A stretch of 61,790 nucleotides of DNA from Pseudomonas sp. BN417 (lineage in GTDB: Bacteria; Pseudomonadota; Gammaproteobacteria; Pseudomonadales; Pseudomonadaceae): NCBI RefSeq assembly GCF_029871205.1, contig NZ_SSOJ01000107.1, positions 1-61,790 on the forward strand. Direction: 5' to 3'. This document shows, piece after piece, positions 1 through 61,790 of this stretch (positions are counted from its first letter, which is position 1; the number at the start of each line of letters is the position of its first letter). The position numbers and the translations under genes are program-made. The notes beneath the pieces are model-generated. The model made no database searches. It worked only from the letters and a program-made list of their open reading frames with translations, and was not told where the DNA came from.

Positions 1-1760
1 AGCAGGTAGAGCGACTCGCTGCCGGCCTTGACCGAGGCGGTCAGGGAGTGGATGCGCGGCAGCAGGCGGGCGAAGTAGAAGCGCGCAGTGCCGAGCTTGC
101 TGGCGTAGAACTCGTCCTGACCTTCCTTGCCCAGGGCCGCGCGAGCCATCAGCGCCCACATGTAGGCGTAGGCGGTGTAGCCGAACACGTGGAGATATTC
201 CACGGAGGCGGCGCCGATTTCGTTCGGGTTGTTCTTCGCACGGTCCAGGACCCAGGCGGTCAGCTCGTCGAGGTTGGCGACGGCAGCTTTCAGCGGCTGG
301 GTGAACTCGGCCAGATCGGCGGAAGCGCTGTTGGCGAAGGCCTTGATCTCGTCGGCGAAGTGCTGGTAGAACGCGCCGCCGCTGCCCACCACCTTGCGGC
401 CCATCAGGTCGAGGGCCTGGATGCCGTTGGTGCCTTCGTAGATCTGGGTGATGCGCACGTCGCGCACCAGTTGCTCCTGGCCCCACTCGCGGATGAAGCC
501 GTGGCCGCCGAAGACCTGCTGGCCGTGGATGGTGGTTTCCAGGCCGAGGTCGGTGAGGAAGGCCTTGGCCACCGGGGTCAGCAGGGCGACCAGTTCCTCG
601 GCGCGCTTGCGCACGACGGCGTCCTCGCTGAACTTGGCGGTGTCCAGCTGCATGGCGACGTAGCTGGAGAAGGCGCGGCCGCCCTCGTTGGCCGCTTTCA
701 TGGTCAGCAGCATGCGGCGTACATCGGGGTGCACGATGATCGGGTCGGCGGCCTTGTCCTTGGCGACCGGGCCGCTCGGCGCACGGCTCTGGATACGCTC
801 GCGGGCGTATTCCACGGCGCTCTGGTAGGAGCGCTCGCCGGAGGCCAGGCCCTGGATGCCGACGCCCAGGCGCTCGTAGTTCATCATGGTGAACATGGCG
901 GCCAGGCCCTTGTTTGGCGCGTCGACGATCCAGCCGGTGGCGCCGTCGAAGTTCATCACGCAGGTGGCCGAGGCCTTGATGCCCATCTTGTGCTCGATCG
1001 AGCCGCAGGAGACGGCGTTCTGCTCGCCCAGCGAGCCATCCGCGTTGACCATCACCTTGGGCACCAGGAACAGGGAAATGCCTTTCGGGCCCGCCGGGGC
1101 GTCCGGCAGCTTGGCCAGCACCAGGTGGATGATGTTCTCGGTCAGGTCGTGCTCGCCGGCGGTGATGAAGATCTTGGTGCCGCTGATCTTGTAGCTGCCG
1201 TCAGCCTGGGGTTCGGCCTTGGTACGGATGATGCCGAGGTCGGTGCCGGCATGGGGCTCGGTCAGGCACATGGAACCGGTCCAGACACCCGCGTACATGT
1301 TCGGCAGGTACTTTTCCTTCAGCTCGTCGCTGGCGTGGGCGTTGAGCGACAGGCAGGCGCCGGCGGTCAGCATCGGGTAGAGGCCGAAGGACAGGTTGGC
1401 CGCGTTGACCATCTCCTCCACCTGCGCGGAGATCACCTTGGGCATGCCCATGCCGCCGTAGACGGGGTCGCCGCCCACGCCGACCCAGCCGCCTTCGGCG
1501 TAGGTCTGGTAGGCCTCGGGGAAACCGGCCGGGGTGCTCACGGTACCGTCCTTCCACTGGCAGCCTTCTTCGTCGCCGCTGCGGTTCAGCGGGGCGATGA
1601 CGCCGCCGGTGACCTTGCCGGCTTCTTCGAGGATGGCGGCGGCGGTATCGGCGTCGACCACGTCGGCCAGGGCCGGCAGTTCTGCCCAGAGCTTGGCAAC
1701 CTCGAAGACTTCATTGAGGACGAAGCGCATATCGCGCAGGGGCGCTTTGTAGTCAGCCAT
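1..1760 (-). CDS. Acyl-CoA dehydrogenase, FadE type (C-terminus cut by window start)
   Basis: FAD-dependent first step of beta-oxidation, acyl-CoA to trans-2-enoyl-CoA. The start is the ATG at 1760 ([10 protein letters not shown]), the same N-terminus as the two paralogues downstream. The stop lies outside the window; 586 residues are present and the paralogues have 597 and 601, so about a dozen are missing. Visible family motifs are [23 protein letters not shown] in the middle domain, FGGHGFIREWG, and the C-terminal IYEGTNGIQALDLMGRK, whose Glu is the expected catalytic base. It has EPHAGTDLG where the two paralogues have EPHCGTDLG. The family call is firm; chain-length preference cannot be read. 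Confidence 0.95.
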   Translation of the reverse strand, partial: MADYKAPLRDMRFVLNEVFEVAKLWAELPALADVVDADTAAAILEEAGKVTGGVIAPLNRSGDEEGCQWKDGTVSTPAGFPEAYQTYAEGGWVGVGGDPVYGGMGMPKVISAQVEEMVNAANLSFGLYPMLTAGACLSLNAHASDELKEKYLPNMYAGVWTGSMCLTEPHAGTDLGIIRTKAEPQADGSYKISGTKIFITAGEHDLTENIIHLVLAKLPDAPAGPKGISLFLVPKVMVNADGSLGEQNAVSCGSIEHKMGIKASATCVMNFDGATGWIVDAPNKGLAAMFTMMNYERLGVGIQGLASGERSYQSAVEYARERIQSRAPSGPVAKDKAADPIIVHPDVRRMLLTMKAANEGGRAFSSYVAMQLDTAKFSEDAVVRKRAEELVALLTPVAKAFLTDLGLETTIHGQQVFGGHGFIREWGQEQLVRDVRITQIYEGTNGIQALDLMGRKVVGSGGAFYQHFADEIKAFANSASADLAEFTQPLKAAVANLDELTAWVLDRAKNNPNEIGAASVEYLHVFGYTAYAYMWALMARAALGKEGQDEFYASKLGTARFYFARLLPRIHSLTASVKAGSESLYL

Positions 1761-1892
1761 GTGCAAACCTCGCAAACACTCTACAGGTGGCCGGGTTGGC
1801 CGGTTTCACGGATAGGGCTGGCAGTGTACATGAACAACTATTGCGACACATAGGGTCGATGTATGACTGATTGTCATATTATAGTCACGCAA

Positions 1893-1920
1893 CAAAAGGG
1901 CCCGCTCGAAGGCGGGCCTC
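1893..1920 (-). terminator. Rho-independent terminator after the second acyl-CoA dehydrogenase gene
   Basis: Read on the minus strand, a 7-bp stem GGCCCGC/GCGGGCC with a 6-nt loop is followed by CTTTTGTT. It lies 19 nt past the stop codon of the gene ending at 1939. Confidence 0.75.
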
Positions 1921-1938
1921 ACTCGCGAATGCCCCGCC

Positions 1939-3732
1939 CTAGAGCGAGAAATGCTCCGCCGGCAGCTGCATCAGGCAGTCGCTACCCGACTCCGCCGCCA
2001 CCCGATGGGCCTCGGTGCGCGGCAGCAGGCGCTTGAAGTAGAAGTCGCAGGTAACCAGCTTGGTCTGATAGTAGGCGCTGTTGCCCTCGCCCGCCTGCAG
2101 CTTGCCGTCGGCGACCAGGGCCATGCGCAACCAGAAGTAGGCCAGGGTGATGTAGCCGGAATACATCAGGTAATCCAGCGCAGCGGCGCCCACTTCGTCG
2201 GGGTTCTTCATCGCGGCCATGCCGACCTTCTGGGTCAGCTCGCCCCATTGCTGGTTGAGGCGCGCCAGTTCGGCCGCCTGGGCTTTCAGGCGCGGGTGTT
2301 CGGCCTGGGCCAGGCAGAACGTGTGGATCAGTTTGGTGAAACCGCGCAGCAGCTTGCCCTGGCTGCCCAGCACCTTGCGCCCGAGCAGGTCCAGCGCCTG
2401 GATGCCGTTGGTGCCTTCGTAGATGGGGGCGATGCGGCAGTCGCGCACCAGCTGTTCCATGCCCCACTCGCGAATGTAGCCGTGGCCGCCGAAAACCTGC
2501 ATGCCGAGGTTGGTGGCTTCGAGGCCGGACTCGGTCATGAAGGCCTTGCAAATCGGCGTGAGGAAGGCCAGCAGGTTTTCCGCCTCTTCACGGGCTGCGG
2601 CGTCCTCGCTGCGGTGGGCGATATCCAGTTGCTGGGCGGTGAAGTAGGCCAGGGCGCGGTTGCCTTCATTGAAGGCCTTCATGGTCAGCAGCATGCGGCG
2701 CACGTCGGGGTGGACGATGATCGGGTCGGCGGCCTTGTCCGGCGCCTTGGGCCCGGTCAGGGCACGCATCTGCAGGCGGTCGTTGGCGTAGCGCACAGCG
2801 CCCTGGTAGCTGGCCTCACCCAGGCAGAGCCCCTGCATACCGGTGCCCAGGCGCGCGTGGTTCATCATGGTGAACATGCAGTTGAGGCCCTTGTTGGCCT
2901 CGCCGATGAGGAAGCCCGTGGCGCCGTCGAAGTTCATCACGCAGGTGGCTGAAGCCTTGATGCCCATCTTGTGTTCGATGGAGCCGCAGCTCACCGCGTT
3001 GCGCTCGCCCACGCCATCACCGGCCGGGAGGAACTTGGGCACGATGAACAGGGAAATGCCCTTGGTCCCGGCTGGTGCGTCGGGCAGCTTGGCCAGCACC
3101 AGGTGGACGATGTTCTCGCTCATGTCGTGCTCGCCGGCGGAGATGAAGATCTTGGTGCCGGAGATCGCGTAGCTGCCGTCGGCCTGGGGCACTGCGCGGG
3201 TCTTGATGATGCCGAGGTCGGTGCCGCAATGGGGCTCGGTCAGGCACATGGTGCCGGTCCAGCGGCCTTCGGTGAGGCGGGTCAGGTAGGTCTGCTTCTG
3301 CTCTTCGCTGCCGTGGGCGTGGATCGCCGACATGGCGCCGTGGGTCAGGCCGGGATACATGGCCCAGGACTGGTTGGCCGAGGCGACCATCTCGCTGATG
3401 ATCAACCCGAGGGAGAGCGGCAGGCCTTGTCCACCGTATGCCGGGTCGGCGGCCAGGCCGTTCCAGCCGCCCTCGACGTACTGGGCGAAGGCTTCCTTGA
3501 AGCCCTTGGGCGTGGTCACCACGCCGTCGCGCCACTGGCACTCTTCTTCGTCGCCGGAACGGTTGATCGGCGACAGCACCTGCTCGCAGAACTTGGCGCC
3601 CTCCTCGAGGATGGCGGCGACCATGTCCGGGGTGGCGTCGCTGGCGCCCAGGGCCGCGTAGCTGGCCGGGTAGTCGAAGACTTCGTCAGTGAGGAAACTG
3701 ATGTCGCGCAGGGGGGCCTTGTATTCGGGCAT
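1939..3732 (-). CDS. Acyl-CoA dehydrogenase, FadE type
   Basis: Second of three tandem FadE-like flavoproteins, 597 residues. The start is the ATG at 3732 (MPEYKAPLRD), preceded by AAGGAGAAT; an in-frame start 12 codons upstream lacks the conserved alignment and is rejected. Motifs are [39 protein letters not shown] and [17 protein letters not shown], with an extra C-terminal helical region typical of the roughly 600-residue subfamily. Its own promoter region (3733-3862) and the terminator at 1893-1920 suggest it is transcribed as a single gene. Substrate preference is unknown. Confidence 0.95.
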   Translation of the reverse strand: MPEYKAPLRDISFLTDEVFDYPASYAALGASDATPDMVAAILEEGAKFCEQVLSPINRSGDEEECQWRDGVVTTPKGFKEAFAQYVEGGWNGLAADPAYGGQGLPLSLGLIISEMVASANQSWAMYPGLTHGAMSAIHAHGSEEQKQTYLTRLTEGRWTGTMCLTEPHCGTDLGIIKTRAVPQADGSYAISGTKIFISAGEHDMSENIVHLVLAKLPDAPAGTKGISLFIVPKFLPAGDGVGERNAVSCGSIEHKMGIKASATCVMNFDGATGFLIGEANKGLNCMFTMMNHARLGTGMQGLCLGEASYQGAVRYANDRLQMRALTGPKAPDKAADPIIVHPDVRRMLLTMKAFNEGNRALAYFTAQQLDIAHRSEDAAAREEAENLLAFLTPICKAFMTESGLEATNLGMQVFGGHGYIREWGMEQLVRDCRIAPIYEGTNGIQALDLLGRKVLGSQGKLLRGFTKLIHTFCLAQAEHPRLKAQAAELARLNQQWGELTQKVGMAAMKNPDEVGAAALDYLMYSGYITLAYFWLRMALVADGKLQAGEGNSAYYQTKLVTCDFYFKRLLPRTEAHRVAAESGSDCLMQLPAEHFSL

Positions 3733-3862
3733 GGCAGATTCTCCTTGGAAGGGCAGCACTCGAACCATCGACCCTACTGCGCGCCCGCCCTGCCCACAAC
3801 AACGCTGCCGCTGCTGAATGCAGCGTCATAACTACCCCGTCCCGCAGCTTGCGCGGGAAACG

Positions 3863-3891
3863 AAAAAGCCCGCCGGATGGCGGGCTCTTTC
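3863..3891 (-). terminator. Rho-independent terminator after fadE1
   Basis: On the minus strand, AGCCCGCC-atcc-GGCGGGCT is followed by TTTTCG, 15 nt past the stop of the gene ending at 3907. The plus strand also has a short T-run, so it could act both ways. Confidence 0.85.
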
Positions 3892-3906
3892 TACAGCGCT
3901 TGAGCC

Positions 3907-5712
3907 TTAGTAACCCAGGGCGAAGTCTTCTTCGGCCAGGTCCATCAGGTTGTTGGCGCCGGACAGCATGGTTTCCACGTGTGCGCGGGTACGCGGCAGG
4001 ATGCGCTTGAAGTAGAAACGTGCGGTCTGCAGCTTGGCCTTGTAGAAAGCCGCGTCGCCGGTGCCTTCAGCCAGCTTCTCGGCGGCCAGGCGGGCGATGT
4101 CGGCCCAGAAGTAGGCCAGACAGGCGTAACCGGAGTACATCAGGTAATCCACCGAAGCCGCGCCGACTTCCTCGCGGTCCTTCATGGCGGCCATGCCGAC
4201 CTTCATGGTCAGGTCGCCCCATTCCTTGTTCAGCTTGGCCAGGGGCTCGACGAATTCCTTGACGGCTTCGTTGCCTTCGTTGGCCTGGCAGAACTTGTGC
4301 ACGATCTTGGTGAAGCCCTTGAGCGCCTCGCCCTGGGTCATGAGGATCTTGCGACCCAGCAGGTCCAGTGCCTGGATGCCGGTGGTGCCTTCGTACAGCA
4401 TGGAGATACGGCTGTCGCGGACGTTCTGTTCCATGCCCCACTCGGCGATGAAGCCGTGGCCGCCATAGATCTGCACGCCATGGTTGGCCGACTCGAAGCC
4501 GACTTCGGTCATGAACGCCTTGGCGATCGGAGTCAGGAAGGCCAGCAGCGCGTCGGCGGCTTTCTTCTGCTCTTCGTCCTGGCTGTACTTGACGATGTCC
4601 ACTTGCTTGGCGGTGAAGTAGACCATGGCGCGGTTGCCTTCGGCGAAGGCCTTCATGGTCAGCAGCATGCGGCGCACGTCCGGATGCACGATGATCGGGT
4701 CGGCCGCCTTGTCCGGAGCTTTCGGGCCGGTCAGGGCGCGCATCTGCAGACGCTCACGGGCGTACTTGATGCCGCCCTGGAAACCGATCTCGGCATGGGC
4801 CAGGCCTTGCAGCGCGGTACCCAGGCGAGCGGTGTTCATGAAGGTGAACATGCAGTTCAGGCCCTTGTTCGCCGGGCCGATGAGGTAGCCGGTGGCGCCG
4901 TCGAAGTTCATCACGCAGGTGGCGTTTCCGTGGATGCCCATCTTGTGCTCGATGGAGCCGCAGGAAACGGCGTTGCGCTCGCCAGCGGAACCGTCGGCGG
5001 TCGGCATGAACTTCGGCACGATGAACAGGGAAATGCCTTTGGTGCCAGCCGGCGCATCGGGCAGGCGGGCCAGGACGATATGGACGATGTTGTCGGCCAT
5101 GTCGTGTTCACCGGCGGAGATGAATATCTTGGTGCCGGAGACTTTGTAGGAACCATCGGCCTGGGGCTCGGCCTTGGTACGCAGCATGCCCAGGTCGGTA
5201 CCGCAGTGCGGCTCGGTCAGGCACATGGTGCCGGTCCACTCGCCGGAAACCAGCTTGGTCAGGTAGGTGTGCTTCTGCTCGTCGGTGCCGTGAGCGGACA
5301 GGGTATTCATCGCGCCGTGGGACAGGCCGGGGTACATGCCCCAGGACCAGTTGGCCTCGCCGACCATCTCGCTGATGGCCAGGCCGAGGGACTCGGGCAA
5401 GCCCTGGCCGCCGTGGTCGACGTCGTGGGCGAGGCTCGGCCAGCCACCTTCGACGAACTGCTTGTAGGCTTCCTTGAAGCCGGTCGGGGTCTTCACGCCG
5501 GACTCGCTCCAGGTGCAGCCCTCGGTGTCACCCACACGGTTCAACGGAGCGATTACCTGCTCGCAGAACTTGGCGCCCTCTTCGAGGATGGCGTTGACCA
5601 TGTCCGGGGTGGCGTCCTGGCAGCCAGGCAGGCTCTGATAGTGCGCTTCGTAGCCGAGCAGTTCGTCGCGGACGAAACGAATATCACGCAAGGGGGCCTT
5701 GTAATCAGGCAT
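3907..5712 (-). CDS. fadE1: Acyl-CoA dehydrogenase, FadE1 (PA0506-like)
   Basis: Third tandem acyl-CoA dehydrogenase, 601 residues, starting [10 protein letters not shown] with GCAGAGG upstream. It carries [40 protein letters not shown] and [17 protein letters not shown], so the FAD and acyl-CoA sites look intact. By position next to the small gene at 5990 and bioD it corresponds to what I recall as PA0506, a PsrA-controlled acyl-CoA dehydrogenase of fatty-acid degradation. Two PsrA-like boxes about 90 nt upstream of its start support that. It is preceded and followed by regulatory and terminator sequence, so it is probably monocistronic. Confidence 0.95.
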
Positions 5713-5799
5713 AGCGGTAAACCTCTGCGGTGGGTTCCTAGTTCAGCTGACCGGAGCGCCGGTCGCTTGCTGCATCTGGTTAGCGATTGCCGTAGCAAT

Positions 5800-5826
5800 C
5801 AAACAGGCGTTTGAAACATACGTTTA
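5800..5826. promoter_or_regulatory. Tandem PsrA-type operators upstream of fadE1
   Basis: CAAAC-AGGC-GTTTG at 5800-5813 matches the published PsrA motif (G/C)AAAC-N2-4-GTTT(G/C) exactly. It overlaps by one base a second, weaker copy GAAAC-ATAC-GTTTA (5813-5826). PsrA is a TetR-family repressor released by long-chain acyl-CoA. The sites lie about 90-115 nt upstream of the fadE1 start. Confidence 0.7.
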
Positions 5827-5989
5827 CCCCAAAACCTTGTCAAGCGCCCTGTCCGACCGGCCGGTCACACACCTGGCAGGCAGCAGCCTTGTGTCAGACA
5901 GTAAAGATCAAGAAACAGCGGGACAGCGCCCGGACGGACGCAGGAACGAGGGAGAGGTTCGGAATGGGCCGAAGCGGCCCGGGAAGCGA

Positions 5990-6241
5990 TCAGGCGCGGG
6001 TGTCGATCAAGGTACCGAGCGCGGCGTCGGCGGTTTCGATGACCTTGGCGCCGGCCTGGGCCTCGACCTTGCCGACTTCCAGGGCGACCAGGCGGGTGGC
6101 CAGGTCGGCGGCTTCCGCCTGTGGCGGCTCGACTCGGCGCAGGCTGCTGCCGGCGATATCGCCAACGGCCTGGTCGATGCGACGCCGGCCGGACTGGATG
6201 GCGCCAAGGCCGGCGCTGAAGGCATTACCCTGGATTTCCAT
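5990..6241 (-). CDS. Small conserved protein, unknown function (PA0505 position)
   Basis: 83-residue protein starting MEIQGNAFSAGLGAIQSG and ending LGTLIDTRA. It has no signal peptide or membrane segment and is mostly helical and Ala/Val-rich. The MxIxGNAFSAGL start and the ETADAALGTLIDTR end resemble the terminal helices of flagellar rod and hook proteins, so it may be a degenerate rod-type coiled coil, but I assign no function. The start is the ATG at 6241; a longer frame to 6343 runs into the REP element and is rejected. It sits between fadE1 and bioD, on the bio operon strand but beyond the REP. Confidence 0.75.
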   Translation of the reverse strand: MEIQGNAFSAGLGAIQSGRRRIDQAVGDIAGSSLRRVEPPQAEAADLATRLVALEVGKVEAQAGAKVIETADAALGTLIDTRA

Positions 6242-6306
6242 GGCGGACACCGGAGGTGGAAGGGCGTTGCGGGCGATTGAAGCAGCCGGATCATCCGGCT
6301 GCAAAC

Positions 6307-6371
6307 TGTAGGAGCGAGCTTGCTCGCGAACGGTTCCCGGCAAAGGCTTCGCGAGCGAGCTCGCTCCTACA
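6307..6371. repeat. REP palindrome (family A) overlapping the bioD stop
   Basis: Inverted repeat with arms TGTAGGAGCGAGC / GCTCGCTCCTACA around a central TTCCCGGCAAAGG. This is the typical Pseudomonas REP core. The right arm contains the bioD stop codon (6367-6369). Confidence 0.85.
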
Positions 6372-7059
6372 CAGTGATCCGCAACAGCGGAGACAGGTCC
6401 AGATACTCCGCCACCGCAGCGGGCGTCGCATCGGCCAGGCGCGGCACGCGCCCAAGGCAGGGAGCCGGCAGGCGTTCGGCCAGGGTCGCCAGGTTCTCCT
6501 CCAGGCGCGAGGTGGCCGGATCGACCACATTGGCCACCCAGCCCGCCAGGGTCAGGCCATCGCGGAGGATAGCCTCGGCGCTCAGCAGCGCATGGTTGAT
6601 GCAGCCCAGGCGCACGCCTACCACCAGAATCACTGGCAGGCCGAGGGCGATGGGCAGGTCGGACAGGCTGGCCGAACCGGCCAGGGGCACGCGCCAGCCG
6701 CCGGCGCCTTCCACCAGGCTGAAGTCGGCAGCCCTGGCCAGCACCCGGCGCACCGGCGCGGCCAGGGCTTCAACATCCAGTTCAACGCCAGCCTCCCGCG
6801 CCGCCAGGTGCGGGGCGATGGCCGGGGCAAAGGCCAGCGGGTTGACCTCTTCATAAGCCAGCGGCAGCGAGCATTCGCCCAGCAGTGCCAGGGCGTCGCC
6901 GTTGCGCAGGCCTTGTGCCGTCGGCTCGCAGCCGGAGGCCACCGGCTTGGCTGCCGCGGTGGACAGTCCAGCGGCCCGCGCGGCGTGCAGCAGGCCGGCG
7001 GCGATGGTGGTCTTGCCGATTTCGGTATCGGTGCCGGTGACGAAGTACGCCGCCGCCAT
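6367..7059 (-). CDS. bioD: Dethiobiotin synthetase BioD
   Basis: ATP-dependent ring closure of 7,8-diaminononanoate with CO2 to dethiobiotin, the next-to-last step of biotin synthesis; cytosolic. 230 residues, opening with the P-loop GTDTEIGKTT (residues 9-18); the Mg2+/ATP motif VEGAGGW lies mid-protein and the P-loop NTPase fold fits. Last gene of bioBFHCD, starting 1 nt past bioC. The TAG stop and final codons abut the REP at 6307-6371, so the palindrome sets where translation ends. Confidence 0.97.
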   Translation of the reverse strand: MAAAYFVTGTDTEIGKTTIAAGLLHAARAAGLSTAAAKPVASGCEPTAQGLRNGDALALLGECSLPLAYEEVNPLAFAPAIAPHLAAREAGVELDVEALAAPVRRVLARAADFSLVEGAGGWRVPLAGSASLSDLPIALGLPVILVVGVRLGCINHALLSAEAILRDGLTLAGWVANVVDPATSRLEENLATLAERLPAPCLGRVPRLADATPAAVAEYLDLSPLLRITV

Positions 7060-7060
7060 A

Positions 7061-7876
7061 TCAGTCTTCCTTCTTCAGCACGCCGTACACCACCTGGTAG
7101 GTGGCGGGCAGCCCCTGGGGCTGGCGGAAGCGCTCGTAAGCCTCCACCAGCGCGAGGATGCGCGCGCGCCCAGTGAGCCCGCCGGGCCGTCCGGGATTGA
7201 GATTGTGCGCACCCAGGGCCTTGAGTTCGTGGGTGAGGCTGCGCAGGTCGGGGTAATGCAGCACCTGGGGCTGGCTGCCCAGGTCCAGCGGCAGCAGGCC
7301 GCTGGCGGCGCAGAGGTCCTGGTAGTCCTCCAGGCGGCGAAAGCGGTTGACGTGGACGAAGCCATCCACCGCATGCCAGCTGTCACGCAGCTCCTGCAAG
7401 GTACCGACACAGAGGCTGCTGAAGGCGAAGATGCCGCCCGGCTGCAGCACGCGGCGGGCCTCGCCGAGCACGGCGGCGAAATCCGCGCACCACTGCACCG
7501 CGAGGCTGGAGAAGATCAGCTGCTGGGTACCACTGGCCAGCGGAAGGTGCTCGGCATCGCCGGCGATGAAACGCTTGGCGCCGCCCAACGGGCGGGCGTG
7601 GCGCAGCATGCCTTCGGCGATATCCAGCGCCAGCCCTTCGGCGGCGGGAAAGCGCCCGGCCAGGGCGCGGGAGAAATGCCCGGTGCCGCAGCCCATATCG
7701 AGCCAGCGCTGCGGCGCGAAACCATCCGGCAGGCGGCGCAGCAGTTCGTTGCCGACCGCACGCTGCAGGGCGGCGACGCTGTCATAGCTGTCCGCCGCGC
7801 GGGAGAAGGAAGCCGCCACCTGACGCTTGTCCGGCAAATGGCCCTCGGCTTCGACGGCGATCCGTGGATCAGACAT
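7061..7876 (-). CDS. bioC: Malonyl-ACP O-methyltransferase BioC
   Basis: SAM-dependent methylation of malonyl-ACP, which primes pimelate synthesis for biotin. 271 residues from the ATG at 7876 ([12 protein letters not shown]), which overlaps the bioH stop by 8 nt (ATGTCTGA). A longer frame starting at 8200 would run through bioH in another frame and is not real. The SAM site [12 protein letters not shown] (residues about 58-70) is intact, followed by [10 protein letters not shown]. Translational coupling to bioH is likely. Confidence 0.95.
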
Positions 7877-8594
7877 CGTCACCCTCGCGCATGAAGCCGA
7901 GGATGGCCGCCGCCACCTCTTCCGGCCGCTCCAGCGGCAGGCCGTGGCTGGCCTCCTCGAAGACCTGCACCTCGACGTCCGGCAGCCACTCCAGCAGGGC
8001 CTTGGCGGCGGTGGCCGGCACCAGCGCATCGCGGCCGGAGAAAAGATGCAGTTGCGGCCCGCCATAACCTTGCAGTGCCGCGCGGGTATCCAGCACGTCC
8101 AGCAGGCGCAGGCCGGCGTCCAGCACCTTGGGTTCGGTCGGCAGCTGGGTGACCTGCAGCTGGCGCGCCAGGGTGCGGGCATCCCGCGCGCCTTGGGCAA
8201 CCAGCATGGTGAAGCGTTTGAGGGTCAGACCGGGGTCGAGCCGGCAGGCCTCGTGAAAGGCGGCGAAGACTTCCTGGGACATGGCGCAGGGCCAGTCGTC
8301 GCGGTCGCGGAAGCTCAGGTTGCTGCACAGGCCGATCAGCCCGCGGCAGGCGTCGCCACGGCGCGCGGCCAGTTGCGCCGCCAGCATGCCACCGAGGGAC
8401 CAGCCGGCCAGCCAGCTGTCGCGGGGCAGGCGCGCATCCAGTTCGTCGAGCCAGGCACCGGCCTGGTCCAGGTTTGGCAGCGGCTCGATCTCCACCGCCA
8501 GGTGCGGCGCGCGTTCCTGCAAGGCTTCGCGAAGAGGTTCGAGGGCGGCCGGGCCAATCGCCCAACCCGGCAGCAGAATCAGGTGTTCACGCAT
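7869..8594 (-). CDS. bioH: Pimeloyl-ACP methyl ester carboxylesterase BioH
   Basis: Alpha/beta-hydrolase that demethylates pimeloyl-ACP methyl ester, ending the BioC-dependent disguise. 241 residues. The nucleophile elbow is GWSLGG, the acid region is FSGRDALVP and the catalytic His is in EASHGLPLE. It overlaps both neighbours by 8 nt (bioF stop / bioH start, bioH stop / bioC start), a tight coupling arrangement. Confidence 0.95.
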
Positions 8595-9768
8595 CGATGG
8601 CTTCCTCCTTCGCCAGGATTGCCCAGCATTCAGCCAGGGCGCTCAGCAAAGATTCAAGCTGCTCTTCGCTATGGGCGGCGGAGAAGGTGACGCGCAGGCG
8701 CGCACTGCCGGCCGGCACGGTGGGCGGCCGGATGGCGCCAACCAGGATGCCGCGCTCGCGCAGCAGGGCGGATAGCTTCAGCGCGCGGGCGCTGTCGCCG
8801 ACGAGGATGGGCTGGATGGGCGTCGGGCTGTCCATCAGGGTCAGGCCGATTTCCGCCGCGCCCTCACGGAAACGCCGGATCAGCTTGTCCAAGTGTTCGC
8901 GGCGCCAGCTCTCGCGCTGCAATAGCTCCAGGCTCTTCAGGGTGGCGCAGGCCACGGCGGGCGGCTGGCTGGTGGTGTAGATGTAGGGCCGGGCGAACTG
9001 GATCAGGGTCTCGATCAGCTCCTCGCTGCCGGCGACGAAGGCGCCCGCGGTGCCGAAGGCCTTGCCCAGGGTACCGACCAGCACCTGCACATCGTCCTGG
9101 CCCAAGCCGAAGTGCTCGACAATGCCGCCGCCAGTGGCGCCAAGGGGGCCGAAGCCGTGGGCGTCGTCCACCATCACCCAGGCGCCCTTCTTCCGCGCCT
9201 CCTGGCAAAGCGCCGGCAGGTCGGCGAGGTTGCCGTCCATGCTGAACACGCCGTCGGTGACCACCAGGGTATTGCCTTCGGCCTTTTCCAGGCGGCCGGC
9301 CAGGCTGGCGGCATCGTTGTGCAGGTAGCGGGAGAAGCGCGCCCCGGAAAGCAAACCGGCATCCAGCAATGAAGCGTGATTGAGGCGGTCTTCCAGCACC
9401 GTATCGCCCTTGCCCACCAGCGCGGTGACGGCTCCCAGGTTGGCCATGTAGCCGGTGGAGAACAGCAGCGCACGAGGACGGCCGGTGAATTCGGCCAGTG
9501 CCAGCTCCAGCTCATGGTGCGGACCGCTGTGGCCTATGACCAGATGAGAGGCGCCGCCACCGGCGCCCCAGCGCTCGGCACCCTGGCGCAGGGCAGCGAT
9601 CACCTCGGGATGGTTGGCCAGGCCGAGATAGTCATTGGAACTGAAGGCCAGCATGGGCTGGCCGTCGACCAGCACCTCCGGGCCCTGGGGGCTCTCCAGC
9701 AACGGGCGCTGGCGGTAGAGGTTGTCCGCATGGCGGGCGGCAAGGCGGGAGGCGAGATCAAAAGGCAT
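8587..9768 (-). CDS. bioF: 8-amino-7-oxononanoate synthase BioF
   Basis: PLP enzyme condensing pimeloyl-ACP (or -CoA) with L-alanine to give KAPA. 393 residues, fold type I alpha-oxoamine synthase. The PLP lysine is K236 in GTLGKAFG; the cofactor-stacking segment ends [10 protein letters not shown]. It is separated from bioB by about 98 nt that contain a REP palindrome. Confidence 0.97.
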
Positions 9769-9785
9769 GGGCGGTTCGGTTTTTC

Positions 9786-9847
9786 GTAGGAGCCAGCTCG
9801 CTGGCGAACCTGCAGGAGCCGCCCTTCGCGAGCAAGCTCGCTCCTAC
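9786..9847. repeat. REP palindrome (family A) between bioB and bioF
   Basis: Two REP-like arms: GTAGGAGCCAGCTCGCTGG on the left, and GCGAGCAAGCTCGCTCCTAC on the right. It fills most of the bioB-bioF gap, so it is within the transcribed operon and could act on mRNA stability or partial termination. Confidence 0.85.
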
Positions 9848-9866
9848 AGGGGTCGATGACGCGGTG

Positions 9867-10925
9867 TCAGGCGGATGCGGCGTCGTAGAACAGCTGCGAG
9901 TCGCGCTGCTCCACCAGGGCCTGCTCGATGGCGGCCTGGTGCACTTCGTCGGCGTGCTCTTCGCGCTCTTCCGGCTTGATGCCGAGGCGGGCGAACAGCT
10001 GCATGTCCTTCTCGGCCTGCGGGTTGGTGGTGGTCAGCAGCTTCTCGCCGTAGAAGATCGAGTTGGCGCCGGCCATGAAGGCCAGGGCCTGCATCTGCTC
10101 GTTCATCTGCTCGCGGCCGGCGGACAGGCGCACGTGGGACTTCGGCATCATGATGCGCGCCACCGCCAGGGTGCGGATGAAGTCGAACGGATCGACGTCC
10201 TTCTCTTCCGCCAGCGGGGTGCCCTTCACTTTCACCAGCATGTTGATCGGCACCGACTCCGGGTGCTCCGGCAGGTTGGCCAGCTGGATCAGCAGGCCGG
10301 CGCGGTCGTCCACCGACTCGCCCATGCCGAGGATGCCGCCGGAGCAGATCTTCATCCCCGCCTCGCGCACGTAGGCCAGGGTCTGCAGACGCTCGCTGTA
10401 GGTGCGGGTGGTGATGATGTTGCCGTAGAACTCCGGCGAGGTATCCAGGTTGTGGTTGTAGTAGTCCAGGCCCGCCTCGGCCAGCGACTGGGTCTGCTCC
10501 TGGGTCAGCTTGCCCAGGGTCATGCAGGTCTCAAGGCCGAGTTTCTTCACGCCTTTGACCATTTCCAGGACATAGGGCATGTCCTTGGCCGACGGATGCT
10601 TCCAGGCGGCGCCCATGCAGAAGCGGGTCGAACCAATGGCCTTGGCCTCGGCGGCGGCCTGCAGGACCTTCTGCACTTCCATCAGCTTTTCCTTGTCCAG
10701 GCCGGTGTTGTAGTGGCCGGACTGCGGGCAGTACTTGCAGTCTTCCGGGCAGGCGCCGGTCTTGATCGACAGCAGGGTGGAAACCTGTACCCGGTTCGGG
10801 TCGAAGTGCGCGCGATGAACGGTCTGGGCCTGGAACAGCAAGTCGTTGAACGGCTGCTCGAACAGTGCCTTCACCTCGGCGAGGGACCAGTCGTGACGGG
10901 TAGCGATGGATGCGGTTGCACTCAT
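9867..10925 (-). CDS. bioB: Biotin synthase BioB
   Basis: Radical-SAM enzyme inserting sulfur into dethiobiotin. 352 residues. The [4Fe-4S]/SAM motif CPEDCKYC places Cys59, Cys63 and Cys66. Downstream signatures include YNHNLDTS and GGILGMGES. First gene of bioBFHCD. The ATG at 10925 has GGAAACC-type weak Shine-Dalgarno. The promoter and candidate BirA operator lie 80-130 nt upstream. Confidence 0.98.
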
Positions 10926-11003
10926 GGAGGTTTCCTTCGACGCTTGTGTGGCGCCTCTTGTCAGGGATACCCGGACGTGGAGTCCGGGAATTCAGGCTTA
11001 GGC

Positions 11004-11055
11004 ATCATAAGTGGAGCTGTGACGCTGTCAACCATGTTCGCGACACAGGTCGACA
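11004..11055 (-). promoter_or_regulatory. bioB promoter with overlapping BirA-type operator
   Basis: On the minus strand, TTGACA (11031-11026) and TATGAT (11009-11004) are spaced by 16 bp, a near-consensus sigma70 promoter. The -35 lies inside an imperfect inverted repeat TGTCAACC-N14-GGTCGACA (11026-11055). Spacing and half-site sequence match the BirA consensus TTGTAAACC-N14/15-GGTTTACAA. BirA with biotinyl-AMP would block RNA polymerase here. Confidence 0.75.
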
Positions 11056-11091
11056 TCTGATCATTTATTGATCAGTCAACGCATGGCCCGT

Positions 11092-12426
11092 CTATTGATC
11101 GGCAAGTCCTTTGGCCAGGACGGACTCTCCCGCCCGGCGCAACCGTAGCGCGGCGCCATACACGCTCGCCGAAACCAGGAAGGTCAACGGCGCCGAGAAC
11201 GACTGCAGTACGCCACCGGCCTGCATCAGCGCGAAGCCGAGCAGCACGCCGCAGAACCAGGCGACCAGTCCGCCGGCATTCAGGTTGGGCGAGTCGGTCA
11301 CCTGGGCCGCGCCCTTGCCGAGGATGTGCGCCAGCGCCACGCCGACCCAGGCCACCACGAACACGCCCTGCCAGGCCAGGGCCTTGAGCAGCCAGGCGAA
11401 GACATCCGCCAGCATCAGCCCATAGACCACCGCTCCCACCACCAGCGCCCAGACCAGGCGCGAATGACGCAGGCGCAGCAGGTCGCCGAAGAAGGCCTGC
11501 ATGTTCACCGTCGCCAGGTAGTAATTCGCGGTATTGATCCGCGTCTGGGTGACCCATACGAACAGCAGGCCCCAGATGCCCATGAGCTGGAGGATGGCCA
11601 GCACCACCGTCACTTCGCTCAACTCGCCCTGGCGCGGAATGCTCGCGGCGAGGTAGATGCCGGCCATGCCGTTGAGCAGGAAGGTCACCAGGTAGAAAGG
11701 CATGCCGAAATTCCAGCGGCCGTGGTAGCGGGCATCTTCCGGCTTGCCGAAACGGGCGTAGTCGAAGGTGAACATCATCAGCACCCACACACCCATGTAG
11801 GCGGTGAAGCAATCCCACCAGCCGCTGGCCGAAGGCGCGGCCGGGCCGAAGTCCAGCCACTGCGGCTGGTAGCCGTATTCGCCTATGGACAGCGCCACGG
11901 CAGCGAGCAGGCCGAACAGGTAGAAGGGCAGCAGCACGCCGTTGAACTTGTCCAGCCAGTTCTGCACGCTGCCGAAGATCAGCGGCACGCTGTACAGCAC
12001 CACCAGCAGGGCCGCCACGGGGTAGGAAATCGAGGGGTAGAGATGGTTGAACGCCACGGCGATCACCGAGCCCTCGAAGACCGCGTAGTAGATCGCCGTG
12101 GAGAAGAAGATCAGGGTCGCCAGGGAGGCGCCGAGGCGGCCGAACAGCACGCGAGAAAACAGCGCTACGGAAAGGCCGCTGCGCACGGCGAAGCGGCTGA
12201 TCACCGCATTGATCACGCCGTAGCAGACCACCGAGAGCAGCATGCCGATGATCGCGTTGCGCGCGCCATAGGCCAGCGCCAGCGAGGCGCCCACCACTAT
12301 GTAGAACATGGCGCTGCACACGGCCCACCAGGCCATGGTCAGCGAGAGCTTGCCCATGCGGGCGTCGAGCGGGACGGGTTGGGTGGAAAGGTCGATGTCT
12401 TGTTCTTGTGTCGACAGGCTTGCCAT
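11092..12426 (-). CDS. NCS1-type cytosine/purine/allantoin permease family transporter
   Basis: Inner-membrane secondary transporter with about 12 hydrophobic segments over 444 residues. The start is the ATG at 12426 (MASLSTQEQD) with GGAGAAACC upstream; an upstream frame to 12504 is Cys/Arg-rich and unlike a transporter start. TM1 begins near SLTMAWWAVCSAMFYIVVGA, as in NCS1 carriers of nucleobases, hydantoins and allantoin. It follows pxpC by 105 nt on the same strand, so it probably imports the substrate of the pxp/biotin carboxylase enzymes (5-oxoproline or another small lactam or ureide; inference). The alternative frame at 11072-12442 is a shadow. Confidence 0.85.
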   Translation of the reverse strand: MASLSTQEQDIDLSTQPVPLDARMGKLSLTMAWWAVCSAMFYIVVGASLALAYGARNAIIGMLLSVVCYGVINAVISRFAVRSGLSVALFSRVLFGRLGASLATLIFFSTAIYYAVFEGSVIAVAFNHLYPSISYPVAALLVVLYSVPLIFGSVQNWLDKFNGVLLPFYLFGLLAAVALSIGEYGYQPQWLDFGPAAPSASGWWDCFTAYMGVWVLMMFTFDYARFGKPEDARYHGRWNFGMPFYLVTFLLNGMAGIYLAASIPRQGELSEVTVVLAILQLMGIWGLLFVWVTQTRINTANYYLATVNMQAFFGDLLRLRHSRLVWALVVGAVVYGLMLADVFAWLLKALAWQGVFVVAWVGVALAHILGKGAAQVTDSPNLNAGGLVAWFCGVLLGFALMQAGGVLQSFSAPLTFLVSASVYGAALRLRRAGESVLAKGLADQ

Positions 12427-12531
12427 CTTGGTTTCTCCGCAAGATGAAATCCGGGATCTGCGGCAGCAGGGGACCGCGGCGACCCCCTGCGCACAGGGAG
12501 CCACCGGTCGTGCCGACGCGTCTGTTGTTAT

Positions 12532-13509
12532 TCAGGCAAGAAAGAAGCGGTTGAGGCGTTCGAGTTGCTGGTTGTACTGGCGGCGGGCGGCCAGGCCCTC
12601 CTCCAGGGTGATGGCGACGAAACGCGCGCGCTGGTTCGGCTGCATCTGCGCGATCAGGTTGAGGTCAGGGCTGATCACCGTGCCGATCATCGCGTAGCCG
12701 CCGCCGGACACCGCGTCCCGGTGCAGGACGATGGGTTCCAGACCGCCGGGCACCTGGATCGAGCCGATGGGGTAGCAGGCGTCGACGATGTTCGACGGAT
12801 CGGAGCCGGCGCCGAAGGGCTGTTCGCGCGGCTCGAACTCCAGCGGCGTGCCGCCCTTGAAGCGGTAGCCGGTGCGATCGGCTTCCGAGCCCACGGTCCA
12901 GGTATCGGCGAAGAACTGCTCCGCCGCGCGAGCGGTGAGGCGATGGTGGTAGAGGCCCGGCACCACGCGCAGGGTCACCTCCCCGCCCAGTTCGATATGC
13001 AGCGAGCGCGGCAGGGCCAGGCCTTCGCGATCCTGCGCGGCGGGTTGTCCCAGTGGCAGCTCGTCGCCGGCGGCCAGGCGCCGGCCGTGGAAGCCGCCGA
13101 TGGCGCCCAGGCCATAGGTGGAGCGACTACCGAGCACTTCCGGCACGTCGATGCCGCCGTCGATGGCGACGTAACCGCGGGCCCCGGCCTTGATGTAGTC
13201 GAAGCCCAGCACCTGGCCGGCACGGACGCGGAAGACGGCGTCTTGCGGCATCTCGGCGCCATCCAGGCGCGGCGTCATGCGCGCGCCGCAGACCGCCACC
13301 AGGGCGTCGCGCTGGAACTCCAACTGCGGGCCGAGGAGCGTGCATTCGAGCAGCGCGGCGGTCGCCGGGTTGCCCACCAGCAGGTTGGCCGCACGCAGGG
13401 CGTACTGGTCGAGCGCGCCCGAGGGCGGGATGCCCTGGTGGTAATGGCCTTCGCGGCCGGCGTCCTGCACCGAGGTGGCGAGGCCGGGTTTGAGCACCTT
13501 AATCGACAT
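12532..13509 (-). CDS. pxpC: Biotin-dependent carboxyltransferase family protein, PxpC/KipA-like
   Basis: 325 residues from the ATG at 13509 (MSIKVLKPGLAT). It has the family opening SVQDAGREGHYHQGIPPSGA and the cyclophilin-like beta fold shared by PxpC, KipA and the carboxyltransferase domain of urea carboxylase. PxpABC is a known ATP-dependent 5-oxoprolinase, in which PxpB and PxpC form a complex. Its start overlaps the pxpB stop by 11 nt. With the BC and BCCP genes upstream it may act as half of a true carboxyltransferase rather than only as an oxoprolinase subunit. Confidence 0.88.
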   Translation of the reverse strand: MSIKVLKPGLATSVQDAGREGHYHQGIPPSGALDQYALRAANLLVGNPATAALLECTLLGPQLEFQRDALVAVCGARMTPRLDGAEMPQDAVFRVRAGQVLGFDYIKAGARGYVAIDGGIDVPEVLGSRSTYGLGAIGGFHGRRLAAGDELPLGQPAAQDREGLALPRSLHIELGGEVTLRVVPGLYHHRLTARAAEQFFADTWTVGSEADRTGYRFKGGTPLEFEPREQPFGAGSDPSNIVDACYPIGSIQVPGGLEPIVLHRDAVSGGGYAMIGTVISPDLNLIAQMQPNQRARFVAITLEEGLAARRQYNQQLERLNRFFLA

Positions 13510-14380
13510 GGAGCACCTCCTGCAGACGCTGCTTGCAGCCTTGCGGATCCTCGATGAAGGCATCCAGGTCGAAGCTGACCGGGCGGATGCGCAACTGGAA
13601 GGTCCCGGCCTCGACCTCGGCCACCGCCTGGTCGTAGGCGACGCGGTCGATCGGCTTGAACTGGACGATGTCGCCGGAGCGGAAGAACACCATGGAGTCC
13701 TTCAGGTAGCCCAGGCTCTGTTGCGGGTCGTAGATGGGCGCCGGGGTGACGCCGAACATCTGGTAGCCGCCGGCGCCGCGCACCGAGTAGATGCAGCCGA
13801 AGCAGCCGCCGTGGCCGAGGGTCAGCTTCGGCGTGTCGGTGCGCGGGCGCAGGTACTTGGGCACCTGCAACTGCTGCTCGCGCTCGACCATCTGGTACAT
13901 GAAGGGCAGCCCGGCGACGAAGCCGACCATGGAGACGAACCAGGGCGAGCCACTGTGGGCCTCGATGAACGCCTGCACATCGGCGAAGCCGTTGACCTTG
14001 GCCGCGTACTCCAGGTCGGTGGAGGACGGGTCCTGGTGGCGGTCGCGGAAGCGCATCAGCGTTTCATGGGTCCAGGGATCGTTGTAGAGCACCGGGATCT
14101 CGATGATCCGCGTCTGGATGCTGCGCTCGGCCGTGGCCTGGGCTTCCAGTTCGCGGACCTTTTCCAGCAGCGCCTCAGGGGCGATCTGGTCGGGGTTGAA
14201 GCGGATCTGGAAGGAGGCGTTGGCCAGGCAGATGTCGAGCACGCCGGGCAGCGCCTGCTGCTCGACGGCGCGGGTGATCGCCATGCCGCGGAAGAAGGCT
14301 TCCAGCGACATGGATTCGGAGACTTCGGCGAACAGGTGCTCGTCGCCGCCAAAGCTGTAGCGCACAGGTGCTGCGTTCAT
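13499..14380 (-). CDS. pxpB: PxpB/KipI-like carboxyltransferase subunit
   Basis: 293 residues from the ATG at 14380 (MNAAPVRYSFGGDEH), directly after the biotin carboxylase stop (TGA-G-ATG). The C-terminal half carries the KipI/urea-carboxylase fold signature around GGCFGCIYSVRGAGGYQMFG. It is about 60 residues longer than typical free PxpB (about 220-230), with an N-terminal extension ending near residue 70-100. It is the partner of PxpC by adjacency and overlap. The family is clear; the substrate (5-oxoproline or another lactam) is inferred. Confidence 0.86.
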   Translation of the reverse strand: MNAAPVRYSFGGDEHLFAEVSESMSLEAFFRGMAITRAVEQQALPGVLDICLANASFQIRFNPDQIAPEALLEKVRELEAQATAERSIQTRIIEIPVLYNDPWTHETLMRFRDRHQDPSSTDLEYAAKVNGFADVQAFIEAHSGSPWFVSMVGFVAGLPFMYQMVEREQQLQVPKYLRPRTDTPKLTLGHGGCFGCIYSVRGAGGYQMFGVTPAPIYDPQQSLGYLKDSMVFFRSGDIVQFKPIDRVAYDQAVAEVEAGTFQLRIRPVSFDLDAFIEDPQGCKQRLQEVLHVD

Positions 14381-14381
14381 C

Positions 14382-15770
14382 TCAAGCCTCCGGGGCGGCG
14401 GGCGCCAGCAGAGCGGCCCGTTCGGCGAGCCAGGGTTCCAGGGTGCCGGTATCGAACTGGCCATCGCGCACGGCGGGGTCGGCGAGCAGCAGGCGGTGCA
14501 GCGGGAGAGTGGTCGCCATGCCCGTCAGGCGGGTGGCGTCCAGCGCCGCTTCGGCACGGGCGAAGGCCTCGGCGCGGTCGCCGCCATGCACCACCAGCTT
14601 GGCCAGCAGCGAGTCGTAGTAGGCCGGCACGCGATAGCCCTCGAACAGGTGGCTTTCCACGCGGATGCCCTCGCCCTGCGGCCAGACCAGCGCTTCCACC
14701 AGGCCGGGGCTGGGGAAGAAATTGCGCGCCGGGTCTTCGGCGTTGATGCGCATCTCCAGCGCCGCGCCCTGGATGCGGATGTCCTCCTGGCGCAACGACA
14801 GCGGCTCGCCACCGGCGATGCGCAGCATCCACTGCACCAGGTCGATGCCGGTGATCATCTCGCTGATCGGGTGCTCGACCTGGATGCGGGTGTTCATCTC
14901 GATGAAGAAGAACTCGCCGCTGTGGGAATCGAACAGGTATTCCAGGGTGCCGGCCCCGCAGTAACCGATGTCGCGGGCCAGGCGCACGGCGCTTTCGCAC
15001 AGGGCCTGGCGCTGCTCGGCGCTGAGGGCGGGCGATGGCGCCTCTTCGAAGACCTTCTGCCGGCGACGCTGCAGCGAGCACTCGCGCTCGAACAGGTGCA
15101 CCGCGTGCTGGCCATCACCGAGGATCTGCACCTCGATGTGCCGCGCCTGGCGGATGAAGCGCTCCAGGTACACCGCGCCCGAGCCGAAGGCAGCCTGGGC
15201 TTCGCGCTGGGCCAGCGGAAACTCGCGGGACAGCTCGGCGGCATCATGGGCGATGCGGATACCGCGCCCGCCACCGCCGGCCGAAGCCTTGATCAGCAGC
15301 GGGTAGCCCACCGTCTCTGCGCAGGCCAGGGCGGCGGCGAGGTCGTCCAGTTCGCCCGGGGAGCCCGGCACCACCGGCACGCCGGCGGCCTGGGCGGTAC
15401 GCCGTGCTTCGGCCTTGTCGCCCATGCGGCGGATGGTGTCGGCATCCGGGCCGACGAAGATCAGCCCCGCCTCGACCACTGCCTGGGCGAAGGCCGCGTT
15501 CTCGGAGAGGAAGCCATAGCCCGGGTGGATGGCGTTGGCGCCGCTGTCCCGCGCCGCCTGCAACAGGGCCTCGGCGTTCAGGTAGCTCTTGTCGGCGCGG
15601 GCCGGACCGATGATCCGCACCTCGTCGGCCAGGCGCGCCGGCAGCGATTCGGCATCCGCCTTGCTGCACGCCGCCACGGTGGGAATGCCCAGGGCCTGGG
15701 CCGCGCGGATGATGCGCACGGCGATCTCGCCGCGGTTGGCCACCAGCAGTTTGTGGATGGAGTTGCTCAT
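14382..15770 (-). CDS. Biotin carboxylase (AccC family) of the pxp cluster
   Basis: ATP-grasp enzyme carboxylating biotin on a carrier protein with bicarbonate. 462 residues from the ATG at 15770 (MSNSIHKLLVANRGEIAVRI). It shows NAIHPGYGFLSEN, the ATP glycine loop KASAGGGGRG (161-170), the catalytic region FFFIEMNTRIQVEHPI and YDSLLAKLVVHG. Its partners are the adjacent BCCP (10-nt gap) and PxpB/PxpC, so it is probably not the housekeeping acetyl-CoA carboxylase subunit, whose gene normally pairs with accB elsewhere. Confidence 0.92.
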   Translation of the reverse strand: MSNSIHKLLVANRGEIAVRIIRAAQALGIPTVAACSKADAESLPARLADEVRIIGPARADKSYLNAEALLQAARDSGANAIHPGYGFLSENAAFAQAVVEAGLIFVGPDADTIRRMGDKAEARRTAQAAGVPVVPGSPGELDDLAAALACAETVGYPLLIKASAGGGGRGIRIAHDAAELSREFPLAQREAQAAFGSGAVYLERFIRQARHIEVQILGDGQHAVHLFERECSLQRRRQKVFEEAPSPALSAEQRQALCESAVRLARDIGYCGAGTLEYLFDSHSGEFFFIEMNTRIQVEHPISEMITGIDLVQWMLRIAGGEPLSLRQEDIRIQGAALEMRINAEDPARNFFPSPGLVEALVWPQGEGIRVESHLFEGYRVPAYYDSLLAKLVVHGGDRAEAFARAEAALDATRLTGMATTLPLHRLLLADPAVRDGQFDTGTLEPWLAERAALLAPAAPEA

Positions 15771-15780
15771 CGCCCTGCCC

Positions 15781-16029
15781 TCACGCGTCGGTTTCGATGA
15801 CGGCCAGCAATTGCCCCGGCTCGACCGGGTCGCCGTCCTCGACGTGGAACGCCAGCACGCGGCCACCCTGGTCGGCGGTCAGTTCGGAGAACTGCTTCAT
15901 TACCTCCACCAGGCCGATCACGGCATTGGCGGCCACGGTGTCACCCTCGTTGGCATAGTTGTCGGCCTCGGGGCTCGGCTTGCGATAGAAGGTGCCGGGG
16001 AGCGGTGAAAACACCTGAAATTCAGCCAT
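15781..16029 (-). CDS. Biotin carboxyl carrier protein, minimal domain
   Basis: Only 82 residues: a single biotinyl/lipoyl domain without the Pro/Ala linker of AccB. The biotinylation site reads EVMKQF with Lys45, in place of the usual EAMKM, so the residues either side of the Met-Lys core differ. It corresponds to the position I recall as PA0493, 'probable biotin-requiring enzyme'. It shuttles carboxybiotin between the carboxylase encoded downstream and PxpBC. Confidence 0.9.
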   Translation of the reverse strand: MAEFQVFSPLPGTFYRKPSPEADNYANEGDTVAANAVIGLVEVMKQFSELTADQGGRVLAFHVEDGDPVEPGQLLAVIETDA

Positions 16030-16077
16030 GTCTTTTCCTCTTGTAGTACTTGTCTTGGCAGGCGTGAGAAAGGGAGA

Positions 16078-16836
16078 TCAGCGCGGCGCTCTGACGGCAA
16101 TGCCCGCCGCGTCGAGGCGGGCGCGGGTGCGCTGGACCAGGGCCAGGGCCCCGGGGGTGTCGCTGTGGATGCACACCGACTCGAAGGCGATCGGGATGTC
16201 CTGGCCATCCACCGTGCGCACCACGCCCTCCTGGCAGGCCCGCAGGACCTTGTCGGCCACCTGTTCCGGGTCCAGCGCGGTGACCCGGCGGATGAACACA
16301 ATGGAGCCGGAGGCGTCGTAGTCGCGGTCGGCGTAGAACTCGCGCACCACCGGCTGGCCCAGCTCCCGGGCGATGCGGCAGGTGGCCGAGCCGTCCATGC
16401 AGAACAGCAGCAGCTCGGGGTCAAGGCGGCGCAGGGTTTCGATGAACAGGCGCGCCGCACCTTCGTCACGGGCCAGGTGCATGTAGAGCGCGCCGTGGGG
16501 CTTGATGTGCTGCAAGGTCAGGCCCTGCAGGCGGGCGAACTCGCGCAGCGCACCGAGCTGGTAGAGCATGTCGTTGACCAGCTCCTGGGCCGGCGCATTG
16601 ATGTGCCGGCGGCCAAAGCCCACCAGGTCGCGGAAGCCCGGATGGGCGCCGATGGCCACGCCGTGGCGCTGGGCCAGTTCTACGGTGCGCAGCATGGTGT
16701 TGGGATCGCCGGCATGGAAGCCGGTGGCGATGTTGGCGGTACTGATCAGCGGCATGATCGCTTCGTCGACGCCATCGCCAATGGTCCATGGGCCAAATCC
16801 TTCGCCCATGTCGGAATTGAGGTCGACCTCGGTCAT
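16078..16836 (-). CDS. pxpA: 5-oxoprolinase subunit A / LamB-YcsF family
   Basis: 252 residues, opening [17 protein letters not shown] with [16 protein letters not shown] and KPHGALYMH, all hallmarks of the LamB/YcsF polysaccharide-deacetylase-like fold. PxpA hydrolyses the activated lactam in 5-oxoproline cleavage, and LamB was named for lactam use in Aspergillus. First gene of the operon, divergent from the LysR gene (125-nt gap), followed by BCCP, BC, pxpB, pxpC and the NCS1 permease. Confidence 0.92.
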
Positions 16837-16961
16837 CGCGTGTTGCCTCTTGTTATCGGATGTCTATGGGCCGACGTTAAAAGGCACCCCAGGTATTGGG
16901 AAGATTTATTATTCGATAGACTGAGTTCTGAAAAATCGATACCCCCAGGCAGGTCTCTACC

Positions 16962-17879
16962 ATGGCATTCACCCTGCGCCAGGTCCGTTATTTCGTCGCC
17001 ACCGCCGAGGTCGGACAGATCTCCCAGGCGGCCATCCACCTGAGCATTTCCCAGTCGGCGGTCACCAGCGCCATCCAGGAACTGGAGGGCCTGCTCGGCG
17101 TCAGCCTGTTCATCCGCTCGCCCCAGGGCATGACCCTGACCGACAGTGGCCGGCACTTCCTCAACCACGCCTACTCCATCCTGCGCAGTGTCGAGGACGC
17201 ACTGAAGAGCCCGCTGCCGGACACCAGCATCGAGGGCAGCCTGAGCGTGGCGGCCAGCTACACGGTGATGGGCTACTTCCTGCCCTACCACCTGCAGCGT
17301 CTGGCGCAGTGGTATCCGGGCATCCAGCTGAACCTGTACGAACAGGAGCGCGACAGCATCGAACGCAGCCTGCTGGACGGCACGCTGGACATGGCCGTGG
17401 TGCTGACCGCCAACCTGCAGCATCCGGACATCGCCGCCGAGACCCTGTTCAGTTCGGAACGGCGGCTCTGGCTGCCCAACCGCCATCCACTCAGCGAACG
17501 ACCCTCGGTGGGCCTGGAGGATGTCGCCCGCGAACCCTTCATCCTGCTGACCGTGGACGAGGCCGACCAGACCGCCCTCCGGTACTGGGAAGCCAGCCGC
17601 CTGCAACCCAAGGTGATCCTGCGCACCAGTTCGGTGGAGGCCGTGCGCAGCATGGTGGCCAACGGCACGGGCGTGGCCATCCTCTCCGACCTGGTGTACC
17701 GGCCCTGGTCGCTGGAGGGCCGGCGCATCGAAACCCTGTCGCTGACCGACCCCGTCCCGCCGATGAGCGTGGGGCTGGCCTGGCGCCGCGACCTGGAATT
17801 CAGCGAACCGATGAAAGCCTTCCGCGAATATTTCCGGCACTCTTTCCTGGCCCCGCAACTGAGCAGTTCGCGGCGCTGA
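16962..17879 (+). CDS. LysR-family regulator, probable controller of the pxp operon
   Basis: 305 residues. The N-terminal winged HTH reads LRQVRYFVATAEVGQISQAA, with SQSAVTSAIQELE as recognition region; the C-terminal part is a periplasmic-binding-like effector domain. Divergent transcription from pxpA is the classic LysR layout and suggests activation of that operon by its substrate. In the 125-nt divergent region I could not pick a single convincing T-N11-A box. Confidence 0.9.
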   Translation: MAFTLRQVRYFVATAEVGQISQAAIHLSISQSAVTSAIQELEGLLGVSLFIRSPQGMTLTDSGRHFLNHAYSILRSVEDALKSPLPDTSIEGSLSVAASYTVMGYFLPYHLQRLAQWYPGIQLNLYEQERDSIERSLLDGTLDMAVVLTANLQHPDIAAETLFSSERRLWLPNRHPLSERPSVGLEDVAREPFILLTVDEADQTALRYWEASRLQPKVILRTSSVEAVRSMVANGTGVAILSDLVYRPWSLEGRRIETLSLTDPVPPMSVGLAWRRDLEFSEPMKAFREYFRHSFLAPQLSSSRR

Positions 17880-17939
17880 ACCCGTCACGACGGGAGAGTT
17901 CAAATCACCAGTTCGACGCTAAAGGAGCACCATCCCGCG

Positions 17940-18233
17940 ATGCGCACAGAAGGATTTTTCGAGTGGCTCGGCCGGATCATCGGCACTGTCATCCGCTTCA
18001 TAGTCGACCTGCTGTCCGGCGTGCTGGGCGGCATCGGCCAAGCCATCGACGACTTCCTCAACGGCTTGGCACGGGCCATCGGCATGGACGTGTCCTTCTT
18101 CAGCCTGATCCTGCTGATCATCAGCCTGCTGTTGCTCTACGCCGGCATCCGCGCCTTCATCCGCCGCTCCATCATCGGTGGCCTGGTCCTGACCTTCCTC
18201 GGCCTGGTGGTGATGAGCTGGCTGATCGCCTGA
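17940..18233 (+). CDS. Small two-helix membrane protein, unknown function
   Basis: 97 residues. A hydrophobic/amphipathic N-terminal half (FFEWLGRIIGTVIRFIVDLL) is followed by two strong membrane segments, FFSLILLIISLLLLYAGI and SIIGGLVLTFLGLVVMSWL. An AAGGAG sequence lies 13 nt before the ATG, a longer spacing than usual. It precedes comF by 22 nt, so the two are probably cotranscribed. No family assigned. Confidence 0.75.
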   Translation: MRTEGFFEWLGRIIGTVIRFIVDLLSGVLGGIGQAIDDFLNGLARAIGMDVSFFSLILLIISLLLLYAGIRAFIRRSIIGGLVLTFLGLVVMSWLIA

Positions 18234-18255
18234 ACCGCGTCCCAGGGAGGGGACC

Positions 18256-18984
18256 ATGCATCCATTGCTCGCGCGGCTGCGGCCGGCCTGGCTTCGCCAC
18301 ACATCCACCTGCCTGCTCTGCCATGGCCCCGGCAGCGACCTGCCCATCTGCACCGGCTGCGAGGCCGAACTGCCCTGGCTCGGCGGCTGCTGCGCCATTT
18401 GCGCCCTGCCCCTGCAGACCCATGGCCTGCCCTGTGGCGCCTGCCTGAAACGGCCTCCGCCCTTTGCAAAGGTCGAGGCACCCTGGCGCTACGCCTTCCC
18501 CGTGGACAGCCTGATCACCCGCTTCAAGCACCAGGGCCGCTGGCCCCTCGGCCGCCTGCTTGGGGAACTGCTCGCCCGCCACCTCGACCATGCCTTCAGT
18601 GAAGGCCTGCCACGCCCCCACGCGCTGCTGCCGGTGCCCCTGGCCGCACCGCGGCTGCGCCTGCGCGGTTTCAACCAGGCGCAGATGCTGGCGCGCTGGC
18701 TGCGCGATGAACTGCAGATCCCGTTGCAGGCCGACTGGTTGCAGCGGGTCGAGGACGGCCCGTCCCAGCAGGGCCTGGATGCCGCTGCCCGGCGCCGCAA
18801 CCTGCGCCGCGCCTTCGCCCTGGATGAACGGGCCGAGGTGCGCGGCCTGCACCTGGCCCTGGTGGACGATGTACTCACCACCGGCACCACCGCCCACTTC
18901 CTCGCCCGCTTGCTGAAGCGCGCCGGCGCGGCGCGGGTGGACGTCTACTGCCTGGCGCGCACGCCCAGTCCCGGCGACAGCTGA
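18256..18984 (+). CDS. comF: ComF/GntX-type phosphoribosyltransferase-fold protein
   Basis: 242 residues. The N-terminal Cys pairs C19-X2-C22, C32-X2-C35 and C46-X2-C49 form a probable zinc-binding double-zinc-ribbon. A type I PRTase domain follows, with the PRPP loop LALVDDVLTTGTT. ComF proteins are linked to DNA uptake and late competence steps in other bacteria; in Pseudomonas this gene usually sits near bioB, as here. GGAGGGGACC precedes the ATG. Confidence 0.9.
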   Translation: MHPLLARLRPAWLRHTSTCLLCHGPGSDLPICTGCEAELPWLGGCCAICALPLQTHGLPCGACLKRPPPFAKVEAPWRYAFPVDSLITRFKHQGRWPLGRLLGELLARHLDHAFSEGLPRPHALLPVPLAAPRLRLRGFNQAQMLARWLRDELQIPLQADWLQRVEDGPSQQGLDAAARRRNLRRAFALDERAEVRGLHLALVDDVLTTGTTAHFLARLLKRAGAARVDVYCLARTPSPGDS

Positions 18985-19050
18985 AGGCTTGACGTGCCGG
19001 ACAGGCGGGCGCAGCCTGCGCGCCAGACACCCTGACGGACCCGCCAGCCC

Positions 19051-19815
19051 ATGAGCCTGTCCAGCGCCCTCACCCAACAACTCACCCGCCGCCCGCAGCG
19101 CCTGGCGCTGCTGGAACAGATCGCCGTGCAAGGCTCCATCACCCGCGCGGCCAAGGCCGCGGGCCTCAGCTACAAGGCCGCCTGGGACGCCATCGACGAA
19201 CTGAACAACCTCGCCGAACGCCCCCTGGTGGAGCGCTCGGTGGGTGGCAAGGGCGGTGGCGGCGCGCGGTTGACCACCGAGGGCGAACGCCTGCTGGCGC
19301 TCTACAAGCGCCTGGAAAGCCTGCAGGCGCGCCTGCTGCAAAGCGCCGAGAGCGAACAGGACCTGGAGCTGCTCGGCCGCCTGATGCTGCGCACCAGCGC
19401 CCGCAACCAACTGAGCGGCCGCGTACTTGGCATCGAAGCCAAGGGCCGCAACGACCTGGTGAGCATCGAGCTGGCCGGCGGCGCACGCCTGCACGCGCAG
19501 ATCACCCACGACAGCACCGAGAAACTCGAACTGGCCCCGGGCCGCGGCGTGGTGGCCCTGATCAAGGCCGGCTGGCTACGCCTGCAGTCTCTCGCGGAAC
19601 CGGCGGACGACACGCTGAACCAACTGCAAGGCCGAATCGAGGAAATCCTCGCCGCCGCCGATGGCCCTAGCGAAGTGCGCATCAGCCTGGCCAGCGGCCA
19701 GACGCTCTGCGCCCTGGTCGAGCCCGAGCGCCTGGCGCAGCTCGGCCTGAAGGCCGGCGACCCGGTACGCGCACAATTCGCCGCCGGCCAGATACTGCTG
19801 GGTACCGCGCTCTGA
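19051..19815 (+). CDS. modE: ModE-type molybdate-responsive regulator
   Basis: 254 residues. The N-terminal winged HTH (ITRAAKAAGLSYKAAWDAID) is followed by two Mop/TOBE domains (around RNQLSGRVLGIEAKG and LASGQTLCALVEPERL) that bind molybdate in the ModE dimer. It normally represses modABC and activates molybdoenzyme genes. No mod transport genes are in the window, so it acts at a distance. The Shine-Dalgarno is weak. Confidence 0.9.
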   Translation: MSLSSALTQQLTRRPQRLALLEQIAVQGSITRAAKAAGLSYKAAWDAIDELNNLAERPLVERSVGGKGGGGARLTTEGERLLALYKRLESLQARLLQSAESEQDLELLGRLMLRTSARNQLSGRVLGIEAKGRNDLVSIELAGGARLHAQITHDSTEKLELAPGRGVVALIKAGWLRLQSLAEPADDTLNQLQGRIEEILAAADGPSEVRISLASGQTLCALVEPERLAQLGLKAGDPVRAQFAAGQILLGTAL

Positions 19816-19881
19816 GCCCAGCCGAGCACACGCTGCGCGGCCAATGGCGATAGACTGGGCGCCTTACTGCCGGAGCCGCCC

Positions 19882-20856
19882 ATGTCTCACCCCTTCGATG
19901 ACCTCACCCCCGACCTGGTACTGGATGCCGTGGAAGGTATCGGCTACCTCAGCGATGCACGGATACTCGCCCTCAACAGCTACGAGAACCGCGTCTACCA
20001 GGTGGGCATCGAGGACGCCGAGCCGCTGATCGCCAAGTTCTACCGGCCCCAGCGCTGGAGCGACGCGGCCATACGTGAAGAGCACGGCTTCAGCGCCGAA
20101 CTGGCCGAATGCGAGGTGCCGGTGGTGGCGCCGCTGGTGCGCGAAGGCGAAAGCCTGTTCGAACACGCCGGCTTCCGCTTCGCCCTCTTCCCCCGCCGCG
20201 GCGGTCGCGCGCCGGAGCCGGGCAACCTGGACCAGCTCTACCGTCTCGGCCAGTTGCTCGGCCGCCTGCACGCGGTGGGCGCCACACGCCCCTTCGAGCA
20301 TCGCGAAACCCTGGCGGTGGACAACTTCGGCCACCAATCCCTGGCCACCCTGCTGGAAGGCAATTTCATTCCGCGAAGCCTGCTGCCGGCCTACGAGTCG
20401 GTGGCCCGCGACCTGCTCAAGCGCCTGGACAAGTTGTTCGCCGAGGTGCGCTACCAGCCGATCCGCCTGCACGGCGATTGCCACCCCGGCAACCTGCTGT
20501 GCCGCGACGAGGTCTTCCACATGGTGGACCTGGACGACTGCCGCATGGGCCCGGCGGTGCAGGACCTGTGGATGATGCTGGCCGGCGAGCGCCAGGAACG
20601 CCTCGGCCAACTCGCCGAGCTGATGGACGGTTACCAGGAGTTCCATGACTTCGACCCACGCGAACTGCCGCTGATCGAAGGCCTGCGCACCCTGCGCCTG
20701 ATGCACCACAGCGCCTGGATCGCCCGCCGCTGGGACGACCCGGCCTTCCCGATGCACTTCTCCTGGTTCGGCAGCGAACGCTATTGGGGCGACCAGATCC
20801 TGACCCTGCGCGAACAGCTGTCGGCGCTGGACGAAGCGCCGTTGAAGCTGTTCTGA
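19882..20856 (+). CDS. srkA: Stress response Ser/Thr kinase SrkA (YihE)
   Basis: 324-residue APH-like kinase. Likely ATP lysine is K52 (LIAKFYRP); the catalytic loop is HGDCHPGN with D199, and the metal motif is MVDLDDC with D216/D218. In E. coli SrkA phosphorylates proteins and protects against the MazF and Cpx stress death pathway. The start MSHPFDDLTPDL at 19882 fits family N-termini. A family B palindrome follows 25 nt after the stop. Confidence 0.93.
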   Translation: MSHPFDDLTPDLVLDAVEGIGYLSDARILALNSYENRVYQVGIEDAEPLIAKFYRPQRWSDAAIREEHGFSAELAECEVPVVAPLVREGESLFEHAGFRFALFPRRGGRAPEPGNLDQLYRLGQLLGRLHAVGATRPFEHRETLAVDNFGHQSLATLLEGNFIPRSLLPAYESVARDLLKRLDKLFAEVRYQPIRLHGDCHPGNLLCRDEVFHMVDLDDCRMGPAVQDLWMMLAGERQERLGQLAELMDGYQEFHDFDPRELPLIEGLRTLRLMHHSAWIARRWDDPAFPMHFSWFGSERYWGDQILTLREQLSALDEAPLKLF

Positions 20857-20881
20857 GCGGTCGGATTCTCTCCGCGTTCCC

Positions 20882-20980
20882 TTGTGGGGGCGAATTCATT
20901 CGCTAAGGGCTGCGCAGCAGCCCCAATAACCACCCCGGGCGAACCTGCGGTCCGCTCAGCGATTGAAATCGCCCCCACAA
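20882..20980. repeat. Family B ~98-bp palindrome, copy 1
   Basis: Left arm GTGGGGGCGAATTCATTCGC; right arm a variant, GCGATTGAAATCGCCCCCAC. The centre has GGGCTGCGCAGCAGCCC. It sits between srkA and rarD. The rest of the gap to 21134 (about 150 nt) holds only the presumed rarD promoter. Confidence 0.85.
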
Positions 20981-21134
20981 AAGAGTGGAAGGCGCCCTCG
21001 CAAGCAGGCGTAAAGCCAGCCTTACGCGTTTCGCTTGCGCAGCCTTGCGGAAAAAACCTGAGCGCACAGACAAGCTCCGCCACCGCCCACTAGAATGTCG
21101 CACTACTCGTTAGCTGCCTAAGCAAGGACATTCC

Positions 21135-22022
21135 ATGGCCACCGCCGACCCGCGCCGCGGGTACATCCTGGGGCTCACCGCCTACATCATCTGGGGACTC
21201 TTTCCGCTCTATTTCAAAGCCATCCAGAGCGTTCCCGCGCTGGAGATAATCGTCCATCGCGCCCTCTGGTCCGCCCTGTTCGGCGCGCTCCTGCTGCTGG
21301 TCTGGAAACACCCCGGCTGGCTGCGCGAGTTGCGCGACAACCCCAAGCGCTTCGGCGTGCTCGCCGCCAGCGGCATGCTGATCGCCGGCAACTGGCTGGT
21401 CTACGTCTGGGCGGTGAACAACGGCCGCATGCTGGAGGCGAGCCTCGGCTACTACATCAACCCGCTGGTCAACGTGCTGCTGGGGATGCTGATCCTCGGC
21501 GAACGCCTGCGGCGCCTGCAATGGATCGCGGTACTGCTGGCGGCCATCGGCGTGGCGCAGCAGATCTGGCAGGTGGGCGCGCTGCCCTGGGTGTCCCTGA
21601 CCCTGGCGCTGACCTTCGGTTTCTACGGACTGATCCGCAAGCAGGCACCGGTGAAGGCCCTGCCCGGCCTGGTGGTGGAAACCTGGCTGCTGCTGCCCCT
21701 GGCCATCGGCTGGTTGCTGCTCAGCCCGAATGCAGCCTCCAGTCAGGCCGCGTTCTGGAGCACGCCGGAAGCCCTCTGGCTGGTCGCCGCCGGCCCCATC
21801 ACCCTGGTACCTCTGGTGTGTTTCAACGCCGCGGCGCGCCACCTGCCCTATACCACCCTGGGCTTCCTCCAGTACCTGGCGCCAACCCTGGTGATGCTGC
21901 AGGCGATCTTCCTGTTCGACGAGCACTTCGACCCGAGCAAGCTGGTGGCTTTCTCCTTCATCTGGGCGGGCCTGGCCATCTACAGCGTCGACGCCTGGCT
22001 CACCCTGCGGCGCAACGCCTGA
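21135..22022 (+). CDS. rarD: EamA/RarD family transporter
   Basis: 295 residues with ten hydrophobic segments in two EamA repeats, opening RGYILGLTAYIIWGLFPLYF, the RarD signature (first helix with WGxxPLY). RarD-type drug/metabolite transporters lack a clear substrate; the name comes from chloramphenicol sensitivity in E. coli-related work. Its own promoter region lies after the family B repeat. Confidence 0.92.
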   Translation: MATADPRRGYILGLTAYIIWGLFPLYFKAIQSVPALEIIVHRALWSALFGALLLLVWKHPGWLRELRDNPKRFGVLAASGMLIAGNWLVYVWAVNNGRMLEASLGYYINPLVNVLLGMLILGERLRRLQWIAVLLAAIGVAQQIWQVGALPWVSLTLALTFGFYGLIRKQAPVKALPGLVVETWLLLPLAIGWLLLSPNAASSQAAFWSTPEALWLVAAGPITLVPLVCFNAAARHLPYTTLGFLQYLAPTLVMLQAIFLFDEHFDPSKLVAFSFIWAGLAIYSVDAWLTLRRNA

Positions 22023-22035
22023 GCCCCGCCCCAGC

Positions 22036-22114
22036 GGTGGATCGATGAAGCGCGATCCACCCTACAAGGGCCGGAACCCGGCGTAGGGTGGAAATCCGCG
22101 TGGCGGATTTCCAC
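22036..22114. repeat. Family C GTAGGGTGG hairpins, copy 1
   Basis: Two adjacent hairpins, GTGGATCGATGAAGCGCGAT-CCAC and GTAGGGTGG...CCACC, lie between the convergent rarD and gcvR genes. They may act as a bidirectional terminator-like element. Confidence 0.7.
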
Positions 22115-22138
22115 CGTCGGGGGCCATGCAATGACGCC

Positions 22139-22657
22139 TCACTTCTCCTGATGCAGGTTCAACTCCACCATCAGGTCATCGGCCAGGGTCTCCAGCTTGG
22201 CCTGCAGCACGTCCAGTGACAGGGTCAGCGGCACCGCCAGCACCGCCTCGGCGTGGAACAGCGGCTCGCTGCTCATGGGCGCTGGCGCCACCTCGGTGAC
22301 CAGGCTTTCCAGGTTGACCCCCAGTTCCGTCAGCAGCCGGGTGATGTCGCGGACAATCCCCGGCCTGTCGTTGCCCACCAGGTCCAGCAGGATCGGCTTC
22401 CAGGTACAGGCCGGCTCGATGCCGCTCTGTGCCAGCATCACGCGGATGCCATGGGAGCTCAGGCCCTGCAGCCCCTCCACCAGCTCATCGTAGCCCTCGG
22501 CCGGCACCGCTACTCGCAAGATTCCGGCGAACTGCCCGGCCATGCGTGACATGCGGCTTTCCAGCCAGTTGCCGCCATGGGCGGCGATGCACTGGGCGAT
22601 GCGCTCGACCAGCCCGGGCTGATCAGGCGCTATGACCGTTAATACCAGATGATCCAC
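22139..22657 (-). CDS. gcvR: Glycine cleavage system repressor GcvR-like, two ACT domains
   Basis: 172 residues: ACT domain 1 from MDHLVLTVIAPDQPGLVERI and ACT domain 2 from LLDLVGNDRPGIVRDITRLL. GcvR binds GcvA and glycine to restrain gcvTHP in E. coli. There is no DNA-binding domain. Glycine metabolism also appears in the sox/glyA region of this window, but no direct link is visible. The next gene upstream on the strand is the GNAT gene (35-nt gap), so they may be cotranscribed. Confidence 0.85.
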   Translation of the reverse strand: MDHLVLTVIAPDQPGLVERIAQCIAAHGGNWLESRMSRMAGQFAGILRVAVPAEGYDELVEGLQGLSSHGIRVMLAQSGIEPACTWKPILLDLVGNDRPGIVRDITRLLTELGVNLESLVTEVAPAPMSSEPLFHAEAVLAVPLTLSLDVLQAKLETLADDLMVELNLHQEK

Positions 22658-22692
22658 GCTCGACTCCTCATAGTGGCAACCGGCGCCTGGCC

Positions 22693-23139
22693 TCAGGCCA
22701 GGCTCAGCCAGTAGGTGAAGAAGACCTCGTCCCGCACATAGCCAAGCCGCTCATAGAGCGCCTGGCCGGCGAGGTTGGTCTTCGCGGTTTCCAGCTGGAT
22801 GCCGCAGGCGCCGGTAGTTTCAGCGTGGGCGCGAGCGGCGTTCATCAGGTCTTCGCCCACCCCCTGACGCCGGGCTGCGGGCACTACATAAAGATCGCTC
22901 AACAACCAGGCCGGCGCCATCGCCAGCGATGAATGAAAGGGATACAGCTGCACGAAGCCCTGAGCGCTCCCCGCACCATCACGGGCGATCAGCAGGGTCG
23001 AATCGCCATGCTGCATGCGCTCTTCGAGAAAGGCGCGAATCTCCGGCAGCGGTCTGGGCACCTCGTAGAAGTCCAGGTAGCCGGCAAACAGGCTGGCGAA
23101 GTCGTCGAGGTCTCTGCGGGTGGCAGGGCGAACGGGCAT
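22693..23139 (-). CDS. GNAT-family N-acetyltransferase
   Basis: 148 residues from the ATG at 23139 (MPVRPATRRDLDDFASL). The acetyl-CoA motif A is LYVVPAARRQGVGEDLM and motif B is LYERLGYVRD. It resembles small-molecule or diamine acetyltransferases; the substrate is unknown. A frame continuing to 23259 has a non-family N-terminus and overlaps a regulatory dyad, so the shorter start is preferred. Confidence 0.85.
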   Translation of the reverse strand: MPVRPATRRDLDDFASLFAGYLDFYEVPRPLPEIRAFLEERMQHGDSTLLIARDGAGSAQGFVQLYPFHSSLAMAPAWLLSDLYVVPAARRQGVGEDLMNAARAHAETTGACGIQLETAKTNLAGQALYERLGYVRDEVFFTYWLSLA

Positions 23140-23235
23140 GGTGTGGCTCCGGGCGAGGCTCGACGGAGTATAGGAAATGCCCTGAAAGCTGCGCGAAAAG
23201 GCCATCAAACGATGTGCGACGGCCTGTCGCAGTTC

Positions 23236-23268
23236 ATCTGAAAAATAAATCGTGTACATTTTTCAGAT
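23236..23268. promoter_or_regulatory. AT-rich perfect 11-bp dyad in the GNAT-glcB divergent region
   Basis: ATCTGAAAAAT - 11-nt spacer - ATTTTTCAGAT, exact complement arms, in the 317-nt region between the GNAT start (23139) and glcB start (23457). The dyad is far richer in AT than its surroundings. It looks like an operator for an unidentified regulator. The rest of that region (23269-23456) shows no gene. Confidence 0.6.
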
Positions 23269-23456
23269 TTAGCTGGAACAATACGCCAGTTTTTTGAGAA
23301 CATTCTGCCCGCCGTCGTGACCGTAAACCAGCTTTTAGTCGCATAACGACGCGACCCCGCTGATTTTCGCGACGGCTTCATGTAGTATGCCGCGCTTCGG
23401 ACTACAAGAAGGGAGAACCCCTGTCCGAACGGATATTGAGCAGAGTGAGGCAAGCA

Positions 23457-25634
23457 ATGACTGAGCGCGTTCAAGTCGGTGGCCTTCAGGTCGCCAGAGT
23501 CCTGTTCGACTTCGTGAACAACGAAGCCATCCCCGGAACCGGCATTGCCGCCGATACGTTCTGGGCCGGTGTGGAAGCCGTCATCAATGACCTGGCTCCG
23601 AAGAACAAAGCCCTCCTCGCCAAACGCGATGAATTGCAGGCCAAGATCGACGCCTGGCACCAGGCGCGCGCCGGCCAGGCCCATGACGCCGTGGCCTACA
23701 AGGCGTTCCTCCAGGAGATCGGCTACCTGCTGCCGGAACCGGCCGACTTCCAGGCCGCCACCCAGAATGTCGACGAAGAAATCGCCCGCATGGCCGGCCC
23801 GCAGCTGGTCGTACCGGTGATGAACGCGCGCTTCGCCCTGAACGCCGCCAACGCCCGCTGGGGTTCGCTCTACGACGCCCTCTACGGCACCGATGCCATC
23901 AGCGAAGAAGGTGGCGCCGAGAAAGGCAAGGGCTACAACAAGGTTCGCGGTGACAAGGTGATCGCCTTCGCCCGCGCCTTCCTCGACGAAGCCGCGCCGC
24001 TGGAAGGTGCTTCCCACGTCGACGCGGCCGCCTACGTGGTCAAGAACGGCCAGCTCGCCGTGACCCTGAAGAACGGCAGTGAGGTCGGCCTGAAGCAAGC
24101 CGCCCAGTTCATCGCCTTCCAGGGCGAGGCCGCCAAGCCTGCCGCCGTGCTGCTGAAGAACAACGGCCTGCACTTCGAAATCCAGATCGACCCGACCAGC
24201 CCCATCGGCCAGACTGACGCCGCCGGCGTGAAGGACGTGCTGATGGAGTCCGCGCTGACCACCATCATGGACTGCGAAGACTCGGTCGCCGCGGTCGATG
24301 CCGACGACAAGGTCGTGGTCTACCGCAACTGGCTGGGCCTGATGAAGGGCGACCTCGCTGAAGCTGTCAGCAAGGGCGGCCAGACCTTCACCCGCACCAT
24401 GAACCCGGACCGCGTCTACACCAAGGCCGACGGTGCCGAGCTGACCCTGCACGGCCGCAGCCTGCTGTTCGTGCGCAACGTCGGCCACCTGATGACCAAC
24501 CCGGCCATCCTCGACGCCGCCGGCAACGAAGTACCGGAAGGCATCCAGGACGGCCTGTTCACCGGCCTGATCGCGCTGCACAACCTGAAGGGCAACACCA
24601 GCCGCAAGAACACCCGCACCGGCTCGATGTACATCGTCAAGCCGAAGATGCACGGTCCGGAAGAAGTGGCCTTCGCCACCGAAATCTTCGGCCGCGTGGA
24701 AGATGTGCTGGGCCTGCCGCGCAACACCCTGAAGGTTGGCATCATGGACGAGGAGCGCCGTACCACCATCAACCTCAAGGCTTGCATCAAGGCCGCCGCC
24801 GAGCGCGTGGTGTTCATCAACACCGGCTTCCTCGACCGCACCGGTGACGAAATCCACACCTCCATGGAAGCTGGCGCCATGGTGCGCAAGGGCGCCATGA
24901 AGACCGAGAAGTGGATCGGCGCCTACGAGAACAACAACGTCGACGTCGGCCTGGCCACCGGCCTGCAGGGCAAGGCGCAGATCGGCAAGGGCATGTGGGC
25001 CATGCCGGACCTGATGGCCGGGATGCTCGAGCAGAAGATCGGCCACCCGCTGGCGGGCGCCAACACCGCCTGGGTACCCTCGCCGACCGCCGCCACCCTG
25101 CACGCGCTGCACTACCACAAGGTCGACGTGTTCGCCCGTCAGGCCGAACTGGCCAAGCGCGCCCCGGCTTCGGTGGACGACATCCTGACCATCCCGCTGG
25201 CGTCGAACACCAACTGGAGCGCTGACGAGATTCAGAACGAACTGGACAACAACGCCCAGGGCATCCTCGGCTATGTAGTGCGCTGGATCGACCAGGGCGT
25301 CGGCTGCTCCAAAGTACCGGACATCAACGATGTCGGCCTGATGGAAGACCGCGCCACCCTGCGTATCTCCAGCCAGCTGCTGGCCAACTGGCTGCGCCAT
25401 GGCGTGGTCAGCAAGGAACAGATCGTCGAGAGCCTGGAACGCATGGCCGCCGTGGTCGACCGGCAGAACGCCAGCGACTCGCTGTACCGCCCGATGGCGC
25501 CTAACTTCGCCGACAACGTGGCCTTCCAGGCCGCGCTGGAACTGGTGGTGGAAGGCACCGCGCAGCCCAATGGCTACACCGAGCCGGTCCTGCACCGTCG
25601 TCGCCGCGAGTTCAAGGCGAAGAACGGCCTCTGA
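23457..25634 (+). CDS. glcB: Malate synthase G
   Basis: Condenses glyoxylate and acetyl-CoA to malate; in Pseudomonas it is the isoform serving both the glyoxylate shunt and glycolate use. 725 residues from the ATG at 23457 ([12 protein letters not shown]), which fits the family length of about 723. Motifs include [29 protein letters not shown] and [20 protein letters not shown] Shine-Dalgarno precedes it. It ends at a strong terminator. Confidence 0.97.
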
Positions 25635-25645
25635 GGCCTGCCCAT

Positions 25646-25672
25646 GAAAAACCGCCCTTCGGGGCGGTTTTT
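25646..25672 (+). terminator. Rho-independent terminator after glcB
   Basis: AAAAACCGCCC-ttcg-GGGCGGTTTTT: an 11-bp stem with a stable UUCG loop and a U-tract, beginning 12 nt past the glcB stop. It is symmetrical enough to work in both directions. Confidence 0.93.
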
Positions 25673-25691
25673 CTTTGCCGGTGCGAATCGC

Positions 25692-25720
25692 CGGTAGGGT
25701 GGGGTTCAGCCCACCATCCC
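25692..25720. repeat. Family C GTAGGGTGG element, short copy
   Basis: GGTAGGGTGGGGTTCAGCCC-ACC, a short member of family C between the glcB terminator and the TetR gene. Confidence 0.5.
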
Positions 25721-25751
25721 CCTAGTGGAAAGGGGCCAGCTCGAGGTAAAG

Positions 25752-26321
25752 CTACTGCGGCAACAAGGCCAGTAGCTCCCCCTCTACCAGGTCCAGAGCC
25801 TCCAGCGACTGCTGCGCCCTGGCTACTCCCAATGCTCCTTCCAGCGCCGCGATGATCAGCCAGGCCCGGCTGCGCGCCGAGGCGGTGTCCAGGCCATCGG
25901 CGCAAAGTGACCGTTCGAAACTCCCCTGCCACTCCTGCAAGGCCCTGCGGCAGCGCAGGTGGACCTGTTGCAGCTCGTCGTCAATGCTCAGGGTCGTGGC
26001 GAAAATCGGGCAGGACTCGGCGAAAGCCGAAGCCTCCAGCCAGCCGCGCAAGGTCGCGGTAAAACGAAGCAGGGCATTGCGCGCATGGGGCGCCTTCTCG
26101 CCGGCATGCTCGAGGTGCTGCAACACCTCGTCGGCGACGAAATCGATGGCGGCACTGACGATCGCCGATTTGCCGTCCGGAAAGTAATGGTAGAGCGAAC
26201 CTTTGGGTGTTTCCGAACGGGCAATGATGTCGCCCAGGCCGGTGCCGAAATAGCCTCGGCTTGCCAGCAACGAAGCGGTGGCACGTATTACTCGGTCAGC
26301 GGCGTTGGATTTCTTCGGCAA
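25752..26321 (-). CDS. TetR/AcrR-family repressor
   Basis: 189 residues from a probable TTG start at 26321 (PKKSNAADRVIRATASLL), chosen because GGAGAG lies 5 nt upstream; a longer ATG frame to 26381 has no family match. HTH: LGDIIARSETPKGSLYHYF, of the YxHF type. The ligand domain is less clear and resembles the LmrA/YxaF group (KAPHARNALLRFTATLRGWL). It lies downstream of two thioesterase genes, and a palindromic operator sits before the first, so it may autoregulate that operon. The ligand is unknown. Confidence 0.85.
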   Translation of the reverse strand: MPKKSNAADRVIRATASLLASRGYFGTGLGDIIARSETPKGSLYHYFPDGKSAIVSAAIDFVADEVLQHLEHAGEKAPHARNALLRFTATLRGWLEASAFAESCPIFATTLSIDDELQQVHLRCRRALQEWQGSFERSLCADGLDTASARSRAWLIIAALEGALGVARAQQSLEALDLVEGELLALLPQ

Positions 26322-26384
26322 GGCTTCTCTCCATACGGGAACAGCGCGCCGGCTGGCCGGCGCGCGCCAAGGATGCCCCAAGCC

Positions 26385-26792
26385 TCAGGGAATATGAAAC
26401 ACGGCGCTGGCGCGGGCTACCGGCTGCTCTCCAGTGTCGATAGACGCGCTGGCGAAGGCCAGGCGTTGGCCGATCTTCTGGATGTGCGTGCGCACTTCGA
26501 GAAGATCCCCCAGACGGGCCGCACCGCAGAAGTCCAGATTGAGGTTGACCGTCGCCATGGCCAGCGGCGGTTCTCGGGAGTAGGCGGTGGAATAACCAAG
26601 GGCAACGTCCGCGAGACTGCAGAGCAATCCGCCATGGGCTGTGCCGCGCTGGTTGCAGTGTTTCTGCTCGACCCGCAAGGCAATGACCATCCCCTCCTGA
26701 TCATCCTGCCAGTAGTACAACGGTCCGAGCAGATCCAGAAAGGGACTGCTGCGAAACAGCGGCGCATAGCCGCGAGGAAGTATGTCGTCCAT
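26385..26792 (-). CDS. PaaI-type hotdog thioesterase
   Basis: 135 residues, single hotdog fold. The catalytic region is GTAHGGLLCSLADVALG (His-Gly-Gly with downstream Asp), then VNLNLDFCGAARLGD, as in PaaI/YbgC family acyl-CoA thioesterases. Overlaps the upstream paralogue by 1 nt (TGATG), so the two are coupled. Confidence 0.88.
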   Translation of the reverse strand: MDDILPRGYAPLFRSSPFLDLLGPLYYWQDDQEGMVIALRVEQKHCNQRGTAHGGLLCSLADVALGYSTAYSREPPLAMATVNLNLDFCGAARLGDLLEVRTHIQKIGQRLAFASASIDTGEQPVARASAVFHIP

Positions 26793-27223
26793 CAGCGACC
26801 ACCCTCGCCGCCAACCTTCGCCACCGTGGCCAATGCCATGGCCACCAGGGTTTCCTTCCCACCCAGCCGGGCGAAGACTTCCGCCAGAACAACCAGCAAC
26901 CGCCCCGAGGACTTCACCACCCGTCCTTTCGCCAGCAGCCGCTCCCCCACCGCTGGAGCCAGCAGGTTCAGCTTGTATTCGGAAGTCACCACATCGCCCG
27001 CCACCGAGGCCGCCGCCCAGGCGCAGGCACTGTCGGCCATGAAACCGACGACAGCACCATGCACGTAGCCGTGATGCTGGTGCATCAGTTCAGGCTTTAC
27101 GTCGATCTCGAACTCGACGGTACCGCCCCCTATCGAACTGACCTGGGCGCCCATCAGTCGCGCGAACGGGGTGACGCTTATCACGGCTTCTAGCCTTGCC
27201 TGCATCTGCTGATCATGTGCCAT
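26792..27223 (-). CDS. PaaI-type hotdog thioesterase, second copy
   Basis: 143 residues from the ATG at 27223 (MAHDQQMQARLEAVISV), with AAGGA 8 nt upstream. The hotdog signature is HHGYVHGAVVGFMADSACAWA. Divergent from its neighbour in sequence, so they may cover different chain lengths or form a heteromer. First gene of the thioesterase-thioesterase-TetR operon. Confidence 0.87.
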   Translation of the reverse strand: MAHDQQMQARLEAVISVTPFARLMGAQVSSIGGGTVEFEIDVKPELMHQHHGYVHGAVVGFMADSACAWAAASVAGDVVTSEYKLNLLAPAVGERLLAKGRVVKSSGRLLVVLAEVFARLGGKETLVAMALATVAKVGGEGGR

Positions 27224-27271
27224 GGCTGGATTCCTTCTGTTGGCGAAAGTGGTCAAGCCGATCTGATTATA

Positions 27272-27283
27272 TAGACCGGTCTA
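27272..27283. promoter_or_regulatory. TetR-type operator before the thioesterase operon
   Basis: TAGACCGGTCTA, a perfect 12-bp palindrome, framed by TATA and ACTATAT. This is the shape of NemR/AcuR-type TetR operators. It lies 49 nt upstream of the first thioesterase ATG, within the presumed promoter. Confidence 0.65.
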
Positions 27284-27381
27284 ACTATATTGATCACAAA
27301 CCAGCCAGAAGCAATGCACTTCGAACACGAATAGGGGCCATGAATGACCGGGTAGTCAGTGACCTGATCGTCGCGCAGGCA

Positions 27382-27409
27382 TAAAAAAACCGCCTTTCCC
27401 TGGCGGTTT
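27382..27409 (-). terminator. Rho-independent terminator after the receiver-domain gene
   Basis: Read on the minus strand: AAACCGCCAGGGAAAGGCGG then TTTTTTTAT, immediately after the stop at 27412. Confidence 0.88.
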
Positions 27410-27411
27410 CT

Positions 27412-27945
27412 TCAGGCGCTTTTCAGCGCGATAACTTTCGCTTTGGCTTTCGGCTTCTCCGGCCTGGGGCGCACCCGAGGTGGCGGAGGTGGCGCCTTGG
27501 GCTGGGGCGGCGTGCCCAGCTCATTGCCTACGAGGTTGGTCAGGCGGCTCATGTCCACAGGTTTGAGGAGGAAGTCCACCACCTTCATGTGCATCGCCTC
27601 GATGGCGTCCTGCACGTCGGCGTTGCCGGCAACGATGATGACCGGCAGGCTCGGCCGCGCCGACTGGCGAATCTGGCGCACCAGTTCCAGGCCGCTGCCG
27701 CTTTGCATGTGCAGCTCGGTGATCATCAGGCCGATGGAGGGCCGCGCAGCCAGCAGCGCCAGGGCCTGCTCGCCGTTGTCGGCAGTGATGCAGGGAATGC
27801 CCTGGGCAACCAGTTCGTCGGCCAGGGCATCGCGCCCGACCTCGTCGTCGTCCACCAGCAGTACGCTGGGCGGCGCGCTGGGTACGCGCATGATTTCCTC
27901 AAGCGCTTGCAGCTCAGCCTCACTCAGCAGGTCACCGTAACTCAT
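27412..27945 (-). CDS. Receiver-only protein with Glu at the phospho-acceptor position
   Basis: 177 residues from the ATG at 27945 (MSYGDLLSEAEL). A CheY-like receiver domain occupies residues 27-143: acidic pocket VDDDE (32-34), switch Lys K128 (LLKPVD). The phospho-acceptor Asp is replaced by Glu77 (ITELHM, codon GAG), and the conserved Thr/Ser by Ala106 (VIIVAGN). The C-terminal tail (144-177) is Pro/Lys/Arg-rich (PKAPPPPPRVRPRPEKPKAK) with no output domain. It is probably a phosphorylation-independent or constitutive adaptor. Divergent from the DUF294 gene. Confidence 0.85.
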   Translation of the reverse strand: MSYGDLLSEAELQALEEIMRVPSAPPSVLLVDDDEVGRDALADELVAQGIPCITADNGEQALALLAARPSIGLMITELHMQSGSGLELVRQIRQSARPSLPVIIVAGNADVQDAIEAMHMKVVDFLLKPVDMSRLTNLVGNELGTPPQPKAPPPPPRVRPRPEKPKAKAKVIALKSA

Positions 27946-28187
27946 GGGGTCGTCCTCGATTGGACCTTCCCTAGCAGGCCCACTACCCGCACTTTTTAGC
28001 TTTAGCACGGGGCTCGCTGGTCGGATGCGCAAAATGCACGCAAGTTCCCGTGCAGAACGCATTAGCCGCCGAACGGTAGCCTTTCGCTCTTATCCGGCGG
28101 TGTTCGTGGTTAGACTTACGTCCAATTTGTGTCGCGCCCGGTCGCGAGCAGCATTGGTCCACTAACAAGAACAAGGCAGGCAGGTCC

Positions 28188-30122
28188 ATGAACAAGGCAG
28201 ACGCCTTTGCCCAGGCCGGCAAGCAGGCGGTGATGCAGAACATCCACGGCACCATGGAGTTCCTGCAGAAATACCCACCCTTCAACCAGATGGAAAGCGC
28301 CCACCTGGCCTTCCTCGTCGAGCACTGCCTGCTGCGCTTCTATGCCGCCGGCGACTCCATCATCAAGCCCCTGGACGGGCCGGTGGAGCACTTCTACATC
28401 GTCAAGCAGGGCCGCGTGGTCGGCGAACGGCCGCACTCGGCCCGGCGCGGTACCGAAACCACCTTCGAGATAGCCAGCGGCGAGTGCTTTCCCCTGGCGG
28501 CCCTGCTCGGCGAGCGCGCCACCCGCACCGAGCACCTGGCCGGCGAGGACACCTTCTGCCTGCTGTTGGGCAAAGCCGCCTTCGTCAAGCTGTTTGCCCT
28601 TTCCAACCCCTTCCGCGACTTCGCCCTGCGCGGGGTCAGCAGCCTGCTCGACCAGGTCAACCAGCAGGTACAGCTGCGCGCGGTGGAAACCCTCGGCGCC
28701 CAGTACTCCCTGGATACCCGCCTGAGCGAGCTGGCGGTGCGCCAGCCCATCGCCTGCCTGCCGGAACTGCCCCTGCGCGACGCCGTACGGCTGATGCACG
28801 AGCAGCAGGTGGGCAGCATCGTGATAGTCGACTCCAGACAGCGACCGCTGGGAATCTTCACCCTGCGTGACCTGCGCCGGGTGATCGCCGACTCCAGCGC
28901 GGACCTGGCCAGGCCCATCGCCGACGTCATGACCCAGACGCCCTTCCACCTGCCGCCCGAGGCCAGTGCCTTCGACGCCGCCCTGGCCATGACCGAGCGG
29001 CACATCGCCCACGTTTGCGTGGTCAACGGCGAGCGCCTCTCCGGGGTGGTTTCCGAGCGCGACCTGTTCTCCCTGCAGCGGGTCGACCTGGTGCACCTGG
29101 CGCGCACCATCCGCCATGCCGGCCGGGTCGAGACCCTGGCCGCCCTGCGCGGCGAGATCCAGCGCCTGGTAGACAACATGCTCGCCCACGGTGCCAGCTC
29201 GACCCAGATCACCCGCATCATCACGCTGCTCAACGACCACACGGTGTGCCGGGTGATCGAACTGACCATCGAGGAAATGGGCGATCCGGGCATTCCCTTC
29301 ACCTGGCTCTGCTTCGGCAGCGAAGGGCGCTGCGAGCAGACCCTGCACACCGACCAGGACAACGGCATCCTCTTCGAGGCAGCGGACGCCGCTGAGGCTG
29401 CGCTCACCCGTGGGCGCCTGCTGCCGCTGGCCGAGCGCATCAACCAGGCGCTGGCGCAGTGCGGCTTCGAGCTGTGCAAGGGCGGCATCATGGCCGGCAA
29501 CCCGCAGCTCTGCCTGTCGCGCAGCGAGTGGAGCCGCCGGTTCGCCGGCTTCGTCCGCGAGGCCACCCCGGAGAGCCTGCTGGGTTCGAGCATCTACTTC
29601 GACCTGCGCGCCGTCTGGGGCCCCCTTGAGGGCTGCGAAGCGCTGCAGCGGGAGTTGCTGGTCCTGGTGGCGGACAACAGCCTGTTCCAGCGCATGCTGG
29701 CCGACAACGCCCTGCGCCAGCGCCCGCCGGTGGGCCGCTTCCGCGACTTCGTGGTGGCTCGCAAGGGTGCCGAGAAGGACACCCTCGACCTGAAGATCCA
29801 GGGGCTGACCCCCTTCGTCGACGGCGCCAGGCTTCTCGCCCTGGCCCATGGCATCAGCGCCTGCAACACCCTGGAACGCGTGCGCCAGCTGGTGGAACGC
29901 GAGGTGGTGGATGCCCAGGACGGCGCCGCCTATGAAGAGGCCTACCATTTCATCCAGCTGACCCGAATGCAGCAGCACCAGCACCAGGCGCGCCAGGGCC
30001 TGCCCTACTCCAACCGGCTCGACCCGGATACCCTCAACCACCTGGACCGGCGCATCCTGCGCGAGTCCTTCCGCCAGGCCCAGCGCCTGCAATCCAGCCT
30101 GGCGCTACGCTATCAACTATGA
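28188..30122 (+). CDS. cNMP-binding / CBS / DUF294 nucleotidyltransferase protein
   Basis: 644 residues, cytosolic. Domains in order: cyclic-nucleotide-binding beta-barrel (about 25-150; FYAAGDSIIKPLDGPVEHFY), two CBS motifs (about 185-300), DUF294 nucleotidyltransferase with FGSEGRCEQTLHTDQDNG at 376-393 (the GS-X-GR-X-EQ metal site), and the DUF294 C-terminal domain. In Pseudomonas this protein normally accompanies an acetate symporter ActP-like gene; none is adjacent here. Its stop overlaps the exonuclease start (ATGA), so they are coupled. Confidence 0.9.
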   Translation: MNKADAFAQAGKQAVMQNIHGTMEFLQKYPPFNQMESAHLAFLVEHCLLRFYAAGDSIIKPLDGPVEHFYIVKQGRVVGERPHSARRGTETTFEIASGECFPLAALLGERATRTEHLAGEDTFCLLLGKAAFVKLFALSNPFRDFALRGVSSLLDQVNQQVQLRAVETLGAQYSLDTRLSELAVRQPIACLPELPLRDAVRLMHEQQVGSIVIVDSRQRPLGIFTLRDLRRVIADSSADLARPIADVMTQTPFHLPPEASAFDAALAMTERHIAHVCVVNGERLSGVVSERDLFSLQRVDLVHLARTIRHAGRVETLAALRGEIQRLVDNMLAHGASSTQITRIITLLNDHTVCRVIELTIEEMGDPGIPFTWLCFGSEGRCEQTLHTDQDNGILFEAADAAEAALTRGRLLPLAERINQALAQCGFELCKGGIMAGNPQLCLSRSEWSRRFAGFVREATPESLLGSSIYFDLRAVWGPLEGCEALQRELLVLVADNSLFQRMLADNALRQRPPVGRFRDFVVARKGAEKDTLDLKIQGLTPFVDGARLLALAHGISACNTLERVRQLVEREVVDAQDGAAYEEAYHFIQLTRMQQHQHQARQGLPYSNRLDPDTLNHLDRRILRESFRQAQRLQSSLALRYQL

Positions 30123-30823
30123 ACGCTTTCCCCTGGTTCACCCGCCGCACGCCCATAGACCCGGACCTCGCCGACCGCCGCGACCGCCTGCCCGATCCCC
30201 AACCCCTGGATGAGCGTCCCCTGCGCGAGCAGCGCTTCGTGGTCCTCGACCTGGAAACCAGTGGCCTGAACATGAGCCGCGACCTGGTGCTGTCCATCGG
30301 CGCGGTGAGTATCTTCGATGCCGCCATCGACCTCGGCAGCCAGTTCGAATGCACCCTGCAGCGCGACACCGGCAAGCTCAGCGCCAGCGTGCTGATCCAC
30401 GGCATAGCCCCGAGCGAACTGGCCGCTGGTGTGGAGCCGGCGGAAGCCCTGCTGGGCTTCATGGAGTTCCTCGGCGACAGCCCGCTGCTGGCCTTCCACG
30501 CCACCTTCGACCAGCGCATGCTCGGCCGCGCCCTCAAGCACGACCTCGACCACCGCCTGCGCCACACTTTCCTCGACATCGCCGAGCTGGCGCCCATGCT
30601 CTGCCCAGAGGCCGGTATCCGTAACGGCGGTCTGGACGACTGGATCGAGCACTTCGGCCTGCAGGTGCAGCAGCGCCACAACGCCAGCGCCGACGCCCTG
30701 GTCACCGCCGAGATCGCCCTGATCCTGTTCAGCCGAGCCCGCCGCCAGGGATTGGAAAGCCCCGCCGCACTGGCATCCGCCCTGGCCCGCTGGCAACGCC
30801 GCCAGCACGCCCCCGCCCTCTGA
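30119..30823 (+). CDS. DEDDh 3'-5' exonuclease (DnaQ-like)
   Basis: 234 residues. Exo I VVLDLETSGLNM supplies the Asp/Glu pair; Exo II AFHATFDQRML an Asp; Exo III RHNASADALVTAE the His and Asp, so all DEDDh residues are present. It is smaller than PolC/DnaQ epsilon with no polymerase-binding tail evident. The 4-nt overlap with the DUF294 gene keeps it in that operon. It could process RNA or DNA oligomers; the substrate is unknown. Confidence 0.9.
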   Translation: MNAFPWFTRRTPIDPDLADRRDRLPDPQPLDERPLREQRFVVLDLETSGLNMSRDLVLSIGAVSIFDAAIDLGSQFECTLQRDTGKLSASVLIHGIAPSELAAGVEPAEALLGFMEFLGDSPLLAFHATFDQRMLGRALKHDLDHRLRHTFLDIAELAPMLCPEAGIRNGGLDDWIEHFGLQVQQRHNASADALVTAEIALILFSRARRQGLESPAALASALARWQRRQHAPAL

Positions 30824-30909
30824 ACCTGACTCGCCAGGTACGCGTTCAGGCTCACAGCGGCATCCGACAGCCTGCAATTGCGGCTATTGGCCAGTCTCTG
30901 ACATCATTC

Positions 30910-30930
30910 GCGAATTATTCTCGTTTTGAT
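30910..30930. promoter_or_regulatory. Candidate Fur box upstream of the ECF sigma gene
   Basis: GCGAATTATTCTCGTTTTGA resembles Fur boxes of Pseudomonas iron-starvation sigma genes (hexamers of the NATWAT type, reverse orientation). It ends about 28 nt before the preferred start. Similarity is by eye only. Confidence 0.45.
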
Positions 30931-30957
30931 TCCGCTTTAGCTGTGCGGGGGGATACG

Positions 30958-31476
30958 GTGCCTGCTGGGGATTCCACAAACCACCACCTGGTGGAACTGC
31001 TCTATCGCGACCATCGCGCCTGGTTGCTCGGCTGGCTGCGCAAGAACCTGAGCTGCCCGCAACGCGCCGAGGACCTCGGCCAGGACACCTTCATGCGCCT
31101 GCTGGGCAAGCCCGAGCAGCTGCGCCTGCGCGAACCCCGCGCCCTGCTCGCCACCATCGCCCGCGGACTGATGATCGACCACTTCCGCCGTAGCGCCCTG
31201 GAACGGGCCTACCTCGACGAACTCGCGCTGGTGCCGGAAAACGTGCAGCCCAGCCCGGAAGACCAGGCCCTGGCCCTGGAAGCCCTGCGCGAGATCGACC
31301 GCCTGCTCGGCAAGCTTTCCAGCAAGGCGCGCAGCGCCTTCCTCTACAACCGACTCGACGGCATGACCCACGCCGAGATCGCCGAGCGCCTCGGGGTCTC
31401 CGTGCCGCGCGTGCGCCAATACCTCGCCCAGGGCCTGCGCCAGTGCTACATCGCCCTCTATGGAGCGCCGACATGA
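30958..31476 (+). CDS. ECF sigma factor, FecI type
   Basis: 172 residues from the GTG at 30958 (PAGDSTNHHLVELLYRDH), with a GGGGGGA Shine-Dalgarno. An earlier in-frame GTG at 30943 is possible. Sigma region 2: EDLGQDTFMRLLG; region 4: MTHAEIAERLGVSVPRVRQY. FecI-like, so expected to act on a TonB receptor gene when the cognate signal is present. Overlaps fecR by 4 nt (ATGA). No receptor gene follows. Confidence 0.85.
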   Translation: MPAGDSTNHHLVELLYRDHRAWLLGWLRKNLSCPQRAEDLGQDTFMRLLGKPEQLRLREPRALLATIARGLMIDHFRRSALERAYLDELALVPENVQPSPEDQALALEALREIDRLLGKLSSKARSAFLYNRLDGMTHAEIAERLGVSVPRVRQYLAQGLRQCYIALYGAPT

Positions 31477-32435
31477 AAGGCGGCCCGGTTTCCGCACAGG
31501 TGCTGGACGAAGCCATCGGCTGGCAACTCTGCCTGGATTCGGGCGAGGCCGGCGACCAGGAGCGCAACGCCTTCAGCCGCTGGCACGCTGCGCACCCCGA
31601 ACACGCCCGTGCCTGGGCCCAGTTGAGCGGCCTCGACGCCCAGCTCGGAGCCGCCGCCCCGAGCGCAGCCCGCCGCGCCCTGCTGCGTGCCGACAGCCAG
31701 GCGCGCAGGCGACTGCACCGTGCCAGCCGCGGCCTGCTCGGCATGGTCCTGCTGACCGGCCTGGGCCTCGGCCTGCTCAGCCAGCAGCGCCCGCTTGGCG
31801 ACTGGCTGGCCGACGAAATGACCGCCAGCGGCGAACAGCGCGAACTGCAACTGGCCGACCGAACCCGGGTGCGCCTGAACAGCCGCAGCGCCCTGGATAT
31901 CGACTTCAGTGCCGACCAACGCCGGCTCGTCCTGCGCAGCGGGGAAATCCTGGTGGAGACCGGCCACGGCGACCCGCGGCCCTTCGTGGTCGCCACCGAG
32001 GACGGCGACCTGCGCCCGTTGGGCACCCGCTTCCTGGTGCGCCGCGAAGCCGGCGGCACGCGCCTGATCGTGCTGCGCTCGGCGGTCGCCGCGCGTCCGG
32101 CGCGAGCCGAGGGCGAGCGCATCATTCGCGAAGGCCAGCAGGTGCTGATGCACGACTACGCCCTGGAGCCCAGCCTGGCTGCGCCCCTCGCGGCGGATGC
32201 CTGGAGCCGCGGCATGCTGGTGGTAGACAACGTGCGCCTGGCCGACCTGGTTGCGCGCATCGGCGAATACCGCGCCGGCTACCTGGGCGTGGATTCGTCC
32301 ATCGCCGACCTGCACATCAGCGGCAGCTTCCCCCTGCACGACAGCGACCGCGCCCTCGCCGCGCTGCCACCGAGCCTGCCGGTACGGATCGAGCGCTACA
32401 GCGACTGGTTCGTGCGCGTCGTGCCGAAGGACTAG
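31473..32435 (+). CDS. FecR-family anti-sigma/sigma regulator
   Basis: 320 residues from the ATG at 31473 (MKGGPVSAQVLDEAIGWQL). The cytoplasmic sigma-binding N-terminus includes ERNAFSRWHAAHPEHARAW, a FecR DUF4880 signature. A membrane segment lies at about 88-110 (LLGMVLLTGLGLGLLSQQ). The periplasmic FecR domain contains LADRTRVRLNSRSALDIDFS and GTRFLVRREAGGTRL. It normally transmits a signal from a TonB receptor; here that receptor is not encoded nearby. Confidence 0.9.
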   Translation: MKGGPVSAQVLDEAIGWQLCLDSGEAGDQERNAFSRWHAAHPEHARAWAQLSGLDAQLGAAAPSAARRALLRADSQARRRLHRASRGLLGMVLLTGLGLGLLSQQRPLGDWLADEMTASGEQRELQLADRTRVRLNSRSALDIDFSADQRRLVLRSGEILVETGHGDPRPFVVATEDGDLRPLGTRFLVRREAGGTRLIVLRSAVAARPARAEGERIIREGQQVLMHDYALEPSLAAPLAADAWSRGMLVVDNVRLADLVARIGEYRAGYLGVDSSIADLHISGSFPLHDSDRALAALPPSLPVRIERYSDWFVRVVPKD

Positions 32436-32449
32436 CGTCGGCCGCTTTC

Positions 32450-32534
32450 GTAGGGTGGACCACGCTTCACCGGTCCACCATCGGCGTCTGGCCGGGCCGC
32501 GAATGGTGGACATGAAAAGCGATGTCCACCCTAG
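32450..32534. repeat. Family C GTAGGGTGG hairpins, copy 2
   Basis: Outer arms GTAGGGTGGACCACG and GATGTCCACCCTAGG enclose inner repeats GGTCCACC and GGTGGACA. It fills much of the fecR to Vgb-like gene gap, where no gene is visible. Confidence 0.7.
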
Positions 32535-32660
32535 GCCCCGTTGGCGATTCCCCGCCCCAGGCGGCCCCCTTTCGAACGGTGCCACTCGGCACATTCACCC
32601 GAACCCCTGGCGGCCCCAGGCGTCGATTGAGGTACTACTCAAGACACGGAGGCCGCCGTC

Positions 32661-33611
32661 ATGATCCGCCCATTCGCCTTCGCCCTGCTCGCGGTCCTGC
32701 TCTGCGGGACCGCTTCAGCGGCAGATGTCACCTACTACCCCGTCCCCGTGGGCACCGGGCCGCAGGACGTAGCGCCGGCCACTGACGGGCGCGTCTGGTT
32801 CACGGCCCAGCGCCAGGGCGCCGTCGGCCTGCTCGACCCCATCACCGGCCAGATCCAGCTGGTGCCCCTGGGCGTCGGCTCCTCGCCGCGCGCGCTGGTG
32901 GTGGACCAGGACGGCAGCGCCTGGGTGAGCGACCGTGGCCTCGATGCCCTGGTCCGGGTCAATCCGGAGGACCTCTCGGTACGCGTCCACGTCCTCAAGG
33001 GCAACGCTGCCGGAACCGACCTCGAAGGCATCGCACTGGATCGCAACGGCGACCTCTGGTTCACCGGCCAGCGCGGTGTCTTCGGCCGTTTCAAGCCGGC
33101 CAACGGCACGGTCGAAGTCTGGCCAGCGCCAGGCGGCCCCGGCCCCACTGGCATCACGGTGACGCCCAGCGGCGAGGTCTGGTACGCCAACCAGAACGCC
33201 CTTCACATCGCCTGCATCGACCCCACCACTGGCCACGTCAAGGTAGTGGATGTGCCGGATGCCAGCTCCGGTCCGCGCCTGATCTGGAGCGACTCGCGCG
33301 GCACCCTCTGGGTCAGCGAGGCCGGCAGCGGCAGCCTCAGTCGCTACGACCCGCTGGGCGAGACCTGGAGCAGTTGGAAGATCCCTGGCGGCAACGCCGA
33401 CGCCCATGCCCTCTATGTCGACGAACAGGAACGGGTCTGGCTGAGCGACTTCCGCACCAACGCCATCATGCGCTTCAACCCCTTCAGCCGGCTCTTCGCC
33501 AGCTTCCCCAGCGACCGGCCGAACGCCCAGGTGACCCAGCTGTCCGGGCGCACGGGCGAGGTCTGGGGCGCCGAGTCGGCGCAGGACCGACTGGTGATGA
33601 TCCGCTATTGA
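32661..33611 (+). CDS. Exported Vgb/streptogramin-lyase-like beta-propeller protein
   Basis: 316 residues. Signal peptide MIRPFAFALLAVLLCGTASA with cleavage near Ala20. Repeated blades such as DGRVWFTAQRQGAVGLLDP, DGSAWVSDRGLDALVRV and NGDLWFTGQRGVFGRFKP match the virginiamycin B lyase (Vgb) propeller pattern W-(F/V)-(T/S). The lyase family inactivates streptogramin B in the cytosol; this exported one is more probably a periplasmic binding or unknown-substrate protein, since lyase activity cannot be read from the sequence. Confidence 0.8.
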   Translation: MIRPFAFALLAVLLCGTASAADVTYYPVPVGTGPQDVAPATDGRVWFTAQRQGAVGLLDPITGQIQLVPLGVGSSPRALVVDQDGSAWVSDRGLDALVRVNPEDLSVRVHVLKGNAAGTDLEGIALDRNGDLWFTGQRGVFGRFKPANGTVEVWPAPGGPGPTGITVTPSGEVWYANQNALHIACIDPTTGHVKVVDVPDASSGPRLIWSDSRGTLWVSEAGSGSLSRYDPLGETWSSWKIPGGNADAHALYVDEQERVWLSDFRTNAIMRFNPFSRLFASFPSDRPNAQVTQLSGRTGEVWGAESAQDRLVMIRY

Positions 33612-33635
33612 CCCATCGCCTCGGCCTGCTTTTCC

Positions 33636-33732
33636 TGTGGGGGCGAATTCATTCGCTGAGGGCAGCGGAGCTGCCCCATGGGGTCGATGGGCAGACCTTC
33701 GGCCTGCTTGGCGATTGAAATCGCCCCTACAA
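33636..33732. repeat. Family B ~98-bp palindrome, copy 2
   Basis: Left arm TGTGGGGGCGAATTCATTCG and right arm GCGATTGAAATCGCCCCTAC, the same right-arm variant as copy 1. It follows the Vgb-like gene by 24 nt. Confidence 0.85.
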
Positions 33733-33835
33733 GGATGTCGCGACGCGAGGACCCAGGCCCGCACCCGCCTGCCCGGAGGCAATCCAATGCGGTATAACTG
33801 CCCCAATAGACCGCTGCAGCTGCCGAGGACCCCGC

Positions 33836-34459
33836 ATGAGCGCCAGCCTGACCCTCTTCTTCTCTCCTACCTCGCCCTACGTCCGCAAGGTCATGGTGCT
33901 GCTGCACGAGACCGGCCAGCTCGACTCGGTGAGCCTGCATGGCATCACCCTGACCCCGGTGAACCCCAGCGCCGAGCTGAACGACAATAACCCCGCGGGC
34001 AAGATCCCGGCACTGCGCCTGGACGATGGCAGCGTGCTGCACGACAGCCGGGTGATTCTCGACTACTTCGACCACCAGCACGGCGGCGAGCCGCTGATTC
34101 CCCGCGACGGCGCGGCGCGCTGGCGTCGCCTGACCCTGGCTTCCCTGGCCGATGCGGTGCTGGATGCCGCCATCCTGGTGCGCTACGAAACCTTCCTGCG
34201 CCCGGAAGACAAACGCTGGGACGACTGGGTGATGGGGCAGTGCAGCAAGATCGACCGCGCCCTGGAATCCTTCGAAGAGGCCGCCGACGAACTGGGCGAA
34301 CGCTTCGACGTGGCCGCCATCAGCGCCGCCTGCGCCCTGGGCTACCTGGACTTCCGCATGCCCGACCTGAACTGGCGCCGCGACTGCCCGAAACTCGCCG
34401 CCTGGTACTCAGCGGCCAGCCAGCGGCCCTCGCTGCAGGCCACGGCTCCGGCGCACTGA
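33836..34459 (+). CDS. Glutathione S-transferase family protein
   Basis: 207 residues. N-terminal thioredoxin-like domain with SPTSPYVRKVMVLLHETG (the Ser/Tyr glutathione region), NPAGKIPALRLDDG (cis-Pro) and LHDSRVILDYFD; an all-helical C-terminal domain follows. It resembles YibF/GstB-like bacterial GSTs. The substrate is unknown. Convergent with creD; a small ORF on the opposite strand overlaps its last codons. Confidence 0.9.
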   Translation: MSASLTLFFSPTSPYVRKVMVLLHETGQLDSVSLHGITLTPVNPSAELNDNNPAGKIPALRLDDGSVLHDSRVILDYFDHQHGGEPLIPRDGAARWRRLTLASLADAVLDAAILVRYETFLRPEDKRWDDWVMGQCSKIDRALESFEEAADELGERFDVAAISAACALGYLDFRMPDLNWRRDCPKLAAWYSAASQRPSLQATAPAH

Positions 34460-34567
34460 GCCCGAGCCACTGCGTGGGCGGGGCAGGCAGGCGCTGAACA
34501 GCCTGTCCAGCTTCGCCGCCAGCGCCGCACCGCACGCCTGATCGTCACGCAACCCTATCAGTCTCAT
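34409..34567 (-). CDS. Possible small ORF downstream of creD
   Basis: 52 codons from an ATG at 34567, with a strong GGGAGG Shine-Dalgarno 6 nt upstream, starting MRLIGLRDDQACGAALAAKL, then LFSACLPRPRSG. It begins 22 nt past the creD stop and its last 50 nt overlap the GST gene on the other strand. Basic C-terminus. The RBS is better than chance would suggest, but nothing else supports it. Confidence 0.25.
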   Translation of the reverse strand: MRLIGLRDDQACGAALAAKLDRLFSACLPRPRSGSGSVRRSRGLQRGPLAGR

Positions 34568-34589
34568 TGCGCACCTCCCGCTCGCCTTC

Positions 34590-35939
34590 TCAGTTGCCAC
34601 TGGCCGGCAGGTTGCGGCCAACGCCGTACCAATCCAGCTTGCGGGTCAGCACCATCACGCAGGCGAGCAGGCCGAACACCAGCAAGGATCCCATCAGCAG
34701 GGCGTAATCCTCGGCGCTGAGCAGGCCGTAGAGCATCCCGTATAGCGCCGCGAGACCCAGGGTGAAGCCGCCGCCACGCACCCAGCTGTGCAGCACGTGG
34801 CCGAGGTAGAAACCCACCAGTCCCACGCAGGCCGTCGCCGAGATGGCGTAGGCCAGGACGAACTCCAGATGCTCGGAGAGCGACAGCAGCAACAGGTAGA
34901 AGAACGCCAGGGCCAGGCCCACCAGGCCGTACTGCACCGGGTGCACCGCCAGGCGCTTGAGCACTTCCACCAGGAAGAAGCCGGCGAAGGTCAGGGCGAT
35001 GAACAGCAGGGCGTATTTGATCGCGCGGTCAGCCTTCAGGTACTGGTCCACCGGGTCGACGAAGCTCACCCCGAAATCCCGCGAGTTGAAGGCATTGCAC
35101 TGGCCCAGCCGCACGCAGTCGGCCAGCGCCTCCTGCAGGTTGGTGGCGAAGAAGCTGGTCTGCCAGATCGCGTTGAAGCCCTGGGCGCTGATGCTGCGTT
35201 CGCTGGGCAGGAACTCGCCGATGAAGCTCGGATGCGGCCAGGGAGAACTCAGCTCCACCCGCGAATCACGGCCCACCGGGGTGATGCTGAGGCTGGAGGT
35301 GCCTTGCAGCTTGAGGTCGAAGGCGAAGTCCAGGCTCTGCGGCACCGCGGCCTGCAAGGGTGCCAGGGGCACGTGCACCCCGCCGTTCAGCAGGCGGTCG
35401 CCGCTGCCGGGCTGGAAGTCCAGGGACTGGCCGTTCAGGCGCAGCTTCAAGGCATTGCCGATACCGCGGATATCGCTGATGCCCACCGCCAGGAAGGGCT
35501 GTTCGAAGCGGTAATCCGCAAGGTCCTCGCTGATCCCGTAATTGGCCGGCACCAGGATCAGCCCGCTGATCTGGCTGTCGCTCTTGTACAGCCGCGCCTT
35601 GTAGATACCCCGGGCGCGCAGCTCGGTGTCCACGCTGCCGACCAGGCTGAAACGCTCGGGCAGGAAGTACAGCCGGCTGCTCACCTCGCGCTCTTCGAGG
35701 TGGCGCTGGCCGGTCTGCTCATAGGTCTTCCATTCGCGCACCGTGCGCTTGTAGGGCACCACCAGGATCGGCCCGGTTATCCGCTGGCTGTAGCTGGAGC
35801 TCTGGGCGATGTTGGCCAGCACGCCATCGCGCGCCAGCTGGCGCTCGCCGATCAGGCCCTCGATCAGCATCAACGGAATCATCAACAACAGCATCAGCAG
35901 GGCGATGATGCCCAGCTTGAAACCCAGGGTGCGGGTCAT
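34590..35939 (-). CDS. creD: Inner membrane protein CreD
   Basis: 449 residues. The N-terminal membrane anchor (LGIIALLMLLLMIPLMLIEG) and a large periplasmic domain (about 40-300, with SSSYSQRITGPILVVPYKRT) are followed by a C-terminal cluster of about five membrane helices. CreD is a CreBC-induced membrane protein affecting envelope integrity and beta-lactam responses. AAGGAGAGTC precedes the ATG. The cre order is broken: a CBS gene and a palindrome sit between creC and creD. Confidence 0.93.
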   Translation of the reverse strand: MTRTLGFKLGIIALLMLLLMIPLMLIEGLIGERQLARDGVLANIAQSSSYSQRITGPILVVPYKRTVREWKTYEQTGQRHLEEREVSSRLYFLPERFSLVGSVDTELRARGIYKARLYKSDSQISGLILVPANYGISEDLADYRFEQPFLAVGISDIRGIGNALKLRLNGQSLDFQPGSGDRLLNGGVHVPLAPLQAAVPQSLDFAFDLKLQGTSSLSITPVGRDSRVELSSPWPHPSFIGEFLPSERSISAQGFNAIWQTSFFATNLQEALADCVRLGQCNAFNSRDFGVSFVDPVDQYLKADRAIKYALLFIALTFAGFFLVEVLKRLAVHPVQYGLVGLALAFFYLLLLSLSEHLEFVLAYAISATACVGLVGFYLGHVLHSWVRGGGFTLGLAALYGMLYGLLSAEDYALLMGSLLVFGLLACVMVLTRKLDWYGVGRNLPASGN

Positions 35940-35957
35940 GGCGACTCTCCTTGTGTT

Positions 35958-36030
35958 GGGATGGGGAGAGTCTGGGGAGCGGGTGAGGTGGGGTTATGGG
36001 GGAATCGTGGAGTTTGTGTGGGGATTGGGT
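35958..36030 (+). other. G-run tract, potential G-quadruplex in the creD leader
   Basis: The plus strand carries at least six runs of 3-5 G within 45 nt (35958, 35963, 35974, 35981, 35990, 35998), with two more near 36020 and 36026. This is the template strand of the creD leader region, directly upstream of the creD Shine-Dalgarno. Confidence 0.6.
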
Positions 36031-36060
36031 GGAGTCATAGGTGCGCTTCGCGACGCTTAC

Positions 36061-36156
36061 TGTGGGGGCGAATTCATTCGCTAAGGGCAACGCAGTTGCC
36101 CCTGCAAGGCCGATGGCAGGACTACGTCCTGCTTAGCGAATGAATTCGCCCCCACA
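36061..36156. repeat. Family B ~98-bp palindrome, copy 3
   Basis: Both arms intact: TGTGGGGGCGAATTCATTCG and GCGAATGAATTCGCCCCCAC. Between the CBS gene stop and the creD leader. Confidence 0.9.
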
Positions 36157-36179
36157 GAGAGAAGCGGCTCTGCCGCGGC

Positions 36180-36614
36180 CTACGCCCCACGAATGTACTG
36201 CTCCAGGTGATTGATCAGGCTTTCCTGCTCGGCGGTGATGTCCCGCACCAGGTCGCGGATGGACAGCAGGCCCACCAGCTTGCCGTCGTCCAGCACCGGC
36301 AGGTGGCGCAGGTTCTTCTCGGTCATCAGCTGCATGCAGTACTGGTTGCTGTCGCGCAGGGTCACCACGAAGAGGTTGGAGGTCATCACCTCTTCGATGG
36401 TGGTGGCATAGGCCGAACGCTCCAGGGCGGCGACCCGGCGCACGAAGTCGCGCTCGGTGACTATGCCCACCAGTTCGCCACCCTGTATCACCACCAGCGC
36501 GCCGATGTCCTTGTCGGCCATCAGCAGGGCGGCTTCCAGCACAGTGGTCGTGGGGTCGACACTGAAGATCCGGGTATGGGACTTGGCTTTGAGAATCTCG
36601 GCGACTGTTTTCAT
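36180..36614 (-). CDS. Two-CBS-domain protein within the cre locus
   Basis: 144 residues consisting of just two CBS motifs (about 10-65 and 75-130), of the type IALVVIQGGELVGIVTERDF and LRHLPVLDDGKLVGLLSIRD. These bind adenosyl ligands and sense energy or ionic state in other proteins; no output domain. It lies between creC and creD on the same strand, so it may be cotranscribed with creBC. No function assigned. Confidence 0.9.
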   Translation of the reverse strand: MKTVAEILKAKSHTRIFSVDPTTTVLEAALLMADKDIGALVVIQGGELVGIVTERDFVRRVAALERSAYATTIEEVMTSNLFVVTLRDSNQYCMQLMTEKNLRHLPVLDDGKLVGLLSIRDLVRDITAEQESLINHLEQYIRGA

Positions 36615-36800
36615 CCGGCAGCTCCTGAAGGGCCTGTGTTTCTTGTAGTCGAAGCTCGGCGCTCTGCATCAGGGCCGCATCAAGAATCAAGCCAAAACCT
36701 GAATACACAATGGCGATGCCCGCCAAAAGTAAGGGGATCGCCTTGGTCAATTTATAGCCGATGGTGGAAGCGGCCGGCGTCGCCGGGCGGCGGCCGCATA

Positions 36801-38231
36801 TCAATCCGCGACGGCAGGCAGTCGCAGACAGGCCTGAACGCCGTCGTCGCGGTTGCGAACCTCGAGTTCGCCGCCATGGAGCCCCGCCACTTCCTGCACG
36901 AAATTGAGACCAAGGCCCGTGCTCTTGCGCCCCGTTGTGGGGCGCGGCAGGGAATAGAAGCGTTCGGTGAGGCGCGGCAGGGCGAACTCGGGGATGGGCT
37001 CGCCCTGGTTGAACAGGCGCAATTCAAGCCAGGAGCCGCGCCGTTCGGCCTCCAACCGCAGCAGGCCGCCGGTCGGGGTGAAGTCCAGGGCGTTGTCCAA
37101 CAGGTTGGCCAGGGCCTGGCTGAGCAGGAAGCGCTCGCCCAAGGCGCACAATCCTGGTGCAACGAGGTTCTCCACCCTGAGTCCGGCCGCCTGGATGCGC
37201 GCCGCCTGGGCCTGCAGCAGTTCCTCGGCGAGATCATGCAGGCCCACAGGGACCCGCTCCTCCAGGCCCTGGCGCTGCTCCACCCGGGCCAGGTTGAGCA
37301 ACCGCTCGATCAGCTGCTGCAGGCGCGCGCCTTCGTTGCCGATATTGGCCACAAAGCGTTGCCGCTGCTCGGCCGGCATTTCCCCCTCCAGCAACTCGGC
37401 GGCGCCACGGATGGCCGCCAGCGGGCTCTTCAGTTCGTGGGTGAGTGTGTGCACATAGCGTTCGACGTAAGCCTTGCCTTCCAACTGGGTACGCATGCGC
37501 TCCACAGCGGCAGCCAGGTGGCTCAGCTCGCCGCCGCTCATGCCCGGCAATTCGGCGCGCTGGCCTTCACTCACCGCCTGGGCGTAGTCGCGCAGGCGGC
37601 GCAGGGAGCGGCTGAGCCACCAGGACAGCAGCCCGCCCACCAGCAGGCCGAGGCCGATCAGCCCGGCGCCGAGCCAGGTCAGACGCGTCTGCGAACGCTC
37701 GATGTAGGGCTGCAGCGAGGCGTTGGGCTTGGCCACCGATACGACGCCGATGATCCGTCCGCCGTCGCGGATGGGCGCGGCCACGTACATGACCGAGGAA
37801 TCCGGGTCGCTCGGGTCTTCCCGGCTGGAGCGCGCGCCGTACTGGCCACGCAGGGTGAGGTAGACATCGTTCCAGCGCGAATAGTCCTGGCCCACCGCTG
37901 CGCCGCTGGAGTCCAGCAGCACGATGCCCTTGTCGTCGGTGACGTAGATGCGGTGGTTGACCCGGTTCTTGCGCACGCCCCAGATATCCGCTTCCGGCTG
38001 GCGCTGGCCGTAGGCGCGCAGCAGTTCGGGCAGGCGACCCTGGTCGAGGGTGCCGGCGCGCACCTCGTCACGGAGGATTTCCGCCAGCAGGTTGGCGGTG
38101 TCCACCAGGGTCTCCTCGGTGGACTGGCGCACGCCGGGACGGATCTCGTCCATCACCGTGCTGAGCACGAACCAGCCGGCGAGGCCGACGAAGAGGAAGT
38201 AGACCAGGAAGAGGCGAATGCCCAGCGGCAT
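36801..38231 (-). CDS. creC: Sensor histidine kinase CreC
   Basis: 476 residues. TM1 is near 6-26; a periplasmic sensor domain (about 30-185) includes SDPDSSVMYVAAPIRDGGRI; TM2 is near 187-205, then HAMP and the H-box THELKSPLAAIRG with H265. ATP-binding N, G1 and G2 boxes follow (LANLLDNALDFTP; GLGLNFVQEV). It phosphorylates CreB, and in P. aeruginosa is activated on PBP4 inhibition. Start overlaps the creB stop by 1 nt. Confidence 0.95.
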   Translation of the reverse strand: MPLGIRLFLVYFLFVGLAGWFVLSTVMDEIRPGVRQSTEETLVDTANLLAEILRDEVRAGTLDQGRLPELLRAYGQRQPEADIWGVRKNRVNHRIYVTDDKGIVLLDSSGAAVGQDYSRWNDVYLTLRGQYGARSSREDPSDPDSSVMYVAAPIRDGGRIIGVVSVAKPNASLQPYIERSQTRLTWLGAGLIGLGLLVGGLLSWWLSRSLRRLRDYAQAVSEGQRAELPGMSGGELSHLAAAVERMRTQLEGKAYVERYVHTLTHELKSPLAAIRGAAELLEGEMPAEQRQRFVANIGNEGARLQQLIERLLNLARVEQRQGLEERVPVGLHDLAEELLQAQAARIQAAGLRVENLVAPGLCALGERFLLSQALANLLDNALDFTPTGGLLRLEAERRGSWLELRLFNQGEPIPEFALPRLTERFYSLPRPTTGRKSTGLGLNFVQEVAGLHGGELEVRNRDDGVQACLRLPAVAD

Positions 38232-38917
38232 CAGGCGTGGTCCGGCGAATAGCTGTAGCCCAGGCCGCGATGGGTCTGGATGGGTTCGGCGGCCGGCGCC
38301 ACCTGGCGCAGCTTGGCGCGCAGGCTCTTGATGTGGCTGTCGATATTGCGCTCGTAGCCCGCCTCGCTGGCCACGCCCAGGGCGTCCAGCAACTGCTCGC
38401 GGCTGAATACCCGCTCGGGCTGCGCCAGCAGCGCCTGGAGCAGGCGGAACTCATGGCGGGTCAGGCCCAACGGCTGGCCGTGGTAGTGGATGCGCACCCG
38501 CTCGCCGTCCACCTGGAAGGGCCCGTTGGCGGCGGGTGCGGAGGCCGGCTCGCGGGGCGCGGTGCGTTTGAGGATGGCGCGCACCCGCGCGGCCACTTCG
38601 CGTGGGCTGAAGGGCTTCACCACATAGTCGTCGGCGCCGATTTCCAGGCCGACGACCCGGTCGATCTCGGCGTTGCGCGCAGTGAGAAAGAGCACCGGCA
38701 CCTCGGAAAAGCGCCGCAGCGCCTTGCACAGCTCGAAGCCGCTGGTGTCCGGCAGGCCGACGTCGAGGATCACCAGGTCCACCGGCTGCTGGCGCAACAG
38801 CTCCAGCGCCGGGCCGCCGAGGCTCAGCCAGGTGGTGGCGTTGCCGTCGGCCTGCAAGGCGTAGATCAGGGTGTCGGCGATGGCGGCTTCATCTTCGACG
38901 ATGAGGATGTGCGGCAT
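38231..38917 (-). CDS. creB: OmpR-family response regulator CreB
   Basis: 228 residues. Receiver domain with acidic pocket EDE (8-10), phospho-acceptor D52 (LVILDVGLPD) and K102-region VKPF; the C-terminal winged helix carries TRHEFRLLQALLAQ and IDSHIKSLRAKLR. It binds cre tags (TTCAC repeats) to induce creD and other genes. I found no clear TTCAC pair before creD here. Confidence 0.96.
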   Translation of the reverse strand: MPHILIVEDEAAIADTLIYALQADGNATTWLSLGGPALELLRQQPVDLVILDVGLPDTSGFELCKALRRFSEVPVLFLTARNAEIDRVVGLEIGADDYVVKPFSPREVAARVRAILKRTAPREPASAPAANGPFQVDGERVRIHYHGQPLGLTRHEFRLLQALLAQPERVFSREQLLDALGVASEAGYERNIDSHIKSLRAKLRQVAPAAEPIQTHRGLGYSYSPDHA

Positions 38918-38975
38918 GGGCGTCCCGGCGCATGGAAGTGACGGGCAAGGTGCCGCAAGGTTTTCAGCCAGTCAA

Positions 38976-39488
38976 TCAGCACTGGGGCTGGCCGGCGGTG
39001 AACTTGCGGCCGGGGTAGACGGCGGCCTTGAACTCGCGCAGGGCCTTGGCGCCGATCAGCAGTGGGTAGTTGAAGCTCGAACGGTCAGTGAGGTTGACCT
39101 CCACGGTGCGCTTGACGCCACCCAGGCACATTTCCATATCCACCACCGGGCGCTTGGAAAGTTCGGCGGAGGGCGCTTCGTCTTCCTCGCCCAGTTCGTC
39201 GGCGCGGTTCTTGATCTTGCTGATGCGCGACAGGCGGTGCTCGAACACCGTGTCGTCGGCATTCTTGGTGGCCAGGCGGAAGCGCACCCAGTCCTCGCCA
39301 TCGCGCTTGAAGCGCTCGATGTCCTTGGCCGAGAGCGAGGCGGTGAGGGCGCCGGTATCCATCTTGGCCTTGAAGGTCTGGCCGATCTCCGGCAGGCGCA
39401 CGTATTCGTAGCGGCCATAGAGAGTGGGTTCCTGGGCGGCGAGGGCGGGCAGCGCCACCAGGGCAAGCAGAGCGATCAGGGATTTCAA
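38976..39488 (-). CDS. Periplasmic retropepsin-like protein (RimB/DUF785 'zinc protease' family)
   Basis: 170 residues. Signal peptide MKSLIALLALVALPALA. Retropepsin-like active-site motif KMDTGALTASL with D44-T45-G46, then LLIGAKALREF, as in the family annotated 'ATP-dependent zinc protease', which lacks zinc and ATP motifs and is more like an aspartic peptidase. Divergent from the acyltransferase gene across a 201-nt gap. Confidence 0.85.
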   Translation of the reverse strand: MKSLIALLALVALPALAAQEPTLYGRYEYVRLPEIGQTFKAKMDTGALTASLSAKDIERFKRDGEDWVRFRLATKNADDTVFEHRLSRISKIKNRADELGEEDEAPSAELSKRPVVDMEMCLGGVKRTVEVNLTDRSSFNYPLLIGAKALREFKAAVYPGRKFTAGQPQC

Positions 39489-39689
39489 CGCAGTGGCTCC
39501 TGGTTGGGGGATACGGTTCTGGGACTGAGCGGATGGGTAAAAGGTTCGCCATCGGCGAGGCAGCGGGAGCCCAGAAGCATACCCGCCCCCCGGGAACGGG
39601 CAAGGCCCGGCGGCGGGAGAACCGCTCGTCGCGTCATCGACGACTGCGTATCATGGCGCACATCCAGGCGGACGAGGAGCCAAGGAGCC

Positions 39690-40583
39690 ATGCGGGCACT
39701 GTTGACCGGAATCGCCACCACTCTGCTGCTCTTGCTGAACACCCTGATCCTGATCGGTCCCATGCTGGCCATCGCCCTGCTCAAGTTCATCCTGCCTGGC
39801 CAGCACCTGAAGGATGCCTGCTCCCGAGGCGTGATGTGGATTGCCGAAGCCTGGGCAGAGAACTGCAAGCGCGTCTTCGCCGCCTTCACCCCCACCCAGT
39901 GGGACATCCGCGGCGGCGAAGGCCTGCGCACGGACACGTCCTACCTGGTGATCAGCAACCACCAGTCCTGGGTCGACATTCCGGCGCTGGTCCAGGCCTT
40001 CAATCGCAAGGCGCCCTACTTCAAGTTCTTCCTGAAGAAGGAGCTGATCTGGGTACCCTTGCTCGGACTGGCCTTCTGGGCCCTCGACTATCCCTTCATG
40101 AAGCGCTACAGCAAGGCCTTCCTGGAAGAGCATCCGGAGATGAAAGGCAAGGACCTGGAGATCACCCGCGCCGCCTGCGAGAAGTTCAAGCGCATGCCGG
40201 TGACCGTGGTGAACTACCTCGAAGGCACCCGCTTCACCCCCGCCAAGCACGCCAATCAGAAATCACCCTACCGGCACCTGCTCAAGCCCAAGTCCGGCGG
40301 CGTGGCCTTCGTGCTGGCGACCCTGGGCGAACAACTGGATGCCGTGCTGGACGTCACCCTGGTCTACCCGGGCAATGGCGTGCCCGGCTTCTGGGCGCTG
40401 CTGAGCGGCCAGGTGTCGCAGGTCATCATGGACATCCGGACCCTCGAGCTGGACCCGGCGCTCTGGCAGGGCGATTACGAGAACGACCCGGAATTCCGCC
40501 AGTACGTCCAGGCCTGGGTCAGCCGGCTCTGGCACGAGAAAGATGCGCGCATCAGCGCGCTGAGCGCGGAACAGGCGGGGTAG
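39690..40583 (+). CDS. 1-acyl-sn-glycerol-3-phosphate acyltransferase-like protein (YihG family)
   Basis: 297 residues from the ATG at 39690 (MRALLTGIATTLLLLLNT), preceded by AAGGAG. N-terminal membrane helix, then the HX4D box as NHQSWVD (H91, D96), and NYLEGTRFTP for glycerophosphate binding. This is the PlsC fold of the YihG branch, which edits phospholipid sn-2 chains. A far longer frame starting at 38871 runs backwards through the retropepsin gene and is rejected. Confidence 0.9.
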   Translation: MRALLTGIATTLLLLLNTLILIGPMLAIALLKFILPGQHLKDACSRGVMWIAEAWAENCKRVFAAFTPTQWDIRGGEGLRTDTSYLVISNHQSWVDIPALVQAFNRKAPYFKFFLKKELIWVPLLGLAFWALDYPFMKRYSKAFLEEHPEMKGKDLEITRAACEKFKRMPVTVVNYLEGTRFTPAKHANQKSPYRHLLKPKSGGVAFVLATLGEQLDAVLDVTLVYPGNGVPGFWALLSGQVSQVIMDIRTLELDPALWQGDYENDPEFRQYVQAWVSRLWHEKDARISALSAEQAG

Positions 40584-40607
40584 GCCCAAGGCCCACCCCG
40601 CCGCGGC

Positions 40608-41303
40608 TCAGGTCGAAAGGCCGCTCACCGGTGCCTGTTGCAGCGGAACCTTCTGCACGGGCGACTGCTGTATCGGCGACTGCTGCAACCCCGGGGTCAC
40701 CGGCGGCACGGTCCACTGCCAAAGGCTGCTCAGGCTTTGCAGCAGCGAATTGGCCAGGCCCTGCTGGCCGAGGAAGGACAGGATCAGCGGGGCGAACCGG
40801 CCGATCAGGCCGCTATCCATGCCCATGGTGCCGAAAGCCTGGCTGACATCCGCCATGCTGTTCATCTGCTGCCCCGCCAATATGCCGGCCTGATTGCCCA
40901 GGCCACTGCCCAGACCACCGCCCAGACCATTGCCCGGCTGCTGGCCGAGCAGGCCGCCGATGCTGCTCAAGAGGCTCTGGGTATTGGGGTCGGTAAGCAT
41001 GCCGACGCCCGGCACCGCCTGGTCCAGTTGGGCGAACTGGTCAGCCGGCAGGTTGTTGCGCGCCAGGCCGAAGAGCGCCGCGGCGCCGCCCAGGGCCTGC
41101 TCCGGGGTGATCTGCAACTGGCCGCCCAACTGCTCAAGCATCGCAGCCGACTCCGCCGGCGCGATACCCGGCGCCTTTTCCTCCTGGCTGCCCGCACCGC
41201 TCGCGGCAGCGGCGGCGACGACATCGCCCAGGGTGACGGCGAACACCGGGCTGGCGGCCAGGCTGAGCAGGACGGCCAGGGTCAGGCTTCGGGGAGTGTG
41301 CAT
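40608..41303 (-). CDS. Exported DUF2780-like protein with Gln/Pro repeats
   Basis: 231 residues. Signal peptide MHTPRSLTLAVLLSLAASPVFA. Central helical domain (about 50-190) with Gly/Leu-rich LGGGLGSGLGNQAG and a VcgC/VcgE-type DUF2780 pattern (LTDPNTQSLLSSIGGLL). The C-terminal tail repeats QQSPIQQSPVQKVPLQQAPV. Function unknown; probably periplasmic or surface-associated. Convergent with the acyltransferase (24-nt gap). Confidence 0.75.
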   Translation of the reverse strand: MHTPRSLTLAVLLSLAASPVFAVTLGDVVAAAAASGAGSQEEKAPGIAPAESAAMLEQLGGQLQITPEQALGGAAALFGLARNNLPADQFAQLDQAVPGVGMLTDPNTQSLLSSIGGLLGQQPGNGLGGGLGSGLGNQAGILAGQQMNSMADVSQAFGTMGMDSGLIGRFAPLILSFLGQQGLANSLLQSLSSLWQWTVPPVTPGLQQSPIQQSPVQKVPLQQAPVSGLST

Positions 41304-41493
41304 AGGTCGACCTCGAGGAAAGATCCGTGCCGGGACACTGCGTACCGGCAGGTGAGCGGAGGCTCGGCAATATGACTACGCGGAGGGTGGCCGTGTTCCC
41401 GACATCCTGTCGGCTGGTCACGATATGACATACCGGACCTGCAGGCGCGTGCCATCAACTAGCCTGAAAAGACCACCCTCCTGGTCCCGCACC

Positions 41494-42747
41494 ATGACCG
41501 AAAACCACCTTGCCGAACTCGACGCCGCCCTCCCCCACCTGGCGCGCAAGATCCGTGTGCTCGATGCCATTGCCTGGCCCGACGGCATCGAGGAACGCTT
41601 CCTCGCCGACTGGCACGCCGGTCATCCGAAACTGCCGGATGTGTCGCTGAAACCCCGTGACCACGATACAGAGATCGAAGCCCTGGAAACCCTGGCCAAC
41701 CAGTGCGACAGCGGCCACCCCGCCGGTGCCTTCCTCGCCGCCACTGCGCGCAGCTATGCCTGTGCCGGGCGCATGCTCGGCGCCATCGGCACGCCGGCCT
41801 TCACCGACTATTCCGCACGCCTCTACCAGCGCCCGGACCACTACTACGAACGGCAGAAGATGACGCCCCTGGACGCGGCGCGCTTCTTCCTCGAGACCAC
41901 CGACGCCCTGCTCGACAGCCGGCAGATCCCCGCCACCGAAGCGGACATCCCCGCCGAGGACTTCGCCGCCTGGATGCGTACCGAAGTGGACGCCTTCTTC
42001 GGCCCCGGCCAGGTGAGCGTGGTGCTGGACCCGGACCTCGCCTCCAAGGCCATCGCCGGCGCCACGCGCATCCGCCTGCGGGCCTCGGCGCGCTTCTCCG
42101 AGCTGGACAAGGCCCAGCTGCTGCAGCACGAAGCCTTCGTCCACGTCGGCACCGCCCTCAACGGCCGCGCCCAGCCGCGCCTGACCAGCCTGGCCCTGGG
42201 CGCGCCGCGCACCACCCTGACCCAGGAAGGCATCGCCATGCTCGCCGAGCTGCTCACCGGCAGCATCGATATCCAGCGCCTGCGCCGCGTAGCCCTGCGG
42301 GTGGTGGCCGTGCAGCAGGCACTGGATGGCGCCGACTTCATCGAGGTGTTCAAGGGGTTCCTGGAGGCCGGACAGTCGGAGGAGGAATCCTTCCGCTCGA
42401 CCCAGCGGGTGTTCCGCGGCACCGACGTGCGCGGCGGCGGCGCCTTCACCAAGGACGCCTGCTACGTGATCGGCATGCTCGGCGTGCACACCCTGTTGCG
42501 GGTGGCGGTGCGCGACAACCGGCCGGAACTGCTGCGCCAGCTTTTCGCCGGGCGCATGAGCGCGGGCGATGTGGTGCGCCTGGCGCCGCTGTTCGAGTCC
42601 GGCTGGCTGGAGCAACCCCGCTATATCCCGCCCTGGGCCTCCGACCTGCGCCGCCTGGCCGCAGCCCTGGCGTTCTCCGCCTTCGTCGGCAAGATCAAAC
42701 TGGAGGTGGTGAGCCTCGAGCGGTTCGTGGAGCTGGAGGAGGAATGA
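41494..42747 (+). CDS. Flavohemoglobin-expression-modulating QEGLA-motif protein (DUF1704)
   Basis: 417 residues from the ATG at 41494 (MTENHLAELDAAL). The putative metal site is QHEAFVH (H212, E213, H217), together with TQEGIA (243-248), the 'QEGLA' motif of this family, which is related to tyrosine carboxypeptidases. The family name comes from an effect on flavohemoglobin expression; the biochemical substrate is unknown. The glutamates of both motifs are present, so it is probably an active peptidase. Confidence 0.85.
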   Translation: MTENHLAELDAALPHLARKIRVLDAIAWPDGIEERFLADWHAGHPKLPDVSLKPRDHDTEIEALETLANQCDSGHPAGAFLAATARSYACAGRMLGAIGTPAFTDYSARLYQRPDHYYERQKMTPLDAARFFLETTDALLDSRQIPATEADIPAEDFAAWMRTEVDAFFGPGQVSVVLDPDLASKAIAGATRIRLRASARFSELDKAQLLQHEAFVHVGTALNGRAQPRLTSLALGAPRTTLTQEGIAMLAELLTGSIDIQRLRRVALRVVAVQQALDGADFIEVFKGFLEAGQSEEESFRSTQRVFRGTDVRGGGAFTKDACYVIGMLGVHTLLRVAVRDNRPELLRQLFAGRMSAGDVVRLAPLFESGWLEQPRYIPPWASDLRRLAAALAFSAFVGKIKLEVVSLERFVELEEE

Positions 42748-42767
42748 CCGCCGGGAGCGAAATCACC

Positions 42768-42866
42768 TGTAGGGGCGAATTCATTCGCCAAGCAGGCCGA
42801 AGGTCTGCCCTTTGGGGAAGTGATGGGACTGCTGCGCTGTCCTTGGCGAATGAATTCGCCCCTACA
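42768..42866. repeat. Family B ~98-bp palindrome, copy 4
   Basis: Arms TGTAGGGGCGAATTCATTCG / GCGAATGAATTCGCCCCTAC. It lies between the convergent QEGLA-motif gene and fdhA; the middle differs from other copies. Confidence 0.9.
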
Positions 42867-42890
42867 AGGATTCCATTTCTACCCTCGAAT

Positions 42891-42917
42891 AAAAAAAGGG
42901 GCCCCGAAGGGCCCCTT
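42891..42917 (-). terminator. Rho-independent terminator after fdhA
   Basis: Minus strand AAGGGGCCCTTCGGGGCCCC followed by TTTTTTT, 47 nt past the fdhA stop; it closes the sox-purU-fdhA transcription unit. Confidence 0.9.
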
Positions 42918-42963
42918 GAGGGACAGACGCCGCGGCTGGCACACCCACGGCGTCGGGGTTGGG

Positions 42964-44163
42964 TCAGGCGGCGCTGAAGGTCTTGTGCGGGTCGATGACG
43001 AATTTCTTCGGCACGCCGGCATCGAACTCACCGTAACCGCGCGGCGCGTCGTCCAGGCTGATGACCTGCACGCCCACCACTTCGGCGATGTTGATACGGT
43101 CCCACATGATCGCCTGCATCAGCGCGCGGTTGTACTTCATCACCGGGGTCTGGCCGGTGTGGAAGCTGTGGGATTTCGCCCAGCCGAGGCCGAAGCGGAT
43201 GCTCAGGCTGCCAATCTTGGCGGCGGCATCCACCGCGCCCGGGTCTTCGGTGACGTAGAGGCCGGGGATACCGATCTTGCCGGCCACGCGGGTGACCTGC
43301 ATCAGCGAGTTGAGCACGGTGGCCGGGGCCTCGTGCTGGGCACCGGAATGGCCATGGCCACGCGCCTCGAAGCCTACGGCGTCGACGGCGCAATCCACTT
43401 CCGGTTCACCCAGCAGGTCGGCAATCTGCTCGTGCAGCGGGGTGTCCTTGGACAGGTCGGCGATCTCGAAGCCCACCGCCTTGGCATGGGCCAGGCGCAC
43501 CGGGTTGACGTCACCGACGATCACCACCGCGGCGCCCAGCAGGCGGGCAGAAGCCGCTGCAGCGAGGCCTACGGGGCCGGCGCCAGCAACATAGACGGTG
43601 CTGCCCGGGCCGACGCCAGCGGTGACCGCGCCGTGGTAGCCGGTGGGCAGGATGTCGGAGAGGCAGGTCAGGTCACGGATCTTCTCCATGGCCTTGTCGC
43701 GGTCCGGCAGCTTGAGCAGGTTGAAGTCGGCATAGGGCACCAGCACGTACTCGGCCTGGCCACCGGTCCAGTCGCCCATGTCGACGTAGCCGTAGGCGCC
43801 GCCGGCACGGGCCGGGTTGACGGTCAGGCACACGCCGGTGTGCTGCTCCTTGCAGGAGCGGCAACGGCCGCAGGCCACGTTGAAGGGTACGGAAACCAGG
43901 TCGCCGATCTTCAGGTTCTCCACGTCACTGCCCTTCTCGATCACCTCGCCGGTGATCTCGTGACCGAGCACCAGGCCGACCTGGGCGGTGGTACGGCCGC
44001 GCACCATGTGCTGGTCCGAACCGCAGATGTTGGTGGAGACGACTTTCAGGATGACCCCGTGTTCGATCTTCTTGCCGCGGGGGTCCTGCATCTTCGGGTA
44101 GTCGATCTTCTGCACTTCGACCTTGCCCGATCCGAGATAAACGACACCACGATTACCAGACAT
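42964..44163 (-). CDS. fdhA: Glutathione-independent formaldehyde dehydrogenase FdhA
   Basis: Oxidises free formaldehyde to formate with NAD+. 399 residues, essentially as in the P. putida enzyme. Zinc and substrate region STNICGSDQHMVRGR, structural Zn Cys cluster ACGRCRSCKEQHTGVC, and NAD loop VAGAGPVGLAAAASA. It removes formaldehyde released when sarcosine oxidase lacks THF. It is the last gene of the sox cluster on this strand, though a 246-nt gap full of palindromes separates it from purU. Confidence 0.97.
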   Translation of the reverse strand: MSGNRGVVYLGSGKVEVQKIDYPKMQDPRGKKIEHGVILKVVSTNICGSDQHMVRGRTTAQVGLVLGHEITGEVIEKGSDVENLKIGDLVSVPFNVACGRCRSCKEQHTGVCLTVNPARAGGAYGYVDMGDWTGGQAEYVLVPYADFNLLKLPDRDKAMEKIRDLTCLSDILPTGYHGAVTAGVGPGSTVYVAGAGPVGLAAAASARLLGAAVVIVGDVNPVRLAHAKAVGFEIADLSKDTPLHEQIADLLGEPEVDCAVDAVGFEARGHGHSGAQHEAPATVLNSLMQVTRVAGKIGIPGLYVTEDPGAVDAAAKIGSLSIRFGLGWAKSHSFHTGQTPVMKYNRALMQAIMWDRINIAEVVGVQVISLDDAPRGYGEFDAGVPKKFVIDPHKTFSAA

Positions 44164-44286
44164 GCGTAATTCTCCGTTGTTGTTGTGAACACAAAGGCGC
44201 GACCCACGGCCGCGCGGCCTTGTACTGGAGCTTGCATCTGTTATCGGAAACCGCCGGTATTACCTGGCAGGACGGGTTCCGTGAAA

Positions 44287-44341
44287 GTAGGGTGCGCCGT
44301 GCGCACCAATGGGTTCCCAAGGTGCGCACGGCGCACCCTAC
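44287..44341. repeat. Family C hairpin, perfect 21-bp arms
   Basis: Arms GTAGGGTGCGCCGTGCGCAC+C and its exact complement, with a 13-nt loop. It lies in the purU-fdhA gap (44164-44409), which holds no gene. The strongest hairpin in the window outside terminators. Confidence 0.8.
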
Positions 44342-44363
44342 GAACTGCTACCGGAAGAAGGGG

Positions 44364-44402
44364 CACCCTCTCCCCGGCCCTCTCCCTGAAGGGAGAGGGG
44401 GA
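44364..44402. repeat. Family D CCCTCTCCC element, copy 1
   Basis: CACCCTCTCCCCGGCCCTCT, then CCCTGAAGGGAGAGGGGG: a hairpin CCTCTCCCT/AGGGAGAGG directly after the purU stop codon region. Confidence 0.75.
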
Positions 44403-44409
44403 AAAAGCC

Positions 44410-45273
44410 TTATGCGTTGAGCACGACGGTACGGTTGGCGTTGAGGAACACGCGCCGTTCGATGTGGTAGCCGACGGCCTTGGCCAGGGTCAGGCACTCG
44501 ATGTCGCGGCCCTTGGCGATCAGGTCTTCGGGGTAGTGGGCGTGGTCCACCGACTCCACGCCCTGGGCGATGATCGGGCCCTCGTCCAGGTCGTTGTTGA
44601 TGTAGTGAGCCGTGGCGCCCACCAGCTTGACCCCCTTCTGGTAGGCCTGGTGGTAGGGCTTGGCGCCCTTGAAGCCGGGCAGCAGGGAGTGGTGGATGTT
44701 GATCGCCCAGCCGTCGAGCTTCTTGCACAACTCGGGCGAGAGCACCTGCATGTAGCGGGCGAGCACCACCAGTTCGGCGCCGGACTCCTCGATCACCTTG
44801 AGCACCTTGCGCTCCTGCGCCGGCTTGTCGTTGGGATCGAGGGGGAAGTGGTGATAGGGAATCCCGTGCCAGCGGGCCAGGGGTTCCAGGTCCGGGTGGT
44901 TGGAGACCACCGCCACCACGTCCATTTCCAGCTGGCCGATACGCTGGCGGTAGAGCAGGTCGTTCAGGCAGTGGTCGGCCTTGGACACCATCAGCACCAC
45001 CTTGGCGCGGTAGCCGGGCGGGGTCAGCTCGACCTGCATGTCGAAGGGCGCCAGGCGCTCGTCGAGGCCGGCGCGAAAGGCCTGCTCGTCGAAATCGTCC
45101 GGCTGGCGGAACTCGACACGGATGAAGAAGCGCGAAGAGAGCCGGTCATCGAACGAATGGTGCTCGGTGACGTAGCAGCGCTGCTCGAAGAGAAAGCGCG
45201 TCACCGCATCCACGGTGCCGAGCACGCTCGGGCATTGGGCGGCGAGAATCCAGGTATCGGGGGTGCGGCTCAT
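44410..45273 (-). CDS. purU: Formyltetrahydrofolate deformylase PurU
   Basis: Hydrolyses 10-formyl-THF to THF and formate. 287 residues: N-terminal ACT domain (WILAAQCPSVLGTVDAVTRF), C-terminal formyltransferase-like domain with NIHHSLLPGFKGAKPYHQAY and VGATAHYINNDLDEGPII (catalytic Asn/His/Asp). In the sox cluster it recycles the one-carbon carrier. It resembles the paralogue I recall as PurU2 of P. aeruginosa. Confidence 0.95.
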   Translation of the reverse strand: MSRTPDTWILAAQCPSVLGTVDAVTRFLFEQRCYVTEHHSFDDRLSSRFFIRVEFRQPDDFDEQAFRAGLDERLAPFDMQVELTPPGYRAKVVLMVSKADHCLNDLLYRQRIGQLEMDVVAVVSNHPDLEPLARWHGIPYHHFPLDPNDKPAQERKVLKVIEESGAELVVLARYMQVLSPELCKKLDGWAINIHHSLLPGFKGAKPYHQAYQKGVKLVGATAHYINNDLDEGPIIAQGVESVDHAHYPEDLIAKGRDIECLTLAKAVGYHIERRVFLNANRTVVLNA

Positions 45274-45294
45274 ATGCGGACTCCGATGTTTAGT

Positions 45295-45470
45295 TCCCCT
45301 CTCCCTCCGGGAGAGGGGCTAGGGGTGAGGGCAGGTCCGAGTGCTGCGGGGCTTCCCTCACCCCAACCCCGCTCCGCGTCCCGGCCCAAACGCTTCGCGT
45401 TTGGTCGCTCGCAGGCACAGGAAGCGGTGCTTCCAACAGCGTGCCTGCTTGCCCCAGAGGGAGAGGGGGC
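45295..45470. repeat. Family D composite element in the purU-soxG gap
   Basis: Left CCCTCTCCCTCCGGGAGAGG plus GGGTGAGGG, right CCCTCACCCC and GAGGGAGAGGGGG, with an inserted 100-nt stretch holding two further hairpins (AAACGCTTCGCGTTTGG; GAAGCGGTGCTTCC). It occupies almost the whole 212-nt gap inside the sox transcription unit. Confidence 0.75.
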
Positions 45471-45485
45471 TTTCCGTGCATCCGA

Positions 45486-46115
45486 TCAGGCTTTGACCGC
45501 CAACCCGTACTCCGCGCTGGCATCCTGCAGCCAGAGCCAGATGTAATCGGCGAAGCTGCGGCGCACCAGCAGTTCGAAGGTGTCTTCGCCGGTGTGGCGG
45601 ATCACCAGCTGGGACTTGGCGAAGTTGGTGCCCACCGCCTTGCCGACCGGGAAGTTGCTCGGGTGCACGTCATAGGACGTGGACTTCATCAGCACCTCGC
45701 GGACCTTCGGCCCGGTCAGTTCGACAAGGGTCTGGCCGCCACTGACGTTGACCACGGAGATGAACTGCCCGTCCAGCGCCTTGCGCAGGCGCTGCTCGAT
45801 CTCGAACTCCTGGCCGCTCGGCACGATCAGCAGCCACTCGTCCGGACCCAGCCACTGCAGCGAAGTGTCGCCATTGGCCACCAGGGTCAGGGCCACTGGC
45901 AGCTCCAGGCCGAGGGCGCTGTGCACGCCGCCGGCGAAAGCCGGGTTCTTGGCGTCGCCACGGATCACCAGGTGGCCGAGGAGCTTCTTCTCGCGCAGGG
46001 TGACCCCTGCGCTGCTCTTGCCCTTGCGCGCCAGCTCGTCGAGGCCGGCGTGGAACAGCGGCGATTCGGCGTGGGCGGAGTCGGGGCGCTGCTTGTAGAC
46101 GTTCACGTTAGACAT
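45486..46115 (-). CDS. soxG: Sarcosine oxidase gamma subunit SoxG
   Basis: 209 residues from the ATG at 46115 (MSNVNVYKQRPDSAHAES), whose ATGTCTAA overlaps the soxA stop by 8 nt. Gcv-T-like fold with LGPDEWLLIVPSGQEFEIE and SSYDVHP-type segments of the SoxG family. Gamma subunit of the heterotetramer, without its own cofactor. The longer frame to 46139 is not needed. Confidence 0.95.
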   Translation of the reverse strand: MSNVNVYKQRPDSAHAESPLFHAGLDELARKGKSSAGVTLREKKLLGHLVIRGDAKNPAFAGGVHSALGLELPVALTLVANGDTSLQWLGPDEWLLIVPSGQEFEIEQRLRKALDGQFISVVNVSGGQTLVELTGPKVREVLMKSTSYDVHPSNFPVGKAVGTNFAKSQLVIRHTGEDTFELLVRRSFADYIWLWLQDASAEYGLAVKA

Positions 46116-49100
46116 TCTGGCGGTCCCCTTTCGGGTCATAGAACACAGAGCTGCAGATTTCGGCTTCGATCACGCTGCCATCGGCGAGCGGCGCGAAGAC
46201 GCGCTCGCCCATGCGCTTGAGGCCGCCCTTGACCACGGCCATGGCGAAGGAATAGCCCAGGCTCGCGCTCATGTAGCTGGAGGTGACGTGGCCGACCATC
46301 TTCATCGGGATGGACTGTTTCGGATCGAACACCAGCTGGGCACCTTCCGGCAGCACCTGGTTCGGGTCGATGGGCTTGAGGCCCACCAGCTGCTTGCGGT
46401 CTTCGCGTTGGCAGTCCTCGCGGTTCATGCCGCGCCAGCCGATCCAGGAGAAGGCCTTGCTGCGGCCGACGCACCAGCCCATGTTCAGGTCGTCCGGGGT
46501 CACCGAGCCGTCGGTGTCCTGACCGACGATGATGAAGCCCTTCTCGGCCCGCAGTACGTGCATGGTCTCGGTGCCGTAGGGGGTCAGGTTGTACTTCTTG
46601 CCGGCCTCGACGATCTTCTCCCACACGCCCAGGGCGTAGTCGGCCTGCACGTTCACTTCGTACGACAGCTCACCGGTGAAGGAGATGCGGAACACCCGCG
46701 CCGGCACGCCGCCCACCTGGCCTTCCTTCCAGCTCATGAAGGGGAACGCGTCCTTGTCCAGGTCGATATCGGTGACCTCGGCCAGCAGCTTGCGGCTGTT
46801 GGGGCCGGACAGGGTCATGGTGGCCCAGTGGTCGGTGACCGAGGTGAAATACACCTTCAGCTCCGGCCATTCGGTCTGGTGGTAGATCTCCAGCCACTCC
46901 ATCACGCGGGCGGCGCCGCCGGTGGTGGTGGTCATGACGAAATGGTTCTCGCCGATGCAGGCGGTCACGCCGTCGTCGAAGACCATGCCGTCTTCCTTGC
47001 ACATCAGGCCGTAGCGGGCCTTGCCCACATCCAGCTTGGTCCAGGCGTTGGTGTAGACGCGGTTGAGGAACTCGCGGGCGTCCGGACCCTGGATATCGAT
47101 CTTGCCCAGGGTGGAGGCATCGAGGATGCCTACGCTGTCACGCACGGCCTTGCATTCGCGGGCCACGGCGGCATGCAGGTCTTCGCCGCGCTTGGGGAAG
47201 TACCAGGGGCGCTTCCACTGGCCGACGTCCTCGAACTCCGCGCCCTGCTCCAGGTGCCAGCGGTGCATGGCGGTGTAGCGCTTGGGCTCGAACAGGTTGC
47301 CGCAGTGACGGCCCGCCACGGCGCCGAAGGTCACCGGGGTGTAGTTCGGGCGGAACATGGTGGTGCCCATTTCGGCGACGCTGATGCCCATCGAACGGGC
47401 GGCGATGGCCAGGCCGTTGATGTTGCCCAGCTTGCCCTGGTCGGTGCCGAAGCCCAGCGCGGTATAGCGCTTGACGTGCTCGACCGATTCGAAGCCCTCG
47501 CGGGTGGCCAGTTCGATACCGGCAGAGGTGACGTCGTTCTGCAGGTCGACGAACTGCTTGGGTGCGCGGGAGGTGGATTTGTCGTGGGGCACCTGGAACA
47601 GCGCCACGGTCGCTTCTTCCTTGCGCTTCTCGGCCTTCGGCAGGGTGCCTTCGACGGCCTTGAAGCCGGCTTCGGAGGCGGACTTGGCGCCGGCCTCGTA
47701 ACCGTCGGCCAGGGCATCGCCGAGGCCGAACACGCCATTCACGGCACCGGCGCAATGGCGCTTCTGGAAGCCCTCGCCGGGCACGAAGGCGAGGATGTCC
47801 TCGCGCCAGATCGGCTTGCCGCCCAGGTGGGAAGCCAGGTGCACCACCGGGCTGTAGCCGCCGGAGCTGACGATCAGGTCGCAATCGACCACTTCGCCCG
47901 GGCTGGTGACCTTGTGGCTCTTCAGGTCGATGGCACAGATGCGTGCACCGCTGACGCGCTTGCTGCCACGGGCCTCGACCACGGCGCTGCCGGTGAGGAT
48001 GCGCACACCACGGGCGCGGGCTTCTTCCACCCAGGCGCCGCGCGGGTTGCTGCGGGCATCGGCCACGGCCACCACCTGCTGACCGGCATCCAGCCAGTCC
48101 AGCACCACGCGGTAGGCGTAGTCGTTGTTGGTGGACAGCACCAGCTGGCGGCCCGGGGCCACGCCATAGCGGCGCACGTAGGTGGAGACGGCGCCGGCGA
48201 GCATGTTGCCCGGCACGTCGTTGTTCGAGTACACCAGCGGACGCTCGTGGGCGCCGGCCGCCAGCACCACGCGCTTGGCGCGGACGCGGTGCACGCGGTG
48301 ACGGGCCTGGCCACGGGGGGCGACCTCACCGAGGTGGTCGGTCAGGCGCTGGTGGATGGTGAGGAAGTTGTGGTCGTGATAGCCGTTCACCGTGGCGCGC
48401 GGCAGCAGGGTCACTTCCGGCATTTTCTCCAGCTCGGCGATGGCCTTGGCCACCCACTCGGCGGCAGGCTTGCCATCCAGGGTCTCGCGGGTATCGAGCA
48501 GGCTGCCGCCGAACTCTTCCTGTTCATCGGCGAGGATCACGCGGGCACCGCTGCGGCCGGCGGCCAGGGCGGCGGCGAGGCCGGCCGGGCCGGCACCGAC
48601 CACCAGCACGTCGCAGTGCTGGTTCAGGTGATCGTAGATGTCCGGGTCGACTTCCAGGGGCGAGCGACCGAGGCCGGCAGCCTTGCGGATGTACTTCTCG
48701 TAGGTCAGCCAGAGGTTCTGCGGGTACATGAAGGTCTTGTAGTAGAACCCGGGCGGCATCATCTTGCCGCCGACCTTGCCGAGGATACCCATGACATCGT
48801 TGTTCACGCTCGGCCAGCCGTTGGTGCTGTTGGCCACCAAGCCTGCATACAGGGCCTGCTGGGTGGCGCGCACGTTGGGCACCTGGGCGTTCTCGGTGGA
48901 ACCGAGTTGCAGCACGGCGTTGGGCTCTTCAGCACCGGCAGCGACGATGCCGCGCGGGCGGGAGTACTTGAAGCTGCGGCCGACGATATCGACGCCGTTG
49001 GCCAGCAGGGCGGCGGCCAGGCTGTCGCCGGCGAAGCCCTGGTAGTTCTCGCCATTGAAGGTGAAGGTCAGCGGCTGGCTGCGATCGACGCGGCCGCCCT

Positions 49101-49125
49101 TGGGAAGACGGTTGACCTGGCTCAT
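46108..49125 (-). CDS. soxA: Sarcosine oxidase alpha subunit SoxA
   Basis: 1005 residues. N-terminal ferredoxin-like domain (1-100, FTFNGENYQGFAGDSLAAAL), NAD+-binding Rossmann motif VVGAGPAGLAA (175-185), and a C-terminal aminomethyltransferase (GcvT) domain from about 590 that hands the methyl carbon to THF. With SoxB, SoxD and SoxG it oxidises sarcosine to glycine, 5,10-methylene-THF and H2O2. It overlaps soxD and soxG (4 and 8 nt). Confidence 0.98.
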   Translation of the reverse strand: MSQVNRLPKGGRVDRSQPLTFTFNGENYQGFAGDSLAAALLANGVDIVGRSFKYSRPRGIVAAGAEEPNAVLQLGSTENAQVPNVRATQQALYAGLVANSTNGWPSVNNDVMGILGKVGGKMMPPGFYYKTFMYPQNLWLTYEKYIRKAAGLGRSPLEVDPDIYDHLNQHCDVLVVGAGPAGLAAALAAGRSGARVILADEQEEFGGSLLDTRETLDGKPAAEWVAKAIAELEKMPEVTLLPRATVNGYHDHNFLTIHQRLTDHLGEVAPRGQARHRVHRVRAKRVVLAAGAHERPLVYSNNDVPGNMLAGAVSTYVRRYGVAPGRQLVLSTNNDYAYRVVLDWLDAGQQVVAVADARSNPRGAWVEEARARGVRILTGSAVVEARGSKRVSGARICAIDLKSHKVTSPGEVVDCDLIVSSGGYSPVVHLASHLGGKPIWREDILAFVPGEGFQKRHCAGAVNGVFGLGDALADGYEAGAKSASEAGFKAVEGTLPKAEKRKEEATVALFQVPHDKSTSRAPKQFVDLQNDVTSAGIELATREGFESVEHVKRYTALGFGTDQGKLGNINGLAIAARSMGISVAEMGTTMFRPNYTPVTFGAVAGRHCGNLFEPKRYTAMHRWHLEQGAEFEDVGQWKRPWYFPKRGEDLHAAVARECKAVRDSVGILDASTLGKIDIQGPDAREFLNRVYTNAWTKLDVGKARYGLMCKEDGMVFDDGVTACIGENHFVMTTTTGGAARVMEWLEIYHQTEWPELKVYFTSVTDHWATMTLSGPNSRKLLAEVTDIDLDKDAFPFMSWKEGQVGGVPARVFRISFTGELSYEVNVQADYALGVWEKIVEAGKKYNLTPYGTETMHVLRAEKGFIIVGQDTDGSVTPDDLNMGWCVGRSKAFSWIGWRGMNREDCQREDRKQLVGLKPIDPNQVLPEGAQLVFDPKQSIPMKMVGHVTSSYMSASLGYSFAMAVVKGGLKRMGERVFAPLADGSVIEAEICSSVFYDPKGDRQNV

Positions 49126-49448
49126 GCCGTTACTCCTGCGGTCGCGGCTTTCTTCTCGCCGACGTTGGCCTCGGTGACAGTGGGCTTCTCACCGATCTTG
49201 TAGGTTTCGAGGATCTCGTAGCTCACGGTATGGCGCGTGGCGTTGAAGTACTTGCGGCAGCCGGCGGAGTGCACCCACAGCTCGTGGTGGATGCCGCGCG
49301 GGTTGTCGCGGAAGAAGATGTAGTCGCCCCACTCCTCGTCGGTGCAGGCGTTGGGGTCCAGCGGGCGCGGGATGTGCGCCTGGCCCTTGGCGTGGAATTC
49401 CTCTTCGGAGCGCAGCTCCCCGCAGTAGGGGCAGAAAATGTGCAGCAT
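49122..49448 (-). CDS. soxD: Sarcosine oxidase delta subunit SoxD
   Basis: 108 residues. Zinc-binding CPYCGE near the N-terminus with a further Cys in VHSAGCRKYF and His residues. Delta subunit of the SoxBDAG complex. Its TGA overlaps the soxA ATG (ATGA). It follows soxB across 132 nt filled by a family D repeat. Confidence 0.96.
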   Translation of the reverse strand: MLHIFCPYCGELRSEEEFHAKGQAHIPRPLDPNACTDEEWGDYIFFRDNPRGIHHELWVHSAGCRKYFNATRHTVSYEILETYKIGEKPTVTEANVGEKKAATAGVTA

Positions 49449-49477
49449 GGTGGTGGTCTCCGGTGAATCTCTTTATC

Positions 49478-49574
49478 TCCCCTCTCCCTCTGGGAGAGGG
49501 GCCGGGGGTGAGGGATGTCGGCCTTGGCGCGGTGGCCGGTCCCCTCACCCCAGCCCTCTCCCCAAGGAGAGGGA
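49478..49574. repeat. Family D element between soxB and soxD
   Basis: CCCTCTCCCTCTGGGAGAGG...GGGTGAGGG on the left and CCCTCACCCCAGCCCTCTCC plus AAGGAGAGGG on the right: the canonical two-arm form of this repeat. It interrupts an otherwise compact operon, and would form a large RNA hairpin between the subunit genes. Confidence 0.85.
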
Positions 49575-49580
49575 GCTTGA

Positions 49581-50831
49581 TCAGTGCGCTACCGCAGCAG
49601 CCCCGTGCTCGTCGATCAGTGCGCCGGTATGGAAACGGTCGATGGAGAAGGGCTTGGCCAGCGGGTGCATCTCGCCACGCGCCAGGCTCGCCGCGAAGAC
49701 GTGGCCCGAACCCGGGGTGGCCTTGAAGCCGCCGGTGCCCCAGCCGCAGTTGAAGAAGAGGTTCTTCACCGGGGTCTTGGAGATGATCGGGCAGGCGTCC
49801 GGGGTGGTATCCACGATGCCGCCCCACTGACGGTTCATGCGCACACGGGAGAGGATCGGGAACATCTCCACGATGGCCTGCAGGGTGTGTTCGATGGTCC
49901 CGTAGGAGCCGCGCTGGCCGTAGCCGTTGTAGCCGTCGATGCCGGCGCCGATGACCAGGTCGCCCTTGTCGGACTGGCTGATGTAGCCATGCACGGCGTT
50001 GGACATGATCACGCTGTGGATGATCGGCTTGATCGGCTCGGACACCAGAGCCTGCAGCGGGTGGGATTCCAGCGGCAGGCGGAAGCCGGCCTGCTTGGCC
50101 ATGTGCCCGGAGTTACCGGCGGTGACCACGCCGACGCGCTTGGCGCCGATGAAGCCGCGGTTGGTTTCGACGCCTATCACCGCGCCGTCCTGCTTGCGGA
50201 AGCCGAGCACTTCGGTGTTCTGCAACAGGTCCACACCCAGGGCATCGGCGGCACGGGCGTAGCCCCAGGCCACGGCATCGTGACGGGCCACGCCGCCACG
50301 GCGCTGTACGGTGGAACCCATGATCGGATAGCGAGTGTTCTTGCTGCAGTCGAGGAAGGGAATCTCCTCGGCCACCTGCTTGGCGTCCAGCAGTTCGCCG
50401 TCCACGCCGTTCAGGCGGTTGGCGTTGACCCGGCGGGCCGAGTCACGCATGTCCTGCAGGGTGTGGCAGAGGTTGTAGACGCCACGCTGGGAGAACATCA
50501 CGTTGTAGTTCAGGTCCTGGGACAGGCCTTCCCACAGTTTCATCGCGTGCTCGTACAGCTGCGCCGCCTCGTCCCAGAGGTAGTTGGAGCGGACGATGGT
50601 GGTGTTGCGCGCGGTGTTGCCGCCGCCCAGCCAGCCCTTCTCCACCACCGCGACGTTCTTCACGCCGAATTCCTTGGCCAGGTAGTAGGCGGTGGCCAGG
50701 CCGTGGCCGCCACCACCGACGATGATCACGTCATAAACCGGCTTCGGCGTCGGGTTGCGCCACATGCGTTGCCAGTTTTCGTGGTGGCTCAGGGAGTGCT
50801 TGAACAGACCGAAGCCGGAATAACGTTGCAT
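49581..50831 (-). CDS. soxB: Sarcosine oxidase beta subunit SoxB
   Basis: 416 residues, DAO-type flavoprotein. FAD Rossmann motif [20 protein letters not shown] (35-54). The covalent FMN His of this family is expected in ARHDAVAW, H184 here. It oxidises sarcosine to an imine at this subunit. Preceded by glyA on the same strand with a 15-nt gap. Confidence 0.97.
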
Positions 50832-50846
50832 GCTCAGACTCCTGGA

Positions 50847-52100
<1,254 letters not shown>

Positions 52101-52283
52101 CGATGATCTCCTGCGACAACCCGCTGTCGTCTCTGTTGTTTTGGGGGCCCTTTGCCGGCCGGTCGAGTCCGGTCGGTTCCAGCCTGTTGCGGCCGATTGT
52201 GCGAAATAGCCCGACACCCCGTTTGCCTGTTTGCGACGTGTAAATGCCCAAACTGACCTGGGCGGATGGCTAATTCTTCCCAA

Positions 52284-52352
52284 TGGCCGACAGCACTCCC
52301 TCCAGCGGTGGCCGGATACCGCCCAAAACGGCCAGGGAATGCGGATTGGCCG
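52284..52352. promoter_or_regulatory. Array of TGGCCG half-sites in the glyA-gbdR divergent region
   Basis: Four copies: TGGCCG at 52284 and 52309, CGGCCA at 52329, TGGCCG at 52347. The last two form an inverted repeat with a 12-nt spacer; the first two are 25 nt apart. Candidate binding sites for GbdR or another AraC regulator, between divergent promoters. No gene lies in 52101-52513; the rest of the 413-nt region shows nothing else clear. Confidence 0.45.
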
Positions 52353-52513
52353 CCGCCGATGGCGCTGATCGGCATGCCGAATGGGTGTAAGCTGAACCCC
52401 GGCGCCGGCCCCTGGCCGCGCTGAAAACAATAAGAAGACAGAGCTGCACTTCGACTTCTGCCTCACCGGCCTATACCCAAAAACGACAGTCGATGCAGTG
52501 GAGGAAGAACCCA

Positions 52514-53533
52514 ATGGCTGTTGCGAACCTTGCGGCGCCGCCCGTAGACGAAATCCAGGGCCAATCCCGGCCCGCCGGGGTCAAGACCTTCGGCTTCCTG
52601 CTGATCCCCAACTTCACCACCATCGGCTTCGCCTCGGCCATCGAGACCCTGCGCATGGCCAACCTGGCCGCCAAGCGCACCCTCTTCCGCACCCTGCTGA
52701 TCGCCGCCGACCATGAGCCGGTACAGGCCAGCAACGGCATGCGCGTGGTGCCCGACCATTCCCTCGACGACGCGCCGGCGCTGGATGCCCTGTTCGTGGT
52801 CGGCTCCAACCCCATTCCGGCGCGCTATGACCGACGCCTGCTGCACTGGGTGCGCAAGCTCGCCCAACACGACGTGGCGCTGGGCGGCATCTGCACCGGC
52901 AGCCACCTGCTGGCCAGCGCCGAGCTGCTCAAGGGTTATCGCTGCACCGTGCACTGGGAAGACATCGAGCAGGTGAAGGACAAGTTCCCCGGCATCGTCA
53001 TCTCCAACCAGCTGTTCGAGCTGGACCGCGACCGTTACACCTGCTCCGGCGGCACGGCGTCCATGGACATGACCCTGCAGCTGATCGCCCGCGAACCGGG
53101 CGGCGTGGAAATCGCCACCCGCGCCGCCGAGCTGCTGCTCTGCGACCGCATGCGCGGCGCCCGCGAACAGCAGCGCGTGCCCTTGCGGCAGAAGCTCGGC
53201 CACGCCCAGCCGAAGCTGAGCCAGATCGTCGCGATCATGGAAGCCAACCTGGAAGAACCCCTGGAACTGGAAGAACTGGCGCAGCTCAACGAAGTGTCGG
53301 TGCGCCAGCTGGAGCGGCTGTTCCACAAGTACCTGGAGCGCACGCCCAGCCAGTACTACCTGGAACTGCGCCTGAACCGCGCCCGCGACCTGCTGCTGCG
53401 CAGCGAATCCCAGGTCCGCGACATCGCCCTGGCCTGCGGCTTCGCCTCCCCGGCGCACTTCTCCAAGTGCTACAGCCGCTTCTTCGGCCACTCCCCGCGC
53501 GGGGAGCGCAAGCAAAGTCCGTTGCACGTCTGA
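52514..53533 (+). CDS. gbdR: GbdR-type activator of glycine betaine/sarcosine catabolism
   Basis: 339 residues from the ATG at 52514 ([17 protein letters not shown]), with GGAGGAAG upstream; an ATG at 52493 is a poorer choice. N-terminal DJ-1/PfpI-like GATase1 domain (about 25-190; [20 protein letters not shown]), C-terminal AraC HTH pair ([39 protein letters not shown]). GbdR senses glycine betaine and dimethylglycine in P. aeruginosa and activates gbcA, dgc and sox genes. Divergent from glyA-sox, which is the expected layout. Confidence 0.9.
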
Positions 53534-53554
53534 GCAGTGGGGACGTTCTTTTCC

Positions 53555-53652
53555 TGTAGGGGCGAATTCATTCGCCAAGGGCAGCGCAGCTGCCCCCCTC
53601 AAGCCCGCAAGGCAGACCTGCGGCCTGCTTGGCGAATGAATTCGCCCCTACA
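53555..53652. repeat. Family B ~98-bp palindrome, copy 5
   Basis: Arms TGTAGGGGCGAATTCATTCG / GCGAATGAATTCGCCCCTAC, middle with GCAGCGCAGCTGCC and GACCTGCGGCCTGCTTGG. It lies 21 nt after the gbdR stop. With the next repeat it fills most of the gene-free 53534-53850 stretch. Confidence 0.92.
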
Positions 53653-53704
53653 AGTGAATGCCGCCCCGATCAGCAACTCGTAGCCCGACGCGACGGCGCT
53701 CCCT

Positions 53705-53788
53705 GTAGGGTGGACAGCGCTCTTCTGTCCACCAGACGGTATTTCCCTTGGCGCTGAAGGTGGATGAAAAGAGCGTCATCCACCCTAC
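53705..53788. repeat. Family C GTAGGGTGG double hairpin, copy 3
   Basis: Outer arms GTAGGGTGGACAGCGCTCTT and AAGAGCGTCATCCACCCTAC. Inner hairpins GTGGACAG/CTGTCCAC and GGTGGATG/CATCCACC. Next to family B copy 5, before the antitoxin gene end. Confidence 0.8.
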
Positions 53789-53850
53789 GGTTGCGTATGC
53801 GCGATGGCCCGTAGGTTGGGCCCCTGATCCAAGCAATTGCGCAGGTACTC

Positions 53851-54174
53851 TCAATCCGCATTCAAGTCGCGGAGACCTTCCAGTTTCACGGGGGGACGAC
53901 CGGGGAGCCTTGCCACCAGTTCCAGCGTTCCGCCCATGGCCTCAACGTAATTGCGCAGCGTAGAAATAAGCATGTCAGAACGCTTTTCCACCTTGGAAAC
54001 ATTGGCCTGCTTCATGTCCAGAAGATCAGCCATTGCCTCTTGAGTGAGGTTCAGCTCCTTGCGCAGTGCTTGGAGGGTCATGTGTTCCTCAATAAGCTCC
54101 TGACCGCGCTGCTCGATTTTTTTTCGGCGCGCAGTCGGGAGAGCTTCCATAACCTGGTCGAGTGACTTAGCCAT
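53851..54174 (-). CDS. higA: HigA-like XRE antitoxin
   Basis: 107 residues. Helix-turn-helix LTQEAMADLLDMKQANVSKV (45-64) of the XRE/Cro fold, with a basic N-terminus. Antitoxin partner of the upstream RelE-type toxin; toxin gene first, 8-nt overlap, the HigBA order. Lower GC and more Lys-rich than neighbouring genes, suggesting acquisition. Confidence 0.85.
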   Translation of the reverse strand: MAKSLDQVMEALPTARRKKIEQRGQELIEEHMTLQALRKELNLTQEAMADLLDMKQANVSKVEKRSDMLISTLRNYVEAMGGTLELVARLPGRPPVKLEGLRDLNAD

Positions 54175-54535
54175 TGCCTTCCCCCTGCTTCAAAGAGGCC
54201 AGATGCCGGTCAAAACGAGCATCTGCGCTCTTGATCAAAACCTTATAAAACCGCTTTTCGCTAGTGCCGGACTTATCGCCACCTATCAGCAGAATCGCCT
54301 TCCTGTCCGGGTCAAACGCGAAGGCTACGCGCCAAACTCCATCATCAGCTTTGAAGCGCAGCTCTTTCATATTGAAATGTTTCGAGCCATTGAGCGTGTC
54401 CACATGAGGGCGACCCAACTCCGGGCCGAAGCGCTCCAACACCTTGAGCTGTGCCAGCAGCTCATCCTGAACTGCTTCCGTCATGGCCTCGAATTCAGAG
54501 GCAAAATCATCACAGAACTCGATGCGCCACTTCAT
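54167..54535 (-). CDS. higB: RelE/HigB-family toxin
   Basis: 122 residues. RelE/ParE-like fold of the phage Gp49-like (HigB2) group: AFRPELGRPHVDTLNGSKHF-type core is seen as FGPELGRPHVDTLNGSKH, then MKELRF and VWRVAFAFDPDRKAILLIGG. Expected to be a ribosome-dependent mRNA endonuclease neutralised by the downstream XRE protein. It starts from an ATG at 54535 after an operator region with TATTCC repeats. Confidence 0.85.
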   Translation of the reverse strand: MKWRIEFCDDFASEFEAMTEAVQDELLAQLKVLERFGPELGRPHVDTLNGSKHFNMKELRFKADDGVWRVAFAFDPDRKAILLIGGDKSGTSEKRFYKVLIKSADARFDRHLASLKQGEGNG

Positions 54536-54541
54536 GCTAAA

Positions 54542-54575
54542 TATTCCTTTAGAGAACTATTCCGTCAAGGGAATA
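54542..54575. promoter_or_regulatory. TATTCC repeat operator of the toxin-antitoxin genes
   Basis: TATTCC at 54542 and an inverted pair TATTCC-gtcaag-GGAATA at 54558-54575, directly upstream of the toxin ATG at 54535. Typical position for autorepression by the antitoxin or complex. Confidence 0.5.
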
Positions 54576-54642
54576 ATTGGCCGTGCATCCGTGGATAATG
54601 GCTACCCCAACGTCGTGGCATCTCAACGGGCTCGGGTCGGGC

Positions 54643-55725
54643 TCACTCGAATTCGAACTTCAGCGTCACCTGGCTCTTGAACTCGCCGGGGTCCACGTAT
54701 TTTTCCGCCTTGATGGGATAGGCCTCCAGTTCGAACTGGGTCTTCTGCTCCACCTGGTTGAAGTCGAGGGGGATGAGGTTCTCTGGTTTCGGGTTGGCGA
54801 ATTCGCGCAGGGGCGGGACGATGCGGCCGCTGTTCTTCAGGATGATGGCCAGGTCGCTGCGGTCGTTCACCGCCAGGGCATTGGTCTGCACGCCGTGGGG
54901 GTTGCCTTCCAGGACCAGGTTGATGGCGACCATCTCGGAGATGTTCTTGCACTGGATATTGAAGGTCCGGGAGACCGTGCGTTGCGGCGTTTCGCCCGGC
55001 TCGGCCAGCTCCCAGGGGTTGAGGTTGCCGAAGTCGATGGTGGTGACCTGCCCGGGAGCGAGTTCGCAGCTTTGGGGGACGGCGACGGTGCCGCTCATCC
55101 AGACGTCGGCCAGCGGCGTGGCACCGCTGGGGCTCGTACCTTCGACGGTACCCCGAAGCTCCAGCAGCTTGGTCTTGGGAATGACCGATTCGCCGATGAA
55201 GGGCTTGTCGATCATCAGGTGCAGGCGGCCTTTCTTTCCGGTATCGAAGGTGACGTTCATCACCCCGCTCGAAGAACAGGAAAATCCTGTGCCCGATGAG
55301 GTCCCCTCATTGCTGACCGATGAGAAGGGGATAGGGACGTATTTGGTCACCTTGCCGTCGATCAACACCTCGCCCGCCACCTGGATATTGCGATTGACCT
55401 TGTAGAACTGCATATCCACCCCATTGACCGCTGCTGTATAGCCTTTGGCAAGGTCGCTCTTGGCGGTGTAGAAGATCTCGGGGATGGTGCTATTCGGTTT
55501 GCTGCATTTACAGCTTCCTTTGTAATACTGGCCCAGGTCCCAGGTATGGGCGTTGGGCATCAGCATCTGTGGCCTGTTCTCTTCTGGCGAATAAAAGGTT
55601 TGGTTGAACGCAAAGTTGAACGAGTGCGTGCCGTTATCGGGGCTGCATTGCCCACCGAAGGCAGAGCCGGGAATGGCGAGAACGAGCACGGCAAGGCCGC
55701 GCAGGAGTGGGGAATGGTCCTTCAT
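54643..55725 (-). CDS. Orphan fimbrial tip adhesin
   Basis: 360 residues. Signal peptide MKDHSPLLRGLAVLVLAIPG, probable cut near residues 22-24 before QCSPDNG. An N-terminal receptor-type domain (to about 200) is rich in Gly/Ser with CKCSKP; a C-terminal pilin domain opens VPQSCELAPGQ and ends in alternating hydrophobics (SQVTLKFEFE), as needed for donor-strand exchange. It looks like a type 1/CupB6 class adhesin, but no usher, chaperone or major pilin gene is adjacent, so it depends on genes elsewhere or is a remnant. Confidence 0.7.
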   Translation of the reverse strand: MKDHSPLLRGLAVLVLAIPGSAFGGQCSPDNGTHSFNFAFNQTFYSPEENRPQMLMPNAHTWDLGQYYKGSCKCSKPNSTIPEIFYTAKSDLAKGYTAAVNGVDMQFYKVNRNIQVAGEVLIDGKVTKYVPIPFSSVSNEGTSSGTGFSCSSSGVMNVTFDTGKKGRLHLMIDKPFIGESVIPKTKLLELRGTVEGTSPSGATPLADVWMSGTVAVPQSCELAPGQVTTIDFGNLNPWELAEPGETPQRTVSRTFNIQCKNISEMVAINLVLEGNPHGVQTNALAVNDRSDLAIILKNSGRIVPPLREFANPKPENLIPLDFNQVEQKTQFELEAYPIKAEKYVDPGEFKSQVTLKFEFE

Positions 55726-55894
55726 GTTGAGCTCCGGAGCATCGAGAGACGGATAACCTACCGGTGCGCTCTCGGGCTCTGGAGGGGTGAGGGAAAATCA
55801 GGAAATGGCCAGCATCGGAGCGGAATGAGGCTTACAGCCAGTGTTTCGCCGGTGTAGGCCAGTGGCGGCGAGGCGGTAGTTCCGTAGCCCGAAA

Positions 55895-55936
55895 GGCAGG
55901 CCTGCGGCCTGCATAGCGAATGAATTCGCCCCCACA
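55895..55936. repeat. Family B half palindrome (right arm only)
   Basis: GGCAGGCCTGCGGCCTGCAT then GCGAATGAATTCGCCCCCAC. The left arm is missing; its place is taken by unrelated sequence at 55860-55894. The rest of 55726-56068 holds the terminator below and no gene. Confidence 0.85.
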
Positions 55937-55940
55937 AAAA

Positions 55941-55983
55941 AGCGGAACGCCGCCCTCCTTTCGGGGGGCGGCGTTCCACTTTC
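55941..55983 (-). terminator. Rho-independent terminator after the MFS carrier gene
   Basis: Minus strand: GGAACGCCGCCCCCC loop GGGCGGCGTTCC then GCTTTTTTG. A 12-bp stem. It abuts the family B half copy. Confidence 0.9.
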
Positions 55984-56068
55984 AGGCCCTGTGGATCAGC
56001 CGTCCCGTTCGAGCCCTGTGCTCAGCGGCTTGCTCGCAGCCGCCGGCAAGTTGCCGGGACCGCCAGGC

Positions 56069-57409
56069 TCAGTCGTCCGCCAGGGCCTTGTGGGCGGTCT
56101 CGCGGATGCACAGCATCGCCACCAGCGCCACGACCGCCGCGGCCACCAGCATCCAGGCCGGGGCCAGCTTGTCGCCGGTCTGGCTGATCAGCCAGGTGGC
56201 GACGAAGGGCGCGGTGCCGCCGAACAGGGCGTTGGCGGTGTTGAAGCTGAAGGCGAAGCCGCTGTAGCGCACCCGCGTCGGGAAGACCTCGGCGAGGAAG
56301 CACGGCAGGGTGCCGTCGTTCATCGCCAGCATCAGGCCGAAGGCGATCTGGATCAGCAGGATGAAGGCGAAGGTCTGTCCCTCGATCAGGCCGAACAGCG
56401 GCACGGTGACGCCGATGAACAGCAAGGATGCGGCGATCAGCATGGTCTTGCGGCCGAAGCGATCCGACAGCTTGCCCATCAGGAAGATGAAGCCGATGTA
56501 GGTGGCCAGGGACACGGTGGAGGCCAGGAAGGAGTCCGTCTCGTTCATGCCCATCTCGGCGGAGAGGTAAGTGGGCATGTAGCTGAGGATCAAGTAGAAG
56601 GCCACCGCGTTGAGGCAGGTAACACCAATGGCCACCAGCACGCGCTTGCGCTGCGCGCCGAATAGCTCGCGGATCGGCACCTTGTGCTCGGTTTCCTGCT
56701 TCTCCATGGCCTGTTCCATCTCGCGGAACTTGGGCGTGTCTTCCAGGCGCAGACGGATATAGCGGCCGATTAGCCCCAGTGGCGCCGCCAGCAGGAACGG
56801 CAGGCGCCAGCCCCAGGCGTGCAGCTGTTCGCTGTCCAGTTGCGAGTACAGCCCGGCGGCGAACAGCGAGCCGAACAGCAGCCCCGCCGCCGTGCTGGCC
56901 GGCACCAGGCAGGTGTAGAAGCCGCGCTTGTCGTCCGGGGCGTACTCGGCGAGGAAGGCCGCCGCGCCGGCGTATTCCCCGGAGGCGGAGAACCCTTGCA
57001 CCAGACGGATCAGGAGCAGCAGCAACGGCGCCAACATGCCCACCTGGGCGTAGGTGGGCAGCAGGGCGATGCAGAAGGTGGCGCCGGACATGATGAGGAT
57101 GGACAGGGACAGGGCATTGCGCCGGCCGTAACGGTCGCCGATATGGCCCCAGACGATGCCGCCGATGGGGCGGACGATGAAGGAGATGGCGAATACCGCG
57201 AAGGCCGCGAGCAGGCCGGTGGTCTTGTCGGTGGCGGGGAAGAACACCACGGCGATCACGGCGGCCAGGTAACCGTAGGCGGCGTAGTCGAACCACTCGA
57301 CGAAGTTGCCCATGAAGCTGGCGGTCGCCGCACGGCGGAGGGTGCTGCGCTCGCTGGCCATCTGGCGTCCGGCCTGGCCGTAGGCCAGGGTCTGGTTGGA
57401 AAGGCTCAT
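56069..57409 (-). CDS. MFS transporter, MHS/ProP-like family, probable creatine/creatinine uptake
   Basis: 446 residues from the ATG at 57409 (MSLSNQTLAYGQAGRQMA) with GGAGGTGCCCG upstream. Twelve membrane segments; MFS signature GHIGDRYGRRNAL between TM2 and TM3, and the repeat GKLSDRFGRKT after TM8, typical of metabolite:H+ symporters (ProP, ShiA, KgtP). It follows creatinase on the same strand. In P. putida KT2440 a similar MFS gene lies next to creatinase; the substrate here is inferred from that. A longer frame to 57754 covers repeat DNA and is rejected. Confidence 0.88.
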   Translation of the reverse strand: MSLSNQTLAYGQAGRQMASERSTLRRAATASFMGNFVEWFDYAAYGYLAAVIAVVFFPATDKTTGLLAAFAVFAISFIVRPIGGIVWGHIGDRYGRRNALSLSILIMSGATFCIALLPTYAQVGMLAPLLLLLIRLVQGFSASGEYAGAAAFLAEYAPDDKRGFYTCLVPASTAAGLLFGSLFAAGLYSQLDSEQLHAWGWRLPFLLAAPLGLIGRYIRLRLEDTPKFREMEQAMEKQETEHKVPIRELFGAQRKRVLVAIGVTCLNAVAFYLILSYMPTYLSAEMGMNETDSFLASTVSLATYIGFIFLMGKLSDRFGRKTMLIAASLLFIGVTVPLFGLIEGQTFAFILLIQIAFGLMLAMNDGTLPCFLAEVFPTRVRYSGFAFSFNTANALFGGTAPFVATWLISQTGDKLAPAWMLVAAAVVALVAMLCIRETAHKALADD

Positions 57410-57662
57410 CGGGCACCTCCTTCGGGGAGCTGCGCCTGGATGCCTGGAGTATGGACGGGAGCACCCCGGCCGTTGTGGAAAGACACGGTGTCGGCCGCTT
57501 CCCGAGGAAGCGTTCCTGAAATAAACCTGACCATCGCCTGTACCTCTGTTGTTATGGGGTGATTTCGGCAGCGGGTAGTCAAAGGTCGGCGCGTGCGCGG
57601 GGACCGGCCCCGTGGATGCCGCGCGTCGATTCTTGTTGTCCGGTCGAAGGGGAGTAACGGCT

Positions 57663-57719
57663 GTAGGGTGTGCTTCAGCGCACCAACGACTCCGCTGGTG
57701 GACTGAAGCCCACCCTACG
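57663..57719. repeat. Family C GTAGGGTG hairpin, copy 4
   Basis: GTAGGGTGTGCTTCAGCGCA paired with CTGAAGCCCACCCTAC. It lies in the creatinase-MFS gap (57410-57793), which contains no gene. Also in that gap, CGCTTCC-CGA-GGAAGCG forms a small hairpin near 57500. Confidence 0.7.
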
Positions 57720-57793
57720 AAAAACCCACCCTGCGACCTGTTCGTGCAAACCACGGTCCGCGCAGTGTCGGCTCTGCGCGGGCGTGGGGTCGG

Positions 57794-59005
57794 TCATTTG
57801 CGGATGATGTTTTTCTCCGGGCCGTAGGGGAACTTGGTGATGTTCTCGGCGCCGTGCTCGTTGACGATGAGGATGTCGTGCTCGCGGTAGCCGCCGGCGC
57901 CTGGCAGGCCTTCGGGCAGCATGATCATCGGTTCGATGGACACCACCATGCCGGGCTCCAGTACGGTGTCGATGTCCTCGCGCAGCTCCAGGCCGGCTTC
58001 GCGGCCATAGTAGTGGCTCAAGGTGCCGAAGGAGTGGCCGTAGCCGAAGGTGCGGTACTGCAGCAGGTCGTGCTTGAGGAAGATCTCGTTCAGTTCGCGG
58101 GCGATGTCGCTGCAGCGCGCGCCGGGCTTGATCAGCTTGAGGCCGGCCTCGTGCACCTCGACGTTGACCTGCCAGAGGCGCAGGTGGTCGTCGGAGCAAT
58201 GGTCGAGGAACAGGGTGCGCTCCAGGGCGGTGTAGTAGCCGGCGATCATCGGGAAGCAGTTGAGGCTGAGGATGTCGCCCTTGTTCACCTTGCGGGTGGT
58301 CACCGGGTTGTGCGCGCCGTCGGTGTTGATGCCGGACTGGAACCAGGTCCAGGTGTCCATCAGTTCGACATCCTCGAAGGTGTCGGCGATGGCGCGGACC
58401 ATGGCCTGGGTGGCGTGCAGGGCCACTTCGTATTCCGGCACCTGGTCGCGCAGGGCTTCCACTACCGCCGCGCCGCCGATGTCGGCGATGCGCGCGCCAT
58501 GGCGGATCATCACGTGCTCTTCGGCGGACTTGATCATGCGCATGCGCATGCAGGCGGCGGCCACGTCCACCAGCTCGGCGTCGGGGTAGCGGGCGGCCAG
58601 CTTGTCGCGGTTCTGCAGGTTCAGGTGGTCCGCCTCGATGCCGATGCGGCGGGCCTTGGGCAGGGCCTGCTGGATGGCGACGAAGTAGTTGTCGCGCTGC
58701 CAGTCGGTGTAGACGATGTTGTCGGTGCCCTGGGTGCGGCGCCAGGGCTGGCCGCCGTCGATGTTGGCGCTGATGCTGATGACGTCGTCCTGGGTCACCA
58801 CCAGGGCGTAAGGGCGGCCGAAGGAGCAGTAGAGGAAGTCCGAGTAGTAGTTGATGTTGTGGTACGAGGTGAAGACCGCGGCGTCGATGTTCTCCGCCGC
58901 CAGATGGGCGCGCAGTTTGGCCTGGCGGCTGGCGTATTCCTGGGCGGAGAAGGTGGATTTGACCTTGTCGCCGTTACGGATGCGGAGCGTCTTGGGCATT
59001 TGCAT
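57794..59005 (-). CDS. creA: Creatinase (creatine amidinohydrolase)
   Basis: Hydrolyses creatine to sarcosine and urea. 403 residues from the ATG at 59005 (MQMPKTLRIRNG), the same length and almost the same residues as I recall for the crystallised P. putida creatinase. 'Pita-bread' aminopeptidase-P fold, but without metal ligands: the catalytic base H232 is in DGAHNPVTTR. No peptidase metal motif is present, which separates it from Xaa-Pro peptidases. It provides sarcosine for the SoxBDAG complex 8-13 kb away. Confidence 0.96.
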   Translation of the reverse strand: MQMPKTLRIRNGDKVKSTFSAQEYASRQAKLRAHLAAENIDAAVFTSYHNINYYSDFLYCSFGRPYALVVTQDDVISISANIDGGQPWRRTQGTDNIVYTDWQRDNYFVAIQQALPKARRIGIEADHLNLQNRDKLAARYPDAELVDVAAACMRMRMIKSAEEHVMIRHGARIADIGGAAVVEALRDQVPEYEVALHATQAMVRAIADTFEDVELMDTWTWFQSGINTDGAHNPVTTRKVNKGDILSLNCFPMIAGYYTALERTLFLDHCSDDHLRLWQVNVEVHEAGLKLIKPGARCSDIARELNEIFLKHDLLQYRTFGYGHSFGTLSHYYGREAGLELREDIDTVLEPGMVVSIEPMIMLPEGLPGAGGYREHDILIVNEHGAENITKFPYGPEKNIIRK

Positions 59006-59177
59006 GGCGTGAACCCTTGTTGTTTTCCAGTGACTCGGCGCACCGGGCTGGTGGGCCGTTGGAAGGCATTGCAACAGAAGGCACCGGCGAGTTTTTGTAC
59101 GAATCCGACCCGAAGTTGGTTGGATCCGCTGGGGTGGGTTGGGGAGTTCCGAGCGGGGGTGAGGGAAGATGGGACTC

Positions 59178-59204
59178 GCTCGAACCATCAGCCAGGCTCG
59201 AACC
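59178..59204. promoter_or_regulatory. Direct repeat upstream of creatinase
   Basis: GCTCGAACC occurs twice (59178-59186 and 59196-59204) with a 9-nt spacer, about 175-200 nt upstream of the creatinase ATG. Possible AraC-type regulator site; unverified. The intergenic interval 59006-59405 has no gene: it holds this repeat, family B copy 6 and a terminator. Confidence 0.3.
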
Positions 59205-59211
59205 GCTTTTC

Positions 59212-59308
59212 TGTGGGGGCGAATTCATTCGCAAAGGGCAGCGCAGCTGCCCCGGCCAAGCCGAAGGGCAGACCTGCGGCCTGCTTGGCGAATGAATTCG
59301 CCCCCACA
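59212..59308. repeat. Family B ~98-bp palindrome, copy 6
   Basis: Arms TGTGGGGGCGAATTCATTCG / CGAATGAATTCGCCCCCAC. Middle GCAGCGCAGCTGCCCCGGCC and GACCTGCGGCCTGCTTGG, as in copy 5. It lies between the creatinase promoter region and the regulator gene terminator. Confidence 0.92.
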
Positions 59309-59340
59309 AGGTAAGAGCCGACCACTGTGCCCGGACCACC

Positions 59341-59387
59341 AAAAAAAACAGGCCCGGACCGTGCTGCCAGGCACGGGACGGGCCCGA
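59341..59387 (-). terminator. Rho-independent terminator after the CahR-like gene
   Basis: Minus strand: GGCCCG-t-CCCGTGC ctggca GCACGG-t-CCGGGCC then TGTTTTTTTT. Long GC stem with an 8-T tract. Confidence 0.93.
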
Positions 59388-59405
59388 AGGTGGTGTCGCT
59401 CGGTG

Positions 59406-60410
59406 TCAGTGCATGGCGGCGCGGCACAGCTGCGGCTTGTCCAGCCGCTCGTTGCTGGGCGGGATGCCGAAGTGCTCGCGATAGCACTTGGAGAAGTTCT
59501 GCGCGGAGAGGAAGCCGCAGCCCATGGCCACCTGCACCACCGGCAGGGCGGTCTGGCGCAGCAGCTGGCGGGCGCGCAGCAGGCGCAGCTTGAGGTAGTA
59601 GCGCGACGGCGAGCAGCACAGGTACTTCTGGAACAACCGCTCCAGCTGCCGCCGCGACAGCTCGATGAAGCTGGCCAGGTCGTCCAGCTCGATGGGTTCC
59701 TCCAGGTTGGCCTCCATCAACGCGATCACTTCCTGCAGCTTGGGCTGGGCGCTGGCCAGGGCCTCGCGCAGGGTCAGGCGCGGCGGCGTGGGTTCGCTGC
59801 GCAGTTGGCCGAAGGACAGGGTCTCGCTGATGGCGCCAAGCAGGGCCGGGCCCTGGCTGCGGCCGATCAGCTGCAGCATCAGCTCCAGGGCCGCACTGCC
59901 GCCAGCGGCGGTGTAGCGGTCGCGGTCCAGCACGTAGGGCTGCGGGCTGAGGGCGATGCCGGGAAAGCGGTTGCGCAGGTCCACCCGGCAGCTCCACGCT
60001 GGGCTGCATTCGTATCCCTGCAACAGTCCGGCCTCGGCCAGCACCCAGCTGGCCGAGGCCAAGGCACCCAGGCGCACACCGGCGGCCGCCAGGGACCGGA
60101 GGCGCTCCAACAGCGCGGGTTCGCAGGCGCCGGCCGGTCCGTCGCCCCCACAGAGGATCAGCGCATCCAGCCCCGGCTCATCGTCCAGTCGCGACTCCGG
60201 TGAGACCTGCATGCCGTTGCCGGCGCGAACCGCCGCCCCATCCAGGTTCAGGGTCCTCCAGCGATAGAGCAGGCTGCCGGAGAGCTGGTTGGCCAGGCGC
60301 AGGGGCTCCAGGGCACCGGCCAGGGCGATCAGGCTGAATTCATCCAGCAGCAGGAAGCCGATGGATTCGAGGCGGGTGGGGGCTTTTTCCAGGGCTTGGT
60401 AGGCGGTCAT
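59406..60410 (-). CDS. cahR: GlxA/AraC-type activator, CahR-like (creatine catabolism)
   Basis: 334 residues from the ATG at 60410 (MTAYQALEKAPTRLESIG), 4 nt past the sdaB stop. N-terminal GATase1/DJ-1-like sensor (about 20-190; FLLLDEFSLIALAGALEPLR), C-terminal AraC domain (LDDLASFIELSRRQLERLFQ; VQVAMGCGFLSAQNFSKCYR). Same architecture as GbdR, CdhR and SouR. Its position next to creatinase and the MFS gene matches CahR of P. putida, the creatine-responsive regulator. The ligand is inferred, not seen. Confidence 0.75.
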   Translation of the reverse strand: MTAYQALEKAPTRLESIGFLLLDEFSLIALAGALEPLRLANQLSGSLLYRWRTLNLDGAAVRAGNGMQVSPESRLDDEPGLDALILCGGDGPAGACEPALLERLRSLAAAGVRLGALASASWVLAEAGLLQGYECSPAWSCRVDLRNRFPGIALSPQPYVLDRDRYTAAGGSAALELMLQLIGRSQGPALLGAISETLSFGQLRSEPTPPRLTLREALASAQPKLQEVIALMEANLEEPIELDDLASFIELSRRQLERLFQKYLCCSPSRYYLKLRLLRARQLLRQTALPVVQVAMGCGFLSAQNFSKCYREHFGIPPSNERLDKPQLCRAAMH

Positions 60411-60414
60411 GGCA

Positions 60415-61790
60415 TCAGCACTCCACAGCACTCACGGCCAGGCCGCCGCGCGAGGTTTCCTTGTACTTGTCGTGCATGTCGGCACCGGTGTCGCGCATGG
60501 TGCGGATCACCTGGTCCAGCGAGATGAAGTGCTCGCCGTCGCCGCGCAGCGCCATCTGCGCCGCGTTGATCGCCTTCACCGCGGCGATGGCGTTGCGCTC
60601 GATGCAGGGCACCTGCACCAGCCCGCCCACCGGGTCGCAGGTCAGCCCCAGGTTGTGCTCCAGGCCGATCTCCGCGGCGTTCTCCAGCTGCGCCGGGGTC
60701 GCCCCCAGCACTTCCGCCAGCCCCGCCGCCGCCATCGCGCAGGCCGAGCCCACCTCGCCCTGGCAACCGACCTCGGCGCCGGAGATCGAGGCGTTCTTCT
60801 TGCACAAAATGCCCACCGCCGCCGCGCCGAGGAAGAAATTGACCACGTCGTCCTCGTTGGCCTCGGGATTGAAGCGCATGTAGTAGTGCAGCACCGCCGG
60901 GATGATCCCCGCCGCGCCATTGGTGGGCGCGGTGACCATGCGCCCGCCGGCGGCGTTTTCCTCGTTCACCGCCAGGGCGTAGAGGTTGACCCATTCCATG
61001 GCGCTCATGGTGCTGCCGATCACGTTCGGCTTGCCCAGCTCCTGCAGGCTGCGGTGCAGTTTGGCCGCGCGGCGGCGCACGTTGAGCCCGCCAGGGAGGA
61101 TGCCTTCGTGGCCGAGGCCGTTGTTCACGCATTCCTGCATGGCGTCCCACAGTTTCAGCAGCCCGGCACGGATCTCCGCCTCGCTGCGCCAGGCCTTCTC
61201 GTTGGCCAGCATCAGCTCGGCGATGCGCAGGTTGTGGCGCTGGCACAGCACCAGCAGCTCTTCGGCGCTGGAAAAATCGTAGGGCAGCACGGTGGCGTCC
61301 TGATCCAGCTGGCCGGCCTTGGCCTGGGCCTCGTCGACGACGAAGCCGCCGCCAATGGAGTAGTAGGTGTCGCGGTGCAGTTCACCGGCCGCGCCTTCGA
61401 CGATCAGGGTCATGGCGTTGGGGTGGTAGGGCAGGTTTTCCTCGAGCAGCAGCAGGTCGCGGTTCCAGTCGAACGGCACCGGCTGGCTGCCGTCCAGCAG
61501 CAGCTCGCGGGCCTCCTGCAGCGCCGCGATGCGCGGGGCGATCTGCTTCGGGTCGACCTTATCGGGCCATTCGCCCATCAGCCCCATGACCGTGGCGCGG
61601 TCGGTGCCGTGGCCGACGCCGGTGGCCGACAGCGAGCCGTACAGGCGCACCTCGACGCGGCGCACCTGCGCCAGCAGGCCACGCTCGCGCAGCGCCGTGG
61701 CGAACAGCGCCGCCGCGCGCATGGGGCCCACGGTGTGCGAGCTGGAGGGGCCGATACCGATCTTGAACAGGTCGAACACGCTGATAGCCA
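60415..61790 (-). CDS. sdaB: L-serine ammonia-lyase SdaB (start one base outside the window)
   Basis: Deaminates L-serine to pyruvate and ammonia, using an oxygen-labile [4Fe-4S] cluster. The frame reads [20 protein letters not shown] from the very edge, and the last two bases are TG of a presumed ATG whose A lies at 61791, giving 458 residues. A GTG at 61779 is the only start inside the window and would drop MAIS, so it is unlikely. Cluster cysteines include [10 protein letters not shown] and [16 protein letters not shown] is the family N-terminal motif. Cotranscribed with the CahR-like gene. Confidence 0.93.

Follow-up and report, generated by a model that had tools for sequence, protein, structure and literature searches.

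The window, a stretch of 61,790 nucleotides from Pseudomonas sp. BN417, contains an intact and contiguous operon in which a divergent LysR gene is followed by the order PxpA-BCCP-BC-CT(C,D)-CT(A,B)-NCS1 permease, and all of the named operon genes are open reading frames uninterrupted over their full length on the minus strand. The PxpA gene (16078-16836) encodes a PxpA-like (LamB/YcsF) hydrolase (PF03746, 307 bits), the predicted ring-opening subunit. Next come an 82-residue mini-BCCP (15781-16029; PF00364, 52 bits; NF005457, 125 bits, cut-off 87), whose predicted biotinylated Lys45 lies in an EVMKQF motif (codon 15895-15897), and a biotin carboxylase (BC) of the ACC type (14382-15770; PF02785/PF02786/PF00289; NF009471, 845 bits, cut-off 686). 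The two carboxyltransferase (CT) subunits are the PxpB-like CT(C,D) of 293 residues (13499-14380; PF02682, 135 bits) and the PxpC-like CT(A,B) of 325 residues (12532-13509; PF02626, 302 bits), and their genes overlap by 11 bp. The last gene (11092-12426) encodes an NCS1-type permease. The preliminary description had claimed contiguous genes for BC, BCCP, two CT-fold subunits, PxpA and an NCS1 permease, and all of these are present and intact, with the NCS1/Transp_cyt_pur match being weak (Pfam 19.9 bits, below the cut-off of 23.5). The LysR-type regulator gene lies at 16962-17879 on the plus strand (PF03466/PF00126) and is also part of the conserved gene set; its kin were found at more than 250 bits in 80/80 named loci, 79 of which are titled Pseudomonas, and also in most loci of other families. 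An Rfam scan of positions 10800-17100 gave no match.

All four urea-carboxylase domains (BC, CT(A,B), CT(C,D) and BCCP) are present as separate genes, and the urea carboxylase equivalog TIGR02712 was matched in parts only (237, 101, 527 and 24 bits; cut-off 1304). It had been proposed that all four are separated parts of urea carboxylase, which holds for the CT halves, as judged by tree, shared sites and Lys175, but not for BC and BCCP, which are of the ACC type. In the tree, BC grouped with the other operon-type BCs next to AccC and apart from the BC of urea carboxylases, and BCCP scored 75.8 bits against the AccB model versus 23.8 bits against urea carboxylase. At the predicted biotinylation site, Met44-Lys45 is kept in 69/69 sequences, and the EVMKQF motif, previously regarded as unusual, turned out to be the family norm, being found in 36 of the 47 BCCP frames from operon-type loci. 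Judged by these sequences, the carboxylase is a mosaic of an ACC-type BC and BCCP and urea-carboxylase-type CT halves.

The CT subunits are annotated as PxpB and PxpC, and the preliminary description used the same label, but several observations indicate that they are not classical 5-oxoprolinase subunits. First, the equivalog cut-offs were missed. CT(C,D) scored 101 bits against the urea carboxylase model versus 69.6 bits against PxpB TIGR00370 (cut-off 145.6), and CT(A,B) scored 224.6 bits against PxpC NF045499, below the cut-off of 500; it passed the broad domain model TIGR00724, which is common to PxpC (265.7 bits, cut-off 230.2). Second, CT(A,B) shares 40% identity with the fused urea carboxylase of the same genome versus 33-35% with its two PxpC; the identity of CT(C,D) to that urea carboxylase is only 26%. 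Third, the CT(A,B) tree separated 22 operon-type representatives and 10 urea carboxylases from 31 PxpC with a support of 98, which places CT(A,B) with the urea carboxylases and not with the other PxpC; the trees took in 22-23 hand-picked operon-type loci out of about 118, and 10 or 6 of 15 fused urea carboxylases. Finally, the active site differs. The best solved relative of CT(C,D) is the yeast urea carboxylase 3VA7 (E 1.9e-21), and Lys175 (codon 13856-13858) aligns with Lys1605 of KlUA, which has been described as the likely general base of urea carboxylase (PMC5770610). Lys175 and Tyr206 are kept in 117/117 examined relatives of the operon type, with a 49-match survey of CT(C,D) also included in the evidence for Lys175, whereas the other PxpB have Arg and Trp at these sites in 31/31 sampled. 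Further sites that are common to urea carboxylase and rare in other PxpB/PxpC number 8 in CT(C,D) and 9, including an insert, in CT(A,B). The AlphaFold model of CT(C,D), built from 10 alignment rows, had a mean pLDDT of 57. An identity as ordinary pxpABC was rejected on the missed cut-offs, the CT tree placement and the Lys in place of Arg. The Lys/Arg difference was dropped as a stand-alone marker of biotin use, because a BC is linked to 9 of the 31 Arg-type PxpB loci.

The hydrolase also matches NF003814 (306 bits, cut-off 226) and shares 42-44% identity with the other two PxpA that the genome encodes. In the PxpA tree, which took in the 29 Arg-type loci with a PxpA (all 31 entered the CT tree), 23 operon-type representatives fell on one side of a branch with a support of 89. 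The earlier view that PxpA stands in place of allophanate hydrolase as the downstream hydrolase is supported, and the gene set is conserved far beyond Pseudomonas. Kin of the permease lie beside the operon in 22/83 Pseudomonas-type and 5/35 other loci, and beside none of the 31 ordinary pxp loci. Outside the machinery, bioB (9867-10925, minus strand; TIGR00433, 418 bits) opens a biotin-synthesis cluster 3' of the operon on the same strand, and a promoter-like site at 11031-11004 gives bioB a site of its own, separate from the operon. Biotin genes were found near the operon in four settings, namely bioBF in the window and five relatives, BioB on an Acidiphilium plasmid, and BioY twice, and near 0/46 control loci.

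The genes are common, with at least 551 genome stretches that encode a relative, and the five-gene set stays linked in haloarchaea, Rhodococcus, rhizobia and roseobacters. Among 398 phylum genomes, the operon-type CT(C,D) was found in 17 and a mini-BCCP of at least 95 bits in 15, all within the 17; the 95-bit line was set after viewing the scores and the 15 genomes were read by eye, and 55/398 genomes pass the curated 87-bit cut-off, many of them through AccB-sized frames. A later sample showed the mini-BCCP in 9/99 Pseudomonadaceae genomes, that of the window among them, and it predicted CT(C,D) in 8/8 of the others, on the same contig and within about 3 kb (75-94%). In other families, the five genes were together in 13/13 intact loci and in one operon split over two contigs; the 35 non-Pseudomonas loci include L172 and L173, which are the halves of one operon. 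Plasmid loci (20 of 89 records, chosen for different genera and annotation) carried the five genes in 19/20, the L176 locus showing an altered order with PxpA distant. The loci of haloarchaea and Rhodococcus keep all five genes despite a rearranged order. The mini-BCCP thus went with the CT type in 15/15 and 8/8 genomes, whereas 46 of the 80 named loci keep PxpA and both CT genes without BC and BCCP.

Because both CT subunits fall within the urea-carboxylase lineage, PxpA is the hydrolase and the set is conserved beyond Pseudomonas, the best reading is that a substrate is carboxylated and then opened. We suggest, with a probability of roughly 0.6, that the operon encodes a split mosaic biotin-dependent carboxylase and a PxpA hydrolase, which would together open a small lactam or cyclic ureide by way of CO2 on the ring nitrogen. 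We infer each chemical step, as well as the substrate considered below. The substrate would probably be imported by the NCS1-type permease. As expected from family membership and the conserved motif, BirA would biotinylate Lys45 of BCCP, and BC would use ATP and bicarbonate to charge it with CO2. The two CT subunits would then move the CO2 onto the lactam nitrogen, with Lys175 predicted, by analogy with urea carboxylase, to be the general base, and the activated ring amide would be hydrolysed by PxpA. The resulting N-carboxy amino acid would shed CO2 spontaneously to give the free amino acid, and CO2 would therefore serve as a disposable activating group. A literature search on the function of this operon returned no activity, biotinylation or growth data.

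Known systems resemble this scheme in part. Urea carboxylase (EC 6.3.4.6; Kluyveromyces lactis KlUC, 3VA7) is alike in CT fold and lineage, in the predicted catalytic lysine and in the CT(A,B) insert, and its ATP/biotin/bicarbonate chemistry is expected for the operon. However, it is one chain with allophanate hydrolase as its partner, whereas the operon has four polypeptides, with ACC-type BC and BCCP, and PxpA as the partner. Guanidine carboxylase, which is urea-carboxylase-like, N-carboxylates an amide-like nitrogen, but it is a fused enzyme with different hydrolases. The PxpABC 5-oxoprolinase of Bacillus subtilis, E. coli and Corynebacterium glutamicum is alike in its PxpA family, its CT-fold partners and an operon with transporter and regulator; it differs in the Arg at the Lys175 site of its PxpB, and it is not known to need biotin. 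In the fungus Aspergillus nidulans, the PxpA homologue LamB and the putative urea carboxylase LamA, a single fused chain, are both required for conversion of 2-pyrrolidinone to GABA; we know of no enzyme mechanism for LamA and LamB. Lactam catabolism (lamA and lamB) has been placed under AmdR (PMC8016842). The caprolactamase CapAB of Pseudomonas jessenii is alike to the proposed function in that its lactam opening depends on ATP and bicarbonate, and a carboxylated lactim intermediate was considered by the authors. It consists of HyuA/HyuB-type proteins, which the same paper states are not similar to PxpABC, and the text consulted mentions no enzyme-bound biotin (PMC8453981).

Here, we need to consider the Pseudomonas loci without BC and BCCP. 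The presence of these two genes requires at least 3 changes on the tree and 5 by parsimony, and no BC above 54% identity was found in the eight BC/BCCP-less genomes searched (two from the phylum sample and six named). Since 46/80 named loci have neither gene and these eight genomes contain no such BC, the dedicated BC and BCCP are dispensable there. The remaining subunits are preserved in these loci, with Lys175 in 48/48 and invariant sites kept at 87/88 in CT(C,D), 98/103 in CT(A,B), two gappy rows being dropped, and 48/49 in PxpA. Either housekeeping AccBC serves these loci, or BC and BCCP are dispensable; the Pseudomonas species that lost both genes likely draw carboxybiotin from housekeeping AccB/AccC. 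The near-complete preservation of CT and PxpA sites also fits a variant ATP-dependent PxpABC lactamase, in which PxpA and the CT-fold subunits phosphorylate the lactam and BC and BCCP are accessories or passengers, and PxpB/PxpC are assumed to phosphorylate 5-oxoproline (PMC13274462). We consider this unlikely, because the CT pair sorts with urea carboxylase rather than with PxpBC, BC and BCCP are kept with the CT pair across archaea, Actinomycetota and Pseudomonadota, and the genome already holds two ordinary pxpABC sets.

The grouping of the CT subunits with urea carboxylase would also suit an additional split carboxylase of the urea type whose substrate is not a lactam but another amide (urea, guanidine, formamide or another ureide), with PxpA acting on the N-carboxylated product like allophanate hydrolase, and some of the NCS1-type neighbours are annotated as allantoin permeases. 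However, the genome already encodes a fused urea carboxylase and, beside it, an allophanate hydrolase (788 bits, cut-off 511), PxpA belongs to a lactamase family in which the operon-type members form their own group, and ring amides are suggested by the HyuAB and GABA genes in the vicinity of some loci, so that this explanation appears slightly less probable still. HyuAB lies near 5/35 non-Pseudomonas loci versus 0/46 controls, two of the five HyuA neighbours being only 35% identical to the query, and the neighbourhood tests were post hoc (p 0.013 and 0.034, uncorrected). It is very improbable that BC and BCCP serve acetyl-CoA/acyl-CoA carboxylation and adjoin lactamase genes by chance: both are ACC-type, and Pseudomonas aeruginosa PA0493/PA0494 have been discussed in a fatty-acid context (PMC6249292), but the operon is without an acyl-CoA-type CT and the genome has its own separate accB-accC, for which two reasons a duplicate acetyl-CoA carboxylase was rejected, the mini-BCCP accompanies the CT type in both genome samples, and the genes stay linked in haloarchaea and Rhodococcus even though their order has changed.

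For the preferred reading, carboxylation followed by ring opening, a first and doubtful guess at the substrate is 2-pyrrolidone, which at least some members may convert to GABA. Both gabT and gabD lie near the operon in Ruegeria and Aestuarium, clearly in these two loci only, and the hint is weak because GABA-transaminase (GabT) kin also lie near 2/31 control loci; for the same reasons, the GABA genes were dropped as proof of the substrate.

We tentatively propose, at slightly below even chances, a new enzyme class, a biotin-dependent lactamase reaching from haloarchaea to Pseudomonas, in which biotin-delivered CO2 may act as a throw-away activator and the Pseudomonas without BC and BCCP may borrow carboxybiotin from the AccB/AccC of fatty-acid synthesis, one carrier serving two pathways. 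The annotations as 5-oxoprolinase, allophanate hydrolase and acetyl-CoA carboxylase are probably all wrong for this operon lineage. If the proposal is true, it would add a second ATP-driven chemistry of lactam-bond opening beside phosphorylation, and it would give a concrete role to PA0492-PA0496 of Pseudomonas aeruginosa, which we take to be the corresponding operon. Lactam opening is relevant to nylon precursors, pyrrolidone solvents and damaged amino acids, and the repeated loss of the carboxylase half would be a natural experiment on an acetyl-CoA carboxylase carrier serving a second enzyme.

The gene set named in the preliminary description was recovered in place by family model searches: genes for a PxpA-like protein, the biotin carrier (BCCP), biotin carboxylase (BC), CT_C_D, CT_A_B and an NCS1-type permease follow one another in that order from 16836 down to 11092 on the minus strand. 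The first four genes are spaced by 48, 10 and 1 bp, CT_C_D and CT_A_B overlap by 11 bp, 105 bp separate CT_A_B from the permease, and a divergent LysR gene starts at 16962. After the operon, on the same strand, comes a bio cluster consisting of bioB (9867-10925), then bioF and bioH. A good sigma-70-like site precedes bioB at 11004-11031 (11/12). Although it lies behind the operon, the bio cluster may, from its sequence, have its own promoter.

The two CT genes, annotated PxpB (CT_C_D) and PxpC (CT_A_B), are not ordinary members of these families. Both fell far below the curated PxpB and PxpC cut-offs in a curated model search; CT_C_D scored higher on the urea carboxylase model than on the PxpB model, and CT_A_B passed a broad domain model common to PxpC and urea carboxylase kinds. 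The same genome, with three PxpA, four CT_A_B and eight BC matches, carries besides the operon two ordinary pxpABC sets and one fused 1205-aa urea carboxylase adjoining allophanate hydrolase. CT_A_B is 40% identical to this urea carboxylase, versus 33-35% to the two PxpC. When we built a CT_A_B tree by a quick method, with long branches, 22 window-type representatives and 10 urea carboxylases were separated from 31 PxpC with support 98, the divergent member L176 falling on the urea carboxylase side. CT_A_B is the subunit that lacks the Lys175 site.

The active-site residue points the same way. In K. lactis urea amidolyase, Lys1605 is described as probably the general base for carboxyl transfer, and replacing it causes severe inhibition (PMC5770610, available text). 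Yeast urea carboxylase is the top solved relative of CT_C_D (E 1.9e-21), and a profile of ten homologues aligned Lys175 to Lys1605. In a sample spread evenly over the phylum (49 CT_C_D matches, 34/120 genomes), this site holds lysine in 15/15 fused urea carboxylases and 3/3 window-type proteins, versus arginine in the 31 others. These 31 PxpB carry Arg and Trp at the Lys175 and Tyr206 sites; all 117 window-type relatives examined, many of them near-copies, carry Lys175 and Tyr206.

BC and BCCP had been taken for urea carboxylase parts and the carrier motif EVMKQF for unusual, but neither view holds. In the BC tree, 20/22 window-type rows formed one group (support 100) near the genome's AccC and away from urea-carboxylase BC, while two haloarchaeal BCs (L182, L183) branched elsewhere; BCCP resembled AccB in model searches. 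In the PxpA tree, a branch with support 89 divided 23 window-type sequences from 29 others. By these trees and model scores, the operon draws on three sources, namely acetyl-CoA carboxylase (BC, BCCP), urea carboxylase (CT) and PxpA.

Urea carboxylase adds CO2 to the nitrogen of an amide, after which the product is cleaved by a hydrolase. Since PxpA, of a lactamase family, takes the place of that hydrolase, the CT proteins are predicted to N-carboxylate a ring amide; PxpA would then open the N-carboxylated ring, and the resulting carbamate would lose CO2. The core of the carboxylation-dependent lactamase proposed earlier, a urea-carboxylase-type CT with a lactamase-family PxpA, is thus retained on sequence grounds, but the proposal erred on the motif and on where BC and BCCP come from, and is incomplete in that these two are often lost. 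In A. nidulans, use of 2-pyrrolidinone requires both LamA, a "putative urea carboxylase", and LamB, of the PxpA family. If this parallel is right, the operon is their split prokaryotic counterpart and the carboxylate-then-open idea has a genetic precedent. The genes lamA and lamB are listed as lactam-catabolism genes of the AmdR regulon (PMC8016842). Caprolactamase requires bicarbonate, and a carboxylated lactim was among three mechanisms its authors weighed (PMC8453981, in part), which supports the carboxylation idea but not this operon. Separate genes resembling the two CT halves of urea carboxylase were noted earlier, with no function given in the available text (PMC3199775); PA0493 and PA0494 are stated in the available part of PMC6249292 to be of unknown function, and ParB excess lowers PA0492-PA0496 according to that of PMC5521831. 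No paper on a biotin-dependent lactamase was found in the literature searched, with most subscription journals outside its scope.

Window-type CT_C_D occurs in 17/398 phylum genomes (14/213 genera; E 1e-30 or better), at 60% identity or more in 16 and at 35% in G249. The mini-BCCP reached 95 bits, a line set after the table was seen, in 15/398 genomes, all among these 17; the curated 87 bits was passed by 55 genomes, mostly with longer AccB-sized frames. The other two are Pseudomonadaceae without BC and BCCP. In a later check BCCP was found in 9 of 99 Pseudomonadaceae genomes (2/10 in the window's own genus), and in 8/8 besides the window's, CT_C_D (75-94% identity) lay no more than about 3 kb away on the contig that holds BCCP. 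In one genome (G194) the operon is broken inside the BC gene, with halves on two contigs (L172, L173), by rearrangement or assembly fault. Plasmids yielded 89 CT_C_D records (E 1e-60 or better), at 48-52% identity in haloarchaea and 44% in Rhodococcus jostii RHA1, and all five genes lay within 9 kb in 19/20 plasmid loci examined; near the Natribaculum plasmid locus BCCP was seen, with no BC or PxpA nearby. The genes are arranged differently in archaea and Rhodococcus, so inheritance as a single block does not by itself explain the linkage. In five haloarchaeal plasmid loci (L182, L183, L192, L193, L195), some of the genes are encoded on the other strand or lie at a greater distance.

Neighbourhoods, mostly 12-19 kb with a few shorter, were compared with 31 ordinary pxp and 15 urea carboxylase loci. 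Biotin genes accompanied the operon in four settings and lay near none of the 31 and 15 controls: bioBF in the window's lineage (6/83 Pseudomonas-type loci), BioB immediately after the operon on a conjugative plasmid of Acidiphilium (L188, 11153-12133), and BioY in L060 and L172. HyuA and HyuB were near 5/35 non-Pseudomonas loci (two at 35% identity) versus 0/46 controls (p 0.013, post hoc, uncorrected). A TorT-type ABC importer was near 13/35 of these loci, and NCS1 kin near 5/35 and 22/83 Pseudomonas-type loci. Xanthine-dehydrogenase-type molybdenum hydroxylase kin were near 3/35 (L060, L187, L170); molybdenum hydroxylases can convert N-heterocycles to lactams, and a lactam supply step is possible. 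In Ruegeria TM1040 one small gene separates gabT and gabD from the LysR gene, and in Aestuarium they lie behind an ABC importer near the operon, which suggests a GABA product and a 2-pyrrolidone substrate there; this is a hint only, because GabT kin, near 3/35 and 1/83 window-type loci, are also near 2/31 ordinary pxp loci.

BC also stands at 9/31 Arg-type pxpABC loci, which fall into two or more groups of the CT tree. In six (L033, L036, L040, L044, L045, L047), a frame of 570-833 aa combines PxpA with BC and adjoins PxpB (fused to PxpC in 5/6), and three (L029, L041, L048) have BC and BCCP as separate genes. BC and BCCP thus seem to have been recruited to PxpABC more than once.

The loss of BC and BCCP is the finding that weighs most heavily against any simple interpretation of the operon. 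Mini-BCCP accompanied CT_C_D in 15/15 and 8/8 further genomes, but 46/80 named loci among the matches listed, all close kin and 79 titled Pseudomonas, lack both BC and BCCP while keeping PxpA, both CT genes and LysR. One locus titled Pantoea sp. Ap-967 (L103) groups inside Pseudomonas putida-type loci and is probably from a misnamed genome. A 95-locus tree requires at least three changes of this trait (parsimony 5). The remaining genes showed no decay in 48 BC/BCCP-less loci (46 of L078-L151, with L162 and L163): Lys175 was kept in 48/48, and invariant sites in 87/88 for CT_C_D, 48/49 for PxpA and 98/103 for CT_A_B without the long-gap rows L117 and L143 (41/103 with them). BC above 54% identity was not found in eight BC/BCCP-less genomes among 13 searched. 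Either biotin is unnecessary, or carboxybiotin would come from AccB and AccC, to which the missing parts are most closely related; we favour the latter as an inference from the near-complete conservation of the CT sites. BC and BCCP have been lost cleanly and repeatedly while PxpA and the CT genes stayed intact, which offers a natural test of whether AccB and AccC can stand in.
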